Shown here: positions 1-49,624 of the stretch, one piece after another
How the letters are laid out: every line of letters starts with the position of its first letter
Numbering within the stretch: the stretch's first letter is position 1
From: Spirochaetales bacterium
GTDB lineage: Bacteria; Spirochaetota; Spirochaetia; Treponematales; UBA12059
Length of the DNA stretch: 49,624 nt
Direction: 5' to 3'
Assembly (NCBI GenBank): GCA_016926955.1
Contig: JAFGNN010000075.1
Span: 1-49,624 of the forward strand
The notes under the pieces: model-generated
Databases searched by the model: none
What the model was told of the DNA's origin: nothing
What the model saw: the letters and a program-made list of their open reading frames with translations, nothing else
Position numbers and translations under genes: made by a program

Positions 1-179
1 CTCGCTGATGATCGCGACGCTGCTCGATGAGCCCAGGCGTCGCGAAGCGCGTCGCGCTTCGACGGCGCCGAGCTTCCGCTCGGCGATGCCAAGGTTCCGG
101 CGCCGACCGAAGGCCTCGCACCCCCGCATTACTCCGGCAACTCGCTGATGATCGCGACGCTGCTCGATGAGCCCAGGCG
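1..179. repeat. 39-bp direct repeat of the deoC 3' end, with hairpins between the copies
   Basis: Bases 1-39 are identical to 141-179, which is coding sequence from the last part of the deoC homologue. The copy may continue beyond the window edge. Between the copies, after the deoC stop, lie two strong palindromes: 66-85 (arms CGCCGAGC and GCTCGGCG, 4-nt loop) and 43-61 (9-bp arms CGAAGCGCG and CGCGCTTCG, 1-nt centre). The second abuts the outer copy. No gene is seen in 1-128. The arrangement resembles the duplicated thiolase 3' end at 20745-20973. An assembly-end artefact cannot be excluded because the copy touches the window boundary. Confidence 0.85.
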
Positions 180-800
180 GTCGGCGCCGGCCTCGAGCAG
201 GGCGATGGCGTCGTGGTAGGTTCGTATGCCGCCGGACGCCTTCACGAGCAGTTTTTCCCCGACGGCCTTCTTCATCAGGCGCACGTCCTCGGGCATGGCG
301 CCGCCCGAACCGAAGCCGGTGCCGGTCTGCACGAAGCGGGCGCCCGCGCGGGCGGCGCACTCGCAGGCGCGCACCTTTTCCGGGTCGGTCAGGTAACAGG
401 TCTCGATGATGACCTTGACGGGAACGGGGCCCGCCGCCTTGACGACGGCGCGGAGGTCTCCCTCGACATGTTTCCAGTCCCCGCCCTTGGCCGCGCCGAG
501 GTCGATCACCACCTCGAGCTCGCGCACGCCTGACTTCGCGTAGATGCGCGCCTCCTCGACCTTGACGTCGGTCGGGACGGCGCCGAGCGGAAACCCGACG
601 ACGCTGCAGACGGCAAGCTTCGAGCCCTGGAGCTCGCGGACGCATGCGGGCACCCAGACAGGGTTCACGCATACGCCGGCGAAACCGTAATTCCTCGCCT
701 CGGCGCAGAGTTCGCGCGCCTGCCGCTCGGTGGTCGTGGACTTGAGGACGGTGTGGTCGATGGTCGCGGCAAGGCTGGCCTTGGTCCATTCCCTGGGCAT
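129..800 (-). CDS. deoC: deoxyribose-phosphate aldolase homologue lacking the Schiff-base lysine
   Basis: 223 aa, the normal length for the DeoC family, with a TIM-barrel pattern. Family landmarks include IDHTVLK near the N-terminus, SVVGFPLG (~66-73), an EVVIDLGAAKGGDW segment (~96-109) and VKASGGIRT (~186-194). DeoC cleaves 2-deoxyribose-5-phosphate to acetaldehyde and glyceraldehyde-3-phosphate through a Schiff base on the Lys of a VKTSTGF motif. Here that motif reads VQTGTGF, so Gln158 sits where the Schiff-base Lys is expected; the second lysine (Lys187) is kept. The protein may therefore be an altered or inactive aldolase. It is last in a valS-HD-deoC operon, 16 nt after the HD gene, with a GGAG Shine-Dalgarno upstream of the ATG. 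Family assignment is firm; activity is doubtful. Confidence 0.85.
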   Translation of the reverse strand: MPREWTKASLAATIDHTVLKSTTTERQARELCAEARNYGFAGVCVNPVWVPACVRELQGSKLAVCSVVGFPLGAVPTDVKVEEARIYAKSGVRELEVVIDLGAAKGGDWKHVEGDLRAVVKAAGPVPVKVIIETCYLTDPEKVRACECAARAGARFVQTGTGFGSGGAMPEDVRLMKKAVGEKLLVKASGGIRTYHDAIALLEAGADRLGSSSSVAIISELPE

Positions 801-816
801 GCGGGGCTCCTCAGCT

Positions 817-1452
817 TTAGATTTCGAAGCAGTGCGCGAGGTATTCGCGCCGGGTCGCCACCAGGTCGACGAGCTCGTCGTACATGCGCTTGTCCACCGC
901 CTTGGCGATCGGGAAGACGTAGGCCGCCGTTTCGTCGGTGTAGCGCCTGATGAAGACCACGTCGGTCACGTAGCCGAGCGAGATGACGTTGGAGATGCGG
1001 TCGGCGCATTTCAGTATCTTGGCCTCGCGGCTGCCGAAGCGCTGGATGCGCTCGAGGAAGACCTGCTTCGTTTCCACCGGCCGCCGCGTCACCTCGAGGA
1101 CCAGGCGATAGACGTCGGCGCTTTCCTCGTCGATCTCGAGGATGCGCTCGCGGTCGAGGTCGGGGACGTCCTCGACCAGGTCGTGGATGACCGAGGCTTT
1201 CAGCAGCACCGAATCGATGTAGCCATAGTCCATGAGTATGCCCATGGTGTCGATCTGGTGGCGGAACATGTTGCCGCCGGAACGGCGGCGTTTGCCGATC
1301 AGGACGGTGGCAAGCTGGATATAAGGCGCGAGGTGCATGCTCTTGAGGCGCTTCATCTCGTCCTGCCCCATCGAGTCGCCGAGCGACTTGTCCGGAACCG
1401 CAGCGGCGGAGATCGCCGGAGCACTCGCGCCTTTACCGCCCGAGCTTGCCAT
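817..1452 (-). CDS. HD-domain protein resembling the (p)ppGpp hydrolase domain of SpoT
   Basis: 211 aa. After a low-complexity N-terminus (~1-30), the protein carries the RelA/SpoT-type HD signature: His65 (FRHQID), the HD pair His90-Asp91 in VIHDLVEDV (compare LLHDVVEDT of SpoT), and Asp151 in KCADRISNV (compare KLADRLHN). These would bind the catalytic metal of a 3'-pyrophosphohydrolase. No synthetase, TGS or ACT domain is present, so it looks like a small alarmone hydrolase or a relative acting on another nucleotide. It starts 9 nt after the valS stop with GAAGG close to the ATG, so it is probably translated from the valS message. Linking a putative alarmone hydrolase to a tRNA charging enzyme is suggestive, but substrate specificity is inferred. 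Confidence 0.7.
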   Translation of the reverse strand: MASSGGKGASAPAISAAAVPDKSLGDSMGQDEMKRLKSMHLAPYIQLATVLIGKRRRSGGNMFRHQIDTMGILMDYGYIDSVLLKASVIHDLVEDVPDLDRERILEIDEESADVYRLVLEVTRRPVETKQVFLERIQRFGSREAKILKCADRISNVISLGYVTDVVFIRRYTDETAAYVFPIAKAVDKRMYDELVDLVATRREYLAHCFEI

Positions 1453-1461
1453 CGCCTTCGC

Positions 1462-4101
<2,640 letters not shown>

Positions 4102-4125
4102 GGGAAGCGCTCCGTCGTCGGGGTG

Positions 4126-4187
4126 GGCGCGTCGCGGACAGGTTTCGCAAAAGGTCCGCGGATCGCGCCGTTCCGCGCAGTCTAGCA
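4126..4187 (-). promoter_or_regulatory. valS extended -10 and leader hairpin
   Basis: On the minus strand an extended -10 (TGCTAGACT) lies at 4187-4179; no good -35 is visible. Between the predicted start of transcription and the valS ATG lies a hairpin at 4126-4169. It has an outer stem of 6 bp, a small internal bulge, an inner stem CGCGGAC/GTCCGCG of 7 bp and a 14-nt loop. It could control valS translation or stability. It lacks T-box landmarks. Confidence 0.4.
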
Positions 4188-4227
4188 GAGAACGCCGTGA
4201 AATTCCACGGGCGGGCGGAAATGCGCT

Positions 4228-4233
4228 TATACT
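4228..4233 (+). promoter_or_regulatory. -10 element of the FAD oxidoreductase gene (leaderless)
   Basis: TATACT ends 7 nt before the ATG at 4241. A typical start of transcription would coincide with the start codon, and no Shine-Dalgarno precedes the ATG. The -35 is weak. The same spacing occurs at the DUF1576 and adenylate kinase genes. Confidence 0.5.
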
Positions 4234-4240
4234 GTCGTCC

Positions 4241-5446
4241 ATGGCTTTCGAAATTCCCCGCGTCGATCCCCTGCCCTTCCGGGTCGCTGTCATCGGAGGC
4301 GGCGGAACGGGCGCCGCCCTGGCTTGGGACCTCGCCCTGCGCGGCTTCCGCGTCGTCATCTTCGAGCGTGGCGAGTTCCTCTCCGGCACGACGGGCCGCC
4401 ACCACGGCCAGCTGCATTCCGGCGCGCGCTACGCCTCAGGCGATCCGGAAATCGCCCGCGAGTGCATGGCCGAGACCCTGGCCCTGCGCCGCCTCGTGCC
4501 CGACGCCATCGAATACAACGGAGGCCTCTTCGTCGCGCTCGATGGGGAGGAAGCCGCCTACGGCGGACGCTTCGCCGAAGCCTGCGCCGAAGCGGGCATT
4601 CCGGCCCGCGAAGTCTCGCCCGCGCGAGCGCGGGAACTCGAGCCGGGCCTGTCGTCGAGGGTGGAGCGCGCCTTCCTGGTTCCGGACGGCACTTTCGACG
4701 CCTGGCGCGTGCCGGCCGCCTTCCTCGCGGGCGCGCGCGAACTCGGCGCGGAGCTGCGGCCCTGGACCGGTGTTGTCGGCTTCGACGCGACGGACGGCCG
4801 CGTCACGGCGGCGCGTGTCCGCGACCGGGCGCGCGCCGCCGCCGAGAATCGGATCGAGGCTGACTGCTTCGTGATCGCCTGCGGGGCCTGGGGCGGGACA
4901 GTCGGCGCGCTCGCCGGGCTCGAGGTGCCCGTCACGCCGGCGGCCGGTTCCATGCTGGCCGTGAAGGGGCGCCTCTGCGACATGGTGATCTCGCGGCTCC
5001 GTCCCCCCGGCGACGGCGACATCCTGGTGCCGCAGCGCGGGCTCTCCATCATCGGCTCGACGCAGCGGCTCGTCGAATCGCCGGACGCCCTGTTGCCCAC
5101 GGACGAGGAGATCGCGTTCCTCCGTCAATCCGGCGCCGCGCTCGCGCCGGCCTTCGCCGACGCCGAAATCGACTCGGCCTGGTGCGCGGCGAGGCCGCTC
5201 TTCGGCTCCGCCCTCGACGAGGCGGCGGGCCGCGCCGCGAGTCGCGACTTCGCGGTCCTCGACCACGAGACCGACGGCATGGCGGGAATCGCCAGCGTGG
5301 TGGGCGGCAAAGCCACAACCTTGCGCGTCATGGCCGAAAAGGCCGCAGACCTGGTCTGCCGGAAGCTGGGCGTCGAGCGGAGCTGCCGCACGCTCGAAAC
5401 CGCGCCGCCTTCATGGCGCGACCTGTACCGCGGGAGGGCGCCGTGA
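4241..5446 (+). CDS. FAD-dependent oxidoreductase, GlpA (anaerobic glycerol-3-phosphate dehydrogenase) type
   Basis: 401 aa DAO-fold flavoprotein. The N-terminal Rossmann dinucleotide motif reads VAVIGGGGTGAALAWDLA and is followed by an acidic residue at the end of strand 2 (VIFERG). The signature GTTGRHHGQLHSGARYA matches the conserved GTSGRNHGLLHSGARYA block of glycerol-3-phosphate dehydrogenases. The C-terminal FAD loop (GGKATTLRVMAEKAAD) is also present. The start at 4241 is chosen because family homology begins just after it; a longer upstream ORF adds unrelated residues and runs through the valS promoter. It overlaps the next gene by GTGA, so the two are probably made together as an FAD plus Fe-S dehydrogenase. 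The substrate could be glycerol-3-phosphate or another 2-hydroxy acid. Confidence 0.8.
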   Translation: MAFEIPRVDPLPFRVAVIGGGGTGAALAWDLALRGFRVVIFERGEFLSGTTGRHHGQLHSGARYASGDPEIARECMAETLALRRLVPDAIEYNGGLFVALDGEEAAYGGRFAEACAEAGIPAREVSPARARELEPGLSSRVERAFLVPDGTFDAWRVPAAFLAGARELGAELRPWTGVVGFDATDGRVTAARVRDRARAAAENRIEADCFVIACGAWGGTVGALAGLEVPVTPAAGSMLAVKGRLCDMVISRLRPPGDGDILVPQRGLSIIGSTQRLVESPDALLPTDEEIAFLRQSGAALAPAFADAEIDSAWCAARPLFGSALDEAAGRAASRDFAVLDHETDGMAGIASVVGGKATTLRVMAEKAADLVCRKLGVERSCRTLETAPPSWRDLYRGRAP

Positions 5447-6252
5447 TCGCGAAGCTGTCGGTGGCGCGGGGCGACGGGCGCGTCGAGCTCGAGGTGGAGG
5501 CGCCCGAGTGGGCGACGGTGCTGGACGCGCTCGAAATCGCCACGTCGAAGAAAGGAACCACGGAGGCACGGAGGCACGGAGGTAGAGAGAAAGAGGGAGA
5601 AGGACAAAAGGGAAAAGAAGAGAAAGGCACCGGAAGCGGACGTGAATGGAACGATGTGGATGTCCTTTACCGGCATTCGTGCCACCATGGGTCCTGCGGG
5701 GTGTGCGGGGCCTTGGTGAACGGCAGGCCCGCTCTCATGTGCCGCACTCCGCTCCGGGAACTGCCATCGGGCGTCGTGCGGCTCGACCCCTTGCCCTACG
5801 CCACAGTGATCGCCGACCTGGCGGTGGAACCCGGTCCCCTCTTCGACTCCTTGCCCGGATTCGGCTATCTGCGCCCGCCCGCCCGCGAGGAGCTTCCGCC
5901 CGTGCCCGATCCTGCCCCGCTTCCGGGCGCCCCGGCGGAACGGCCGCGCGAACGCTTCGAGGACTGCATCGAGTGCGGGCTCTGCCTGGCTGCCTGCCCG
6001 GTGCTCGTGCCGGAAGGAGCCGAAGGGAGCGATGAAGCGCCGGACGCGCGCCGTCCCTTCGTCGGCCCGGCCGCGCTCGCCATGGCCCGGCGCGAGCTGG
6101 CGAAAAAAGGCCCGCTCTCCGGCCCGGCGCGAACGCTTGCCGCAGCGCCGGACGGCGTCGCGGCCTGCGACCGGGCCTTCGAGTGCTCGCGGGTTTGTCC
6201 CCGCGGCGTGGCGCCGGGCCGCTTGATCGAGGAGCTCAGGCGGGGAACCTGA
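5443..6252 (+). CDS. FrdB/SdhB-like iron-sulfur protein with a repeat-derived insertion
   Basis: 269 aa from a GTG that overlaps the upstream stop (GTGA), with GGGAGG 5 nt before it. It carries a plant-type [2Fe-2S] ligand set Cys80, Cys85, Cys88 and Cys100. It also carries the two C-terminal cluster motifs of succinate dehydrogenase/fumarate reductase B subunits: C175xxC178xxC181xxxC185P and C242x5C248xxxC252P. These would form [2Fe-2S], [4Fe-4S] and [3Fe-4S] centres. It probably passes electrons from the GlpA-like flavoprotein to quinone or another carrier; no membrane anchor gene is adjacent. Residues ~35-68, in the loop between the LDALEIA strand and the first cysteine, are a charged Gly/Lys/Glu/Arg stretch encoded by a dispersed repeat, and are absent from ordinary SdhB proteins. 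Confidence 0.85.
   Translation: MIAKLSVARGDGRVELEVEAPEWATVLDALEIATSKKGTTEARRHGGREKEGEGQKGKEEKGTGSGREWNDVDVLYRHSCHHGSCGVCGALVNGRPALMCRTPLRELPSGVVRLDPLPYATVIADLAVEPGPLFDSLPGFGYLRPPAREELPPVPDPAPLPGAPAERPRERFEDCIECGLCLAACPVLVPEGAEGSDEAPDARRPFVGPAALAMARRELAKKGPLSGPARTLAAAPDGVAACDRAFECSRVCPRGVAPGRLIEELRRGT
5548..5640 (+). repeat. ACCACGGAGGCACGG-type dispersed repeat inserted in frame
   Basis: This purine-rich stretch begins with two ACGGAGGC units and continues as G/A-rich DNA. It resembles the repeats at 15433-15583 and 17969-18045. Translated, it gives TEARRHGG, a string I recognise from spurious proteins over this repeat family in many bacteria. It keeps the reading frame of the Fe-S gene. Confidence 0.75.
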
Positions 6253-6287
6253 TCCGCGCGGCCGCCGGCGGAAACGAGCGGCAGGCT

Positions 6288-6662
6288 TTACCGCTTCTTC
6301 CTCTTCCCGAAGTACTCCGCCTCACGCCGCGACAGGACGATCTGCGTCCCGCCGCCCTCGGTGACCATGAGATCCTCGAGCTCGGCCATGGTGCCGAGCA
6401 GCTCGATCTCGGCACCGTCGCGACGTCGTCCGGCCAGTGCGCCGTAGTACGAGGCGATCTCCGGTTGGATGGGCCCCGAGAACACTTTGAGGATGCGGGT
6501 CCGCTCGGCCTCGTCCAGCAGGTAATCCGGCGCGGAGATGGCGCAGAACGAACGCTCCTCGCCGAAATCGTAGGAAATCCTGACGCGACGCGAACCGCGC
6601 AGGTAGAGGTATTTTGCGAGCTCGTCGCCGCAGCGCATCAGCTGGGTCGCGTCAAGGTTCAT
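6288..6662 (-). CDS. conserved-looking hypothetical protein downstream of DUF1576
   Basis: 124 aa, soluble, no membrane segment or signal peptide. I do not recognise the family. The start at 6662 lies inside the end of the DUF1576 gene (11-bp overlap), so translation is probably coupled. The sequence alternates helices and strands (for example RRVRISYDFGEERSFCAIS and EIELLGTMAELEDLMV) and ends in a basic tail, GKRKKR. A longer in-frame ORF to 6773 adds a Ser/Thr/Cys-rich stretch antisense-like to the upstream gene, which I reject. Coupling suggests a cytoplasmic accessory or regulatory partner of the membrane protein. Confidence 0.6.
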   Translation of the reverse strand: MNLDATQLMRCGDELAKYLYLRGSRRVRISYDFGEERSFCAISAPDYLLDEAERTRILKVFSGPIQPEIASYYGALAGRRRDGAEIELLGTMAELEDLMVTEGGGTQIVLSRREAEYFGKRKKR

Positions 6663-7950
6663 GGCGCCTCCGTTCCCTGATCCAGTCGAGCATGGGCACC
6701 ATGATGCCGGCGACCATGCCCCCCGAGAAGCCGTTGTTGTAGAGGTCGAGGCCACCGTGCAGATGACCGACATTGTGGACGAGCGTCAGGTGCAGCAGCC
6801 CTGCGATGAAGCCGGCGACGGGGCCATAGGCGCCCGCGATCGGGGCGAGCGTGGCCGAGAACAGCAGGGCTAGCTGGCTTCCGGGAGCTTCGAGTCCGTA
6901 AGGGGTCAGGCTCGCCGCGGCCATGACGCCGAGCATGGGCGGCAGGGCGTTCAAGGGATGCTTGCCGAAGGCCGAGAAGCCCACCAGGGTAAAGATGCCG
7001 CCTACCACGGGTCCGTTCCAGTCGCAGCCGGCCGCGAGCGCCAGAAGGCTTCCCGTAAAGCCCATGAGACCCATGTTGAGCAGGGTGGCGCCTATGCCGA
7101 AGGATCTCGGATAGTCGCTGACCAGGCGCCCGCTCGTGCGGAGCAGGTCGAGCAGGTTGGGCAGCGCGTCCTCGTCCTCCACCAAACCGATCACGATCAT
7201 CGACGCGAAGTAGAGCGCGAGAAAGGGAAGGATCTCGTCCGGACCGTTTTCGGCCCAGGCGAAGCCGCCCGAGAGCGGCACATTGAAGGCGCGGAGCGCC
7301 GACATCGTCACCGTCCCGACGAATCCGGCCGCGAAGCCTATGTTGTAAAGGTTGTACCCGCGGGTGAAGTCCAGGGCCCCCCGCGCGACGGGCGTCAGGA
7401 AGAAGCCGGCCGCCAGGCCGGCGACCACTCCGGCGAGCAGGTTCCAGGGCGAAGCGATGCCGATGCCGAAGGCGAACTCCGAGACGATCGGCGCAAGGGC
7501 GGTGCCGAAAAGGGCGACGATGATGTTGTCCTTGAACGGCCGCCGCTCGACCCAGGTGAAGATCATGACGCCGACGACGATCGGCCAGACGTTGAAGGGA
7601 TTCTTCCCGAAAAGCGAAAATCCCGCGACCGTGAAAATCGCGGCGAGCGCCGGTCCGGAAATGAGGACGCCGGTGACGCGGAGGAGACCCCAGGCCGCCA
7701 GGGCCAATAGCCCGGCGTTGACGAAGGCCGGTCCGAGGCCGGCGAGCGCGACGTAGTCGTTGATCAGGATGTCCGGTTCGCGGACGATAACCAGGAGCCC
7801 GCGCCAGACTACCGTCGGGTCGAAGCCCGATTTCCAGAACCCGAAACCGAGCAGGGCCAGGACGAAGCTGAGCGTCGCCCGGTTGATTATCTTCGCGTCG
7901 GCGTCGATGCCGCCCGCGGCGCGGCGTATCCTGAATCGCGCTGCATCCAT
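6652..7950 (-). CDS. DUF1576-type polytopic membrane protein with internal duplication
   Basis: 432 aa, about ten or more hydrophobic segments. Two halves repeat the same landmarks: IFTVAGFSLFGKNPFNVWP near residue 120 and IFTLVGFSAFGKHPLNALP near residue 325, and RGYNLYNIGFAAGF followed later by GGLDLYNNGFSGGM. The two-fold architecture and the conserved Gly/Asn/Phe motifs in membrane regions look like a channel or transporter, but the family has no assigned function that I can name. The start is set at 7950 because a sigma-70-like promoter ends 7 nt upstream; the ORF extends 12 codons further. The adjacent 124-aa gene overlaps its end. Whether it belongs to the upstream hydrolase/LIV operon is unclear, since it has its own promoter. 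Confidence 0.75.
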   Translation of the reverse strand: MDAARFRIRRAAGGIDADAKIINRATLSFVLALLGFGFWKSGFDPTVVWRGLLVIVREPDILINDYVALAGLGPAFVNAGLLALAAWGLLRVTGVLISGPALAAIFTVAGFSLFGKNPFNVWPIVVGVMIFTWVERRPFKDNIIVALFGTALAPIVSEFAFGIGIASPWNLLAGVVAGLAAGFFLTPVARGALDFTRGYNLYNIGFAAGFVGTVTMSALRAFNVPLSGGFAWAENGPDEILPFLALYFASMIVIGLVEDEDALPNLLDLLRTSGRLVSDYPRSFGIGATLLNMGLMGFTGSLLALAAGCDWNGPVVGGIFTLVGFSAFGKHPLNALPPMLGVMAAASLTPYGLEAPGSQLALLFSATLAPIAGAYGPVAGFIAGLLHLTLVHNVGHLHGGLDLYNNGFSGGMVAGIMVPMLDWIRERRRHEP

Positions 7951-7957
7951 GGCGCAG

Positions 7958-7986
7958 ATTATGCGGCGGGCGCGGCGGGCGCGCAA
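7958..7986 (-). promoter_or_regulatory. sigma-70-like promoter of the DUF1576 gene (leaderless)
   Basis: On the minus strand, TTGCGC (7986-7981), a 17-bp spacer and CATAAT (7963-7958) are followed by 7 nt and then the ATG at 7950. There is no Shine-Dalgarno. Confidence 0.6.
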
Positions 7987-8017
7987 ACGAAAACGCGCGA
8001 CGCGAGGATCGGCGTCT

Positions 8018-8800
8018 CTACAGGTTCTCGAGGAAACGGAGCAGGATGCGCTTCCAGAGCGCGGGATCCTCGGCCATCACCGAGTGTCCGACGCCCTCCA
8101 GGATTTCCAGGCTCGCGTTCGGAAAGGCGGCGACCGTCTCGCGGGCCATGGCCTCGGTGACGATGAGGTCCTTTCGTCCCCAGACCACCAAGACCGGGTT
8201 CGCGTAACCCGAGAGCTTCCCGCGCAGGTCGAAGCGCGAAAGCGCCTCGGCGTTTCCGATCCAGGCGGGGGCGGCCATGAGCTTCGCGTCTTCCACGAGG
8301 GCGGCAAACCAGGCTTCGTCCGTCATGGCGGGCACCACTGCCTTGAGCGCCATGGACAGCACCGCGGGATTCGCGCGCATCATCTCGATGGCCGGATGGC
8401 GCTCGGCGGGCGTCACGAGTCCGGAAGGCGCGGCCGAATCCACGAGCACGAGGGCGCGCGCCAGCTCGGGCCGCTTCGCGACGAGGGCCTGGGCCACGGC
8501 TCCTCCGAGCGAGTGGCCGACCAGCACGGGCCGGTCCAGCTTCATGGCTTCGATGAAGGCGGCCAGGTAATCCGCGTAGGTTTCAAGCCTGGCGTTTTCC
8601 GGCGCGAAGCCGGGCACCGGGCCCGAGCGGCCGAAGTTCGGCAGGTCGAGCGCCACGGTCCTGCAGCCCGGCAGTTCCATGGAGTCGCGCCACCAGAGGC
8701 TCGAACCCGTGTTGCCGTGCAGGAACAGTACGGGTACGCCCGCCCCCGCCGCGACGTAGAAAATCGGGAGACCCGAAACCAGGATCGTGTTGCCGTCCAT
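8018..8800 (-). CDS. alpha/beta-fold hydrolase
   Basis: 260 aa, a complete alpha/beta hydrolase. It has the oxyanion HGNTG (~29-33), the nucleophile elbow GHSLGG, the acid in VVWGRKD and the catalytic His in GVGHSVMAEDP. Such enzymes hydrolyse esters, lactones, thioesters or C-C bonds of beta-diketones. It follows a second hydrolase by 22 nt and lies at the end of the liv operon, which suggests action on a compound imported by that transporter. The substrate cannot be read from the sequence. Confidence 0.85.
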   Translation of the reverse strand: MDGNTILVSGLPIFYVAAGAGVPVLFLHGNTGSSLWWRDSMELPGCRTVALDLPNFGRSGPVPGFAPENARLETYADYLAAFIEAMKLDRPVLVGHSLGGAVAQALVAKRPELARALVLVDSAAPSGLVTPAERHPAIEMMRANPAVLSMALKAVVPAMTDEAWFAALVEDAKLMAAPAWIGNAEALSRFDLRGKLSGYANPVLVVWGRKDLIVTEAMARETVAAFPNASLEILEGVGHSVMAEDPALWKRILLRFLENL

Positions 8801-8822
8801 GCGTCGCCTCCGTTTGTCTTTC

Positions 8823-9629
8823 TTATCCGACGTCGTCCAGGAAATCGAGCGCCAGGCGCGAAACCTCGTCGGGTTTTTCGACGACCACCGCGTGGCCCGC
8901 GCCGGAAATCTCGGCGTAGCGCGCGCCGCGTATGCCTTCGACCATGACGCGCGCGTAGCGCGGTCCCTTCAGGATGTCCAGCTCCGCCGCCACGACCAGG
9001 GTCGGGCAGGCGACCTTCCCCAGATCGTTCCGGAGCTCGATTGCGAGGAAGGCGTCGCAGAGCTCGATGAAAGCTTCGTACCACGAAACGGGCAGCGATG
9101 CCATGGCCGCTTCGCGCGACGCCACCGCGACCGCGTTCGCGTCGAGCCACGCGGAGGAATAGTTCCAGGGCAGGATGGTCCGGTAGAAGAGCGAGGGACC
9201 CGCCGACGCCGCGCGCTTCCACGAATCCACGGCGGCCCGCAGCACCGAGTCCGCCTCGCAGACGCCGTCGACCATGCACAGGCTCGCGCTCCGCTCCGGG
9301 AAGTCGCGCGCGAAGGCGAGCGCCACCTCGGCGCCGTACGAAGTGCCGAGCAGGTGAACCCTCCCCCCGATTCCGAGCGCGTCGAGCAGAGCCGCCAGGT
9401 CGCGCGCGTGCATTTCGAGCGAGTACGGTCCCGCGCCCTTGTCGGACAGGAGCTGGCCCCTGAAATCATGGCAAAGCACGCGGAAACCCGCCGCCGCCAG
9501 CGCGGCGGCGACGGGCTTCCAGTGCGCGATCGACATGGCGATGCCGTTGAGGAGGACGACAGTCCCCTTCACGTCCGCTCCCGAGAGCTCGTACGCGAGC
9601 TCGACGCCGCCCGAGTCGATCCTGTCCAT
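8823..9629 (-). CDS. second alpha/beta-fold hydrolase
   Basis: 268 aa. Motifs: LLNGIAMS as oxyanion strand, nucleophile elbow GTSYGAE, acid in VVAAELD, and catalytic His in GAGHAVVVEKPDE. The start codon is 2 nt after the livF stop (TGA, 2 nt, ATG), with the ribosome site inside livF. The longer ORF to 10178 is antisense/out-of-frame sequence over livF. It is about equally long as, but clearly different from, its downstream neighbour, so the two probably perform separate hydrolytic steps on related substrates. Confidence 0.85.
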   Translation of the reverse strand: MDRIDSGGVELAYELSGADVKGTVVLLNGIAMSIAHWKPVAAALAAAGFRVLCHDFRGQLLSDKGAGPYSLEMHARDLAALLDALGIGGRVHLLGTSYGAEVALAFARDFPERSASLCMVDGVCEADSVLRAAVDSWKRAASAGPSLFYRTILPWNYSSAWLDANAVAVASREAAMASLPVSWYEAFIELCDAFLAIELRNDLGKVACPTLVVAAELDILKGPRYARVMVEGIRGARYAEISGAGHAVVVEKPDEVSRLALDFLDDVG

Positions 9630-9631
9630 CG

Positions 9632-10336
9632 TCAGATTCCCAGATAGGCCGAGACGACGTGCGGGTTCTTCGCCAGACCCGCCGCGGTATCCTCGAGCGC
9701 GACCGCGCCGTTCTCCAGCACGTAGCCGCGGTCGATGGCCTTGAGGCTCTCGCGCACGTTCTGTTCCGTGACCAGGATGGCCACGTCCTTCTTGAGCAGG
9801 GCAAGACGCTCGAAGACCTCCGCAACGATCGAAGGCTGGAGGCCCAGCGAGGGTTCGTCGAGGATGAGGAGCAGCGGGTTGGCCATCAGCGCGCGGCCGA
9901 TGGCCACCATGCGCTGCTGGCCGCCGGACATGGTGCCGACATACTGCCTGAGCCGCTCCTTGAGGATGGGGAAGAGCTCCACCACCATGTCGAGCTGGCG
10001 CTTCGCGATGCCGGCGGCGCGCGGCACCCAGGCGGCGCCGAGCTCGAGATTGTCCGCCACGCTCATGCCCGGGAAGAGCTCGCGTTCCTGCGGCACCAGG
10101 GCGATGCCGGAACGCGCCACCAGGTGCGTGGCCTTTCCGCCGATCTCCAACCCGTCGAATTTCACCGAGCCGGACCATGGCTTCTGCATGCCCATGATCG
10201 TGTTGATGAGCGTGGTCTTGCCGGCGCCGTTCGGCCCGAAGAGCCCGACGGATTCCTTGCCGACCTTCAGGTCGACGCCGAAGAGCACCTTGAGCTTTCC
10301 GTAGCCGGTCTCGAGCCTGTCGATGTCGAGTATCAT
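9632..10336 (-). CDS. livF: branched-chain amino-acid-type ABC transporter ATP-binding protein
   Basis: 234 aa ATPase with Walker A GPNGAGKTT, Q-loop region, ABC signature MSGGQQRM, Walker B LLLILDEPSLGL and the H-loop area replaced by VTEQN as is usual for LivF. It overlaps livG by ATGA. It powers the LivH/LivM permease together with LivG. The genetic setting (KAS-like enzyme upstream, two hydrolases downstream, CoA-transferase and thiolase nearby) suggests that the substrate may be an aromatic or short organic acid or amide rather than an amino acid. Confidence 0.93.
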   Translation of the reverse strand: MILDIDRLETGYGKLKVLFGVDLKVGKESVGLFGPNGAGKTTLINTIMGMQKPWSGSVKFDGLEIGGKATHLVARSGIALVPQERELFPGMSVADNLELGAAWVPRAAGIAKRQLDMVVELFPILKERLRQYVGTMSGGQQRMVAIGRALMANPLLLILDEPSLGLQPSIVAEVFERLALLKKDVAILVTEQNVRESLKAIDRGYVLENGAVALEDTAAGLAKNPHVVSAYLGI

Positions 10337-11052
10337 GCGGCGCCTCCGAGGTACGCTTCGATGACGCGCGGGTTCTTCGACACTTGCTCGTAGGGGCCTT
10401 CGGCGATCAATTCGCCGGCTTCGAGCACGATGACCCGGTGCGTGAGTTCCTTGATGACGCCCATGACGTGCTCCACGACGCCGACCGCAAGCTTCCGCTC
10501 GCGCGCTATCGTCTGCACCTGCGCGATCAGTTCGCGGGTCTCGTCGGCGTTGAGGCCGGCCATCACCTCGTCGAGAAAGAGCACCTCCGGCTCGTTGGCC
10601 AGGGCGCGCGCGATCTCCATCTTCTTTATCTCGAGTATGGTCAACCGCGAAGTGTCGCGGTCGAGCCCGGACAGCCCGAGCGATTCGCAGAGCCCGGCGG
10701 CCTTGGCCCGCGCTGTCTTGAGGCCATGCCTCCGGGCGAAGATCGAACCGACCATGACGTTCTCGATCAAGGAAAGGTTCTCGAGCGGGTGGATCAGCTG
10801 GTAGGTGCGGGCGATGCCCAGGCGGGCGCGCTCGTGGGCCGGCATGTAGGTGACGTCGCGTCCCTTGTACTCGACCCTGCCGGAGCTCGGCATGATGATG
10901 CCCGACACCAGGTTGATGAAAGTCGTCTTGCCCGCGCCGTTCGGTCCTATGATGCCGAGTATCTCCCCTTCATCCATGGAGAACGACACGTCGTTGACCG
11001 CGACGAGACCGAGGAAGGCGCGGGTCAGGTGTTCGGTTTTGAGCTTGGTCAT
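10333..11052 (-). CDS. livG: branched-chain amino-acid-type ABC transporter ATP-binding protein
   Basis: 239 aa ATPase. Walker A is GPNGAGKTTFIN and Walker B is VLFLDEVMAGL. The expected LSxGQ signature is replaced by LTILEIKKMEIARAL, a variation common in LivG proteins. VEHVM supplies the H-loop. The start at 11052 overlaps the livM stop (ATGA), and the livG stop overlaps livF (ATGA). The longer ORF reaching 11484 is out-of-frame sequence over livM. Confidence 0.93.
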   Translation of the reverse strand: MTKLKTEHLTRAFLGLVAVNDVSFSMDEGEILGIIGPNGAGKTTFINLVSGIIMPSSGRVEYKGRDVTYMPAHERARLGIARTYQLIHPLENLSLIENVMVGSIFARRHGLKTARAKAAGLCESLGLSGLDRDTSRLTILEIKKMEIARALANEPEVLFLDEVMAGLNADETRELIAQVQTIARERKLAVGVVEHVMGVIKELTHRVIVLEAGELIAEGPYEQVSKNPRVIEAYLGGAA

Positions 11053-11984
11053 TCGGCCCTCCCCTCGGCGCGGCGCAGGCCCTTCCGGGCCAGGCCGTAG
11101 AGTCCCTGCGGCATGAAGAGAATGACGACGACGATGATGACGCCGTACACCACCAGGTGTCCGTAGGGCAGGCGCAGCTTGAGCCACTCGGAGGAAAGCC
11201 CGAGCAGGATGGCTCCGAACACCGGCCCGATTGTGCTGTGGATGCCTCCGAGCAGCGCGATGGCCAGGGGAAGCAAGGTGAAGTTCGCGTCGAAGACGCT
11301 GTCCGGCGTCGCGAAGCCGTAGGACTGCACGTAGATGCCGCCGAGCAGGCCCTGGATCGCCGAGGTGATGACGAAGGTGGCGAGCAGCCAGCGGAAAATG
11401 TCGACGCCGCTCGATCGCGCCGCCGTCTCGTTGTTGCGGATGGCGGTGAGCGCGAAATGGAACTTGGACTTCTCGAACCACCACGAGGCGCCGAGAGCCA
11501 CGGCGAGTCCGCCGAGCGTGAGCCAGTAGAGGGCCGCGGCCGATCCGCCGAGCATGACGCCGTCCAGCACCACGCCCTCGGGACCGCCCGTGAAGTCGTG
11601 GAGGTTGTGGATGACGATGCGGAAAATCTCAGCGAGCGCGAGCGTCACGATGGAAAAGTACATGGCGCGCAGGCGCAGGATCAGGAAGCCGATGAGCAGG
11701 GCGGCGGCGCCCGCGAATACCGGCGCGAACGCGAGGCTGAGCCAGTCGCCCATTCCCGCGCGGAGCACTCCGAGCGCGGTGGCGTAGGCGCCGAGGCCGA
11801 AGAGGCCGGCGATGCCGAAGCTGATCTGCCCCGAGCGCAGGAGCATGTCCCAGGTGAGGGCCAGGGCCATGTACATGATCACGTTGCGGGCGACCTGGAG
11901 CGGATAGGCGCCGGCGAAGGCGGGCAAGGACACCGCGAGGGCGCCTGCCGCGAAAGCGAGCGCGCGAAGGAGGTTCCTGTTCAC
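11049..11984 (-). CDS. livM: branched-chain amino-acid-type ABC transporter permease LivM
   Basis: 311 aa, 8-10 membrane segments, with the LivM landmarks GQISFGIAGLFGLGAYA, TGGPEG, and a conserved cytoplasmic loop (AIRNNETAARSSGVD) that contacts the ATPase. I choose a GTG start at 11984, overlapping the livH stop as GTGA, because GGAGG lies 5 nt upstream. An ATG four codons earlier (11996) would put the Shine-Dalgarno inside the gene. The ORF extending to 12683 is shadow sequence over livH. Confidence 0.92.
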   Translation of the reverse strand: MNRNLLRALAFAAGALAVSLPAFAGAYPLQVARNVIMYMALALTWDMLLRSGQISFGIAGLFGLGAYATALGVLRAGMGDWLSLAFAPVFAGAAALLIGFLILRLRAMYFSIVTLALAEIFRIVIHNLHDFTGGPEGVVLDGVMLGGSAAALYWLTLGGLAVALGASWWFEKSKFHFALTAIRNNETAARSSGVDIFRWLLATFVITSAIQGLLGGIYVQSYGFATPDSVFDANFTLLPLAIALLGGIHSTIGPVFGAILLGLSSEWLKLRLPYGHLVVYGVIIVVVILFMPQGLYGLARKGLRRAEGRAE

Positions 11985-12904
11985 GACTTCCTCCATTTGA
12001 GCGTGCGCCCCAGGATCACCGCGATGATCAGCACGAAGAAAACGATGTCCGCCCAGCCCCGCGTGGCGCGGAACGCGCGGAGCAGGCTTTCGGCGATGCC
12101 GAGCAGGATCGCTGAGCCGAGGATGCCGGGAATGTTGCCGATGCCCGCCATCGCGACGAGGCTGAAGCTCTTCATGGTGAAGGGGCTCCCGACCGCGGGG
12201 AATATGGCCGAGCGCGTCAGGAACAGCGCGCCCATGCCGCCCACCAGCGCGGCGGCAATGGCGAACACGATGCCGTAGGTGCGGTCCACGTCGATGCCGA
12301 CGATCGCCGCGCCTTTCGGGTTCTGTCCGACGGCGAGGGCCGCCTTGCCGAGCGTGGTGCGGGTCAGGAAGAGCTTGAGGCCGTACGCCATGGCCGCCGC
12401 TACCGCGACGAAGACGAACTGCCAGACGCCGAACGAGGTCTCGCCGATCGTGACCGACGCGGACACGTAGTCGAGCGATATTTTCCTGGTCTGCGAGGTG
12501 AAAAACAGGTTGACCAGCTGGCTGAACATGATGCCGAGGCCGAAGGTCAGGATGAGCTGGTTGAGTTCCGGCGCCTTGAGTGCGCGCCTGATGGTGAGCT
12601 TGTATACGACCCAGCCGAACGCGGCGGTGACCGCGGCCGCGGGAAGCACGGCGATGAGGGGATCCATGCCGGTGGCCCGACACGCGAAATAAGTGGCGTA
12701 CGCCGCGATCATCATGAACTCGCCGTGCGCCAGGTTCACGATGTGGACGATGCCGAGGACGAGGCCCATGGGGATCGCGATCGCCGCGTAGAGGCCGGCT
12801 TGCTGGACGCCGTAAATCAGGACCGTCGGTTTCCAGATCGCCACCAGGATCGCGGCCGCGAGGCCGAGGACGACGAGGATCGTCGTGCGACGTTTCGTTG
12901 CCAT
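11981..12904 (-). CDS. livH: branched-chain amino-acid-type ABC transporter permease LivH
   Basis: 307 aa hydrophobic permease with about eight membrane spans. LivH landmarks are IHIVNLAHGEFMMIAAY near residue 53, the FGLGIMFSQLVNLFF segment and the ATPase-contact loop TTLGKAALAVGQNPKGAAIVGID. An AAAGG ribosome site precedes the ATG. It is separated from livK by 120 nt containing very strong hairpins, which may reduce read-through so that the binding protein is made in excess over the membrane components. Confidence 0.93.
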   Translation of the reverse strand: MATKRRTTILVVLGLAAAILVAIWKPTVLIYGVQQAGLYAAIAIPMGLVLGIVHIVNLAHGEFMMIAAYATYFACRATGMDPLIAVLPAAAVTAAFGWVVYKLTIRRALKAPELNQLILTFGLGIMFSQLVNLFFTSQTRKISLDYVSASVTIGETSFGVWQFVFVAVAAAMAYGLKLFLTRTTLGKAALAVGQNPKGAAIVGIDVDRTYGIVFAIAAALVGGMGALFLTRSAIFPAVGSPFTMKSFSLVAMAGIGNIPGILGSAILLGIAESLLRAFRATRGWADIVFFVLIIAVILGRTLKWRKS

Positions 12905-12931
12905 CTTGCTGCCTTTATGGTCGGTGATGAC

Positions 12932-12977
12932 GCCGCCGCCGGGTCTAAACCCCGGCGGCGGCCCGCGTAGTCGCGGG
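12932..12977 (-). other. two adjacent GC-rich hairpins between livK and livH
   Basis: A perfect 12-bp stem (12932-12943 with 12951-12962, 7-nt loop) is followed by a 6-bp stem CCCGCG/CGCGGG (12962-12977). There is no T-run. The position after a periplasmic binding-protein gene fits mRNA 3'-end protection or partial termination. Confidence 0.6.
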
Positions 12978-13024
12978 AACGGCGCGCGCCGCGCCGCCGC
13001 CCCGCGACACTCCGGGTCGGCTCC

Positions 13025-14254
13025 CTACCAAGCGGGGAAGGGATGGACCGGAGACTCGGTGGCCGCTTCGAACGGCCAGATGACCTCCTGCCGTCCGTTC
13101 TGCCACTGGAGGATCTTCTGCCGCCGGATGCCCTGGTAGGGAATCACGTTCGACTTGGAGAAGGAGATCGTCTCGCCGAGGGGCGAGTCGTAGCTCGTGG
13201 CCGCGAGGGCGGAGATGAGCGCCGCCTTCTCGGTGGTCTTGGCCGCCGAGATGGCCTCCGCGACGATGTAGATGGCCGAGTAGGAAAGCGGAGCGAAATA
13301 GGTGGCCGGCTCTTCCTTGAACTTCGCGACGAAGCCGTCGTAGAACTTCTTCGACGCGACATTGGTGTCGTTCATCGACGGGGCCCACATGCCGTACAGC
13401 ATGACGTTCTCCGCGAGCTTGGACTTGCCGAAATCGGCCGGCCATCCGGGAGGCGCCCCGAGATAGACGCCGGGGTTGAATTTCATGGCCTTGGCCTGCT
13501 CGAGCATCGGAAGCGCGTCCGCGTCGTAACCGGCCCACAGGAACAGGTCGGGGCCGAACTTCTTGGCCGCCTCGAGCACGGAGGCGTAGTCGCCGCCGCC
13601 GAGGGCCGCGCTCTTGAAGGGCGCGCCGTCGATGACGTAGCCGCCGCCGCCGAAGAGCACCTTGGTGGCGTCCCACGAAGCCTTGCCGAAGGCTCCCTCC
13701 TCGTAGGCGAGGAAGAGCTTCTCGATCTTGATGTCCGGGAACTTCTCCTGGATCGCGGCCCAGCCCTCGGCGTAGCTCGCGCCCTGGTTGTAGTCCCAGG
13801 GGTGCAGGTGGAAGTACCAGGAAGCGTCACCGCCGAGCGCGTTCTCGACGGTGTAGCTCGCCGCGCCCGTCGAGACGACCGGCAGGCCGTACTTCTTGAA
13901 GGCGGGAATCTTGCCGAGTTCGGCGCCGGAGGCCATGCCGCCGACCAGCACCTCGACGCCGTCCACCGTCACGAGTTTCTCGACGGCAGCCGCGGCCTTG
14001 TCGGCCTTGAGCTCGTCGTCGACCACCACAAGCTCGAGCAGCTTCTTGCCGCCGTCGACCATGACGCCGCCCGCCGCGTTGATTTCCTCGATCGCGAGCT
14101 GGGCGGCCATGCTGCCCTGCCTGCCGGTGATGTCGCCGAGCGGCCAGATGCCGCCGATCTTGATGGTGCCCACGGGCTTCTTCTCGCATCCGGTCATCGC
14201 GAGCGTCCCGATCACGAGCAGGGCGATCGCCAGAATAGCGAACCCTTTCTTCAT
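13025..14254 (-). CDS. livK: substrate-binding lipoprotein of the LIV-type transporter
   Basis: 409 aa. The N-terminal signal peptide MKKGFAILAIALLVIGTLAM ends in a lipobox LAMTGC with lipidated Cys23. The mature part is a type I periplasmic binding protein (TIKIGGIWPLGDITGRQG, then INAAGGV near residue 60), as in LivK-like receptors. GAGGAGG precedes the ATG. It would capture the ligand outside the membrane and deliver it to LivHM. The ligand class is unknown; Trp and Phe/Tyr-rich stretches (WYFHLHPWDYNQG, LFLWAGYDAD) could line the cleft. Confidence 0.92.
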   Translation of the reverse strand: MKKGFAILAIALLVIGTLAMTGCEKKPVGTIKIGGIWPLGDITGRQGSMAAQLAIEEINAAGGVMVDGGKKLLELVVVDDELKADKAAAAVEKLVTVDGVEVLVGGMASGAELGKIPAFKKYGLPVVSTGAASYTVENALGGDASWYFHLHPWDYNQGASYAEGWAAIQEKFPDIKIEKLFLAYEEGAFGKASWDATKVLFGGGGYVIDGAPFKSAALGGGDYASVLEAAKKFGPDLFLWAGYDADALPMLEQAKAMKFNPGVYLGAPPGWPADFGKSKLAENVMLYGMWAPSMNDTNVASKKFYDGFVAKFKEEPATYFAPLSYSAIYIVAEAISAAKTTEKAALISALAATSYDSPLGETISFSKSNVIPYQGIRRQKILQWQNGRQEVIWPFEAATESPVHPFPAW

Positions 14255-14289
14255 CGCTGGCCTCCTCTATCATCACGGACGCGTACGCG

Positions 14290-14334
14290 CCCGCGCTTTC
14301 CCTTGCGCGGGATCCGGCGCGCAACGCCGGATCC
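14290..14334 (-). other. paired hairpins between the KAS-like gene and livK
   Basis: There are two back-to-back stems: CCCGCGC/GCGCGGG (14290-14311, 8-nt loop) and GGATCCGGCG/CGCCGGATCC (14310-14334, 10 bp, 5-nt loop). They sit in the 91-bp gap and may separate livK expression from the upstream gene or protect RNA ends. Confidence 0.55.
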
Positions 14335-14345
14335 ATGAAACGGTC

Positions 14346-15365
14346 TTATCCTTCGGAGTACGGCCCCCACTGTATGACCGTGGAGGCCCACACGAAGCCC
14401 AGGCCCGCGCCGACGAAAACGACGGTGTCCCCGTCCTTGACCTTGCCCGCCTTAAGGCCTAGCTCCAGCGAAAGCACCTGGTCGTTCTGGCCGATATGGC
14501 CGTACTCGTCGAGGTAAGTGCTCTGCCCGGGCGACAGGCCGAGCTCGGCGAGCGCGGCGTCATGGGCGCTTTTCTTGAAGTGCAGGATGGCGAGGTAGTC
14601 GATGCCGCCTTGCTCGGACTTTCCGGAGCGCCTGAGGGCCTCGCGGATGACCGCGTAGAAATTCGGCATCGTCTTCTCGCCGAGCTTGGCCTTGAAGGTC
14701 GGCTCGTCGGGAACGATGAAATGCGCCTTGGCCTCGTCGCCGGGCTTCGGGGGCCAGGCCTTCGCGCCGAGGGTGGGCACGACGCAGAGCTCCGAGAAGG
14801 ACCCGTCGCCACGGAAGGCGCTGGCGAGCACGGCGTTCCTTCCCGCGTTCTTCCGCAGGACGAGGGCGGCGCCGCCGGAGCCGATGTCCATCATGAAACG
14901 GGTGCTCGGCTCCGCCAGATCGATGAGGTCGTTGTTGCGGTAACCGGAGACAAGGAGAACGGTCGAAAGGTCGTCGCGGGCCAGCATGAGGCTTTTGGCC
15001 ACGTCGAGGGCCGCCATCATGGAACCGCACATGGCCTCCATATCGAAGCTCCAGGCGTTCGCGGCCCCGATCTTCTCCGAAACGTACAGGCCGGCCAGCC
15101 AGCAGGGGTAGTCCTTGTGCTGGGCGCCGCACCAGATGACCAGGTCGACCCCGCTCCCCTCGACGCCCGCGTCCGCGAGCGCGACGCGGGCGGCCCGGAG
15201 TCCCATCTCGGCGGTCGTGTCCCCGGGACCGGCTACCGGCTTGCGCTTGACCCCGAATTTGAGGGCGATGACGTCCTCGGGCACTCCGGTGGCCGTTGCA
15301 AGGTCCGAGGCTGAAAGGAAGGCCGACGGCAACCAGGTGCCATGGCCGATGATCCCCACGTGCAT
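14346..15365 (-). CDS. ketoacyl synthase III-like (thiolase superfamily) protein with altered triad
   Basis: 339 aa, thiolase-fold. The nucleophile Cys113 is present (EAMCGSMMAAL). The HQAN motif of FabH aligns with LHFKK, keeping His262 but losing the Asn. The GNTS motif aligns with YGHIGQ, replacing the third catalytic residue, Asn, by His290. A Cys-His-His set could still support acyl transfer or condensation of acyl-CoAs, but it is not a standard fatty-acid FabH. GGAG precedes the chosen ATG; eight further in-frame codons upstream lack one. It heads the same-strand run leading into livK and sits back-to-back with the regulator and second KAS-like gene. Confidence 0.75.
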   Translation of the reverse strand: MHVGIIGHGTWLPSAFLSASDLATATGVPEDVIALKFGVKRKPVAGPGDTTAEMGLRAARVALADAGVEGSGVDLVIWCGAQHKDYPCWLAGLYVSEKIGAANAWSFDMEAMCGSMMAALDVAKSLMLARDDLSTVLLVSGYRNNDLIDLAEPSTRFMMDIGSGGAALVLRKNAGRNAVLASAFRGDGSFSELCVVPTLGAKAWPPKPGDEAKAHFIVPDEPTFKAKLGEKTMPNFYAVIREALRRSGKSEQGGIDYLAILHFKKSAHDAALAELGLSPGQSTYLDEYGHIGQNDQVLSLELGLKAGKVKDGDTVVFVGAGLGFVWASTVIQWGPYSEG

Positions 15366-15432
15366 AGTCGCTCCAAAGGCATGAATCATCTCTCAACGGT
15401 AGCATTGTCCGCTTTCCCTGATCCGTCAAGCA

Positions 15433-15583
15433 GAAAAACATAAAGACACCACAGAGGCACGGAGACAGGGAGGGGGAATGGAGAGGAATCGGACACTAGC
15501 AACGATGATCCTATGCATCGGCCTTTGCTTTCCATTCTTCCTTCTTCCCTCCCCTCCTCCGTGTCTCCGTGGTTTCATCTTGT
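15433..15583. repeat. purine-rich dispersed repeat as an inverted pair (MITE-like)
   Basis: The left arm contains ACACCACAGAGGCACGGAGA followed by G/A-rich DNA. The right arm ends in CCTCCGTGTCTCCGTGGTTT, which is its approximate reverse complement, again flanked by C/T-rich DNA. The arms enclose about 50 bp. The 15366-15683 gap (318 bp) holds this element and the promoter of the regulator gene; I see no gene in it. Antisense ORFs there translate to PPCLRGS-like strings typical of this repeat. Confidence 0.75.
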
Positions 15584-15598
15584 CGGTACAGTTCTCCA

Positions 15599-15627
15599 TT
15601 GCGCGATCGGGAATCCGGTGCGATACT
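15599..15627 (+). promoter_or_regulatory. probable sigma-70 promoter of the tandem TetR gene
   Basis: TTGCGC (15599-15604), a 17-bp spacer and GATACT (15622-15627) lie 57 nt before the ATG. The -35 begins just outside the right arm of the repeat. Confidence 0.5.
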
Positions 15628-15683
15628 GGGGTGAACAGTGAATCGTCTCTCATGCCAAAGTACACGGAATTCAAGGAGAACGA

Positions 15684-16865
15684 ATGCCGGAAGCAGGAGC
15701 TCCCAAGGCTTCGCCCGTCGACACCCCTCCGACCGGAGAGAAGCTCGAGCGCGCGGCCCAGAAGCTGTTCGCGAGCCGTTGGTACGCGACCGTCTCCGTC
15801 GCGGAAATCTGCCGCGAGGCGGGCGTCTCGAACGGCATCTTCTATAGATACTTCCGCAACAAGGAGGAGCTGTTCCGCAAGCTCCTCGGGCGCATACTCG
15901 CCTCGATCGAAGAGGCGCTCCGCGGCGTCGCGGGCGACGGGCTCCATGGTCGCCTCGAGAATTTCGTCGGCAGGCTCACCGGATACACGAGATCAAATCC
16001 CGACCTGATCGCGATCTTCCGCGAAGGCCAGTACCGCTTCTTCGACTACGAGCGCTCGCTGATCGAAATCTACCGCAACGCCCTCTCGACGGCGCTCGGA
16101 AGGCGTTGCGGGATGGCCGACTACCTGTTCGCGCTCGGAGGGGTGCGCTTCGCGAGCATACGACGCGCCCTGCAGGGCATCGACCTCGACACCTCCGAAC
16201 TCGTCCGCATTCTCGAACACGGCGCCTTCCCGGGCATGGGCTTCGACCCCGCCCGGGTCTTCGAAATCGAGGTAAAGCCTCCATCGATCGTCGCGGCGCC
16301 AGCCACGAGGGAGCGCCTTCTGCAAGCCGGCAAACGGCTGTTCGGCGAGAAGGGCTACCATGAAACCGCCATCCACGAAATAACGGACGCCGCCAAGCTG
16401 GCGGTCGGCTCTTTCTACCTGCACTTCCCCTCGAAGGAAGCCTTCTACGCGGAACTGATCCGCCTTGTGGGCCATGAGGTCCGTCGCTTCATCTCGACGA
16501 ACCTGTCCTCAGGGCTCAACGAACTCGAGCGGGAGCTGCAGGGTGTGTGGCTCTTCTCCATATTCCTGTCGATCGACCGCTGGTGCTACAGCGTGGTCCG
16601 CGAGGCGGAGTTCGTCCTTCCGGCCGAGGTCAAAGCCTATTACGACGCGTTCGAAGCGGGTTACCGCCGTCACCCGGAATCCGGAACCCCCGGGGCGCGC
16701 GACCCCGTATCGGCAGCGCGAGTCAATTTCCTGCTCGGCATCTCCCACTATTTCGGACTGGAAATCGTTTTCGACCACTCGCCGGGGAACGCCCGGGCGC
16801 TCATAGAGGAAATCGGTCTCAGGCTGGCGGCCGGCTTCGATCCCCTTCGAGCCGGCGACGACTGA
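15684..16865 (+). CDS. transcriptional regulator with two TetR-type DNA-binding domains
   Basis: 393 aa, roughly double a normal TetR regulator. The first HTH spans ~18-64 (AEICREAGVSNGIFYRYFRN) and is followed by a helical region. A second complete HTH spans ~209-255 (EITDAAKLAVGSFYLHFPS), followed by a second ligand-binding-like helical domain. Both helices 3 show the YxxFxxKE pattern, so both look competent. AAGGAG lies 5 nt before the ATG. It is probably the repressor of the downstream KAS-like, CoA-transferase and thiolase genes, and perhaps of the divergent liv run. A palindromic TGACC/GGTCA array in the thiolase promoter is the likely operator. Confidence 0.88.
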   Translation: MPEAGAPKASPVDTPPTGEKLERAAQKLFASRWYATVSVAEICREAGVSNGIFYRYFRNKEELFRKLLGRILASIEEALRGVAGDGLHGRLENFVGRLTGYTRSNPDLIAIFREGQYRFFDYERSLIEIYRNALSTALGRRCGMADYLFALGGVRFASIRRALQGIDLDTSELVRILEHGAFPGMGFDPARVFEIEVKPPSIVAAPATRERLLQAGKRLFGEKGYHETAIHEITDAAKLAVGSFYLHFPSKEAFYAELIRLVGHEVRRFISTNLSSGLNELERELQGVWLFSIFLSIDRWCYSVVREAEFVLPAEVKAYYDAFEAGYRRHPESGTPGARDPVSAARVNFLLGISHYFGLEIVFDHSPGNARALIEEIGLRLAAGFDPLRAGDD

Positions 16866-16903
16866 ACCGTGGCGGTCCCTCGCGGGGTCCAGGTCCACAA
16901 GAA

Positions 16904-16936
16904 AGCGGAGCGCCCCCGCGGCACGGGCGCTCCGCT
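16904..16936 (+). other. 12-bp stem hairpin just before the KAS-like gene
   Basis: The arms are AGCGGAGCGCCC and GGGCGCTCCGCT with a 9-nt loop, ending 4 nt before the AGGAG ribosome site of the gene at 16952. There is no T-run. It may separate regulator and enzyme expression or modulate initiation. Confidence 0.6.
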
Positions 16937-16951
16937 CGCAAGGAGACGAAG

Positions 16952-17962
16952 ATGGCAAAGGCGCGCATAGCGGGCACCGGGATCTACGTTCCGGGCGAGC
17001 CGATAGGGAACGAGGAGCTCAAGATCCTCGCGGGCATCGAGTTCGACGCGCCCAGGCTCGAAGAGAAGGTCGGCATCCGGACGCGGCACGCCGCGCGCCT
17101 CCGCGGCATCGACGAGAGCACCGCCGATTTCGCCGAGAAGGCCGCGCGAGCGGCTATCGCTGACGCGGGCATCGATCCCCTCGACATCGGCCTGTTCATT
17201 GTAGGAACCGACACGCCCGAATACGTGTCGCCCGCCACGGCCATCCTGGTGCAGGGACGCGTGCAGGGCGGACAGCGCGACTCGGGCGCTTTCGACGTGG
17301 CCGCGTCCTGCGCGAGCTTCACGACCGCGCTGGACGCGGCCGCGCGCATGATCTCCGGCGACGCCAGCCTCCGTTACGCCGTGGTGGTCGGCGTCTACGA
17401 CATGCCCGCGCATGTCAGGCCCGGCGACGCCTTCGGCTGGTCCATCTTCGCGGACGGCGCGGGCGCCGTGGTGCTCGAGCGCGTAGAGGACGACTCCGCG
17501 TCGGGATACGTCACGGGCCACATGGTGGCCGACGGGACCCAGTGGAACTATGTCGGCGTCTACGCAGGCGGGACGCGGAAGCCCGTTACGAAGGAACTGC
17601 TCGACTCGGGGCAGTACGGGCTCGAGCTGTTGCAGCGGCTGCCCGGCGACCGCAACGTCAAGCTCTGGCCGCCCATCGTGCGCGCGCTGTGCGCGAAAGG
17701 CGGGGTGCCGCTCGACAGGATCGCCGCATTCGTGTTCACCCAGATCAACAAGTCGGTGATCGAACAGGTGATGGACGAGCTCGGCAGCCCGCGCGAGCTC
17801 GCGCCCATGGTCATGGACAGGTACGGCTACACGGGCTCAGGCTGCGTGCCGATGGCCTTCCACCACGCGGTCAAGGACGGTCGGATAAAGCGCGGCGACG
17901 CGGTGGTGTTCTGCGCGTCCGGGGCCGGCCTCGCGGTGGCGGCGAACCTGCTTGTTTACTGA
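16952..17962 (+). CDS. ketoacyl synthase III-like protein with Cys but neither catalytic His nor Asn
   Basis: 336 aa KAS III/FabH-fold protein. Cys120 (AASCASF) aligns with the FabH nucleophile. The HQAN motif reads FTQINKS, with Thr264 in place of His. The DRHGNTS motif reads DRYGYTGSG, with Tyr294 in place of Asn. Loss of both residues that drive decarboxylative condensation, with retention of Cys, suggests an acyltransferase, thioesterase-like or non-decarboxylating role. AGGAG precedes the ATG. The operon context (CoA-transferase, thiolase, tandem TetR) places it in acyl-CoA metabolism, not in fatty-acid initiation; no acyl-carrier or other fab gene is adjacent. Confidence 0.8.
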   Translation: MAKARIAGTGIYVPGEPIGNEELKILAGIEFDAPRLEEKVGIRTRHAARLRGIDESTADFAEKAARAAIADAGIDPLDIGLFIVGTDTPEYVSPATAILVQGRVQGGQRDSGAFDVAASCASFTTALDAAARMISGDASLRYAVVVGVYDMPAHVRPGDAFGWSIFADGAGAVVLERVEDDSASGYVTGHMVADGTQWNYVGVYAGGTRKPVTKELLDSGQYGLELLQRLPGDRNVKLWPPIVRALCAKGGVPLDRIAAFVFTQINKSVIEQVMDELGSPRELAPMVMDRYGYTGSGCVPMAFHHAVKDGRIKRGDAVVFCASGAGLAVAANLLVY

Positions 17963-17968
17963 ATATCA

Positions 17969-18045
17969 GAAGAAACCACAGAGGCACGGAGACAAGAGGG
18001 AGAATAAGAGAAGGAACAAAATAGAAGATTCGGAACAGCGATAAA
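17969..18045. repeat. single-arm copy of the purine-rich dispersed repeat
   Basis: AACCACAGAGGCACGGAGAC and the following G/A-rich tract fill the gap between the KAS-like and CoA-transferase genes. Only one arm is present. No promoter or terminator is evident in it. Confidence 0.75.
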
Positions 18046-18102
18046 ATGCGATGTGAAGCGGGTTCAGGCGAGGCAATAGAAATCAAGAGCGGGAGGAAGG
18101 AT

Positions 18103-19413
18103 ATGTCGAGGTGGGATGACGAATACAGGTCGCGCGTGAGGACGATCGACGAGGCGATCAGTTGCATCGAGTCGGGTTTCGACGTGGTGGTCGGGCAGTG
18201 CGCGAGCGAGCCCCAGGGCACCATGGCCCGCTTGCACACGCTCGCGCCGGCGGTGCGCGATGTCCGGGTATTCTCGGTGCTTACCCTCAAGCCCTATGAC
18301 TTCTACATGAAACCGGAGATGCAAGGCCATTTCGAACTGGCGAGCTGGTTCCACGCGCCGGGCTCGCGCGCGGCCCTCAAGGCAGGCACGGGTACGGTCA
18401 CTTTCGTGCCGAACATGCTGCACCGCGCGGCGAGCGACCGCATCCACGCCCGGCCGCCCGAGGTTTTCATCGGCACCTGCACGCCGCCGGACAAGCACGG
18501 CTTCGTCTCGCTCTCGCTCGGCATCACCTACGAGAAGGACATACTCGAGAAAGCCCGCCACGTGATCCTCGAGGTGAACCCGAGGCTCCCGCGGACGCTG
18601 GGCGATACGCACCTCCACGTGTCGCGGGTCACCTATTTCGTCGAACACGAGCAGGAAGTGCCGTCCCTTCCCTCGCCGGAGCCTTCCGCCGTCGACCTCC
18701 GCATCGGATCGTACATCGCGGACCTGATCGAGGACGGTTCGACCATCCAGCTCGGCATCGGCGGCATCCCGAACGCCGCCGCGCTCGCGCTCAAGGGCAA
18801 GAAGGACCTGGGCGTGCACACCGAGATGTTCGTCGACTCCATGATGGAGCTCTACGAGCTGGGCGTGATCACGAACTCGCGCAAGGCGCTCAAGAAGGAC
18901 AAGTTCATCGCCACCTTCGCCTTCGGCAGCCGCAGGCTCTACGACTGGCTCGACGACAACGTCGCGGTCGAATTCCAGCGCGGCTCCTGGGTGAACGATC
19001 CGGGGGTGGTCGCCCGGAACTCGCGCATGGTCTCCATAAACACCTGCCTTTCGGTCGATTTCACGGGTCAGGTGGCCAGCGAATCCATCGGCACGAGCCA
19101 GTATTCCGGCACGGGCGGGCAGTCGGACACGGCGCAGGGGGCGGTGGCGGGCTTCGACGGGCTCGGCAAGTCCATCATCGCCTGCTACGCCACCGCGAAG
19201 AACGGAACCCTCAGCACCATAGTCCCGACGCTCGCCGAAGGAAGCGCCGTCACCCTGCACCGCTCTTTCGTCGACCACGTGGTGACGGAATACGGCGTCG
19301 CGAAGCTGCGCGGACGCACCGTCAAGGAGCGGACCCAGGCCCTGATAGCCGTGGCCGCGCCCGAATTCCGCGAGGAGCTCAAGGCCAAGGCCCGAGCGCT
19401 CGGCTATGCATGA
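18103..19413 (+). CDS. acetyl-CoA hydrolase/transferase family CoA-transferase
   Basis: 436 aa. It matches the family of 4-hydroxybutyrate or butyryl-CoA:acetate CoA-transferases. It has a CoA-binding Gly-rich loop QLGIGGIPNAA, the catalytic Glu in HTEMFVDS, the GTGGQSDTAQGA segment, and the C-terminal VTEYGVAKLRGRT block. It would move CoA between acetate and a short-chain acid, activating an imported acid or recovering acetate. The start at 18103 has GGGAGGAAGG just upstream; 19 extra in-frame codons run into repeat-derived DNA and lack a ribosome site. It lies between the KAS-like gene and the thiolase. Confidence 0.9.
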   Translation: MSRWDDEYRSRVRTIDEAISCIESGFDVVVGQCASEPQGTMARLHTLAPAVRDVRVFSVLTLKPYDFYMKPEMQGHFELASWFHAPGSRAALKAGTGTVTFVPNMLHRAASDRIHARPPEVFIGTCTPPDKHGFVSLSLGITYEKDILEKARHVILEVNPRLPRTLGDTHLHVSRVTYFVEHEQEVPSLPSPEPSAVDLRIGSYIADLIEDGSTIQLGIGGIPNAAALALKGKKDLGVHTEMFVDSMMELYELGVITNSRKALKKDKFIATFAFGSRRLYDWLDDNVAVEFQRGSWVNDPGVVARNSRMVSINTCLSVDFTGQVASESIGTSQYSGTGGQSDTAQGAVAGFDGLGKSIIACYATAKNGTLSTIVPTLAEGSAVTLHRSFVDHVVTEYGVAKLRGRTVKERTQALIAVAAPEFREELKAKARALGYA

Positions 19414-19459
19414 CCGGGCGCACGCGGGAATCGGCAAGCGCCGCCGAAGACGTTTTTCA

Positions 19460-19488
19460 TTGACCACGGTCATTGACCGTAGTTTAAT
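19460..19488 (+). promoter_or_regulatory. thiolase promoter with embedded palindromic operator
   Basis: TTGACC (19460-19465), a 17-bp spacer and TTTAAT (19483-19488) form a good sigma-70 promoter. The spacer holds the perfect palindrome ACGGTCATTGACCGT (19466-19480). Together with the -35 this gives three alternating half-sites TGACC, GGTCA and TGACC (19461-19478). A protein bound here would occlude RNA polymerase. The double-TetR protein encoded nearby is the obvious candidate. Confidence 0.7.
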
Positions 19489-19518
19489 GGATGGCAGAGA
19501 GGATCCGAGGAGGTTACC

Positions 19519-20778
19519 GTGAGCATGACCAGCATAGTCGGCGCCTACAACACCAAGTTCGGCAGCTTCGTGCAGAAGAACAGGGAGACCGGCGAGGTCA
19601 CCGACCTCAAGAGCATCTACGAGCTCTTCATCGAAGCCGGCCGCGGAGCCCTGGCCGACGCGGGCGTCTCCGCGAAGGACGTGGACGGCGTATGGACCGG
19701 ATCCTGCGCGCCCGGGCTCTTCGCCAACCAGGAGCATATCGGGGCCATCGGCGCGGAAATCGATCCCGAAGGCCTTCGCTTCAAGATGATGACGCGCCTC
19801 GAGGCGGCCTGCGCCTCGGGTTCCGTCGCCCTGTACAACGCCGTCTACGCCGTCGAGTCCGGCCGCGCCAGGGTGGCGCTGGTGCTCGGCGTCGAGAAGA
19901 TGAACCTGCTCAACACCAAGGGCGTCACCCACGCGCTGGCAACCTGCTCGTACTGGCCCGAGGAGGGCGGCACGGGCATGAGCTTCCCCGCCCTGTTCGC
20001 CGAATACGCAAAGGGCTACCAAGCGAAGTACGGCCTTTCCGACACCGAGCTCGCGCGCCAGCTTGCCCACGTCGCGGCGCTCTGCTACCGGAACGGCCTC
20101 GACAATCCGCTGGCCCACTTCGGCAAGGGCAGCCCCGCGGACAAGCTCCAGCTCGTCACCGCGGAGGCCATCCTCGGCCTTCCCGAGGAGAAGAATCCAA
20201 TGATCGCCGCGCCGCTCAGGCTCCACGACTGCTCGCTCGTGACCGACGGCGCCGCCGCCCTCGTCGTCATGCGCACCGACGACGCGAAGAAGGCCGGCAA
20301 GAAAGCCGTCGAGATCGCGGGCATCGGGCATGTCAACGAGCGGCTTGCCATCAGCGTGCGCCCGAACATGCATGAGCTTATGGCCGGCAAGGAAGCCGCG
20401 CGGCGCGCTTTCGCCGAGGCGAAGATGGGCATCGCCGACGTCCAGGTCGCGGAGGTGCACGACTGCTTCACGATCAACCAGATCCTCTGCACCGAGGCGA
20501 TCGGGCTGTCCAAGGACGGAACGGCCGGACTGGATTACGCCGAAGGCCGTTTCGGGCGCGACGATCCGAAATGCTCGGTCAACCTATCCGGCGGCCTCAA
20601 GGCCAAGGGCCATCCGGTCGGCGCAACCGGCGTCTCGATGCACGCATTGCTCTACAAGCAGCTGACCGGGGAGCCCATAGGCGCGACCCGCTCCACCGTC
20701 CCCGAAGCGGGCGTCAGCTTGAATGTCGGCGGCAGCGCCGTGACCAATTGCGTGACGGTGCTCAGAAGGGTTAAGTAA
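19519..20778 (+). CDS. thiolase family protein, SCP-x/acetyl-CoA acetyltransferase type
   Basis: 419 aa. Thiolase landmarks are the nucleophile in RLEAACASGSVAL, EVHDCFTINQ with the catalytic His of the HDC variant seen in SCP-x-like thiolases, and GGLKAKGHPVGATG near the C-terminus. It would cleave 3-ketoacyl-CoA to acetyl-CoA or run the reverse. I take the GTG at 19519, with GAGGAGG 5 nt upstream; an ATG two codons later is an alternative. Enzymes of this type often pair with a DUF35 OB-fold protein, but none is adjacent. It has its own operator-containing promoter. Its last ~34 bp are duplicated downstream. Confidence 0.88.
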   Translation: MSMTSIVGAYNTKFGSFVQKNRETGEVTDLKSIYELFIEAGRGALADAGVSAKDVDGVWTGSCAPGLFANQEHIGAIGAEIDPEGLRFKMMTRLEAACASGSVALYNAVYAVESGRARVALVLGVEKMNLLNTKGVTHALATCSYWPEEGGTGMSFPALFAEYAKGYQAKYGLSDTELARQLAHVAALCYRNGLDNPLAHFGKGSPADKLQLVTAEAILGLPEEKNPMIAAPLRLHDCSLVTDGAAALVVMRTDDAKKAGKKAVEIAGIGHVNERLAISVRPNMHELMAGKEAARRAFAEAKMGIADVQVAEVHDCFTINQILCTEAIGLSKDGTAGLDYAEGRFGRDDPKCSVNLSGGLKAKGHPVGATGVSMHALLYKQLTGEPIGATRSTVPEAGVSLNVGGSAVTNCVTVLRRVK

Positions 20779-20973
20779 GCGCCGTCTACCGGGACGCCGT
20801 CACGGCGCTCCTGTCAAATCGCCGAAGTCCATCCGGGCTTCGGCGCCGCGAGCGCTCCGCGCTCGCGCAATTGCGTGACGGTGCTCAGACGGGTTAAGTA
20901 AGCGCCGTCTACCGGGACGCCGTCACGGCGCTCCTGTCAAATCGCCGAAGCCCGGATGGGCTTCGGCGCCGCG
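20745..20973. repeat. 106-bp direct repeat including the thiolase 3' end, with an inverted 10-bp core
   Basis: Bases 20745-20850 and 20868-20973 are near identical (period 123). The first 83 bp differ by one base and include the last codons and stop of the thiolase gene. Each copy contains a stem AGCGCCGT/ACGGCGCT and a stem GCCGAAG/CTTCGGC. The 10-bp loop of the second stem is TCCATCCGGG in copy 1 and CCCGGATGGG in copy 2, which is the reverse complement with one change. A palindrome CGCGAGCGC-TCC-GCGCTCGCG (20847-20867) abuts copy 2. The 329-bp gap 20779-21107 holds this and a terminator-like hairpin; no gene is seen. Confidence 0.92.
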
Positions 20974-21049
20974 CCGCGTGAAGCTAGCGTTACCGCAGCC
21001 CCAAGATGACGGCGCTGCCCGGACCATCCCGGGTCGTGCCGCTTTCCAT

Positions 21050-21086
21050 GAAGAAGGCCGTCCGCGACGCGCGTGCGGCCTTCTTC
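21050..21086. terminator. bidirectional hairpin between convergent thiolase and DUF4097 genes
   Basis: Perfect 11-bp arms GAAGAAGGCCG and CGGCCTTCTTC with a 15-nt loop. Only a short pyrimidine-rich tail follows on each strand, so it is an atypical intrinsic terminator. Confidence 0.55.
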
Positions 21087-21107
21087 GATCCCGGATCGGT
21101 ACGACGC

Positions 21108-22400
21108 TTACCAGTCCACCTGGATGTCGCCCGAGGCGGTCTTGATCTCGAGGGCCGGGCCGCCCCCGCCGAGAACGAGCTCGCCGCGTCGCCCCCTCCC
21201 GCCTTCCATCTTCAGGTCCCCGGACACGGTTGACCACCGCACGAGCGCGTCGACATCCGATGGCAGATCCACGCTGACGTCTCCCGATACCGTCGAAATC
21301 TCGGCTCCCGCGAACCCGCGGGTACAGTCAAGCTCGACAGATCCGGACGAGGCGCCGACCGTCACCGGCCCGCCGGCCCCGGAAACGTCCACATCGCCGG
21401 AAATGGCCCGCGCCGCAGCGCGGCCGCCGCACTCCTCGATGCCCACCGAACCGCTCGCCGATTCGCCGGCGGCGTCCCCGCCGACGCGTTCGAGCACGAT
21501 ATCCCCCGACGCGCTGCGGGCGGCTGCGCTGCCCGCGATGCCCTCGGCGCGGATGTCGCCTGATGCGGTCCTGACGGCCAGGGTGCCGCATTCCTCGACC
21601 TCGACGTCGCCGGAAAGCGTCACGACCGACAAGCCCCCCGCGCAGGATCTCGCCGAGACGTCGCCGGACGTGGTCTCGACCTCGAGATCGCAATCGACGC
21701 CTTCGAGGGTCACATCGCCGGATTTGGCGACGACGCGGGCACGGTCCAGCGAGGCAGGCAGCTCGAGCGTGATTTCGGAAGCGCCGCGACCGCGTTCCGG
21801 CCTCTCGATGATGGACAATTCGCCCCCGTCGGTCTCGAAACTGAAATCGACGGAACCGCGCTTTCCGCGCGCGACGAAACGCGCTTCCGCTCGCGTTGAC
21901 GGCAAGACGCGGATTTCGGCCGAAAGCGCCTTCAGATCGATCGCCTCGAGTCCCTCGCCGGGAAAGACCTTCTCGAGCTCCCCTTCGGCGTAGCGCTCGT
22001 CGTCGCGTGGACCGGAGCGACCGAGGTCCAGGTCGAAGTCCAGGTCGATGTCGAGATGATCGAGCTTTTCTTCTATCGTACCGAGCGCCTCGCGCAGCCG
22101 GGCTCCGAGTCCGGAAAGTCCTCCCCTGCCGCGCCGAGGCCGTCGGGGCGTTTCATCGCCCCCTGCCCCGCCCGCATCGCCGCCTCGCTTCTCCCGCGCG
22201 CCCTTGCCATCGAGAAGCTCGTCGGCAAGATCCTCGGGCGCGACCAGGCCGGAGACGAGTTCTTCCTCGGTCGACTCGGGATGCCGTTCGCGCAGGTCGT
22301 CGATGTGGCTTTCCATTTCGCGAACGAAATCGTCTCGCTCGGATCCTTCCATCACGCCGAGCGAGGCGCTCAGTTTTTCAAGGTATTCGCGCGCGTTCAT
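21108..22400 (-). CDS. HAAS-domain plus DUF4097 beta-helix protein
   Basis: 430 aa. Residues ~1-65 form the HAAS signalling domain (AREYLEKLSASLG, EMESHIDDLRERHPE, EEELVSGLVAPEDLADEL), known to pair with PadR regulators. A charged linker follows with an acidic LDIDLDFDLDL stretch. Residues ~190-430 are a DUF4097-type right-handed beta-helix with at least nine SGDV/SGDI/SGSV turn repeats. No signal peptide or membrane segment is evident, unlike many relatives, which usually carry transmembrane helices. It overlaps padR by ATGA. Its role is probably sensing or scaffolding in an envelope-stress response; the exact function is unknown. Confidence 0.85.
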   Translation of the reverse strand: MNAREYLEKLSASLGVMEGSERDDFVREMESHIDDLRERHPESTEEELVSGLVAPEDLADELLDGKGAREKRGGDAGGAGGDETPRRPRRGRGGLSGLGARLREALGTIEEKLDHLDIDLDFDLDLGRSGPRDDERYAEGELEKVFPGEGLEAIDLKALSAEIRVLPSTRAEARFVARGKRGSVDFSFETDGGELSIIERPERGRGASEITLELPASLDRARVVAKSGDVTLEGVDCDLEVETTSGDVSARSCAGGLSVVTLSGDVEVEECGTLAVRTASGDIRAEGIAGSAAARSASGDIVLERVGGDAAGESASGSVGIEECGGRAAARAISGDVDVSGAGGPVTVGASSGSVELDCTRGFAGAEISTVSGDVSVDLPSDVDALVRWSTVSGDLKMEGGRGRRGELVLGGGGPALEIKTASGDIQVDW

Positions 22401-22756
22401 CGCGTGCCTCCTTCGATCCGCCGCAAGGCGGCAGCGTTGCGTTCGAATTCCTCGCGCATGGCGGCCAGCACGAGCTGGCCCGTCGGCGAGAGCCGGTAAT
22501 ACTTGCGCGGATGCCCCGTTTCGGGGGTGCTCCACGAAGACGCGAGGCTGCCCTCGCGCGTCATGCGCGCGAGCAAGGGATAGAGTGTCCCCTCCGAAAC
22601 CTCGAGCCCCGCCCGGGAGAGCGTCTCCATGATGTCGAGCCCGTAGCTCTCCTCCCGGGAAGCGAGCAGGCTGAGCGCGCAGAGGTCCAGGAAGCCTTTC
22701 CGGCTCTGCGAGCGCCACTTCTCCACGAGGGCCATGGCAGCGTCCATTTCATCCAT
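22397..22756 (-). CDS. PadR-family transcriptional regulator
   Basis: 119 aa winged-helix protein. It has the PadR core LCALSLLASREESYGLDIMETLSRAGLEVSEGTLYPLLARM followed by the wing (HPRKYYRLSPTGQ) and a C-terminal dimerisation helix. The start at 22756 has GAGGAG upstream; extensions to 23035 overlap another reading frame. PadR proteins next to HAAS proteins typically repress their own operon. A-T-rich DNA with TATG-N5-CATA symmetry at about 23019-23036, upstream of the small leader gene, is a possible PadR site. Confidence 0.9.
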   Translation of the reverse strand: MDEMDAAMALVEKWRSQSRKGFLDLCALSLLASREESYGLDIMETLSRAGLEVSEGTLYPLLARMTREGSLASSWSTPETGHPRKYYRLSPTGQLVLAAMREEFERNAAALRRIEGGTR

Positions 22757-22767
22757 GCTCAGCTCCT

Positions 22768-23007
22768 CTACCTGATTTCCGGCATGCGCCAGCGCGCGCA
22801 GAAGCCGTCCCTGAAATCCCTTGCCTCGGAAGGATCGGCTACCGTCCCTCCGGAGCCTCGCTCCTGCCCGTTCGGCGCCGCGGCGCCCTCGGCCACGCCC
22901 GCCGGTTCGGCCCGCGCGAGCTCCCGCCTGAACGCCAGGGTCGCCGCGTACAAAGCGCGCGCGAGCCCTCCGGCGTTCGAAGCCGTCGTCGTCGAAACAC
23001 TTCGCAT
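22768..23007 (-). CDS. small hypothetical protein leading the padR operon
   Basis: 79 aa, not recognised. The evidence for it is a GGAGG ribosome site 6 nt before its ATG, position directly behind an A-T-rich promoter-like stretch, and an 11-nt gap to padR. It is Ala/Arg/Glu-rich with one helical stretch (GLARALYAATLAFRRELARAEP) and ends RDGFCARWRMPEIR. It could be a real small protein or a translated leader that couples to padR. Confidence 0.5.
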   Translation of the reverse strand: MRSVSTTTASNAGGLARALYAATLAFRRELARAEPAGVAEGAAAPNGQERGSGGTVADPSEARDFRDGFCARWRMPEIR

Positions 23008-23080
23008 GACAACCTCCAAATATCTTGCTATGCAATACATAATATTAAAGCCGCCAGCGGTCAAGCAAAATCGACGAGCC

Positions 23081-23111
23081 GAAAAAAAATACGCCCGTGT
23101 CGCAACGGGCG
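23081..23111 (-). terminator. intrinsic terminator of the GIDE-domain gene
   Basis: On the minus strand, the stem CGCCCGT/ACGGGCG with a 6-nt loop is followed by TATTTTTTTTC. It begins about 25 nt after the stop codon at 23137. This is one of only two classical U-tract terminators that I find in the window. Confidence 0.88.
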
Positions 23112-23136
23112 GATGCGGGGACGCGAGGGAACGGAC

Positions 23137-23937
23137 TCAGCGCCGGGCGACCATGCCCGCGATGGCAAGGGCGGCGCCGACGACAAGACCGACGGCGGCA
23201 GCGACGCGGAAGCCGACGGCGGCCTTGCGCGCGGAACCGAGGATGGCTTCTTCCGATCGGACGGAAACGAGGAAGCGCCCCTTCTCCGGCTTTCGCACGA
23301 CCAGCGCTCCGCCCGAATCCGAAGCCTCGCCGAGCACGTAGAGCTCGCGTCCGGAGGGAATGCAGGTCTCCTCGAAGCGGTAACCGGTGGCGCGCCGGCC
23401 TCCCGGGAGCCCGGCGAGGGCGCCCAGCTCGATTGAAACCGATCCGACTCGCAGGGAGCCGGGTCGCGAACCGGCCTCGTGTCTCGAGAAGGTCTTCTCC
23501 GCTTCGACGCTGGCGCCGCGCGGGTCAAGGAGCACGCCGCCCGAGGCGTCCTCGATCCGGAAGGGCGGTTCGCGGCGTATCCTCGACACCACATCGGAGC
23601 CGCTGCGCGTTCGGCGTTCCCGTCTTCCCTCGCGCTCCTCCCAGTACTCCTCCTCCCAGAGGCGGGTGGCGACGCATTCGTACCAGACGCAATCCGTTCC
23701 CGAGTACTCCGCGCGGAGCGGCTCGACGGCTACAGCGCGGCCCTTCAGCTCGACCGGCCGGTTGAAGGCGCCCGCTCCGATCTCCGCGGCGACCGCCCTG
23801 GATAGTTCCCCAAGCTCCGCCGCCGAGCTCGTCTCGGTGGAGGCGATGTCGTATGCCTTGCGCCCCTTCGAGCCGCCGACCAGGAAGAAGACGAGGGCCA
23901 GGGCGAGCGAGACTCCGGCGCCGACGAAATAGCCCAT
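23137..23937 (-). CDS. GIDE-domain (MULAN-like) membrane protein
   Basis: 266 aa. An N-terminal membrane helix (~2-22) and a C-terminal one (~240-262) flank a GIDE-type domain. Landmarks are PVELKGRAVAVEPLRAEYSGTDCVWYECVATR near the N-terminal third, FRIEDASGGVLLDP in the middle, and RFEETCIPSGRELYVLGEA towards the end. Eukaryotic relatives are MUL1/MULAN ubiquitin ligases; bacterial copies lack the RING and have no known function. The start at 23937 has GGAGG 6 nt upstream; a 19-codon N-terminal extension lacks one. It is transcribed divergently from the TatD-like gene. Confidence 0.8.
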   Translation of the reverse strand: MGYFVGAGVSLALALVFFLVGGSKGRKAYDIASTETSSAAELGELSRAVAAEIGAGAFNRPVELKGRAVAVEPLRAEYSGTDCVWYECVATRLWEEEYWEEREGRRERRTRSGSDVVSRIRREPPFRIEDASGGVLLDPRGASVEAEKTFSRHEAGSRPGSLRVGSVSIELGALAGLPGGRRATGYRFEETCIPSGRELYVLGEASDSGGALVVRKPEKGRFLVSVRSEEAILGSARKAAVGFRVAAAVGLVVGAALAIAGMVARR

Positions 23938-24039
23938 TGCGATCCTCCACGGAGATGTTGTCCTACGGCGAAAGTATCGCGTCGGAAAGCCCATCGCGCC
24001 AGATCAATGGATGGAGACCCTCCGACGCGGCGGCGACGC

Positions 24040-24068
24040 TTGCCGTCGCGCGCGGGCGCGGCTATGTT
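24040..24068 (+). promoter_or_regulatory. promoter of the TatD-like gene (near-leaderless)
   Basis: TTGCCG (24040-24045), a 17-bp spacer and TATGTT (24063-24068) lie 9 nt before the ATG at 24078. No Shine-Dalgarno is present. Confidence 0.6.
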
Positions 24069-24077
24069 CGAAGTCTG

Positions 24078-24878
24078 ATGACGAAGGCTCCAGACGCCCA
24101 CCTCCACCTTTTCGACCTCGAGTCGGCGCTGCCCGGCTCGGTAGCCACCCTGGCGGCGGAAGAGCGCTCGGGTCGCGGGCGCCGCCGGGCTTCGGCCTGC
24201 CACGATCGCGCGGAATTCGAGGCTACCGAAGCGTACCGGGCAAGGGGCCTGTCCTTCGATTTGAGTTTCGGCATCCACCCGCAAAACGCGGTATGGGACG
24301 ACGCGGAGTTCCTGGCATTGGTGGCAAACGAAGGGCGTATCGAGGCGATCGGCGAATGCGGCTTCGAGTTTTTCGGGGGCAGGCCCGAATGGACGAGAAC
24401 ACCCGAAACCGAGGGCCGACAGCGCGCCATCCTCGAGTTCCAGCTCGGCGTCGCGCGGGAGCGGGGCTTGCCGGTCATCGTCCACCAGCGGAAGGCGCTC
24501 GACCTGATATTCGCCTACGCGCGCGAATTCAGACGCCTGCCGGCCGTGGTGTTCCACGCCTGGTCGGGTCCACCGCGCGAAGCCGAATCGCTGCTCGCCA
24601 AGGGGATACGCGCCTTCTTCTCGTTCGGAACGCCCATCCTGAACGGCAACCGCAAGGCGGCGGCGTCCTGCGCGACGCTTCCCGGCAACGCCATCCTCCT
24701 CGAGACGGACGCCCCCTGGCAGCCTCCCCGGGGCGAGCGCGCCTGCCTGCCCGCGCACCTCGATCTGGTGCTCGAGGCGGCCGCGACCTTGCGCGGCGTC
24801 GCGCCGGAGCCGCTCGCAGAGCTCGTGCTGGGCAATTACGAGGCGGTTTACGGAGCGCCGCGCGAAAGACATCCCTGA
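24078..24878 (+). CDS. TatD-family metal-dependent hydrolase
   Basis: 266 aa TIM-barrel amidohydrolase. Metal ligands are all present: His8 and His10 (DAHLHLFD), Glu93 (GECGFEF), His136 (VIVHQRKA), His160 (VVFHAWSG) and Asp211 (LLETDAPW). TatD enzymes are 3'-5' DNA exonucleases or related hydrolases. This member is diverged; the usual GLD motif is GECGFEF. An extended ORF from 23853 is shadow sequence over the divergent gene and the promoter, and is rejected. After it come 149 bp of repeats (24879-25027) with no gene. Confidence 0.85.
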   Translation: MTKAPDAHLHLFDLESALPGSVATLAAEERSGRGRRRASACHDRAEFEATEAYRARGLSFDLSFGIHPQNAVWDDAEFLALVANEGRIEAIGECGFEFFGGRPEWTRTPETEGRQRAILEFQLGVARERGLPVIVHQRKALDLIFAYAREFRRLPAVVFHAWSGPPREAESLLAKGIRAFFSFGTPILNGNRKAAASCATLPGNAILLETDAPWQPPRGERACLPAHLDLVLEAAATLRGVAPEPLAELVLGNYEAVYGAPRERHP

Positions 24879-24910
24879 GGAGCCCGCAGACTTGAAGGAG
24901 CTCCGGCTCG

Positions 24911-25033
24911 GTCGCCGCGAAGGGCGCTAGGCAGACCGCCGAAGCGAAGCTTCGTCGCCTTCAAGGCGCCCGGTGGATCGACGAAGCGAAGATTCGTCGC
25001 CGCGAAGGGCGCTTCGCGCCCTTCGCGCTAGGC
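24911..25033. repeat. palindromic repeats downstream of the MCP gene, with duplicated stop region
   Basis: The segment at 24997-25033 (GTCGCCGCGAAGGGCGC, then TTCGCGCCCTTCGCGC, then TAGGC) recurs at 24911-24932 without the middle 16 bp. The first contains an 11-bp hairpin (25001-25011 with 25017-25027) directly after the MCP stop. Two near copies of CGAAGCGAAG-N-TTCGTCGCC lie between them. The outer copy thus repeats the MCP stop region with one hairpin arm missing. Confidence 0.8.
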
Positions 25034-27223
25034 CTTGAAGTGGTTCGCCTGTTCGGCGACCTTGGCCGCGAGCTCCCGGTTTCGTTCGCCGAGCTCGGCG
25101 GACTGACGGGCGGACTCGGCGATCGACTTGCCCCCTTCGTCGATGGAGCCGATCCCGGCGCGCACTTCCTCGGTCACCTCGACCAGGTTCTTCATCTCCG
25201 AGGCCACCATGATGCTGCCTTCGCGCATTTCCGCGGTGGCCGAGCGCACCTCCGACGTGCCCCGGTTGATCTCCGAGAGCGCTTCGAGCACCTGCTTGGT
25301 GCCCTCGTTCTGCTCGGCCATGGCGCGGGAGATGGTCTCCTGGAGCTCGTGGGCGGACCCGAGCGCAGTGAGCATGTTTTCAAAGGCGCGCTCGGCCTCG
25401 GCACTGCCCTCCGCGGTCGCGTCGATCCCCGACTTGATGCCGCCGAGCGAGCTCTCGATGGCCTTGGACTGCTCCGATGCCGACTCTGCCAGACGGCGTA
25501 TCTCCTCGGCCACCACGGCGAAGCCCTTTCCCGCCTCCCCGGCATGGGCCGCCTCGATAGCGGCGTTCATGGCGAGCAGGTTGGTCTGGCTCGATATGGC
25601 TGCCATGGCTGCGTTAGCCTCGATGAGCACGTCGGATTGCGACGCTATGTCGCGGCTTGCGTTCACGGCCTCGCCCACGCGGAGGCGTCCGGTATCCGCG
25701 GCCTTCATGAGCCGCTCGAACTCCTCGCCGAGCATGCTCGCGCTTCGGGCCACCTGGGCGATGTTGCCGACCATCTGCTCGATCGAGGCGCTCGATTCCA
25801 CGACGTTGGCGGCCTGGGCTTCCACCAGGCGCGACATGTCCTCGACGCGGCGCACGCTCTGCTGGATGCTCGCGCCTGACTCCTCGACGCTGGCCGCCTG
25901 GCTCGAAACCACGTTGCGCAGGTTCGCGATGCTTGCCGCGATTTCGTCGGCGGCGACCGAGGAGGACTGAGCGCCGGCCGCCAGCTTCTCGCCGATGTCC
26001 CTGAGCTCCTCGGCCCGGACGCGGGTCGCCAGCACGAAATCCCGGAACTCGGCGATGAGGGCCGAGAAGGACGACACGGCGGCGCCGGCTTCGTCCCTGG
26101 TCTTCGTTCCGCCGAGCATCTCGGCGCCGAGGTCGTGTTCATCGGCCATTCGGGCCGCGCCCTCGGCCAGGAGGGCGACCGGCCTCGCTATGGATCTCCC
26201 GAGGATGTTGGAGAAGAGCACGGCGAGCGCGAGTATGACAAGCGTGGCGATTCCGATGTAGGCGACAACCAGGAACGCCCCGCTCACGGCTTGCTGGAGG
26301 GGCACCGAGGTGCCGAAGTACCAGGCGTCCGGGGTTCCGGTGAAGCGCGCGGGAAGGAAGCGCTGGTAGGATTCCAGGTTCGTGCCGACGCTCTTCCGTA
26401 TGAGGGAGGCCGGCTGGTAGGCCGCGAAGGCGTCCTTGAGAATGCGTTCGTGCTCTGGCGAGAATTTCCCGACCTCGAACAGGTCCTTGCCGACTATATC
26501 CTTCGTCGGATGGACCACGAGGATGGGATCCGTCGTGGTAACGAATGAATACGAGCCTTCGTACGTGCCCACTTCGCCGGACAGTTCGTTGAGGCTGTCG
26601 AGCGAGAGGTCGACGCCGACGACGCCGACGGTGCTGCCGACCAGGTTGATGGCCATGGCCACGCTCGTCATCATCATCTCGTTGCCGTCCCCGAGGTCGT
26701 CCATGTAGGGTTCCATGACGCGGGCCGAAGAGGACATGAGGGGAACGACGTAGTATGAATTCTGCTCCGGATCGGCGTAATCGTCGATGGTGGCCCCGAC
26801 CACCGTGTTGCCTTCCCGCGAGAATACCGCGGCGTAGCGGCCGTCCGCGGTAAGGCCGGTCCGGTCCTCGACGTACGAAGCCGCGCCGAGGGCGTCCGGC
26901 TCGGTTACCAGCCAGGTGGACAGGACGGAAGGATTCCGCTCCAGCGCCCGCGTCAGCAGTTCGGTGAGGAAATCGTAGCGGATGCTCTCGGGGATCGATC
27001 GATAGAGCCCGATGGTGGTGGCGAGCGACTTGACCAGCTCGGTCGCCGACTCGAAGCGGGAGATGAGGCGCGTCGACTGCCGCTCGGTCATGAGGTCGGC
27101 ATAGCGCATGGCGCTGTCGCGCAGGAAGTTGACCGAGGTCAGCGTGGCGACCAATCCCAGCGCGATGGCGGCCAGCGCAGCTATCCCGGAAGTAAGCAGG
27201 CTGACCTTCGTCCTGATTCTCAT
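25028..27223 (-). CDS. methyl-accepting chemotaxis protein with dCache-type sensor
   Basis: 731 aa. Membrane helix 1 is at ~9-30, followed by a periplasmic double-Cache-like domain of about 320 residues ([34 protein letters not shown]). Membrane helix 2 lies near 345-370, then a HAMP domain ([27 protein letters not shown]) and a long coiled-coil signalling domain. The signalling tip is [27 protein letters not shown]. It ends HFKA with no CheR-tethering pentapeptide. It senses small molecules such as amino or organic acids outside the cell and controls CheA. The start at 27223 is set by a TATAAT promoter lying just upstream; longer in-frame starts precede the transcript. Confidence 0.93.
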
Positions 27224-27260
27224 CGCCGAGTCCCCCGGTTTCCTTGGATTGTTCATGTCC

Positions 27261-27288
27261 ATTATACTTCCGTGGCGGCCCGCGTCAA
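27261..27288 (-). promoter_or_regulatory. strong sigma-70 promoter of the MCP gene
   Basis: On the minus strand, TTGACG (27288-27283), a 16-bp spacer and a perfect TATAAT (27266-27261) give a leader of about 31 nt. If motility genes here use sigma-28, this MCP is not part of that set. Confidence 0.75.
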
Positions 27289-27308
27289 CGAGCCGCCATG
27301 GAGGGTGA

Positions 27309-28112
27309 ATGGGCATCGACGACCGCAACCGGATCGCGTTCGGCGGGGAAGGTCTGGAACGGCTCTCGGCCTCGCGCGTCTGCGTGGTCGGGCTCGGCGG
27401 GGTCGGGGCCGCGGCCGCGCTCGACCTGGTGCGCGCGGGAGTCGGGACCGTCGTGGCGGTGGATTTCGACACGGTGCAGGAATCCAACCTCAACCGCCTG
27501 GCCTTCGGCTTCGGGGAATTCGTCGGAAAACCCAAGATCGATGCCTTCGCCGAGCTCGCGGAGCGTATCCGTTCCGGCTGCCGCGTCGAAACGGTCGGCG
27601 CCCTGGTGCGCGGAGACGACCCGGGCTCCTATCTGCCCGATGCTTGCGACGTCTGGCTCGACTGCATCGACACCCTCAACGCGAAGGTGAACCTGGTCGC
27701 CTGGCTCCTCTCCGGCGGCCGCCTCTTCGTCTCCAGCATGGGCACCGCTGGCCGCCTCGCGCCGGAACGGCTCCGGGTCTCGTCCGCCTGGGACGTTGCG
27801 GGCGACCCCCTGGCCCATCGCGTACGCCAGCGTCTCAGACGCCTCGGCGCGACCGGCGATTTCACGGCGGTCTGGTCCGACGAACCCCCGATTCCTCCGG
27901 CCTCGCCGGACGACGGATCGACGCCCGGCGAGCTCCGCGACGGCGCGCGCGTGCGGGCGGTGCAGGGTTCCAGCCCCTTCGTGCCCCAGGCCGCGGGCCA
28001 CCTGATGGCCTCCGTCGCCGTGCGCATGCTGCTCGGGCTTTGGACAGCGCCATCGCGGTCCGTCGCGCGCTCCGTGCCGCGCGGCGCCCGGACCGAGGGA
28101 GCCACCGCATGA
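27309..28112 (+). CDS. tcdA: ThiF-family enzyme, TcdA-like (tRNA cyclic t6A dehydratase)
   Basis: 267 aa E1-like adenylating enzyme. It has a [17 protein letters not shown] nucleotide loop, Asp/Asn/Arg residues in [15 protein letters not shown], Lys in GKPKIDAF, and the catalytic-region Asp in [12 protein letters not shown]. The TcdA-typical [15 protein letters not shown] block is present. TcdA converts t6A at position 37 of ANN-decoding tRNAs to its cyclic form using ATP. The C-terminal ~60 residues ([12 protein letters not shown] and after) are less conserved. The Shine-Dalgarno GGAGGG lies 3 nt before the ATG. It overlaps the next gene by ATGA. Confidence 0.82.
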
Positions 28113-28699
28113 GCGGCCCGGGCGGGCGTGACGAGCTGGCCGCGGCGCTCGACTACATCCTCAACCGCGCGGGCGAGGCCGAGTTCGAGGTGCTCGCCAA
28201 AGCCGTGGAGCGACGCCGTTCCGACATGACGCGCTTCGCGAGACTCGGGGGGCACTCGCCCGACCGCGCGGCCCGCGACATGGCCGGCGCCATCCGGGAG
28301 CAGGTCGGCGCCTCGGCGGACTCGATTCGCGGCATGGTGCGCGGTTTCGTGGCCGAGATGATCCGCAAGGACGCCCCGGAGATACCGGAGGCCGACCTCG
28401 AGGCGCTGCTCTCGGAATGGGTGCCCGACCCGGAGGCCCGCCGCGAGCGGGTCGCCAGGGCCAAACGGGATCTGCCCGCCGACGCCGTGGTCGCCATGCT
28501 CGGCGATTTCATCGACTTCTCGGAAGGCCGCATGCTCCCCAGCCGCCAGAAGGAGCTATGGGACATGGATCCGCGCTGGCAGGACTCCTACTTCGAGGCC
28601 TTTCCGCCCGAGGTCTCCGCCTTCCTCAAGGCCCGCCTGGCGCGCGCCATGGACGACGAGACCTTCTGGACGGCCGTCTACAGCTTGCTCGGCCTCTGA
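28109..28699 (+). CDS. hypothetical protein coupled to the TcdA-like gene
   Basis: 196 aa, predicted all-helical and soluble, not recognised. Notable stretches are RDELAAALDYILNRAGEAEFEVLAKAVERR at the N-terminus, IREQVGASADSIRGMVRGFVAEMIRKD in the middle, and DFIDFSEGRMLPSRQKELWDMDPRWQDSYF near the C-terminus. The last resembles a structured acidic and aromatic motif. Its ATG overlaps the stop of the upstream gene (ATGA), so the two are co-translated. A role near tRNA modification is a guess from position only. Confidence 0.7.
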   Translation: MSGPGGRDELAAALDYILNRAGEAEFEVLAKAVERRRSDMTRFARLGGHSPDRAARDMAGAIREQVGASADSIRGMVRGFVAEMIRKDAPEIPEADLEALLSEWVPDPEARRERVARAKRDLPADAVVAMLGDFIDFSEGRMLPSRQKELWDMDPRWQDSYFEAFPPEVSAFLKARLARAMDDETFWTAVYSLLGL

Positions 28700-28705
28700 G
28701 GCCCG

Positions 28706-28734
28706 GCGGTGCCGGCCCGGCGGGCCGGCACCGC
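28706..28734. terminator. 12-bp hairpin between convergent genes
   Basis: Perfect arms GCGGTGCCGGCC and GGCCGGCACCGC with loop CGGCG lie between the stop codons of the 196-aa gene (plus) and tldE (minus). There is no U-run on either side; it probably acts bidirectionally with help from Rho or by RNA-end protection. Confidence 0.6.
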
Positions 28735-28741
28735 GCCAAGC

Positions 28742-30052
28742 TCAGCCGGCCGCGGCCACCGAGACGACGGGCAGGACGCAGAGCTCCGGCGAAAGGCTCC
28801 GCGCCTTTTCCCCCAGCTCGCGCGAAAGGCGGAGCCGACCCCGGTTGGCGACCATGCTGCCCGTGACCGAGCCGCCCGTCACCGCGACGCGGCGCCCGTC
28901 GCGCACGAGGAAGCCCAGGCGGATCTCTCCGCCGAACTCGCCGCCTGTCGGATTGACGAAGAAGTCCGAAAAGTCGACCACCTCGAGGTGGTCCGCAGCG
29001 CGAAGCTCGGCGGCCGTGGACCGCCCTCCGGCGAGGGTGAACAGGCCGAGCGCGCCGCTCGGCGCCATGCCGAGGTAGCGCGCGTAGCGCAGCGGGGCGA
29101 TGAGCGTTTTCACCCGGCCCGCCTCGACGCAGCGCAGTTCGCCGAGCGGATACCCGTCCTGGTCGTAGGGCGCGCCGCCGACCGCGTGCCGCAGGGCGCC
29201 GAGCGCCGTGAACTCGATGGCGTCGCCATCGCCCGGGGCGCCGGTATCGTCGCCGACGCCGAAGGCAGCCCGTTTCTCGTAAGCCGCCTGGGCCGAGAGA
29301 TTCGCCTGGAAATAGGAGTAGACCTCGCCCGCCAGCTCGCCCGAGAGGACCAGCGGCAAGCCTGCGCAGTCGGGGGTCGGCATGGCGGACAGCCGATCGC
29401 GGACAGCCGCGAGCCGATCGCGGACCAGGGCCGCCAGGCCCTCGGCGTCCGGTTCGGCGAAGGCGCGCTCGGTCCACAGCTCCACCTGCTCGTGGCCGGC
29501 CCCCGCGTTCACGACGAACTCGAGGTGGCCCGCCCACGAAGTCCACGAGACGTCCACGCCCGCGGAGTTGACGACGCGCCGTTCCTTTCGCGAAAGGAAG
29601 AGCTCGAGCGAGTTGATCGCCGCCCCGCCTTCGCCGTCATGACGGTACAGGGCCGAGCGGAGCCCCTCGAGGGCGGCGCCCGGCTCCAGGGCCTCGAAGC
29701 CTGAGGCCTCGAGGCTGCGCCCGGCGCCCGAGGGTTCCGCGAGGGGAAACCAGGGGTTGCGCGCGCCCGCGGCCGCGACGAGGGCCCGCGAGAGCGCGGC
29801 GCCGATCTCGGCGCCCGACGCGCCGTCGGCCAGCTTCACCGCGCACTCGCCGCGCGTCCGCGCCTCGCCTTCGCCCGAATCCACGTAGACCGTCGCCTCG
29901 CAGTCGAGCTTCTCGACCGCGCGCGCGGTTTCCTGCGCCTTGCCGACGTAGTAGCGCTCGTGGCGGAGCGAGCGGAGGCTCTCGAGCTTCCACGCGCTCG
30001 CGCCGTGTAGCGAACGGAGCGCGTCCAGTACCAGATCCGTCGTCGTCATCAT
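28742..30052 (-). CDS. TldE/PmbA-family protease partner
   Basis: 436 aa. It matches the TldE/PmbA half of TldD/TldE proteases: an N-terminal domain with RHERYYVGKAQE, a middle ELFLSRKERRVVNSAGVDV stretch (the substrate-threading region), and C-terminal landmarks DFFVNPTGGEFGGEIRLGFLV and VTGGSVTGSMV. TldE lacks the metal site and forms a heterodimer with TldD, which trims peptides such as microcin precursors and unfolded peptides. It overlaps tldD through ATGATGA, so equal production is expected. It is diverged from the enterobacterial protein. Confidence 0.85.
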   Translation of the reverse strand: MMTTTDLVLDALRSLHGASAWKLESLRSLRHERYYVGKAQETARAVEKLDCEATVYVDSGEGEARTRGECAVKLADGASGAEIGAALSRALVAAAGARNPWFPLAEPSGAGRSLEASGFEALEPGAALEGLRSALYRHDGEGGAAINSLELFLSRKERRVVNSAGVDVSWTSWAGHLEFVVNAGAGHEQVELWTERAFAEPDAEGLAALVRDRLAAVRDRLSAMPTPDCAGLPLVLSGELAGEVYSYFQANLSAQAAYEKRAAFGVGDDTGAPGDGDAIEFTALGALRHAVGGAPYDQDGYPLGELRCVEAGRVKTLIAPLRYARYLGMAPSGALGLFTLAGGRSTAAELRAADHLEVVDFSDFFVNPTGGEFGGEIRLGFLVRDGRRVAVTGGSVTGSMVANRGRLRLSRELGEKARSLSPELCVLPVVSVAAAG

Positions 30053-31461
30053 CCCAACCTCATCCTGGTCTTCAGATAGGGTCCGCCCGCCGAAACCTTG
30101 ACGAACTCCTTGTGGCCCTTGCCGCAGTACCCCGAGCCGGAGAGCTCGAAGTCCGACGACACCATGTCGATGGCGCCGAGGACGTCGGGCACGTAGCCCG
30201 AGCAGACCACCGGCCCGGCGACGCGCCCGGTGAAGGCGCCGTCGCGGATCTCGCGGGCGAGCGAGACCACGAGCTGTATGCCCCAGCTCTTCGGATCCTC
30301 CATGCCCGAGGACATCTTCTCGAGCAGCCAGCCGTGCCGTACCGAGGCGACCATGTCCTCGTAGCGGTGCTCGCCCGGCGCGAAGTAGGTGTTGGTCATG
30401 CGGGCGTACGCCTTGTGGTCGAAGGCTTCGCGGCGCCCGTTGCCGGTCGGCGTCGAGCCGAGGGCGAGCGCCGATTGCAGGTCCGAGAGCCCCGCGGCGA
30501 GAATGCCCTTATCGATGACGCGGGTGCGGGTAGCGAGGACGCCCTCGTCGTCGAAAAGGTAGGTGCCGCACTCGTCGACGCCCCTGGCCCCGTCGTACAT
30601 GTCCACGATGGAGCTCGCGACGCTCTTGCCGAGGTACTCGGCGGCGCGGGCGCGGCCTTTGACGAACATGTCCATCTCGACGCCGTGGCCGAAGGCCTCG
30701 TGGGCCAGCAGGCCGGCGATGTCCGGCGTCAGGATGACCTCGTACTCGCCGGGCTCGATGGCGCCGGCGCCGAGCAGGGCCGAAGCCTCGGCGGCTATCG
30801 AAGCCGCCTTGGCGCCGAGCTCGTCGAGGAGCTCGAGACCCTTGAGGCCGGAGAAGGACTGATGGGCGGTCTTGGTAGCCTCGCCCCGACGCGCCACGCC
30901 GACGAGGTAGGCCTGTCCCCAGACGAAGGACTGCGAGAGGGTCCGGCGGGCGGAGATGAAAAGCTTGGACACGCGCATGAACTCCGCGCGCGCCGCCGAG
31001 AAGACCACCTCGCCGGACGCCTCCGCGACCGCCTTCCGGGCGTCCTCGAGGATGCCGAGGACCCGTTCCGGATCTTCCGCGAAGGGATCGCGCCCGTAGC
31101 TCGAGCGCCAGGAAGCCTCCGCGGGCTCGTCGGGTATCGGCGCGTAGCGCCGGGCGTCCGGAGCCGACGCGAGCAGGCCTTCGAGCTTTCCCGCGATGAA
31201 GGCAGCCAGGTCGCCGTCCGGCAGCGAGCTGGCGGCGTACTCGACGACGCGCCCGTCCTTCTGGGCGCGGAAGACGAAGCCGCGCTCGCTCCAGCGCGAA
31301 TCGGCCACGCGGCGCTCGCGGGGCGTGGCCGCGAAGGAAATTCCGGAGGAATCGGTCCCGAGGACCGACAGGTAGTCGAAGCGCTGGCCCGCCGCGTCGA
31401 CGGCAGCCTTGAGGCGCGCTTCGCGCTCGGCGAGGAAGCGGCTCGATCCGCATTCAGGCAT
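30049..31461 (-). CDS. tldD: TldD-family metalloprotease
   Basis: 470 aa. The HExxxH zinc site is H254-E-A-F-G-H259 in LLAHEAFGHGVEMD, followed by the conserved DECGTYLFDDEGV strand. The C-terminal GSGYCGKG motif that brings the third ligand Cys is present. With TldE it would form a heterodimeric peptidase whose catalytic zinc lies in this subunit. No precursor-peptide gene of an obvious ribosomal natural product is adjacent, so general peptide turnover is as likely as maturation of a specific peptide. It is divergent from hutH across a 256-bp gap. Confidence 0.9.
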   Translation of the reverse strand: MPECGSSRFLAEREARLKAAVDAAGQRFDYLSVLGTDSSGISFAATPRERRVADSRWSERGFVFRAQKDGRVVEYAASSLPDGDLAAFIAGKLEGLLASAPDARRYAPIPDEPAEASWRSSYGRDPFAEDPERVLGILEDARKAVAEASGEVVFSAARAEFMRVSKLFISARRTLSQSFVWGQAYLVGVARRGEATKTAHQSFSGLKGLELLDELGAKAASIAAEASALLGAGAIEPGEYEVILTPDIAGLLAHEAFGHGVEMDMFVKGRARAAEYLGKSVASSIVDMYDGARGVDECGTYLFDDEGVLATRTRVIDKGILAAGLSDLQSALALGSTPTGNGRREAFDHKAYARMTNTYFAPGEHRYEDMVASVRHGWLLEKMSSGMEDPKSWGIQLVVSLAREIRDGAFTGRVAGPVVCSGYVPDVLGAIDMVSSDFELSGSGYCGKGHKEFVKVSAGGPYLKTRMRLG

Positions 31462-31647
31462 TCACGGCTCCTTGCGATGGGGCCGCAGCGCTTGCCGGCG
31501 GGCGCCGGGCGCGGCGGCGTTCACGGTACCCGAGCGACGCCGGGTCGGAGGATGCTCGCACGGAACGGCGCCCGGCGCAAGCGAAGTCGGCCGAAAGGGC
31601 CCCGGAAGCTGCGACCGGCGGCGGCCGCCCACGAGGTTCCGGAACCG

Positions 31648-31656
31648 TGCTATACT
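31648..31656 (+). promoter_or_regulatory. extended -10 upstream of hutH
   Basis: TGCTATACT at 31648-31656 is an extended -10 motif about 62 nt before the hutH ATG. The -35 is poor. TTCCGGAA (31637-31644) just upstream is a perfect 8-bp palindrome and may be an activator or repressor site. The rest of the 31462-31717 gap shows no gene. Confidence 0.5.
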
Positions 31657-31717
31657 TTCGGCCTTCCCCGGCTCCGCGCCCGCGGGACGACCTACCTCTC
31701 TCATCCCGGAAGGCCCC

Positions 31718-33304
31718 ATGGAACCCATCGTCATCGACGGACGCTCCCTCGATCTCGACGACCTCGTCGCCGTCGCACGCGCCGGAGCGCCTGTCGTCCT
31801 CGACGGCGCGGCTCTCGAGCGCGTGGCCCGCAGTCGCGCCCTGGTGGACCGCTGCGTCGACGAAGGCCTCGTGCGCTACGGCATCACCACCGGCTTCGGG
31901 AAGTTCTCGGACGTGGTCATCGACCGCGAGAAGAACGCCGCCCTCCAGAAGAACCTGATCATGAGCCATGCCTGCGGCGTCGGCGAGCCCTTCCCGCTCG
32001 AGGTCGTCCGGGCGATGCTGCTGCTCCGCGCCAACGCCCTCATGGTCGGCTACTCGGGCATCCGCCCTTCCACCATCCTGGCCCTCGTCAACCTGCTGGA
32101 AGCCGGCATCACGCCCATGGTGCCGGAAAAAGGCTCGCTCGGCTCCTCCGGCGACCTCGCGCCGCTCTCGCACATGGCCCTGGTCCTCTGCGGCATGGGC
32201 GAAGCCTTCTACCGGGGCGAGCGCATGAGCGGCGGACGCGCCCTCGAGCTCGCGGGCCTCGAGCCCGTGGAACTAGCCGCCAAGGAGGGCCTCGCCCTCA
32301 TCAACGGAACCCAGGCCATGACCGCCGTCGCCGCCCTCGCCGTCCACGACGCCCTGGCCCTCTCGCGCACGGCCGACGTCGTCGCCTCGTTGACACACCA
32401 GGCTCTGCGGGGCGTCACCGACGCCTATGACGGGCGCATCCACGCCCTTCGCGGCCAGCCGGGACAGGAGGATTCCGCGGCCTTCCTGCGCGACCTGCTC
32501 GCGGGCTCGAAGTACACCACGCGCCAGGGCGAGCTCCGCGTGCAGGACGCCTACGCCCTCCGCTGCGTACCCCAGGTGCACGGCGCCAGCCGCGACGCCA
32601 TCGAGCATGTCGCCGAGGTGGTCTCGCGCGAGCTCGGCGCTGTCACCGACAACCCCCTCATCTTCCCTTCCGACGACCCCGACATGGATGCGGTGGCCGG
32701 GATCATCGCGGCTGACGAAGGGGAAGGCGCCATCATCTCCAGCGGCAACTTCCACGGACAGCCCGTAGCGCTGGCCATGGACTACCTCGGCATCGCGCTC
32801 GCGGAGCTGGCCAACATCGCCGAGCGCCGCGCGGAGCGCCTCGTGAACCCGGCGCTCTCGAACGGCTTGCCCGCCTTCCTGACCCGCGAAGGCGGCGTCA
32901 ACTCCGGCTTCATGATCATGCAGTACTCGGCAGCCTCGCTCGTCTCGGAGAACAAGGTCCTCGCCCACCCCGCCAGCGTCGACTCGATACCCTCGAGCGC
33001 CAACCAGGAGGACCACGTGTCGATGGGCACCATCGCCGCGCGCAAAGCCCGCCAGATCCTCGGCAACGCCCGCGACGTCCTGGCCATCGAGCTCCTCGCG
33101 GCCTGCCAGGCCGTCGACCTCAGGGGCGGCCCCGACGCCCTCTCGCCCGCCAGCGCCGCCGCGTATCGCGCCCTCCGCTCGGTCGTCCCCGGGGTCGAGG
33201 CCGACCGAGTCATGTATCCCGATATCGCCGCCGCCGCCTCGCTGATCCAGGACGGCACCGTGCTCGACGCCGCGCTGGAAGCGATGGCCGCGGAAGGGGA
33301 CTGA
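31718..33304 (+). CDS. hutH: histidine ammonia-lyase
   Basis: 528 aa. It converts histidine to urocanate and ammonia, the first step of histidine catabolism; the next enzyme, urocanate hydratase, is encoded at 48296. Landmarks are Tyr54 in YGITTGFGKF, YSGIRPSTILALVNLLEAGITPMVP, the SGNFHGQP loop, and AERRAERLVNP. The MIO prosthetic group normally forms from Ala-Ser-Gly; here the tripeptide is Ser143-Ser144-Gly145 in GSLGSSGDLAPL. GGAAGG precedes the ATG. The longer ORF starting at 31409 covers tldD antisense and the promoter, and is rejected. A phenylalanine or tyrosine lyase cannot be excluded from sequence alone, but the hut context favours histidine. Confidence 0.92.
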   Translation: MEPIVIDGRSLDLDDLVAVARAGAPVVLDGAALERVARSRALVDRCVDEGLVRYGITTGFGKFSDVVIDREKNAALQKNLIMSHACGVGEPFPLEVVRAMLLLRANALMVGYSGIRPSTILALVNLLEAGITPMVPEKGSLGSSGDLAPLSHMALVLCGMGEAFYRGERMSGGRALELAGLEPVELAAKEGLALINGTQAMTAVAALAVHDALALSRTADVVASLTHQALRGVTDAYDGRIHALRGQPGQEDSAAFLRDLLAGSKYTTRQGELRVQDAYALRCVPQVHGASRDAIEHVAEVVSRELGAVTDNPLIFPSDDPDMDAVAGIIAADEGEGAIISSGNFHGQPVALAMDYLGIALAELANIAERRAERLVNPALSNGLPAFLTREGGVNSGFMIMQYSAASLVSENKVLAHPASVDSIPSSANQEDHVSMGTIAARKARQILGNARDVLAIELLAACQAVDLRGGPDALSPASAAAYRALRSVVPGVEADRVMYPDIAAAASLIQDGTVLDAALEAMAAEGD

Positions 33305-33330
33305 GAGAAAGGCCCCGCCCCGCCTTTCTC
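33305..33330 (+). terminator. hairpin directly after the hutH stop
   Basis: GAGAAAGG and CCTTTCTC form an 8-bp stem around a 10-nt C-rich loop right after the stop codon. Only a weak U-tract follows. It adjoins the dispersed repeat at 33332. Confidence 0.5.
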
Positions 33331-33331
33331 C

Positions 33332-33470
33332 CGGAAGGGCCACGCGCGGAACGGGTTGGCGGGCAGCGCCGGATTCGCCATCGGGCGTCTTCCGCCGGGC
33401 GCGCAGGGATGCGCGCCCCTCGAATGCCCGTGCCGAGTACTCGCGGCACGGGTACGTCATGGATGACGAG
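33332..33470 (+). repeat. dispersed three-hairpin element, copy A, with upstream box
   Basis: The box CGGAAGGGCC (33332) is followed at 33397 by hairpin 1 (GGGCGCGC/GCGCGCCC, loop AGGGAT). Hairpin 2 (CCCGTGCCG/CGGCACGGG, 33427-33452) and hairpin 3 (CGTCAT-GG-ATGACG, 33455-33468) come next. Copies B (34581-34806) and C (44095-44229) share the same order of elements. It lies between hutH and the Rieske gene. Confidence 0.88.
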
Positions 33471-33504
33471 TGCGCGTGGCCCGCTTCCCCCTTTCCCGAA
33501 TTCG

Positions 33505-33545
33505 CGTTCGTCGAACGTGCGCCCGAGCGGCGCGTCGCCTACACT
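33505..33545 (+). promoter_or_regulatory. possible operator and -10 of the Rieske gene
   Basis: A perfect inverted repeat CGTTCG-T-CGAACG (33505-33517) lies 22 bp upstream of a TACACT -10 (33540-33545). No convincing -35 is visible, so activation by a bound protein is possible. Confidence 0.4.
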
Positions 33546-33565
33546 TGCGGCCGGAGGTCCATCCG

Positions 33566-34552
33566 ATGATCCGCAGGCAATGGTACGTGGTGCTCGAGTC
33601 GAAGGAAGTGAGGACGGGCAGGCCCGTCGGCGTGACGCGCCTGGGCGAGAAGCTCGTGTTCTACCGCGATACGCGAGGCAGGGCCGTCTGCCTGTCCGAC
33701 ATCTGCGCGCACCGCGGCGCCAGCCTCGCGCTCGGCGAGGTCCACGGCGAAAACGTGATGTGCCCCTTCCACGGCCTCGAATACGCGCCGGACGGAAAGT
33801 GCGTCCGCATTCCCGCCAACGGCCGCGACGCTCCGGTGCCGCCCAATTTCCGCGTCGCAGCCTACCCGACGCACGAGGCGCACGGCTTCATATCCATCTG
33901 GTGGGGCGACGACGCGCCGGCCGACCTCGAGCCGCCCGCCTTTTTCGACGACCTGCCTGAAGGCATGAAATGGGCAACCGTCCGCGACCCCTGGAAGGCG
34001 CACTACAGCCGCGTCATCGAAAACCAGCTCGACTGCGTGCACCTGCCCTTCATCCACCGCAGCACCATCGGCCGCGGCAACAGGACCCTCATCAACGGTC
34101 CCGGCGTACTATGGACGGGACCGGACAGCTTCGACATGTTCGTCTACAACGAGGTCGATTCCGGCCAGAAGCCGAAAAGGCCGGACGAGGTGCCGATGCC
34201 GAATCCGTCCGGCTATAAAATCGAGTTCCGCTTCCCCAACCTCTGGGAAAACCGCATCGCGGGCAAGATGCGCGTGCTCGCGGCCTTCGCGCCGGTCGAC
34301 GCCGAAAACACCCTGCTCTACCTGCGCGTCTACCAGGGCTTCATGACCTGGCCCCTCGTGCGGAGCTTCATGGGCTGGATGATCTCGAAGTTCAACCTCG
34401 TCGTCGCGCACCAGGACCGCCGCGTCGTCGAGACCCAGGTGCCCAAGGCTTCGGGCCTCCGGATCGGCGAAAACCTGTTCCAGGGCGACAAGCCCATCAT
34501 GGAATACCGCAGGCGCCGGCAGGAGCTGATCGAGGCCGCTTCGAAGAAATGA
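33566..34552 (+). CDS. Rieske non-heme iron oxygenase, alpha subunit type
   Basis: 328 aa. The Rieske [2Fe-2S] ligands are Cys47, His49, Cys66 and His69 (CAHRG...CPFHG). The catalytic domain keeps the mononuclear iron ligands His159 and His164 in NQLDCVHLPFIH, with the bridging Asp156. The size and PFIH pattern fit VanA- or pheophorbide-oxygenase-like monooxygenases. No reductase or ferredoxin gene is adjacent, so electrons must come from elsewhere. GGAGG lies 8 nt before the ATG. A hydroxylase acting with O2 implies at least microaerobic life, consistent with the nearby catalase. The substrate is unknown. Confidence 0.88.
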   Translation: MIRRQWYVVLESKEVRTGRPVGVTRLGEKLVFYRDTRGRAVCLSDICAHRGASLALGEVHGENVMCPFHGLEYAPDGKCVRIPANGRDAPVPPNFRVAAYPTHEAHGFISIWWGDDAPADLEPPAFFDDLPEGMKWATVRDPWKAHYSRVIENQLDCVHLPFIHRSTIGRGNRTLINGPGVLWTGPDSFDMFVYNEVDSGQKPKRPDEVPMPNPSGYKIEFRFPNLWENRIAGKMRVLAAFAPVDAENTLLYLRVYQGFMTWPLVRSFMGWMISKFNLVVAHQDRRVVETQVPKASGLRIGENLFQGDKPIMEYRRRRQELIEAASKK

Positions 34553-34580
34553 AGGGCGAGGGCCGCGCGCCGCCTTTCAT

Positions 34581-34806
34581 GCGCGCAGGGATGCGCGCGC
34601 AGTCTGCGGCCCGTGACGCGTACGCCGCGTCACGGGTACGTCAAGGATGACGAGCGCGCAGGGATGCGCGCGCAGTCTGCGGCCCGTGACGCGTACCTCG
34701 CGTCACGGGTACGTCAAGGATGACGAGCGCGCAGGGATGCGCGCGCAGTCTGCGGCCCGTGACGCGTACCTCGCGTCACGGTTACATCATGGATGACGAG
34801 CGCGCA
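34581..34806 (+). repeat. three-hairpin element, copy B: 73-bp tandem array
   Basis: There are three full units (34581, 34654, 34727) and the start of a fourth (34800-34806), period 73. Each holds hairpin 1 GCGCGC-AGGGAT-GCGCGC, hairpin 2 CCCGTGACGCG/CGCGTCACGGG (11 bp) and hairpin 3 CGTCA-AGGA-TGACG. The last unit ends ATCATGGATGACGAG. The gap 34553-35096 contains this array, unremarkable DNA at 34807-35038 and the next gene's promoter; I see no coding gene. Confidence 0.95.
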
Positions 34807-35038
34807 GCCCGCCAAAGAAAAGACAAGACGTCGGACTCCACACGCGGACGCCGAGCGGAACACGGTCAGCGATCGCGCATCCCGGCCTGGCTCCTCGGCA
34901 CGAGACCGGTCGAATCCGATCTTGGTACCGGGACAGGGCGCGAGGAGTGGGACGGCCGGCGCCTTTCCTTCGCCTCTGGCGCCTTCTTGGCGCTCTTCGG
35001 CGCTGCGTCGCGTTTCCAATCGGACAAAATTGCTCGTA

Positions 35039-35067
35039 TTGCCTCCGACGGCGGCGGTCGGTATGAT
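35039..35067 (+). promoter_or_regulatory. sigma-70 promoter of the surface lipoprotein gene
   Basis: TTGCCT (35039-35044), a 17-bp spacer and TATGAT (35062-35067) give a leader of about 23 nt. GGAG sits 7 nt before the ATG. Confidence 0.7.
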
Positions 35068-35096
35068 GCCCGCATCCCGAATCGTGGAGTCCTTCG

Positions 35097-37571
35097 ATGC
35101 ACGTTTTCAAGCGCCGTTCCGGCGCGCCCCTCGCCGCCGCCCTGCCGGCCGTGGCGGCCCTCTTCCTGCTTACGGCCTGTCCTCCGCCTGCCGGTCCCGA
35201 TCCGCTTCCCGGCGACGACCCCATCGTGACGCCCGATCCGGATCCGGATCCGGATTTACCGGGCGGACTCGCCATCTGGGAGGCCATCCCCTCGAGCGTA
35301 GCCCCGGTCCCGCTCGACTCGTCTTTTCTCGTCCGCTTCGACAAGGACATCGAGGCATCCACTGCACCAGACGGGCTGCGCCTGTTGAAGGAGGGGACGG
35401 CGGTCGAGGCCTCGGTCCACTTCGATCCATACTCGCCGAAGCAGCTTTTTCTCGATCCGGCTGCCGACCTGGTTCCCGGCGCGACCTACGTCCTCGAAGC
35501 TACCACCTCGCTCCGGGCGACCGACGGTTCGAGCCTGGGCGCGGCATGGACGCGGACCTACGTCGCCGCCGTACCGATGGCGCCGAGCATAACGGCGTAT
35601 CGCGCCTCGACGATGTTGACGACCATCGCCGACGGCGCCTGGACCAACGACGACGTCCGCGCCAAGGCTTCGCGTCCATCAGCGTACCCGGGCGGAACCC
35701 TCTCCATCCTCTGGAGCCTCGACGGCGAAGCCTGGACCGAATCAACCGGCACGCCGGGCACATCGACGGAACAGACCAGGACGACCGCCGACGGAGAGGA
35801 GCTCCGCATCAAGGCGCGCTACAGCTACGACGGCGTCGCCTACGAGTCGGACCCCATCACGGTCAGGGTCGACAAGACCCGACCCCGCGTGATCTCGTGC
35901 GAGGAGCCTGCCCACGGCCGCCTCGTCGTCGAGCTTTCGGAACCGGTCTACAAATCGACCGCGGGCCTCGCGCCCACCTCGGCGGACTTCGGTCTACAGA
36001 GCGCCGAACTCTGGGGCGCCCAGTTCACCGTCACCGCGGTCGAAGGATCCGGAGCGTCGTGGACCCTCGACTATACGTACCGAGACTCGAACGGCGACCA
36101 CGTCGAGCTCGTCGCGGCGGGCATGGATCTGGCGGGAAACCGCACCGAGTGGTTCGAGACCGGCGTCGTCACCCTCAAGGCGCCGACCGGGTATACGGCG
36201 ACCGTGGTCGCGGACGGCACGATCGCTGTCGACGCCGCGCTCGGCCCGGACTTCGGCGACGGATTCGCGGCGGCCGCCCCGACAGACGACACGGACTGGG
36301 GACTTTCCTGGTCCGCGAGCGCGGACGGCGCTCCGGTCACCTTCACCGGTCTCGAACTCGAAACCCGCTACTACCTCCGCGTTGCCAACACGATCAGCAC
36401 GGTCGGCCGTTCGAAAGGAGTCAAGGTGCCTGTCTGGGGAGCCCGGAATTACCTGTACCCCGTATTGCCCTTCGACGAAGGTTCGGGCACGGAAATTGAC
36501 CCGTGGCTGATCCGGAACCGCGCGGATCTCGAGAACATGCTCGACGACGCCGCAATGCGCGACGACCATTTCCGCCTTGCCGCCGACCTGGACCTTTCGC
36601 GCTACCCGTGGATATCCGTCGGGTTCGTCGGTTCCTTCGAATTCACCGGAGCGTTCGACGGAGCCGGTTTCTCGATCGCGGGCGGCGCGACAGAGCTTTG
36701 GAACGGCGGCATTTTCGCAAAGATCCGCGACGCCGGCATCCGGAACCTTCTGATTGACGGGGCGCGCATCGACGGCGATTACCGGCCGCAAGGCGCGGTG
36801 GCCAACGAGGCCTACGGCTCAAGCCTGATCGAGAACGTGGGCGTCGAAGGGCTCGAAGTGACGGGCGGCAGCTGGACGGGCGGGCTCGTGGGCTACGCGG
36901 GCAAGGGGTCCGAGGACGACAATGCCGTCGTCGTCCGCCGGAGTTACGTCACCGGAAAAGTCACAGCCTCCGACCAGGGTTATGTCGGCGGCATCGCCGG
37001 CAGCGCGACGGAAGCCCTCATCGAGGACTGCTTCGCTGCTGTCGACATCGTCGACACGACGCGGGATTATTGCGCGGGTCTCGTGGGAGACGCGGAACAC
37101 GGAACGGTCATACGCCGCGCTTACGCCACCGGAGCGATCGACACCACGGGCTGCGGTTCGGGGCTCGTCGGCATCCACGCGGCGGCCACGGTCAAGCCGG
37201 TGCTCGAGAACCTGGTGGCCATGAATCCGTCGATCGGCGAGAGCGGCTACGACTCGACGTACGACAAGCGCTACCGCGCCGTGTACGCCTCCGTCGGCAC
37301 CTATCCGCTTTCGAACTTCGCCACGGCGTCCGGCATTTACGCCAATTCGGCCATGGCCGTCGACGGCGCGACCGTGGCGGATTCGGACGTGAACGGTACC
37401 GGCATGTCGATCGTGGCGTTCAAGTCGGCCGCGAGCGCCTGCTTCGCCGCCTGGGACTTCACGGTTACCGGCCCCTGGATCATGGGTACCGACGGCCCCC
37501 TGCTCCGCGACATGCCGCTCGGAGGCGGCACGTACGGCATCCCATCGCTCGACCCGGTAGCCTGGGACTGA
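35097..37571 (+). CDS. surface lipoprotein with Ig-like domains and GLUG repeats
   Basis: 824 aa. A signal peptide with lipobox LLTAC (Cys28) is followed by a Pro/Asp spacer (PDPDPDPD). The next part is a Big_5/SbsA-like Ig domain (AIWEAIPSSVAPVPLDSSFLVRF region) and further beta-rich domains. Residues ~460-720 carry GLUG-type turns (GGLVGYAGKG, GGIAGSATEA, AGLVGDAEHG, SGLVGIHAAA) that suggest a beta-helix. It is probably anchored in the outer membrane and exposed, with an adhesive or polysaccharide-binding role, but no catalytic motif is seen. It is monocistronic, with its own promoter and a strong terminator. Codon use is like the neighbours. Confidence 0.85.
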   Translation: MHVFKRRSGAPLAAALPAVAALFLLTACPPPAGPDPLPGDDPIVTPDPDPDPDLPGGLAIWEAIPSSVAPVPLDSSFLVRFDKDIEASTAPDGLRLLKEGTAVEASVHFDPYSPKQLFLDPAADLVPGATYVLEATTSLRATDGSSLGAAWTRTYVAAVPMAPSITAYRASTMLTTIADGAWTNDDVRAKASRPSAYPGGTLSILWSLDGEAWTESTGTPGTSTEQTRTTADGEELRIKARYSYDGVAYESDPITVRVDKTRPRVISCEEPAHGRLVVELSEPVYKSTAGLAPTSADFGLQSAELWGAQFTVTAVEGSGASWTLDYTYRDSNGDHVELVAAGMDLAGNRTEWFETGVVTLKAPTGYTATVVADGTIAVDAALGPDFGDGFAAAAPTDDTDWGLSWSASADGAPVTFTGLELETRYYLRVANTISTVGRSKGVKVPVWGARNYLYPVLPFDEGSGTEIDPWLIRNRADLENMLDDAAMRDDHFRLAADLDLSRYPWISVGFVGSFEFTGAFDGAGFSIAGGATELWNGGIFAKIRDAGIRNLLIDGARIDGDYRPQGAVANEAYGSSLIENVGVEGLEVTGGSWTGGLVGYAGKGSEDDNAVVVRRSYVTGKVTASDQGYVGGIAGSATEALIEDCFAAVDIVDTTRDYCAGLVGDAEHGTVIRRAYATGAIDTTGCGSGLVGIHAAATVKPVLENLVAMNPSIGESGYDSTYDKRYRAVYASVGTYPLSNFATASGIYANSAMAVDGATVADSDVNGTGMSIVAFKSAASACFAAWDFTVTGPWIMGTDGPLLRDMPLGGGTYGIPSLDPVAWD

Positions 37572-37594
37572 GGGTTCTGCGCTTAAAAACCAAA

Positions 37595-37625
37595 ACCGCC
37601 CGGGTCCGGTCCCGGGCGGTTTTTT
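37595..37625. terminator. strong intrinsic terminator, bidirectional
   Basis: The 10-bp stem ACCGCCCGGG/CCCGGGCGGT with loop TCCGGT is followed by TTTTTAT on plus. On minus it is followed by TTTGGTTTTTAAG. It serves the lipoprotein gene and the convergent DUF454 gene. Confidence 0.92.
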
Positions 37626-37637
37626 ATGGTCCTGACC

Positions 37638-38054
37638 CTACTCCGCCTTTTCAAGCGCCTCGGGCGCCCGGGCGCGCGCGGCGCGGCGTTCGGGCGTGGG
37701 AATCAGGGCGACCCAGGTCGAGCCCGCTGAGGCGAGGCCGATGACGAGCAGCTTCAGCCAGAGCGGGGGCATGGCCAGGGCGCCGACCGTGGCGAAGCCC
37801 ATCATGGCCGAGATGGAGATGAGCTTGCCGCGGCGGCTTATGGTGCCTTCCTCGACGAAGCGGCGCACGCCGGGGCCGAAACGGGGGTGGGCGACCACCT
37901 TCTCGTACATGCGCCGGTTTGTGCGGATGAAGGCCAGGGCAGCCAGTATCCAGAAGATGGTGGTGGGCAGGCCCGGCAGGAAGACGCCGGCCCAGCCGAG
38001 GGCGAAGGCCAGCATGCCGAGCGCCATGACGAGCCGCCGTTTTCCTTCGTTCAT
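37638..38054 (-). CDS. DUF454 (YbaN-type) inner-membrane protein
   Basis: 138 aa with an N-terminal pair of membrane segments and a C-terminal pair. The family signature LGWAGVFLPGLPTTIFWILAA is at ~15-35 and is followed by NRRMYEKVVAHPRFGPGVRRFVEEGTISRRGK, the conserved cytoplasmic loop. YbaN-like proteins have no settled function. The start at 38054 follows GGGGGA; five extra codons to 38069 have no ribosome site. A perfect 14-bp palindrome lies 19 bp upstream. Confidence 0.85.
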   Translation of the reverse strand: MNEGKRRLVMALGMLAFALGWAGVFLPGLPTTIFWILAALAFIRTNRRMYEKVVAHPRFGPGVRRFVEEGTISRRGKLISISAMMGFATVGALAMPPLWLKLLVIGLASAGSTWVALIPTPERRAARARAPEALEKAE

Positions 38055-38072
38055 CGCAGGTTCCCCCATTTC

Positions 38073-38086
38073 GGTATCATGATACC
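38073..38086. promoter_or_regulatory. 14-bp perfect palindrome upstream of the DUF454 gene
   Basis: GGTATCATGATACC is fully self-complementary and sits in the 172-bp gap between catalase and DUF454. The size suits a dimeric helix-turn-helix regulator. TATCAT within it could double as a -10 on either strand. Confidence 0.5.
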
Positions 38087-38226
38087 ACTATTCCCGCCCC
38101 CGAGTCCAGTATGGAACGGGGGCGGGAAGGAGCCCGGTCCGCGCGGCGGGACAGAGGCGCTCCGTCGCGCGGGACCAGCCCACGGGACGCCCGGAGCCAG
38201 CCTGCGCCGGCCCGGGCGCGCGGAGC

Positions 38227-39684
38227 TCAGAGCCCCGCTTTCGAGAGGGGAATGCCGAGCGCCTTGGCCACGCCTTCGCCGTAAGCCGGGTCGACCTTGT
38301 GGCAGTTGCCGATGTGGCGGAGCTTGACCTCCTCGGGAGCGTCGCCCATGGCGCGGGCGGTGTTGCCGAAGAGGGCTTCCTTCTGGCCTGAGTCCATCAT
38401 CCGGAACAGGGCGCGCGGCTGGCTCCAGTGGTCGCCGTCGTCCTCGTAGTGGCTCCAGCGGCCCGCGGCGCCCTCCAGGTCGAGCGGCGGCTCGGAGAAG
38501 TCGCGCTGCTCCTGCCACTCGCCGTAGCTGTTCGGCTCGTAGCCGAGGGTCGAGCCGTAGTTGCCGTCCACGCGCATCTGCCCGTCGCGGTGGAAGGCGT
38601 GGTAGGGGCAGCGCGGTGCGTTGACCGGAATCTGGCCGTGGTTGACGCCGAGTCGGTAGCGCTGGGCGTCGCCGTAGCTGAAGAGCCGGCCCTGCAGCAT
38701 CTTGTCGGGCGAATAGCCGAGGCCCGGCACGATGTTGGCGGGGTTGAACGCCGCCTGCTCGACGTCCGCGAAGTAGTTCTCCGGATTGCGGTTCAGCTCG
38801 AGCACGCCGACCTCGTGGAGCGGGTAGTCCTTGTGCGGCCAGACCTTGGTCAGGTCGAAGGGGTTGAAGGGGAAGTCCTTGGCGGCCTTCTCGGGCACCA
38901 CCTGGATCGACAGGGTCCAGCGCGGGAAGTCCTTGCGCTCGATGGCCTCGTAGAGGTCCCGCTGGTGGCTCTCGCGGCACTTGCCGATGAGGGCCTCCGC
39001 CTCGGCGTCGGTCAGGCACTTGATGCCCTGTTGCGTCTTGAAGTGGTACTTGACCCAATAGCGCTCGCCCTTCGCGTTGATCATCGAGTAGGTGTGGCTG
39101 CCGTAGCCGTTCATGTGGCGATAGCTGGCCGGGATGCCCCGCTCGCTCATGGTGATGGTCACCTGGTGGATGGCCTCCGGCAGGTTCGTCCAGAAGTCCC
39201 AGTTGTTCTTCGCGCTGCGCAGGTTGGTGCGCGGGTCGCGCTTGACCGCGTGGTTCAGGTCGGGGAACTTGAGCGGGTCCTTGAGGAAGAAGACCGGGGT
39301 GTTGTTGCCCACGAGGTCCCAGTTGCCCTCCTCGGTGTAGTACTTCATGGCGAAACCGCGGATGTCCCGCTCGGCGTCGGCCGCCCCCCGCTCGCCGGCG
39401 ACGGTGGAGAAGCGCACGAAGACCTCGGTCTTCTTGCCCACCTGCGAAAAGAGCTTGGCCCTGGTCCACCGCGTGATGTCCTGCGTCACCGTGAAGGTGC
39501 CGAACGCGCCCGAACCCTTGGCGTGCATGCGCCGCTCGGGTATGACCTCGCGGTCGAAGTGCGCAAGCTTTTCGAGGAACCACGCGTCCTGGAGGAGCAT
39601 AGGCCCGCGGGGCCCCGCGGTCATCGAGTGATTGTTGTCCGGCACGGGCGCGCCGGCCGCCGTCGTCAACTTTTTCCCTGCCAT
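38227..39684 (-). CDS. kat: monofunctional heme catalase (small-subunit type)
   Basis: 485 aa. It disproportionates hydrogen peroxide to water and oxygen. Signatures are the distal His in [13 protein letters not shown], distal Asn in NNTPVFF, proximal heme Tyr in [14 protein letters not shown], and [18 protein letters not shown]. Length fits clade 3 cytoplasmic catalases. The start at 39684 follows GGGAGG; the in-frame extension to 39780 lacks homology. It is monocistronic with its own promoter, and not clearly under the sigma-54 control of the peroxiredoxin next door. Confidence 0.96.
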
Positions 39685-39707
39685 GGAAGACCTCCCTCGG
39701 TCACGGG

Positions 39708-39772
39708 CGCCGCCCGCGCGGAGGCGGGCGGCGTTCGAAGTCCATTGTCCGCCGATACGGCGCGGGGGGCAA
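39708..39772 (-). promoter_or_regulatory. catalase promoter with spacer palindrome and leader hairpin
   Basis: On the minus strand, TTGCCC (39772-39767), a 17-bp spacer and GACAAT (39749-39744). The spacer carries CGCCG-ATA-CGGCG (39750-39762), a possible repressor site. Downstream, the leader forms a 10-bp hairpin CGCCGCCCGC/GCGGGCGGCG (39708-39733). Confidence 0.5.
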
Positions 39773-39800
39773 CCTTTCAATGCGCCGCCCCGCCCCTCTC

Positions 39801-39831
39801 CGGAAGGGCCGCGCGGGGAACGCGCAGGCCG
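39801..39831. repeat. isolated box of the dispersed element
   Basis: CGGAAGGGCCGCGCGGGGAA followed by CGCGCAGGCCG matches the box at 44095-44124 at nearly all positions and, more loosely, the one at 33332. The three-hairpin part is absent here; the rest of the 39685-39907 gap is GC-rich with no gene. Confidence 0.7.
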
Positions 39832-39907
39832 CGAGCGCCCTGATCCGGGCCGCCTGCGGCACCCCGATCCGGGCGCCGCGCGGCCCGGCTCCCCATTTCC
39901 TTCCCGA

Positions 39908-40621
39908 TTATTTCTTCGTGATGGCCTTGAGCACCGTGTCGCGGTCGACCTTCTTGAGGCAGAAGAACCAGTCCTTGCAGGTGACTCCTTCCTGCTTGCC
40001 GTCCATGCGGTCCTTGGCGGTGCCGCAGCTGCCGGCGGTGGGGACGATGAAGTCGTCGCCGGGGCGCCAGTCGGCGGGACAGGCGACGCCGAACTCGTCG
40101 GCGGCCTTGAGGGCCTGGACCACGCGGATGAGCTCGTCGAAGTTGCGGCCGATGGAGAGCGGGTAGTAGATGATGGTGCGGATGATCCCTTTGGGATCGA
40201 TGAAGAAGACCGCGCGGACGGCCTTGGTGGTGGCTTCGCCGGGCTGGATCATGCCGTACTTCTTCGCCACTTCCATGGTGATGTCCTCGATGAGGGGGAA
40301 CTTCACCTCGACGTCCTTCATGCCCTTGTAGTCGATCTTTTCCTTGATGGTGCGGAGCCAGGCGATGTGGCTGTACAGGCCGTCGACCGAGAGGCCGACC
40401 AGCTTGCAGTTGAGCTCGTCGAACTTGGATTCGAGGGTGGCGAAGGTCATGAACTCGGAGGTGCAGACCGGGGTGAAGTCGGCCGGGTGGCTGAAGAGGA
40501 TGACCCACTTGCCCTCGTACTGCTTGGGAAAGTCGATCTCGCCCTGGGTGGTGACGGCCTTGAAGGCCGGGGCTTTTTCGCCGATGCGGGGCATGCTGAC
40601 GGTTGCGGTGTCGTTTTCCAT
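39908..40621 (-). CDS. Prx6-type peroxiredoxin with archaeal-type C-terminal cysteines
   Basis: 237 aa thioredoxin-fold peroxidase reducing hydrogen peroxide, organic peroxides and probably peroxynitrite. The peroxidatic Cys53 is in [10 protein letters not shown], with the supporting Arg in the [11 protein letters not shown] region. The C-terminal dimerisation domain holds Cys215 and Cys221 in [10 protein letters not shown], spaced as in the thermophilic archaeal 2-Cys enzymes of this class, where they resolve the disulfide. Cys181 and Cys199 are additional. AAGGAG lies upstream of the ATG. A sigma-54 promoter and three upstream activator-like sites link it to the divergent NorR-like regulator. 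Confidence 0.93.
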
Positions 40622-40675
40622 GAATGGACTCCTTTGGTGGAATAATGAACCGGCGCAGGCCGGTCACAAGTATTT

Positions 40676-40692
40676 AGCAAATCTCGTGCCAA
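40676..40692 (-). promoter_or_regulatory. sigma-54 promoter of the peroxiredoxin gene
   Basis: On the minus strand the sequence TTGGCACGAGATTTGCT (40692-40676) matches the sigma-54 consensus TGGCACG-N4-TTGCW at every conserved position, including the -24 GG and -12 GC. Transcription would start near 40665, about 44 nt before the ATG. Confidence 0.88.
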
Positions 40693-40764
40693 CCTGTAGC
40701 CGAAGGGAAAAGTGCAGATGGAAAAGGAAATATGCGTTGCGGCTTTGGCGTATGCTTGCCTGAT

Positions 40765-40818
40765 ACCGAAATGTCGGTGATACTGCACCGAAAGGACGGT
40801 GGACACCGAAATGACGGA
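40765..40818. promoter_or_regulatory. three enhancer-like palindromes for the NorR-like activator
   Basis: The sites are ACCGAAATGTCGGT (40765-40778), ACCGAAAGGACGGT (40787-40800) and ACCGAAATGACGGA (40805-40818). Starts are 22 and 18 bp apart, close to two helical turns. They lie 70-125 bp upstream of the sigma-54 promoter and overlap the start of the regulator gene, so autoregulation is also possible. Confidence 0.8.
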
Positions 40819-42421
40819 AGGACCGCGGCTCAGGCCGGACTGGGCGGCGCTCGGGCAGGAAACCCGCCTGGCGCCCGAAGGGACCATGGACATCGTGCTC
40901 GAGTCGCTGCGCGAGCTGGTGGACTACGAGCTCGCGGTGGTGCTGAGCGCCGAGGAGGGCGGGCGCCTGACGGTGCGCCGCGCGCGCGGCCCCCTGGCCA
41001 CCAAGCGGCTCGCGGGCTACTCGATCTCGCTGGCCGAGCGGCGCGACCTGGCGGCCCTGCTCGCAGGGCTCGTGCCGCGCCTTCTGGACCACGACGCCGA
41101 GCACGTGGACACCTACGCGGAGATACTGGACCTGCCGGACGAGCATTCGTGCCTGGCCGCGCCGCTCGTGGTGGACGGGGAGGCCATCGGGCTCCTCACC
41201 CTGGACCACCGGAGCTGCGGGGTCTTCTCGGGCCAGATCGTTCGCTTTATCGGGGTGATCTCGAAGCTGGTGGCCCTGGCCCTGGTGCAGTCGGAGACCT
41301 CGCGCTCCTTGCGCGAGCGCAACGAAAGCCTGCTTGCCGAGCGCAACCGCCTGCTCGAGCGCGACTCGGACGTATTCCGCGATCTTGCCGGTTCGAGCCC
41401 GGCCTGGCTCGACGCCATCAACTCGGTGCGGCTCGTGGCCTCGACCGATTCGCCGGTGCTGCTGCTCGGCGAGACGGGAACGGGCAAGGAGGAGGCCGCG
41501 CGCGCCATCCACCGCCTATCGGCTCGCGCGGGCGGCCCCTTCGTGGCGCTCAACTGCTCGGCCCTGCCGCCGGCCCTGGCCGAGAGCGAGCTATTCGGCC
41601 ACGAAAAGGGCTCCTTCACCGGGGCGCAAGGCCTGCGGCGCGGCCGCTTCGAGCTGGCGCACGGCGGGACGCTCTTCCTCGACGAGATCGGCGACCTGCC
41701 GCCCGAGATCCAGCCGAAGCTGCTCCGCGCCATCCAGGAGGGGCGCTTCGAGCGGGTGGGCGGCGAGAAGCCGGTGCAGGTGGACGCGCGCATCGTCGCG
41801 GCCACCCATGTCGACCTGGGCGCGGCCGTCGAGGCTGGGCGCTTCCGCGAGGACCTCTTCTACCGCGTGGCGGTCTTTCCGGTGCGCCTGCCGCCCCTGC
41901 GCGAGCGCGGCGACGACGCGGTGGCCATCGCGGAACTCTTCGCCTCGCGCCTGCGCGCGCGGCCGGGCTGGGAGGGGCTCTCGTTCTCCGCCGAGGCCCT
42001 GGCGCAGATCGCCGCGCGGCCCTGGCCCGGCAACGTGCGCGAGCTCCGGAACGCGGTGGAGCGCGCGGCCATCCTGGCGCGCGGCGGTCTCGTCGGGGCG
42101 GCGGAGCTCTGCGCGGGCGACTGGGCGAAGGGAAAGCCCGCTCCCTGCGCCGCTCCCGGCTGCTGCGACGGCGCCTTCGCCGCGGCGTGCGCTGATCCGG
42201 CCGAGGCCACGACGGGGGCCGCCGCAGGCGCGCCGGCAGGCGACGCGGCGGAGACCCTCGAGGCAGCCCAGAAGCGCCACGTCGAGCGGGCGTTGGAACG
42301 CGCGGGCGGCAAGGTCTACGGACCGGACGGGGCGGCGGCGGCGCTGGGCCTCAAGCCGAGTACCTTGCAGAGCCGCATGAAAAAGCTCGGCATAGACGCG
42401 GCGCGCTTCAGGCGGCCTTGA
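40799..42421 (+). CDS. NorR-like sigma-54-dependent activator (GAF, AAA+, HTH)
   Basis: 540 aa. The GAF domain spans ~28-165, AAA+ ~190-430 and a Fis-type HTH ~495-535. Walker A is GETGTGKE (224-231), the sigma-54 contact loop is GSFTGA (271-276) and Walker B is TLFLDEIGD. In the GAF domain Cys118, Asp104, Glu101 and Asp136 have the same mutual spacing as the iron ligands Cys113, Asp99, Asp96 and Asp131 of E. coli NorR, so a non-heme iron NO sensor is likely. A linker with five cysteines (438, 450, 455, 456, 464) precedes the HTH. I give the GTG at 40799 as start; the ATG at 40811 is possible. It faces the peroxiredoxin gene. Confidence 0.88.
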   Translation: MDTEMTEGPRLRPDWAALGQETRLAPEGTMDIVLESLRELVDYELAVVLSAEEGGRLTVRRARGPLATKRLAGYSISLAERRDLAALLAGLVPRLLDHDAEHVDTYAEILDLPDEHSCLAAPLVVDGEAIGLLTLDHRSCGVFSGQIVRFIGVISKLVALALVQSETSRSLRERNESLLAERNRLLERDSDVFRDLAGSSPAWLDAINSVRLVASTDSPVLLLGETGTGKEEAARAIHRLSARAGGPFVALNCSALPPALAESELFGHEKGSFTGAQGLRRGRFELAHGGTLFLDEIGDLPPEIQPKLLRAIQEGRFERVGGEKPVQVDARIVAATHVDLGAAVEAGRFREDLFYRVAVFPVRLPPLRERGDDAVAIAELFASRLRARPGWEGLSFSAEALAQIAARPWPGNVRELRNAVERAAILARGGLVGAAELCAGDWAKGKPAPCAAPGCCDGAFAAACADPAEATTGAAAGAPAGDAAETLEAAQKRHVERALERAGGKVYGPDGAAAALGLKPSTLQSRMKKLGIDAARFRRP

Positions 42422-42481
42422 GGCGGCGCGACGAAGCTTCCGGCCAAGCCTCGGCCTGGTGTCACGAAGCTTCGGGGCTCG

Positions 42482-43327
42482 TCAGCGCACCAGCAGGGCC
42501 AGCCAGGCCAGCTGGCTCGCAGCCAGGGTCGAGAGGAAGTTGACGACGTTGTTGTCGAACCAGGCGGCGCCCTTTTCGAGGCGGTTTGCCACGCGGCCCT
42601 CGGGGCGACGCTCGGACGCCCGCTCCGTCGCGGAGCCGTCGCCGCGACGGTAGCGCGCCTGGAAGAACTCGCCGAGGATTGAGTCGATCACCGAGCCGGT
42701 GAAACCCGCGCCGGTGACGAGCAGGGCCTGGAGGACGCGCGAGAGGCGCAGCTGGCCGCGCGCCAGCTCGGGCAGGGCGAGAAGCCCCACGGCCGCCCCG
42801 GCGATAAAAGCCGCTCCCGCGAGCGAGGCCGCGAAGCCCAGCGGGGACACGCCGCCCGAAAGCCCCGCCTCCACGCTACGCCCGGAGAGGATCATGCGGG
42901 GCGGAGCCTTCGAGCGGGGGCCGAGCTCGGAAGCCCAGGTGTCGGCCGTGGCGGCGGCCAGCGCGCAGGCAAAGCCCAGGTACCAGAGCTCGCGCGGCTC
43001 GAAGCGGTACAGGACGGCGAAGGCGAGCGCCGCGCCGCCGTTGGCGATCACCTGCACATGGTCGCGGCGACCGCCCTTCTCGACCACGGCCTCGACGGAG
43101 GCCGGCGCGGGGAAGAGCTTCGAGAGGATGCTCGATGAGAAGAAGAAAGAGCCGAGGACGACGAAGCCCTTCCAGCCCGCCCCCGCCCAGACGGCCGCGC
43201 CGAAGGGGATGGCCGCGGCGAGGCCCGAGCCGCTCAGGGAGCGCTTCCGCCAGGCCGGCACGGCGATCAACGCGGACGCGACGAGGCCGAAGGCGAAGTC
43301 CTTCGCGAGCTCGGGGACGGGGCTCAC
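42482..43327 (-). CDS. DUF92 protein, phytyl-phosphate kinase (VTE6)-like
   Basis: 281 aa, about seven membrane segments. DUF92 landmarks are SFFFSSSILSK, QVIANGGAALAF, ADTWASELGPRSKAPPRMI and the C-terminal DNNVVNFLSTL. Plant VTE6 and some bacterial DUF92 proteins phosphorylate phytyl monophosphate to the diphosphate. It begins with a GTG overlapping the upstream stop (GTGA), so it is coupled to the VTE5-like gene that would make its substrate. Residues ~228-250 are a charged cytoplasmic loop (RYRRGDGSATERASERRPEG). The true substrate may be farnesol or geranylgeraniol rather than phytol. Confidence 0.85.
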   Translation of the reverse strand: MSPVPELAKDFAFGLVASALIAVPAWRKRSLSGSGLAAAIPFGAAVWAGAGWKGFVVLGSFFFSSSILSKLFPAPASVEAVVEKGGRRDHVQVIANGGAALAFAVLYRFEPRELWYLGFACALAAATADTWASELGPRSKAPPRMILSGRSVEAGLSGGVSPLGFAASLAGAAFIAGAAVGLLALPELARGQLRLSRVLQALLVTGAGFTGSVIDSILGEFFQARYRRGDGSATERASERRPEGRVANRLEKGAAWFDNNVVNFLSTLAASQLAWLALLVR

Positions 43328-44010
43328 GCGGCGCCCCCGACCAGCAGCCGGGCGAGCAGCGAGACGCCGAGCGGGACCGACAGGTTGTCGAAACCCGCGG
43401 GCGTCGCCGACTCGAGCAGGGTAGCCGTCGTCGCGAGGGCGAGCGCCGGGAGCAGGGACGGAGCGATCGTTCCGGGGAATCCGGCGGCGCCGCCCCGGAA
43501 GGCCAGCACGGAGAGGGCGACGGCGAAGCTCGCCGCGAACATGGTCACCGTTCCCTCGACCGACTTGCCGCGGAACACGGGCAGCGGGTGCCTGCCCTGC
43601 CGCGAGCCCGCGACGGCCGCGAGCCCGTCGCCCCAGGTCATGCAGAGGATGCCGATGGCGCCGATCCAGGGCTGGCCGGCGGCGAAGGTGAGGGCCGAGA
43701 GGATGGCCAGCGAGAGCGCGTACCAAACCGTGCCGAGGTCCTCGATGCCGCCGCCGCGCTCCATGGCGGCGAAAAGCTTCCGCTTGTAGGAAAGGTAGTT
43801 GACGAAGACGAAGGCGACGGGCACCAGGGCGGCCTGCCACCAGGCGTCGAAGAAGGCCATGGCGATGAGCCACCAGTTGCCGACCCCGATATGGATGAAT
43901 TTCCGGCTTCCTTCGGATTTGAGGTAACCGAGCTTCGAAAGGACCGTGGCGGCTCCGATGACCGAGAAGACGTAGACGAACGAAAGGACCATGCCGAGCG
44001 CGAAGCGCAT
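43324..44010 (-). CDS. phytol/dolichol kinase (VTE5)-like membrane protein
   Basis: 228 aa with six or seven membrane helices. Family landmarks are RKFIHIGVGNWW near residue 36, TWGDGLAAVAGSRQGRHP, FRGKSVEGTVTMF and DNLSVPL. These define CTP-dependent polyprenol and phytol kinases such as VTE5 and yeast Sec59. Followed at once by the DUF92 gene, it forms a two-step kinase route from an isoprenoid alcohol to its diphosphate. No chlorophyll-related gene is nearby, so salvage of environmental phytol or of endogenous prenols is inferred. Confidence 0.85.
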   Translation of the reverse strand: MRFALGMVLSFVYVFSVIGAATVLSKLGYLKSEGSRKFIHIGVGNWWLIAMAFFDAWWQAALVPVAFVFVNYLSYKRKLFAAMERGGGIEDLGTVWYALSLAILSALTFAAGQPWIGAIGILCMTWGDGLAAVAGSRQGRHPLPVFRGKSVEGTVTMFAASFAVALSVLAFRGGAAGFPGTIAPSLLPALALATTATLLESATPAGFDNLSVPLGVSLLARLLVGGAA

Positions 44011-44094
44011 GAACGACCTCCGGTGCGGATTACCGCGCGCGCTTCACTATAGGGGATTCCGCGCCGGACGGGAAAGCGCCGCACCGCCGAGCTT

Positions 44095-44229
44095 CGGAAG
44101 GGCCGACCGGGGAACGGGCAGGCCGCGGCGCAGGGCGGAAGCGGTACTCCAGGCATGGGCCGGGCGCGCACGGATGCGCGCCCAAAACGAGACCGGTCGG
44201 CCCAGCCGACCGGTACGTCATGGACGACG
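44095..44229 (+). repeat. dispersed three-hairpin element, copy C, with upstream box
   Basis: The box CGGAAGGGCC (44095) is followed by GGGAACGGGCAGGCCGCG. Then come hairpin 1 GGGCGCGC-ACGGAT-GCGCGCCC (44162-44183), hairpin 2 ACCGGTCGGC-CCA-GCCGACCGGT (44192-44214) and hairpin 3 CGTC...GACG (44216-44229). Hairpin 3 overlaps the last codons and stop of the glycosylase gene. Confidence 0.85.
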
Positions 44230-44652
44230 CCTTTCCCAATCCGCGACAGGCCCTTCGACGACGCGGAAGAGCGGGTGCGGCTCGGGCGTCGCGGCGGCTT
44301 CGAGCGTTGCCACGCGGGAGGGGTCGCGGACGCGGAGCTTGGCGAGCAGGTGTTCCCGTTCGTATGCGATCTGGCCGCTGCTCACCTCGAGCGCGGCATG
44401 GCCGCAGGACGGGGCGCACTTCGAGCGGTCGAAGGCGTAGCCGCGCGCGTCGGCCTCCGCGAGCACTGCGGCCAGGTAGCGCGAGACGAGGGCGGCCGGA
44501 TCGGAGTCGGCCTTGAAGCGCTCGAGCTGGGGGTGGCGCGTGTAGCCGCGGGTCTTGCCTTCGAGCACGGCCTTGGCGAGCAAGGCTTCGCGCCAAAGCG
44601 CCACGAGCCCCTTTGCGTCGAGGTAGCGCGGGTGGAGCGACCAGAGCCTCAT
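44218..44652 (-). CDS. pyrimidine-dimer DNA glycosylase family protein
   Basis: 144 aa. The N-terminus MRLWSLHPRYLDAKGLVALWREALLAK and GYTRHPQLERFK match the pyrimidine dimer DNA glycosylase family related to phage T4 endonuclease V, which excises UV dimers. The usual N-terminal Thr/Met-processed amine nucleophile and basic patch are plausible, but catalysis cannot be proved here. The start at 44652 follows GAGGAGGA and overlaps the stop of a 26-codon ORF (ATGA). Its stop codon lies inside the dispersed repeat copy C. Confidence 0.8.
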   Translation of the reverse strand: MRLWSLHPRYLDAKGLVALWREALLAKAVLEGKTRGYTRHPQLERFKADSDPAALVSRYLAAVLAEADARGYAFDRSKCAPSCGHAALEVSSGQIAYEREHLLAKLRVRDPSRVATLEAAATPEPHPLFRVVEGPVADWERRRP

Positions 44653-44729
44653 GCTTCGTCCTCCTCGGGCGTCGATTCCGTGAGCATGCCCGGGCGCGCG
44701 GGCTTGAGCACGTAGATCCAGGTTGCCAT
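44649..44729 (-). pseudogene. 26-codon ORF resembling the start of a YCII-domain protein
   Basis: The ORF reads MATWIYVLKPARPGMLTEST and then PEEDEA. It has GGAGG upstream of its ATG and ends in ATGA overlapping the glycosylase start. The pattern WIYxLxPxRxxxxxxxTPEE is the N-terminus of YCII-related proteins of about 100 aa; the rest is missing. It is either a truncated remnant kept as a translated leader or a true micro-protein. Confidence 0.5.
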
Positions 44730-44846
44730 GGCAGCCTCCACTCAGCCGGGATTCCGGCACAGGCGAGTATACGCGATGGTTTGCCGGGCCGCTTGCGGAC
44801 CCGGGCGCCGAGGCGCGAGAATTCGCGCTGACCGGGGAGGCTCTCG

Positions 44847-45860
44847 ATGGCGAAGGTGCTGGTGTTCGGGGCGGGCGTGATCGGCTCGATCTACGCGCTC
44901 AGGTTCGCGAAGGCCGGCCACGAGGTCGACCTGGCGGCGCGGGGCGAACGGCTCGAGATTTTGAGGGCCGAGGGGCTCCGCATCCGCAACGTCATGCTGA
45001 CCGGCGACCTCGAGTCCGCGAACGCCGCGATCCTGGAGCGCGTTCCCGAGGGTCGGGCGTACGACCTGGCCATCGTCGCGGTCCGCTCGGGCCAGGTCGA
45101 ATCCGCCCTGCGGGAAGTCGCGAAAGCCGGATCGACCGGTCCCGTGGCCGTCATCGGCAACAACCTGGGTGACCTGGGCGCGCAAGCCGCCATGGTCGGA
45201 CCCGAACGTTTCGTCCCGGGATTCGGCACCTATGGGGGCTACCGGGACGGCGCGGAGATCGCCTATGTCGACGGCCGGAGCCCCAGGAAACCTGCGCGCC
45301 GCTCGCCCACCACGCTCGGCGTCCTCTCGCCGGTGGCCCGCCCGGCCCTCGCATCGGCGCGCGCCCTTTTCGAGTCGGCCGGCCTGCCCGCCGTCGAGAG
45401 CCCCGACATCCGCGCCTGGCTCGTCTGCCACGCCGCGCTCGTCTTCCCGCTCGCCGGCGCCATCTACGCCTCGGGCGGCGGCCAGGAGCGCGTCATACGC
45501 ACGCGCGACGCCCTCACCCTGGGGGTGCGCGCCGCGAAAGAGCTCTTCGGCGCATTGCGGGCGCTCGGCACAAGGCTCGAGCCGCCCCGCCTCGGCAAGC
45601 TGCTCCGCATGCCGGAATGGCTGCTGGTCGGGACCATGCGCAAGGCCTTCGCGGGCGAAGGCGCCCGGGTGGCCATGTTCGGCCATGCCAACGCGCCGGG
45701 CGGCCGGGGCGAGCTCGGGGGCCAGGCGGCTATCCTCGACTCGATCGTCAGGAACTCGGGCCGGCCCCTGCCGGCCTGGGACCGGCTGCTGCCCCACCTT
45801 TCGGGAAGGGCGGAACCCATTCCCGACGGTTCCCGCTCGCTGCGCCTCAGGTTCTGGTAG
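44847..45860 (+). CDS. ketopantoate reductase (ApbA/PanE) family protein
   Basis: 337 aa. The N-terminal Rossmann motif VLVFGAGVIGSIYALRFAKAGHEV binds NADPH. RGERLEILRAEGLRIRN is the family's coenzyme-specificity region. A helical C-terminal domain follows, with LVCHAALVFPLAGAIYASGG (normally KxxxNxxxN) and LDSIVRNSG. The catalytic Lys-Asn pair of PanE is not clear in the WLVCHAALVFP region, so it may act on another 2-keto acid or be a paralogue. GGGGAGG precedes the ATG. Confidence 0.78.
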   Translation: MAKVLVFGAGVIGSIYALRFAKAGHEVDLAARGERLEILRAEGLRIRNVMLTGDLESANAAILERVPEGRAYDLAIVAVRSGQVESALREVAKAGSTGPVAVIGNNLGDLGAQAAMVGPERFVPGFGTYGGYRDGAEIAYVDGRSPRKPARRSPTTLGVLSPVARPALASARALFESAGLPAVESPDIRAWLVCHAALVFPLAGAIYASGGGQERVIRTRDALTLGVRAAKELFGALRALGTRLEPPRLGKLLRMPEWLLVGTMRKAFAGEGARVAMFGHANAPGGRGELGGQAAILDSIVRNSGRPLPAWDRLLPHLSGRAEPIPDGSRSLRLRFW

Positions 45861-45869
45861 CCCGCGCCC

Positions 45870-46691
45870 TCAGAACTCTACGCGCGATCCGACGTGGAAC
45901 CAGGACGCGCGCTCGCCGAAAACCGCCTTGAGTGCAGCGTAGCCGTCGACGGTGGTGCAGTGGCAACAGCGGAGCAGCCCCGGCTCGAGCGCGGAGAGCT
46001 CGCGGGCGGTCTGCGATCGCCGCTCCCCGCTCTGCTTCACCAGATGGAAGCCGCCCAGCACGGCGCGGAGCGGCTTTCCGGGAAAGCGCGCCAGGGCGTC
46101 GCGGACGATCGCGACGATGCCGCGGTGGGCGCAGCCGGTCAGCACGACGAGGCCCCCTGCCGTATCCGCCACGAGCGTAAGCTCATCGGCGAAGACGTCC
46201 GGCTCGCCGGAGCCTTCGGTCCCGGGCGCGCGCACGCGGAAGCGCGGATTCAGCTTCGACGGATCGCCTTCGCCGGCGGCCACCAGGACGAACAGGCCCG
46301 GGGCCAGCTCCTGCCGGTCGACAGGCACGCGCGGCTCGGGCGCGCCGGGCGGCGGGAACTCGACCGGCGACCCGATGTCGATCAGGCCCGCGGGGTCCGC
46401 CGCCAGTTTCCGCGCGCTCCACGACGGCCCGGCCCAGAGCGGCTTTCCGGGATACGCGGCGTAGAACGCCGCGAGGCCGCCCGAGTGGTCGTAGTGGCCG
46501 TGGCTCAGCACCACGGCGTCTACCGCGCCGAGCCCGACGCCGAGCGCGTTCGCGTTCTCCATGAAGGCAGGACCCTGTCCCGAGTCGAACAGTACGCGGA
46601 AGCCCCCGTGCTCCACCAGCATCGAAAGCCCGTGTTCGCCCCGGAGTCTTTTTTCCGGGCAGTAATCATCCATGAGCGATGTGATGGTCAT
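45870..46691 (-). CDS. MBL-fold metallo-hydrolase, dihydropterin phosphate synthase-like subgroup
   Basis: 273 aa. Metal ligands are in SHGHYDHSGG (HxHxDH), TGCAHRGIV and GGFHLV. The early FDSGQGPAF and late CCHCTTVDGYAALK segments fit the group annotated as ribofuranosylaminobenzene 5'-phosphate-type synthases and related phosphodiesterase-like proteins. The true substrate is unknown. The start at 46691 has no clear Shine-Dalgarno, but a promoter ends 6 nt upstream, suggesting a leaderless message. It is divergent from the adenylate kinase gene. Confidence 0.82.
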   Translation of the reverse strand: MTITSLMDDYCPEKRLRGEHGLSMLVEHGGFRVLFDSGQGPAFMENANALGVGLGAVDAVVLSHGHYDHSGGLAAFYAAYPGKPLWAGPSWSARKLAADPAGLIDIGSPVEFPPPGAPEPRVPVDRQELAPGLFVLVAAGEGDPSKLNPRFRVRAPGTEGSGEPDVFADELTLVADTAGGLVVLTGCAHRGIVAIVRDALARFPGKPLRAVLGGFHLVKQSGERRSQTARELSALEPGLLRCCHCTTVDGYAALKAVFGERASWFHVGSRVEF

Positions 46692-46697
46692 GGTTCC

Positions 46698-46727
46698 AGC
46701 ATGGACTCGCGGCCCCTCCCGAGTCAA
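46698..46727 (-). promoter_or_regulatory. promoter of the MBL-fold gene (leaderless)
   Basis: On the minus strand, TTGACT (46727-46722), an 18-bp spacer and CATGCT (46703-46698) are followed by 6 nt and the ATG at 46691. Confidence 0.45.
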
Positions 46728-46762
46728 ATCGCGGACCCCGCGTCCGCGCCTTCCGCAACCGG

Positions 46763-46792
46763 TTTACGCGCGCGCCGCGGCGGGTCTACACT
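46763..46792 (+). promoter_or_regulatory. promoter of the adenylate kinase gene (leaderless)
   Basis: TTTACG (46763-46768), an 18-bp spacer and TACACT (46787-46792) lie 7 nt before the ATG at 46800. No Shine-Dalgarno is present. Confidence 0.5.
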
Positions 46793-46799
46793 TCATGCC

Positions 46800-47972
46800 A
46801 TGATCAACCTCGCGCTCTTCGGCCCGCCCGGCGCGGGCAAGGGTACCCAGTCGGAATTCCTCGTCAAGGAATACGGCCTCTTCTACATCTCCACCGGCGA
46901 CCTGCTCCGGAAGGAAATGGCGGAGGGCACCCGCCTCGGCGAGGAGGCGCGCTCGGTCATCGCCTCGGGCGGCCTCGTGTCCGACGAGATCATCGTCCAG
47001 ATCATCGAAAAGGCCATCGTGGAGAACCCCGAGGCCAACGGCTTCCTCTTCGACGGCTTTCCGCGCACCTGGGTGCAGTGCTACATCCTCGAAGGCCTGC
47101 TCCTCAAGCTGGGCGCCTCGCTCGACCTCCTCGTCAGCCTCGAGGTGGACGCGGAAACCTCGGTCTCGCGCCTCGTGGAGCGGGGACGGAGCTCGGGCCG
47201 CCTCGACGACAACGAGGAGGTCATCCGGAACCGCCTCCGCGAGTACGAGGACAAAACCCTCCCCGTGCTCGGCTACTTCCGTGAAAAAGGCGTGTACCGC
47301 GCCGTCGACGGCGCCCGCTCCATTCCCGAGGTGTCGGATTCCATCCGCGCCCTCGTCCGCGAGGAGCTCTCCAAGCGTCCCGTCAACGTGGTGCTCTTCG
47401 GCTACCCCGGCTCGGGCCGCGGCTCGCAGGGCGCGGCGCTGGCCCGCGCCTACGGCCTCGAGTACGTCTCCACCGGCGCCATGCTCGACCGCGAGATCAA
47501 GCTCGGCACCGACACAGGCAAGCGCATCATGGAGCTCTACGACTCGGGCGAGCTCGTGCCCGACGAGATCGTGGTGCGCCTCATCGAAAAACGCCTCTCC
47601 GAGGCCGGCGAGGTCCGCGGCTTTATCTTCAAGGGCTTTCCGCGCACCCTCGTGCAGTCCTACATCCTCGACGGCCTCTTGCGGAAACGCGGCGGCTCGG
47701 TGTCCACGGTCATCGACCTCGAGGTGCCGACGCTCGAGCTCATCAAGCGCCTCGACATCCGCTCCAAAACCGACCGCGCCATGCCCTACGACCTGACCAC
47801 CGCGCGCATCGTCCAGCGCCTCAAGGAGCACGAATCGAAAACCGTGCCCGTCATCGAAAAGTACGCGCAGCGCCACCGCGTCGAAAAGGTCGACGGCACC
47901 GGCAGCTTCGAGGAAGTCTTCGCCCGCCTCTCCGCCGTGCTCGAGCGGGCGCTCAAGGGCAATAGGGGATAG
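46800..47972 (+). CDS. adk: tandem adenylate kinase with degenerate second domain
   Basis: 390 aa made of two adenylate kinase-like domains. Domain 1 (~1-190) has an intact P-loop GPPGAGKGT (8-16), DGFPRT, and a short LID region (GRSSGRLDDNEE) with the arginines needed for phosphoryl transfer. It should interconvert ATP, AMP and ADP. Domain 2 (~194-390) reads GYPGSGRGS at the P-loop with Arg207 for the essential Lys, KGFPRT for DGFPRT, and SKTDRAMPYD in place of the LID arginines. It is probably catalytically dead and may be structural or allosteric. The long in-frame ORF starting at 45894 covers the divergent gene and is rejected. Confidence 0.9.
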   Translation: MINLALFGPPGAGKGTQSEFLVKEYGLFYISTGDLLRKEMAEGTRLGEEARSVIASGGLVSDEIIVQIIEKAIVENPEANGFLFDGFPRTWVQCYILEGLLLKLGASLDLLVSLEVDAETSVSRLVERGRSSGRLDDNEEVIRNRLREYEDKTLPVLGYFREKGVYRAVDGARSIPEVSDSIRALVREELSKRPVNVVLFGYPGSGRGSQGAALARAYGLEYVSTGAMLDREIKLGTDTGKRIMELYDSGELVPDEIVVRLIEKRLSEAGEVRGFIFKGFPRTLVQSYILDGLLRKRGGSVSTVIDLEVPTLELIKRLDIRSKTDRAMPYDLTTARIVQRLKEHESKTVPVIEKYAQRHRVEKVDGTGSFEEVFARLSAVLERALKGNRG

Positions 47973-48059
47973 GGGGAGAACCCGCGCGGGGGCGCGGCCG
48001 CTCCCCCGGTCGCGCTACGCCTGAGTCGACGCGTCTCCGCCCTCGCTCCGAAGTCCTCC

Positions 48060-48082
48060 CGCCCGCGCCGACGGCGCGGGCG
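48060..48082. other. 10-bp GC hairpin after the adenylate kinase gene
   Basis: CGCCCGCGCC-GAC-GGCGCGGGCG lies 88 nt after the stop, with no U-run. The 47973-48295 gap (323 bp) contains this, GC-rich DNA without a convincing gene, and the hutU leader. Confidence 0.6.
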
Positions 48083-48181
48083 GTCCGGTCTTCTCCGCTT
48101 CCCCCACTCTCTCCCGGAGCTGGCGGACGCGCCGCCTTCCCCTGCGCCCGGAAGCTCCGTCCCCAAGGACCGGCGAAATCG

Positions 48182-48227
48182 TGGTATCCTCTAGCCGGCC
48201 GTCGAAGCGCGTCGGGCATCCCGACGC
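48182..48227 (+). promoter_or_regulatory. hutU extended -10 and leader hairpin
   Basis: TGGTATCCT (48182-48190) is an extended -10. About 12 nt downstream of the expected start, GCGTCGGG-CAT-CCCGACGC (48209-48227) forms a perfect 8-bp stem with a 3-nt loop. It could be a regulatory or stabilising 5' structure. Confidence 0.45.
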
Positions 48228-48295
48228 CTCGCCGGTCGTCCGCCGCGCGCGAGATCCGCCGGCGCGACCTTCCACCGCCACCCAGGAGTCCCGCC

Positions 48296-49624
48296 ATGAC
48301 CAATGCCGACCGCGCCGCCGCCATGACCATAAAGCTCGATTTCGACGTATTGCCGCCCGACCCGGTCTTCGAACCCGGCATCCGGCGCGCTCCCCGCCGC
48401 GAAGCCCACCTCACGAAGGCGCAGGAGGCGCTCGCGCTCCGCAACGCGCTCCGCTATGTGCCCGAAAAGTGGCACGAGCGCCTCGCGCCGGAGTTCCTCG
48501 CCGAGCTCCGCGAGCGCGGCCGCATCTACGCCTACCGCTTCCGCCCGGCGGGCCGGCTCCGGGGCCTCCCCATCGACGAGTACGAAGGAAGGACCATCGA
48601 GGGCCGCGCCTTCCAGGTGATGATCGACAACAACCTCGACTTCGACGTGGCGCTCTACCCCTACGAGCTCGTCACCTACGGCGAGACCGGCCAGGTCTTC
48701 CAGAACTGGCTCCAGTACCGCCTGGTCAGGAAGTACCTCGAGGCGGTCGATTCGGAGTCGACCCTGGTGGTCGAATCGGGGCACCCGCTCGGCATCTTCA
48801 AGTCGAACGCCACCGCGCCGCGCGCGATAATCACGAACGGCCTCATGGTGGGCATGTTCGACAACCCGAAGGACTTCGCGGTGGCGGCGGCCCTCGGGGT
48901 CGCCAACTACGGCCAGATGACCGCGGGCGGCTGGATGTACATCGGCCCCCAGGGCATCGTCCACGGCACCTTCAACACCATCCTCAACGCGGGCCGCCTC
49001 AAGCTCGGCGTCGCGGCCGACGGCGACCTTTCAGGCAAGCTCTTCGTCAGCTCCGGGCTCGGCGGGATGTCGGGCGCCCAGGGCAAGGCCGCCGTCATCG
49101 CCAACGCGGCCAGCATCATCGCCGAGGTTGACCCGAGCCGGGTCGAGACGCGCCACTCGCAGGGCTGGGTGACGGACGTCGCCAAATCGCCGGAGGAGGC
49201 CTTCCGCCTCGCGCTCGCGGCGCGGAGCCAGGGCAAGCCGATCGCGGTCGCCTTCCTCGGCAACATCGTCGACCTGCTCGAGCACGCCGACCGGACCGGC
49301 ATCCACATCGACCTGCTTTCCGACCAGACCAGCTGCCACGCGCCCTACGAGGGCGGCTACTGCCCCGCCGGCGTATCCTTCGAGGAGCGCACGAGATTGC
49401 TCCGCGAGGATCCCGAGCGCTTCCGCGCCTTGGTGGACGAGTCGCTCGGGCGCCATTTCGAGGTCATCAAGCGGCTCTCGGCCAAGGGCACCTACTTCTT
49501 CGACTACGGCAACGCCTTCCTCAAGGCGGTCTGGGACGCGGGCGTGCGCGAGGTGTCCAAGAACGGCATCGACGAAAAAGACGGCTTTATCTTCCCGAGC
49601 TATGTGGAGGACATCCTTGGCCCC
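48296..49624 (+). CDS. hutU: urocanate hydratase, long form (partial, runs off the window)
   Basis: 443 codons are visible and the gene continues beyond the right edge. It hydrates urocanate to imidazolone propionate, the second step of histidine breakdown after HutH (31718). Landmarks are YAYRFRPAGRLRG, YGETGQVFQNW, VVESGHPLGIF, GQMTAGGWMYIGPQGIVHGT, the NAD-binding GLGGMSGAQGKA, and SDQTSCHAPYEGGYCPAG with the active-site region. Length already exceeds half of the ~670-aa long-form enzymes. AGGAG lies 8 nt before the ATG at 48296. The enzymes hutI and ftcD or hutG are not in the window. Confidence 0.95.
   Translation, partial: MTNADRAAAMTIKLDFDVLPPDPVFEPGIRRAPRREAHLTKAQEALALRNALRYVPEKWHERLAPEFLAELRERGRIYAYRFRPAGRLRGLPIDEYEGRTIEGRAFQVMIDNNLDFDVALYPYELVTYGETGQVFQNWLQYRLVRKYLEAVDSESTLVVESGHPLGIFKSNATAPRAIITNGLMVGMFDNPKDFAVAAALGVANYGQMTAGGWMYIGPQGIVHGTFNTILNAGRLKLGVAADGDLSGKLFVSSGLGGMSGAQGKAAVIANAASIIAEVDPSRVETRHSQGWVTDVAKSPEEAFRLALAARSQGKPIAVAFLGNIVDLLEHADRTGIHIDLLSDQTSCHAPYEGGYCPAGVSFEERTRLLREDPERFRALVDESLGRHFEVIKRLSAKGTYFFDYGNAFLKAVWDAGVREVSKNGIDEKDGFIFPSYVEDILGP

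Follow-up and report, generated by a model that had tools for sequence, protein, structure and literature searches.

A single open reading frame in this window (the whole stretch of 49,624 nucleotides analyzed here) carries two TetR regulators in one polypeptide, and the locus raises the question of how such a protein would read DNA and which genes it would control. We consider it probable that the regulator is a single-chain asymmetric repressor of the Mce3R type, which binds TGAATC-NN-CTCTCA and represses both of the divergent units at the locus.

The double regulator and its gene neighborhood

The regulator gene is one intact ORF of 393 codons in a single frame with an ATG start, and the genome bin from which it comes is 3.38 Mb in size. 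Pfam TetR_N (PF00440) matches the 393-residue protein twice with a total of 100.5 bits, and each match alone also exceeds the cut-off of 24 bits (Table 1). The first and second halves, referred to here as M1 and M2, are only 17% identical to each other, and among the eight TetR genes of the source genome this is the only double one. The regulator is a member of the TetR family with two complete, non-identical TetR units per chain. An earlier note on this DNA had read the ORF as two complete TetR regulators, and this is confirmed by the single frame, the two TetR_N matches and the predicted fold. The helix-turn-helix ranges it gave (residues ~18-64 and ~209-255) are correct, the separate helical domain following each of them is seen in two AlphaFold models, and the good ribosome site it mentioned is the AAGGAG before the start codon.

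The regulator gene sits between the genes of two distinct KAS III-like synthases, in a conserved CoA-transferase/transporter cluster. The first of them is divergent from the regulator in 29 of the 31 loci checked, the other two loci being cut by a contig end. The order of divergent KAS III, regulator, second KAS III (where present) and CoA-transferase, the last three pointing the same way, is kept in these loci with few exceptions wherever the contig is long enough. The ABC transporter genes lie behind the divergent KAS III gene in many loci, and a thiolase gene follows the CoA-transferase gene in some.

Table 1. Features of the window around the double TetR gene.
Feature	Position	Strand	Basis or remark
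Branched-chain-amino-acid-type ABC transporter genes (binding protein, two permeases, two ATPases)	9632..14254	-	
Divergent KAS III-like 3-oxoacyl synthase (PRK06840 type)	14346..15365	-	415 bits, cut-off 315
Distal candidate operator TGAATCATCTCTCA	15382..15395	+	adjoins divergent KAS III gene; footprinting of relatives
Possible regulator promoter TTGCGC-N17-GATACT	15599..15627	+	assigned by eye
Proximal candidate operator TGAATCGTCTCTCA	15639..15652	+	32 nt 5' of regulator ATG; footprinting of relatives
Shine-Dalgarno-like AAGGAG	15673..15678	+	before regulator ATG
Double TetR-family regulator, 393 aa, single ORF	15684..16865	+	Pfam; fused in all relatives found
First TetR_N helix-turn-helix (M1 head)	15753..15878	+	Pfam TetR_N, 54.5 bits
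Linker joining the two TetR halves, about residues 180-207	16221..16304	+	length conserved, invariant Phe
Second TetR_N helix-turn-helix (M2 head)	16317..16457	+	Pfam TetR_N, 56 bits
Second KAS III-like synthase, downstream of regulator	16952..17962	+	
Acetyl-CoA hydrolase / acyl-CoA:acetate CoA-transferase family protein	18106..19413	+	
TTGACCACGGTCATTGACC array before thiolase gene	19460..19478	+	most likely site of another, single-domain TetR (contig C63)
Thiolase	19519..20778	+	

A conserved paired site and its predicted role

When the intergenic stretch between the divergent genes was aligned for four close relatives, two blocks proved conserved, and the motif TGAATC-NN-CTCTCA was defined from them. 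In the window this gives two candidate operators with a common orientation, both located in the gap that separates the regulator from the divergent KAS III gene. Allowing up to two mismatches, at least one copy was found in 32/32 held-out orthologues and two same-strand copies in 24/32, while the corresponding means for shuffled upstream regions were 0.31 and 0. A matrix scan of the regulator strand in Holophagaceae found two sites of at least 14 bits each in all 16 loci with enough upstream DNA, the next best scoring below 2; some of these species also contributed to the matrix. An exact search of the 3.38-Mb genome yields two copies of the motif, both at this locus (0.08 copies expected), and the rest of the 49.6-kb window contains nothing that scores 8 bits or more with the footprint matrix.

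The half-sites of the motif are unequal, TGAATC on one side and TGAGAG on the other strand. The outer TGA/TCA pairs are complementary in 86-100% of 64 sites and the three inner pairs in 0%, which is the form expected of two diverged homologous heads arranged in pseudo-symmetry. The proximal operator lies 11 nt past the -10-like GATACT and the distal one a short distance 5' of the KAS III start codon. Both positions are suited to repression, with promoters assigned by eye; when the intergenic region was scanned for consensus promoters none was detected, TTGCGC-N17-GATACT included.

From these sequence features we infer that the regulator binds TGAATC-NN-CTCTCA and represses. The two unlike TetR halves would pack together like the identical subunits of an ordinary TetR, forming one pseudo-dimer that presents two different DNA-reading heads, and each head would read one half-site. 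The two sites lie near the starts of the divergent units, KAS III with the ABC transporter on one side and the regulator with KAS III, CoA-transferase and perhaps thiolase on the other, and the bound regulator would repress both units and its own gene. Repression would end when an acyl-CoA, probably a short-chain one, binds to the helical domains.

The gene neighborhood, additional sites in other genomes and the nearest structures led us to a short-chain acyl-CoA as the best guess for the ligand, and the regulator is likely to function as an acyl-CoA-responsive repressor. The single-domain TetR structures nearest by sequence or fold include the acyl-CoA binders SaFadR, FadR and FasR. Extra exact copies of the motif were found in some relatives before thiolase, acyl-CoA dehydrogenase, 3-aminobutyryl-CoA ammonia-lyase and FadX-like CoA-transferase genes. 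Such extra regulon sites occur in few genomes. In L093, L094 and L096 the motif lies near position 1501, just before the ammonia-lyase gene of lysine fermentation; we read its presence there in three genomes of one genus as an expansion of the predicted regulon. Lysine fermentation was rejected as the core function. The kal gene is absent from the source genome and a nearby motif was found in only 4 of the 13 genomes which carry kal, so this pathway would be no more than a side branch of the regulon.

Another possibility is that the motif belongs to a different factor, such as an activator of KAS III/CoA-transferase operons, and that the double TetR binds elsewhere or has a modulating role. 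Motif and protein are linked solely through co-occurrence and position, and copies at chance level are present in 2/13 related and 2/60 Holophagaceae genomes without the regulator. These numbers compare with 25/26 related genomes with the gene (Fisher p 5e-7) and 12/17 Holophagaceae with the gene (Fisher p 1e-8), both p values being inflated by kinship. The motif also occupies an autoregulatory position by the regulator gene in nearly every orthologue, it is near-absent elsewhere in the same genome and in genomes without the gene, and no other regulator gene is kept at the locus among the loci checked. We regard a different factor as unlikely.

Assembly of the two halves and the TGACC array

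Structure prediction, which the earlier note had proposed as a check, gave two confident models: one of the 393-residue protein from an 18-sequence alignment (pLDDT 88.8, pTM 0.85) and one of a Holophagaceae orthologue, 52% identical to it (pLDDT 89.8, pTM 0.89). Each half consists of about nine helices and matches many TetR structures. The best PDB match over both halves is Mce3R (PDB 9b7y), ranked first by Foldseek for the window's protein with an E value of 8.8e-8. Mce3R aligns with this model over 333 residues (Z 23.1, rmsd 5.3 Å) and with that of the orthologue over 346 residues (Z 23.9, rmsd 5.6 Å), while the Z scores of single TetRs do not exceed 15.5 and 17.3, with about half the length aligned. 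Given rmsd values of 5.3-5.6 Å, the packing of the halves would be similar to that of Mce3R and not identical. In the models, one chain is predicted to fold as an M1-M2 pseudo-dimer of the Mce3R kind with an intrachain four-helix bundle.

Mce3R (Rv1963c) of Mycobacterium tuberculosis is a double-TFR repressor and the one double TetR with a solved structure (PMC11667970). By cryo-EM it is an intramolecular pseudo-dimer on a non-palindromic site, where one chain supplies both heads for each asymmetric site and the chains then form a C2 homodimer (PMC11667970). Pairing of equal halves (M1-M1 and M2-M2) was weighed there as an alternative and excluded by the structure (PMC11667970). The same like-with-like assembly, formally possible for any double TetR, would give our regulator four heads per dimer and two symmetric DNA-binding surfaces, with which it could span palindromes or clusters of half-sites, the TGACC array for example, and the candidate operators do occur as a conserved pair. 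Yet the conserved operator is never palindromic at the inner three pairs, the confident monomer models match over both halves a protein for which this assembly is excluded, and the TGACC array points to another TetR. We consider like-with-like pairing very improbable. By comparison with Mce3R, where one chain already gives both heads, the four-headed dimer of the earlier note would not be the smallest functional unit; by the same analogy a four-headed, possibly bridging form may also occur.

The triple TGACC array that the earlier note had seen in the thiolase promoter and offered as a target of the double TetR does exist, with the three TGACC copies at 19461-19478. It is conserved in three genomes of the same genus. 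As an operator of the double TetR it was rejected: its score with the footprint matrix is under 8 bits, it is missing before the thiolase gene of L029, a locus that has the double regulator, and its 20-mer TTGACCACGGTCATTGACCG is found again on contig C63, flanked by an SDR gene and by the gene for a separate TetR of the single-domain type. This second locus lies at L060 1500-1540 (G000:C63:2692-2730), and the single-domain TetR encoded there has a sub-threshold FadR match. The recurrence on C63 and the absence from L029 are most simply explained if the array is the site of the C63 TetR, and the sequences make this the most likely assignment. The thiolase array and the C63 array probably constitute a small acyl-CoA regulon of their own, controlled by that TetR. 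Elsewhere in the genome, most of the TGACC-NN-GGTCA copies inspected are intragenic.

Returning to the single-chain repressor on TGAATC-NN-CTCTCA, the pairing of its operators together with the dimer formed by Mce3R makes DNA bridging or looping between the two sites plausible by analogy. Their spacing ranges from 108 to 353 bp across loci. A helical-phase test gave p 0.24 with all data (14 spacing classes; p 0.02 with 10), and helical phasing was dropped as support for looping. With such spacings and the failed phase test, looping is put forward here as a conjecture. The spacing is 257 bp in the window and about 150 bp in many relatives, a difference probably explained by an inverted pair (19-nt arms) of a dispersed repeat which lies between the two operators (15450-15575). 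Copies of this repeat, with CACAGAGGCACGGAGACA / CCGTGTCTCCGTGG, are also present at 17977-17995 and 5558 of the window and at L060 545-650. A more far-reaching proposal is that of a non-actinobacterial lineage in which halves of different ancestry sit on TGAATC and TGAGAG, and paired molecules loop the direct repeats and co-repress both operons; we put it forward tentatively and regard it as rather doubtful. If looping were true, there would be a four-headed bridge as the earlier note had guessed, on sites other than the TGACC array.

Ancestry of the fusion and comparison with known systems

The window itself is known from a single bin assembly, and a frameshift or misassembly that merges two neighboring TetR genes could look alike, but this explanation is refuted, with a negligible probability left to it, by full-length fused relatives (38-88% identity) in 47 independently assembled genomes of Spirochaetota and Acidobacteriota/Holophagaceae, all in one frame and free of stops, with a linker of conserved length and an invariant Phe. 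Both the frameshift check and the survey of split versus fused forms suggested in the earlier note thus came out for the fusion; every full-length relative is fused and no true split copy was found among them. The fused regulator is present in 26 of the 39 genomes of the relatives search (the source genome included), in four further genomes of a phylum sample of 247, and in 17 of 77 genomes of the Holophagaceae set. A candidate split form, L028, was rejected. In L028 1-374 (CAIYXE010000301.1), from a 'Rhizobiales' bin, an inverted piece of the first half of the regulator gene adjoins a Holophagaceae-like copy; this contig end is an assembly chimera, and L028 is probably misbinned.

In a tree of the halves, a supported branch (97/96) separates all M1 from all M2 sequences, and single TetRs from other phyla lie on the M2 side. 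This topology is consistent with a single ancient fusion between two unlike TetRs. A recent internal duplication is unsupported, as the halves are 17% identical and M2 groups with the single TetRs of other phyla. Both halves of L020, L024 and L031 (Holophagaceae) group beside L042, of spirochaete family f4, which suggests that the locus has passed between Acidobacteriota and Spirochaetota.

Searches of open-licence papers found no relevant paper for the motif letters and no description of the family or of its DNA site. The kind of protein is already known from the Mce3R precedent and from 204 putative double TFRs predicted in actinomycetes (PMC11667970), and the present family is best read as a new member of this kind in phyla other than that of Mce3R. 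The operators of Mce3R are long and loosely defined. The family described here gives a double-TetR system of environmental bacteria with dozens of orthologues and a short operator defined by conservation. Its apparent code of one head per half-site (TGAATC, TGAGAG) makes asymmetric DNA reading by a single-chain TetR directly testable, and it lets one ask whether operators need no longer be palindromic once two TetRs are fused. A candidate regulator and site can also be assigned to the conserved KAS III / CoA-transferase / transporter cluster, and the two may prove of use in synthetic circuits as a candidate repressor-operator pair of asymmetric design.

Our regulator and Mce3R both consist of two unlike TetR halves in a chain of about 400 residues, both have non-palindromic operators (predicted in our case) in two copies with autoregulatory placement, and both genes lie beside a lipid-related operon. 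They differ in that they come from different phyla and share 16-17% identity, with sequence similarity limited to the HTH regions; a profile search reaches 9b7y solely via these segments (57 bits). Mce3R has 25-bp sites 53 bp apart, whereas the predicted sites here are compact (14 bp) and 108-353 bp apart, and it is the mce operon that neighbors Mce3R in place of KAS III, CoA-transferase, thiolase and ABC transporter genes. The second half of our regulator in turn aligns with SaFadR (6el2/6en8) over its whole length, both in a profile search (63 bits) and in fold (Z scores of up to 17.3), and acyl-CoA metabolism neighbors are another feature in common with FadR/FasR-type regulators. Unlike the double regulator, these proteins (SaFadR, Bacillus FadR 3whb/3whc and FasR 6o6o) are ordinary one-domain homodimers.
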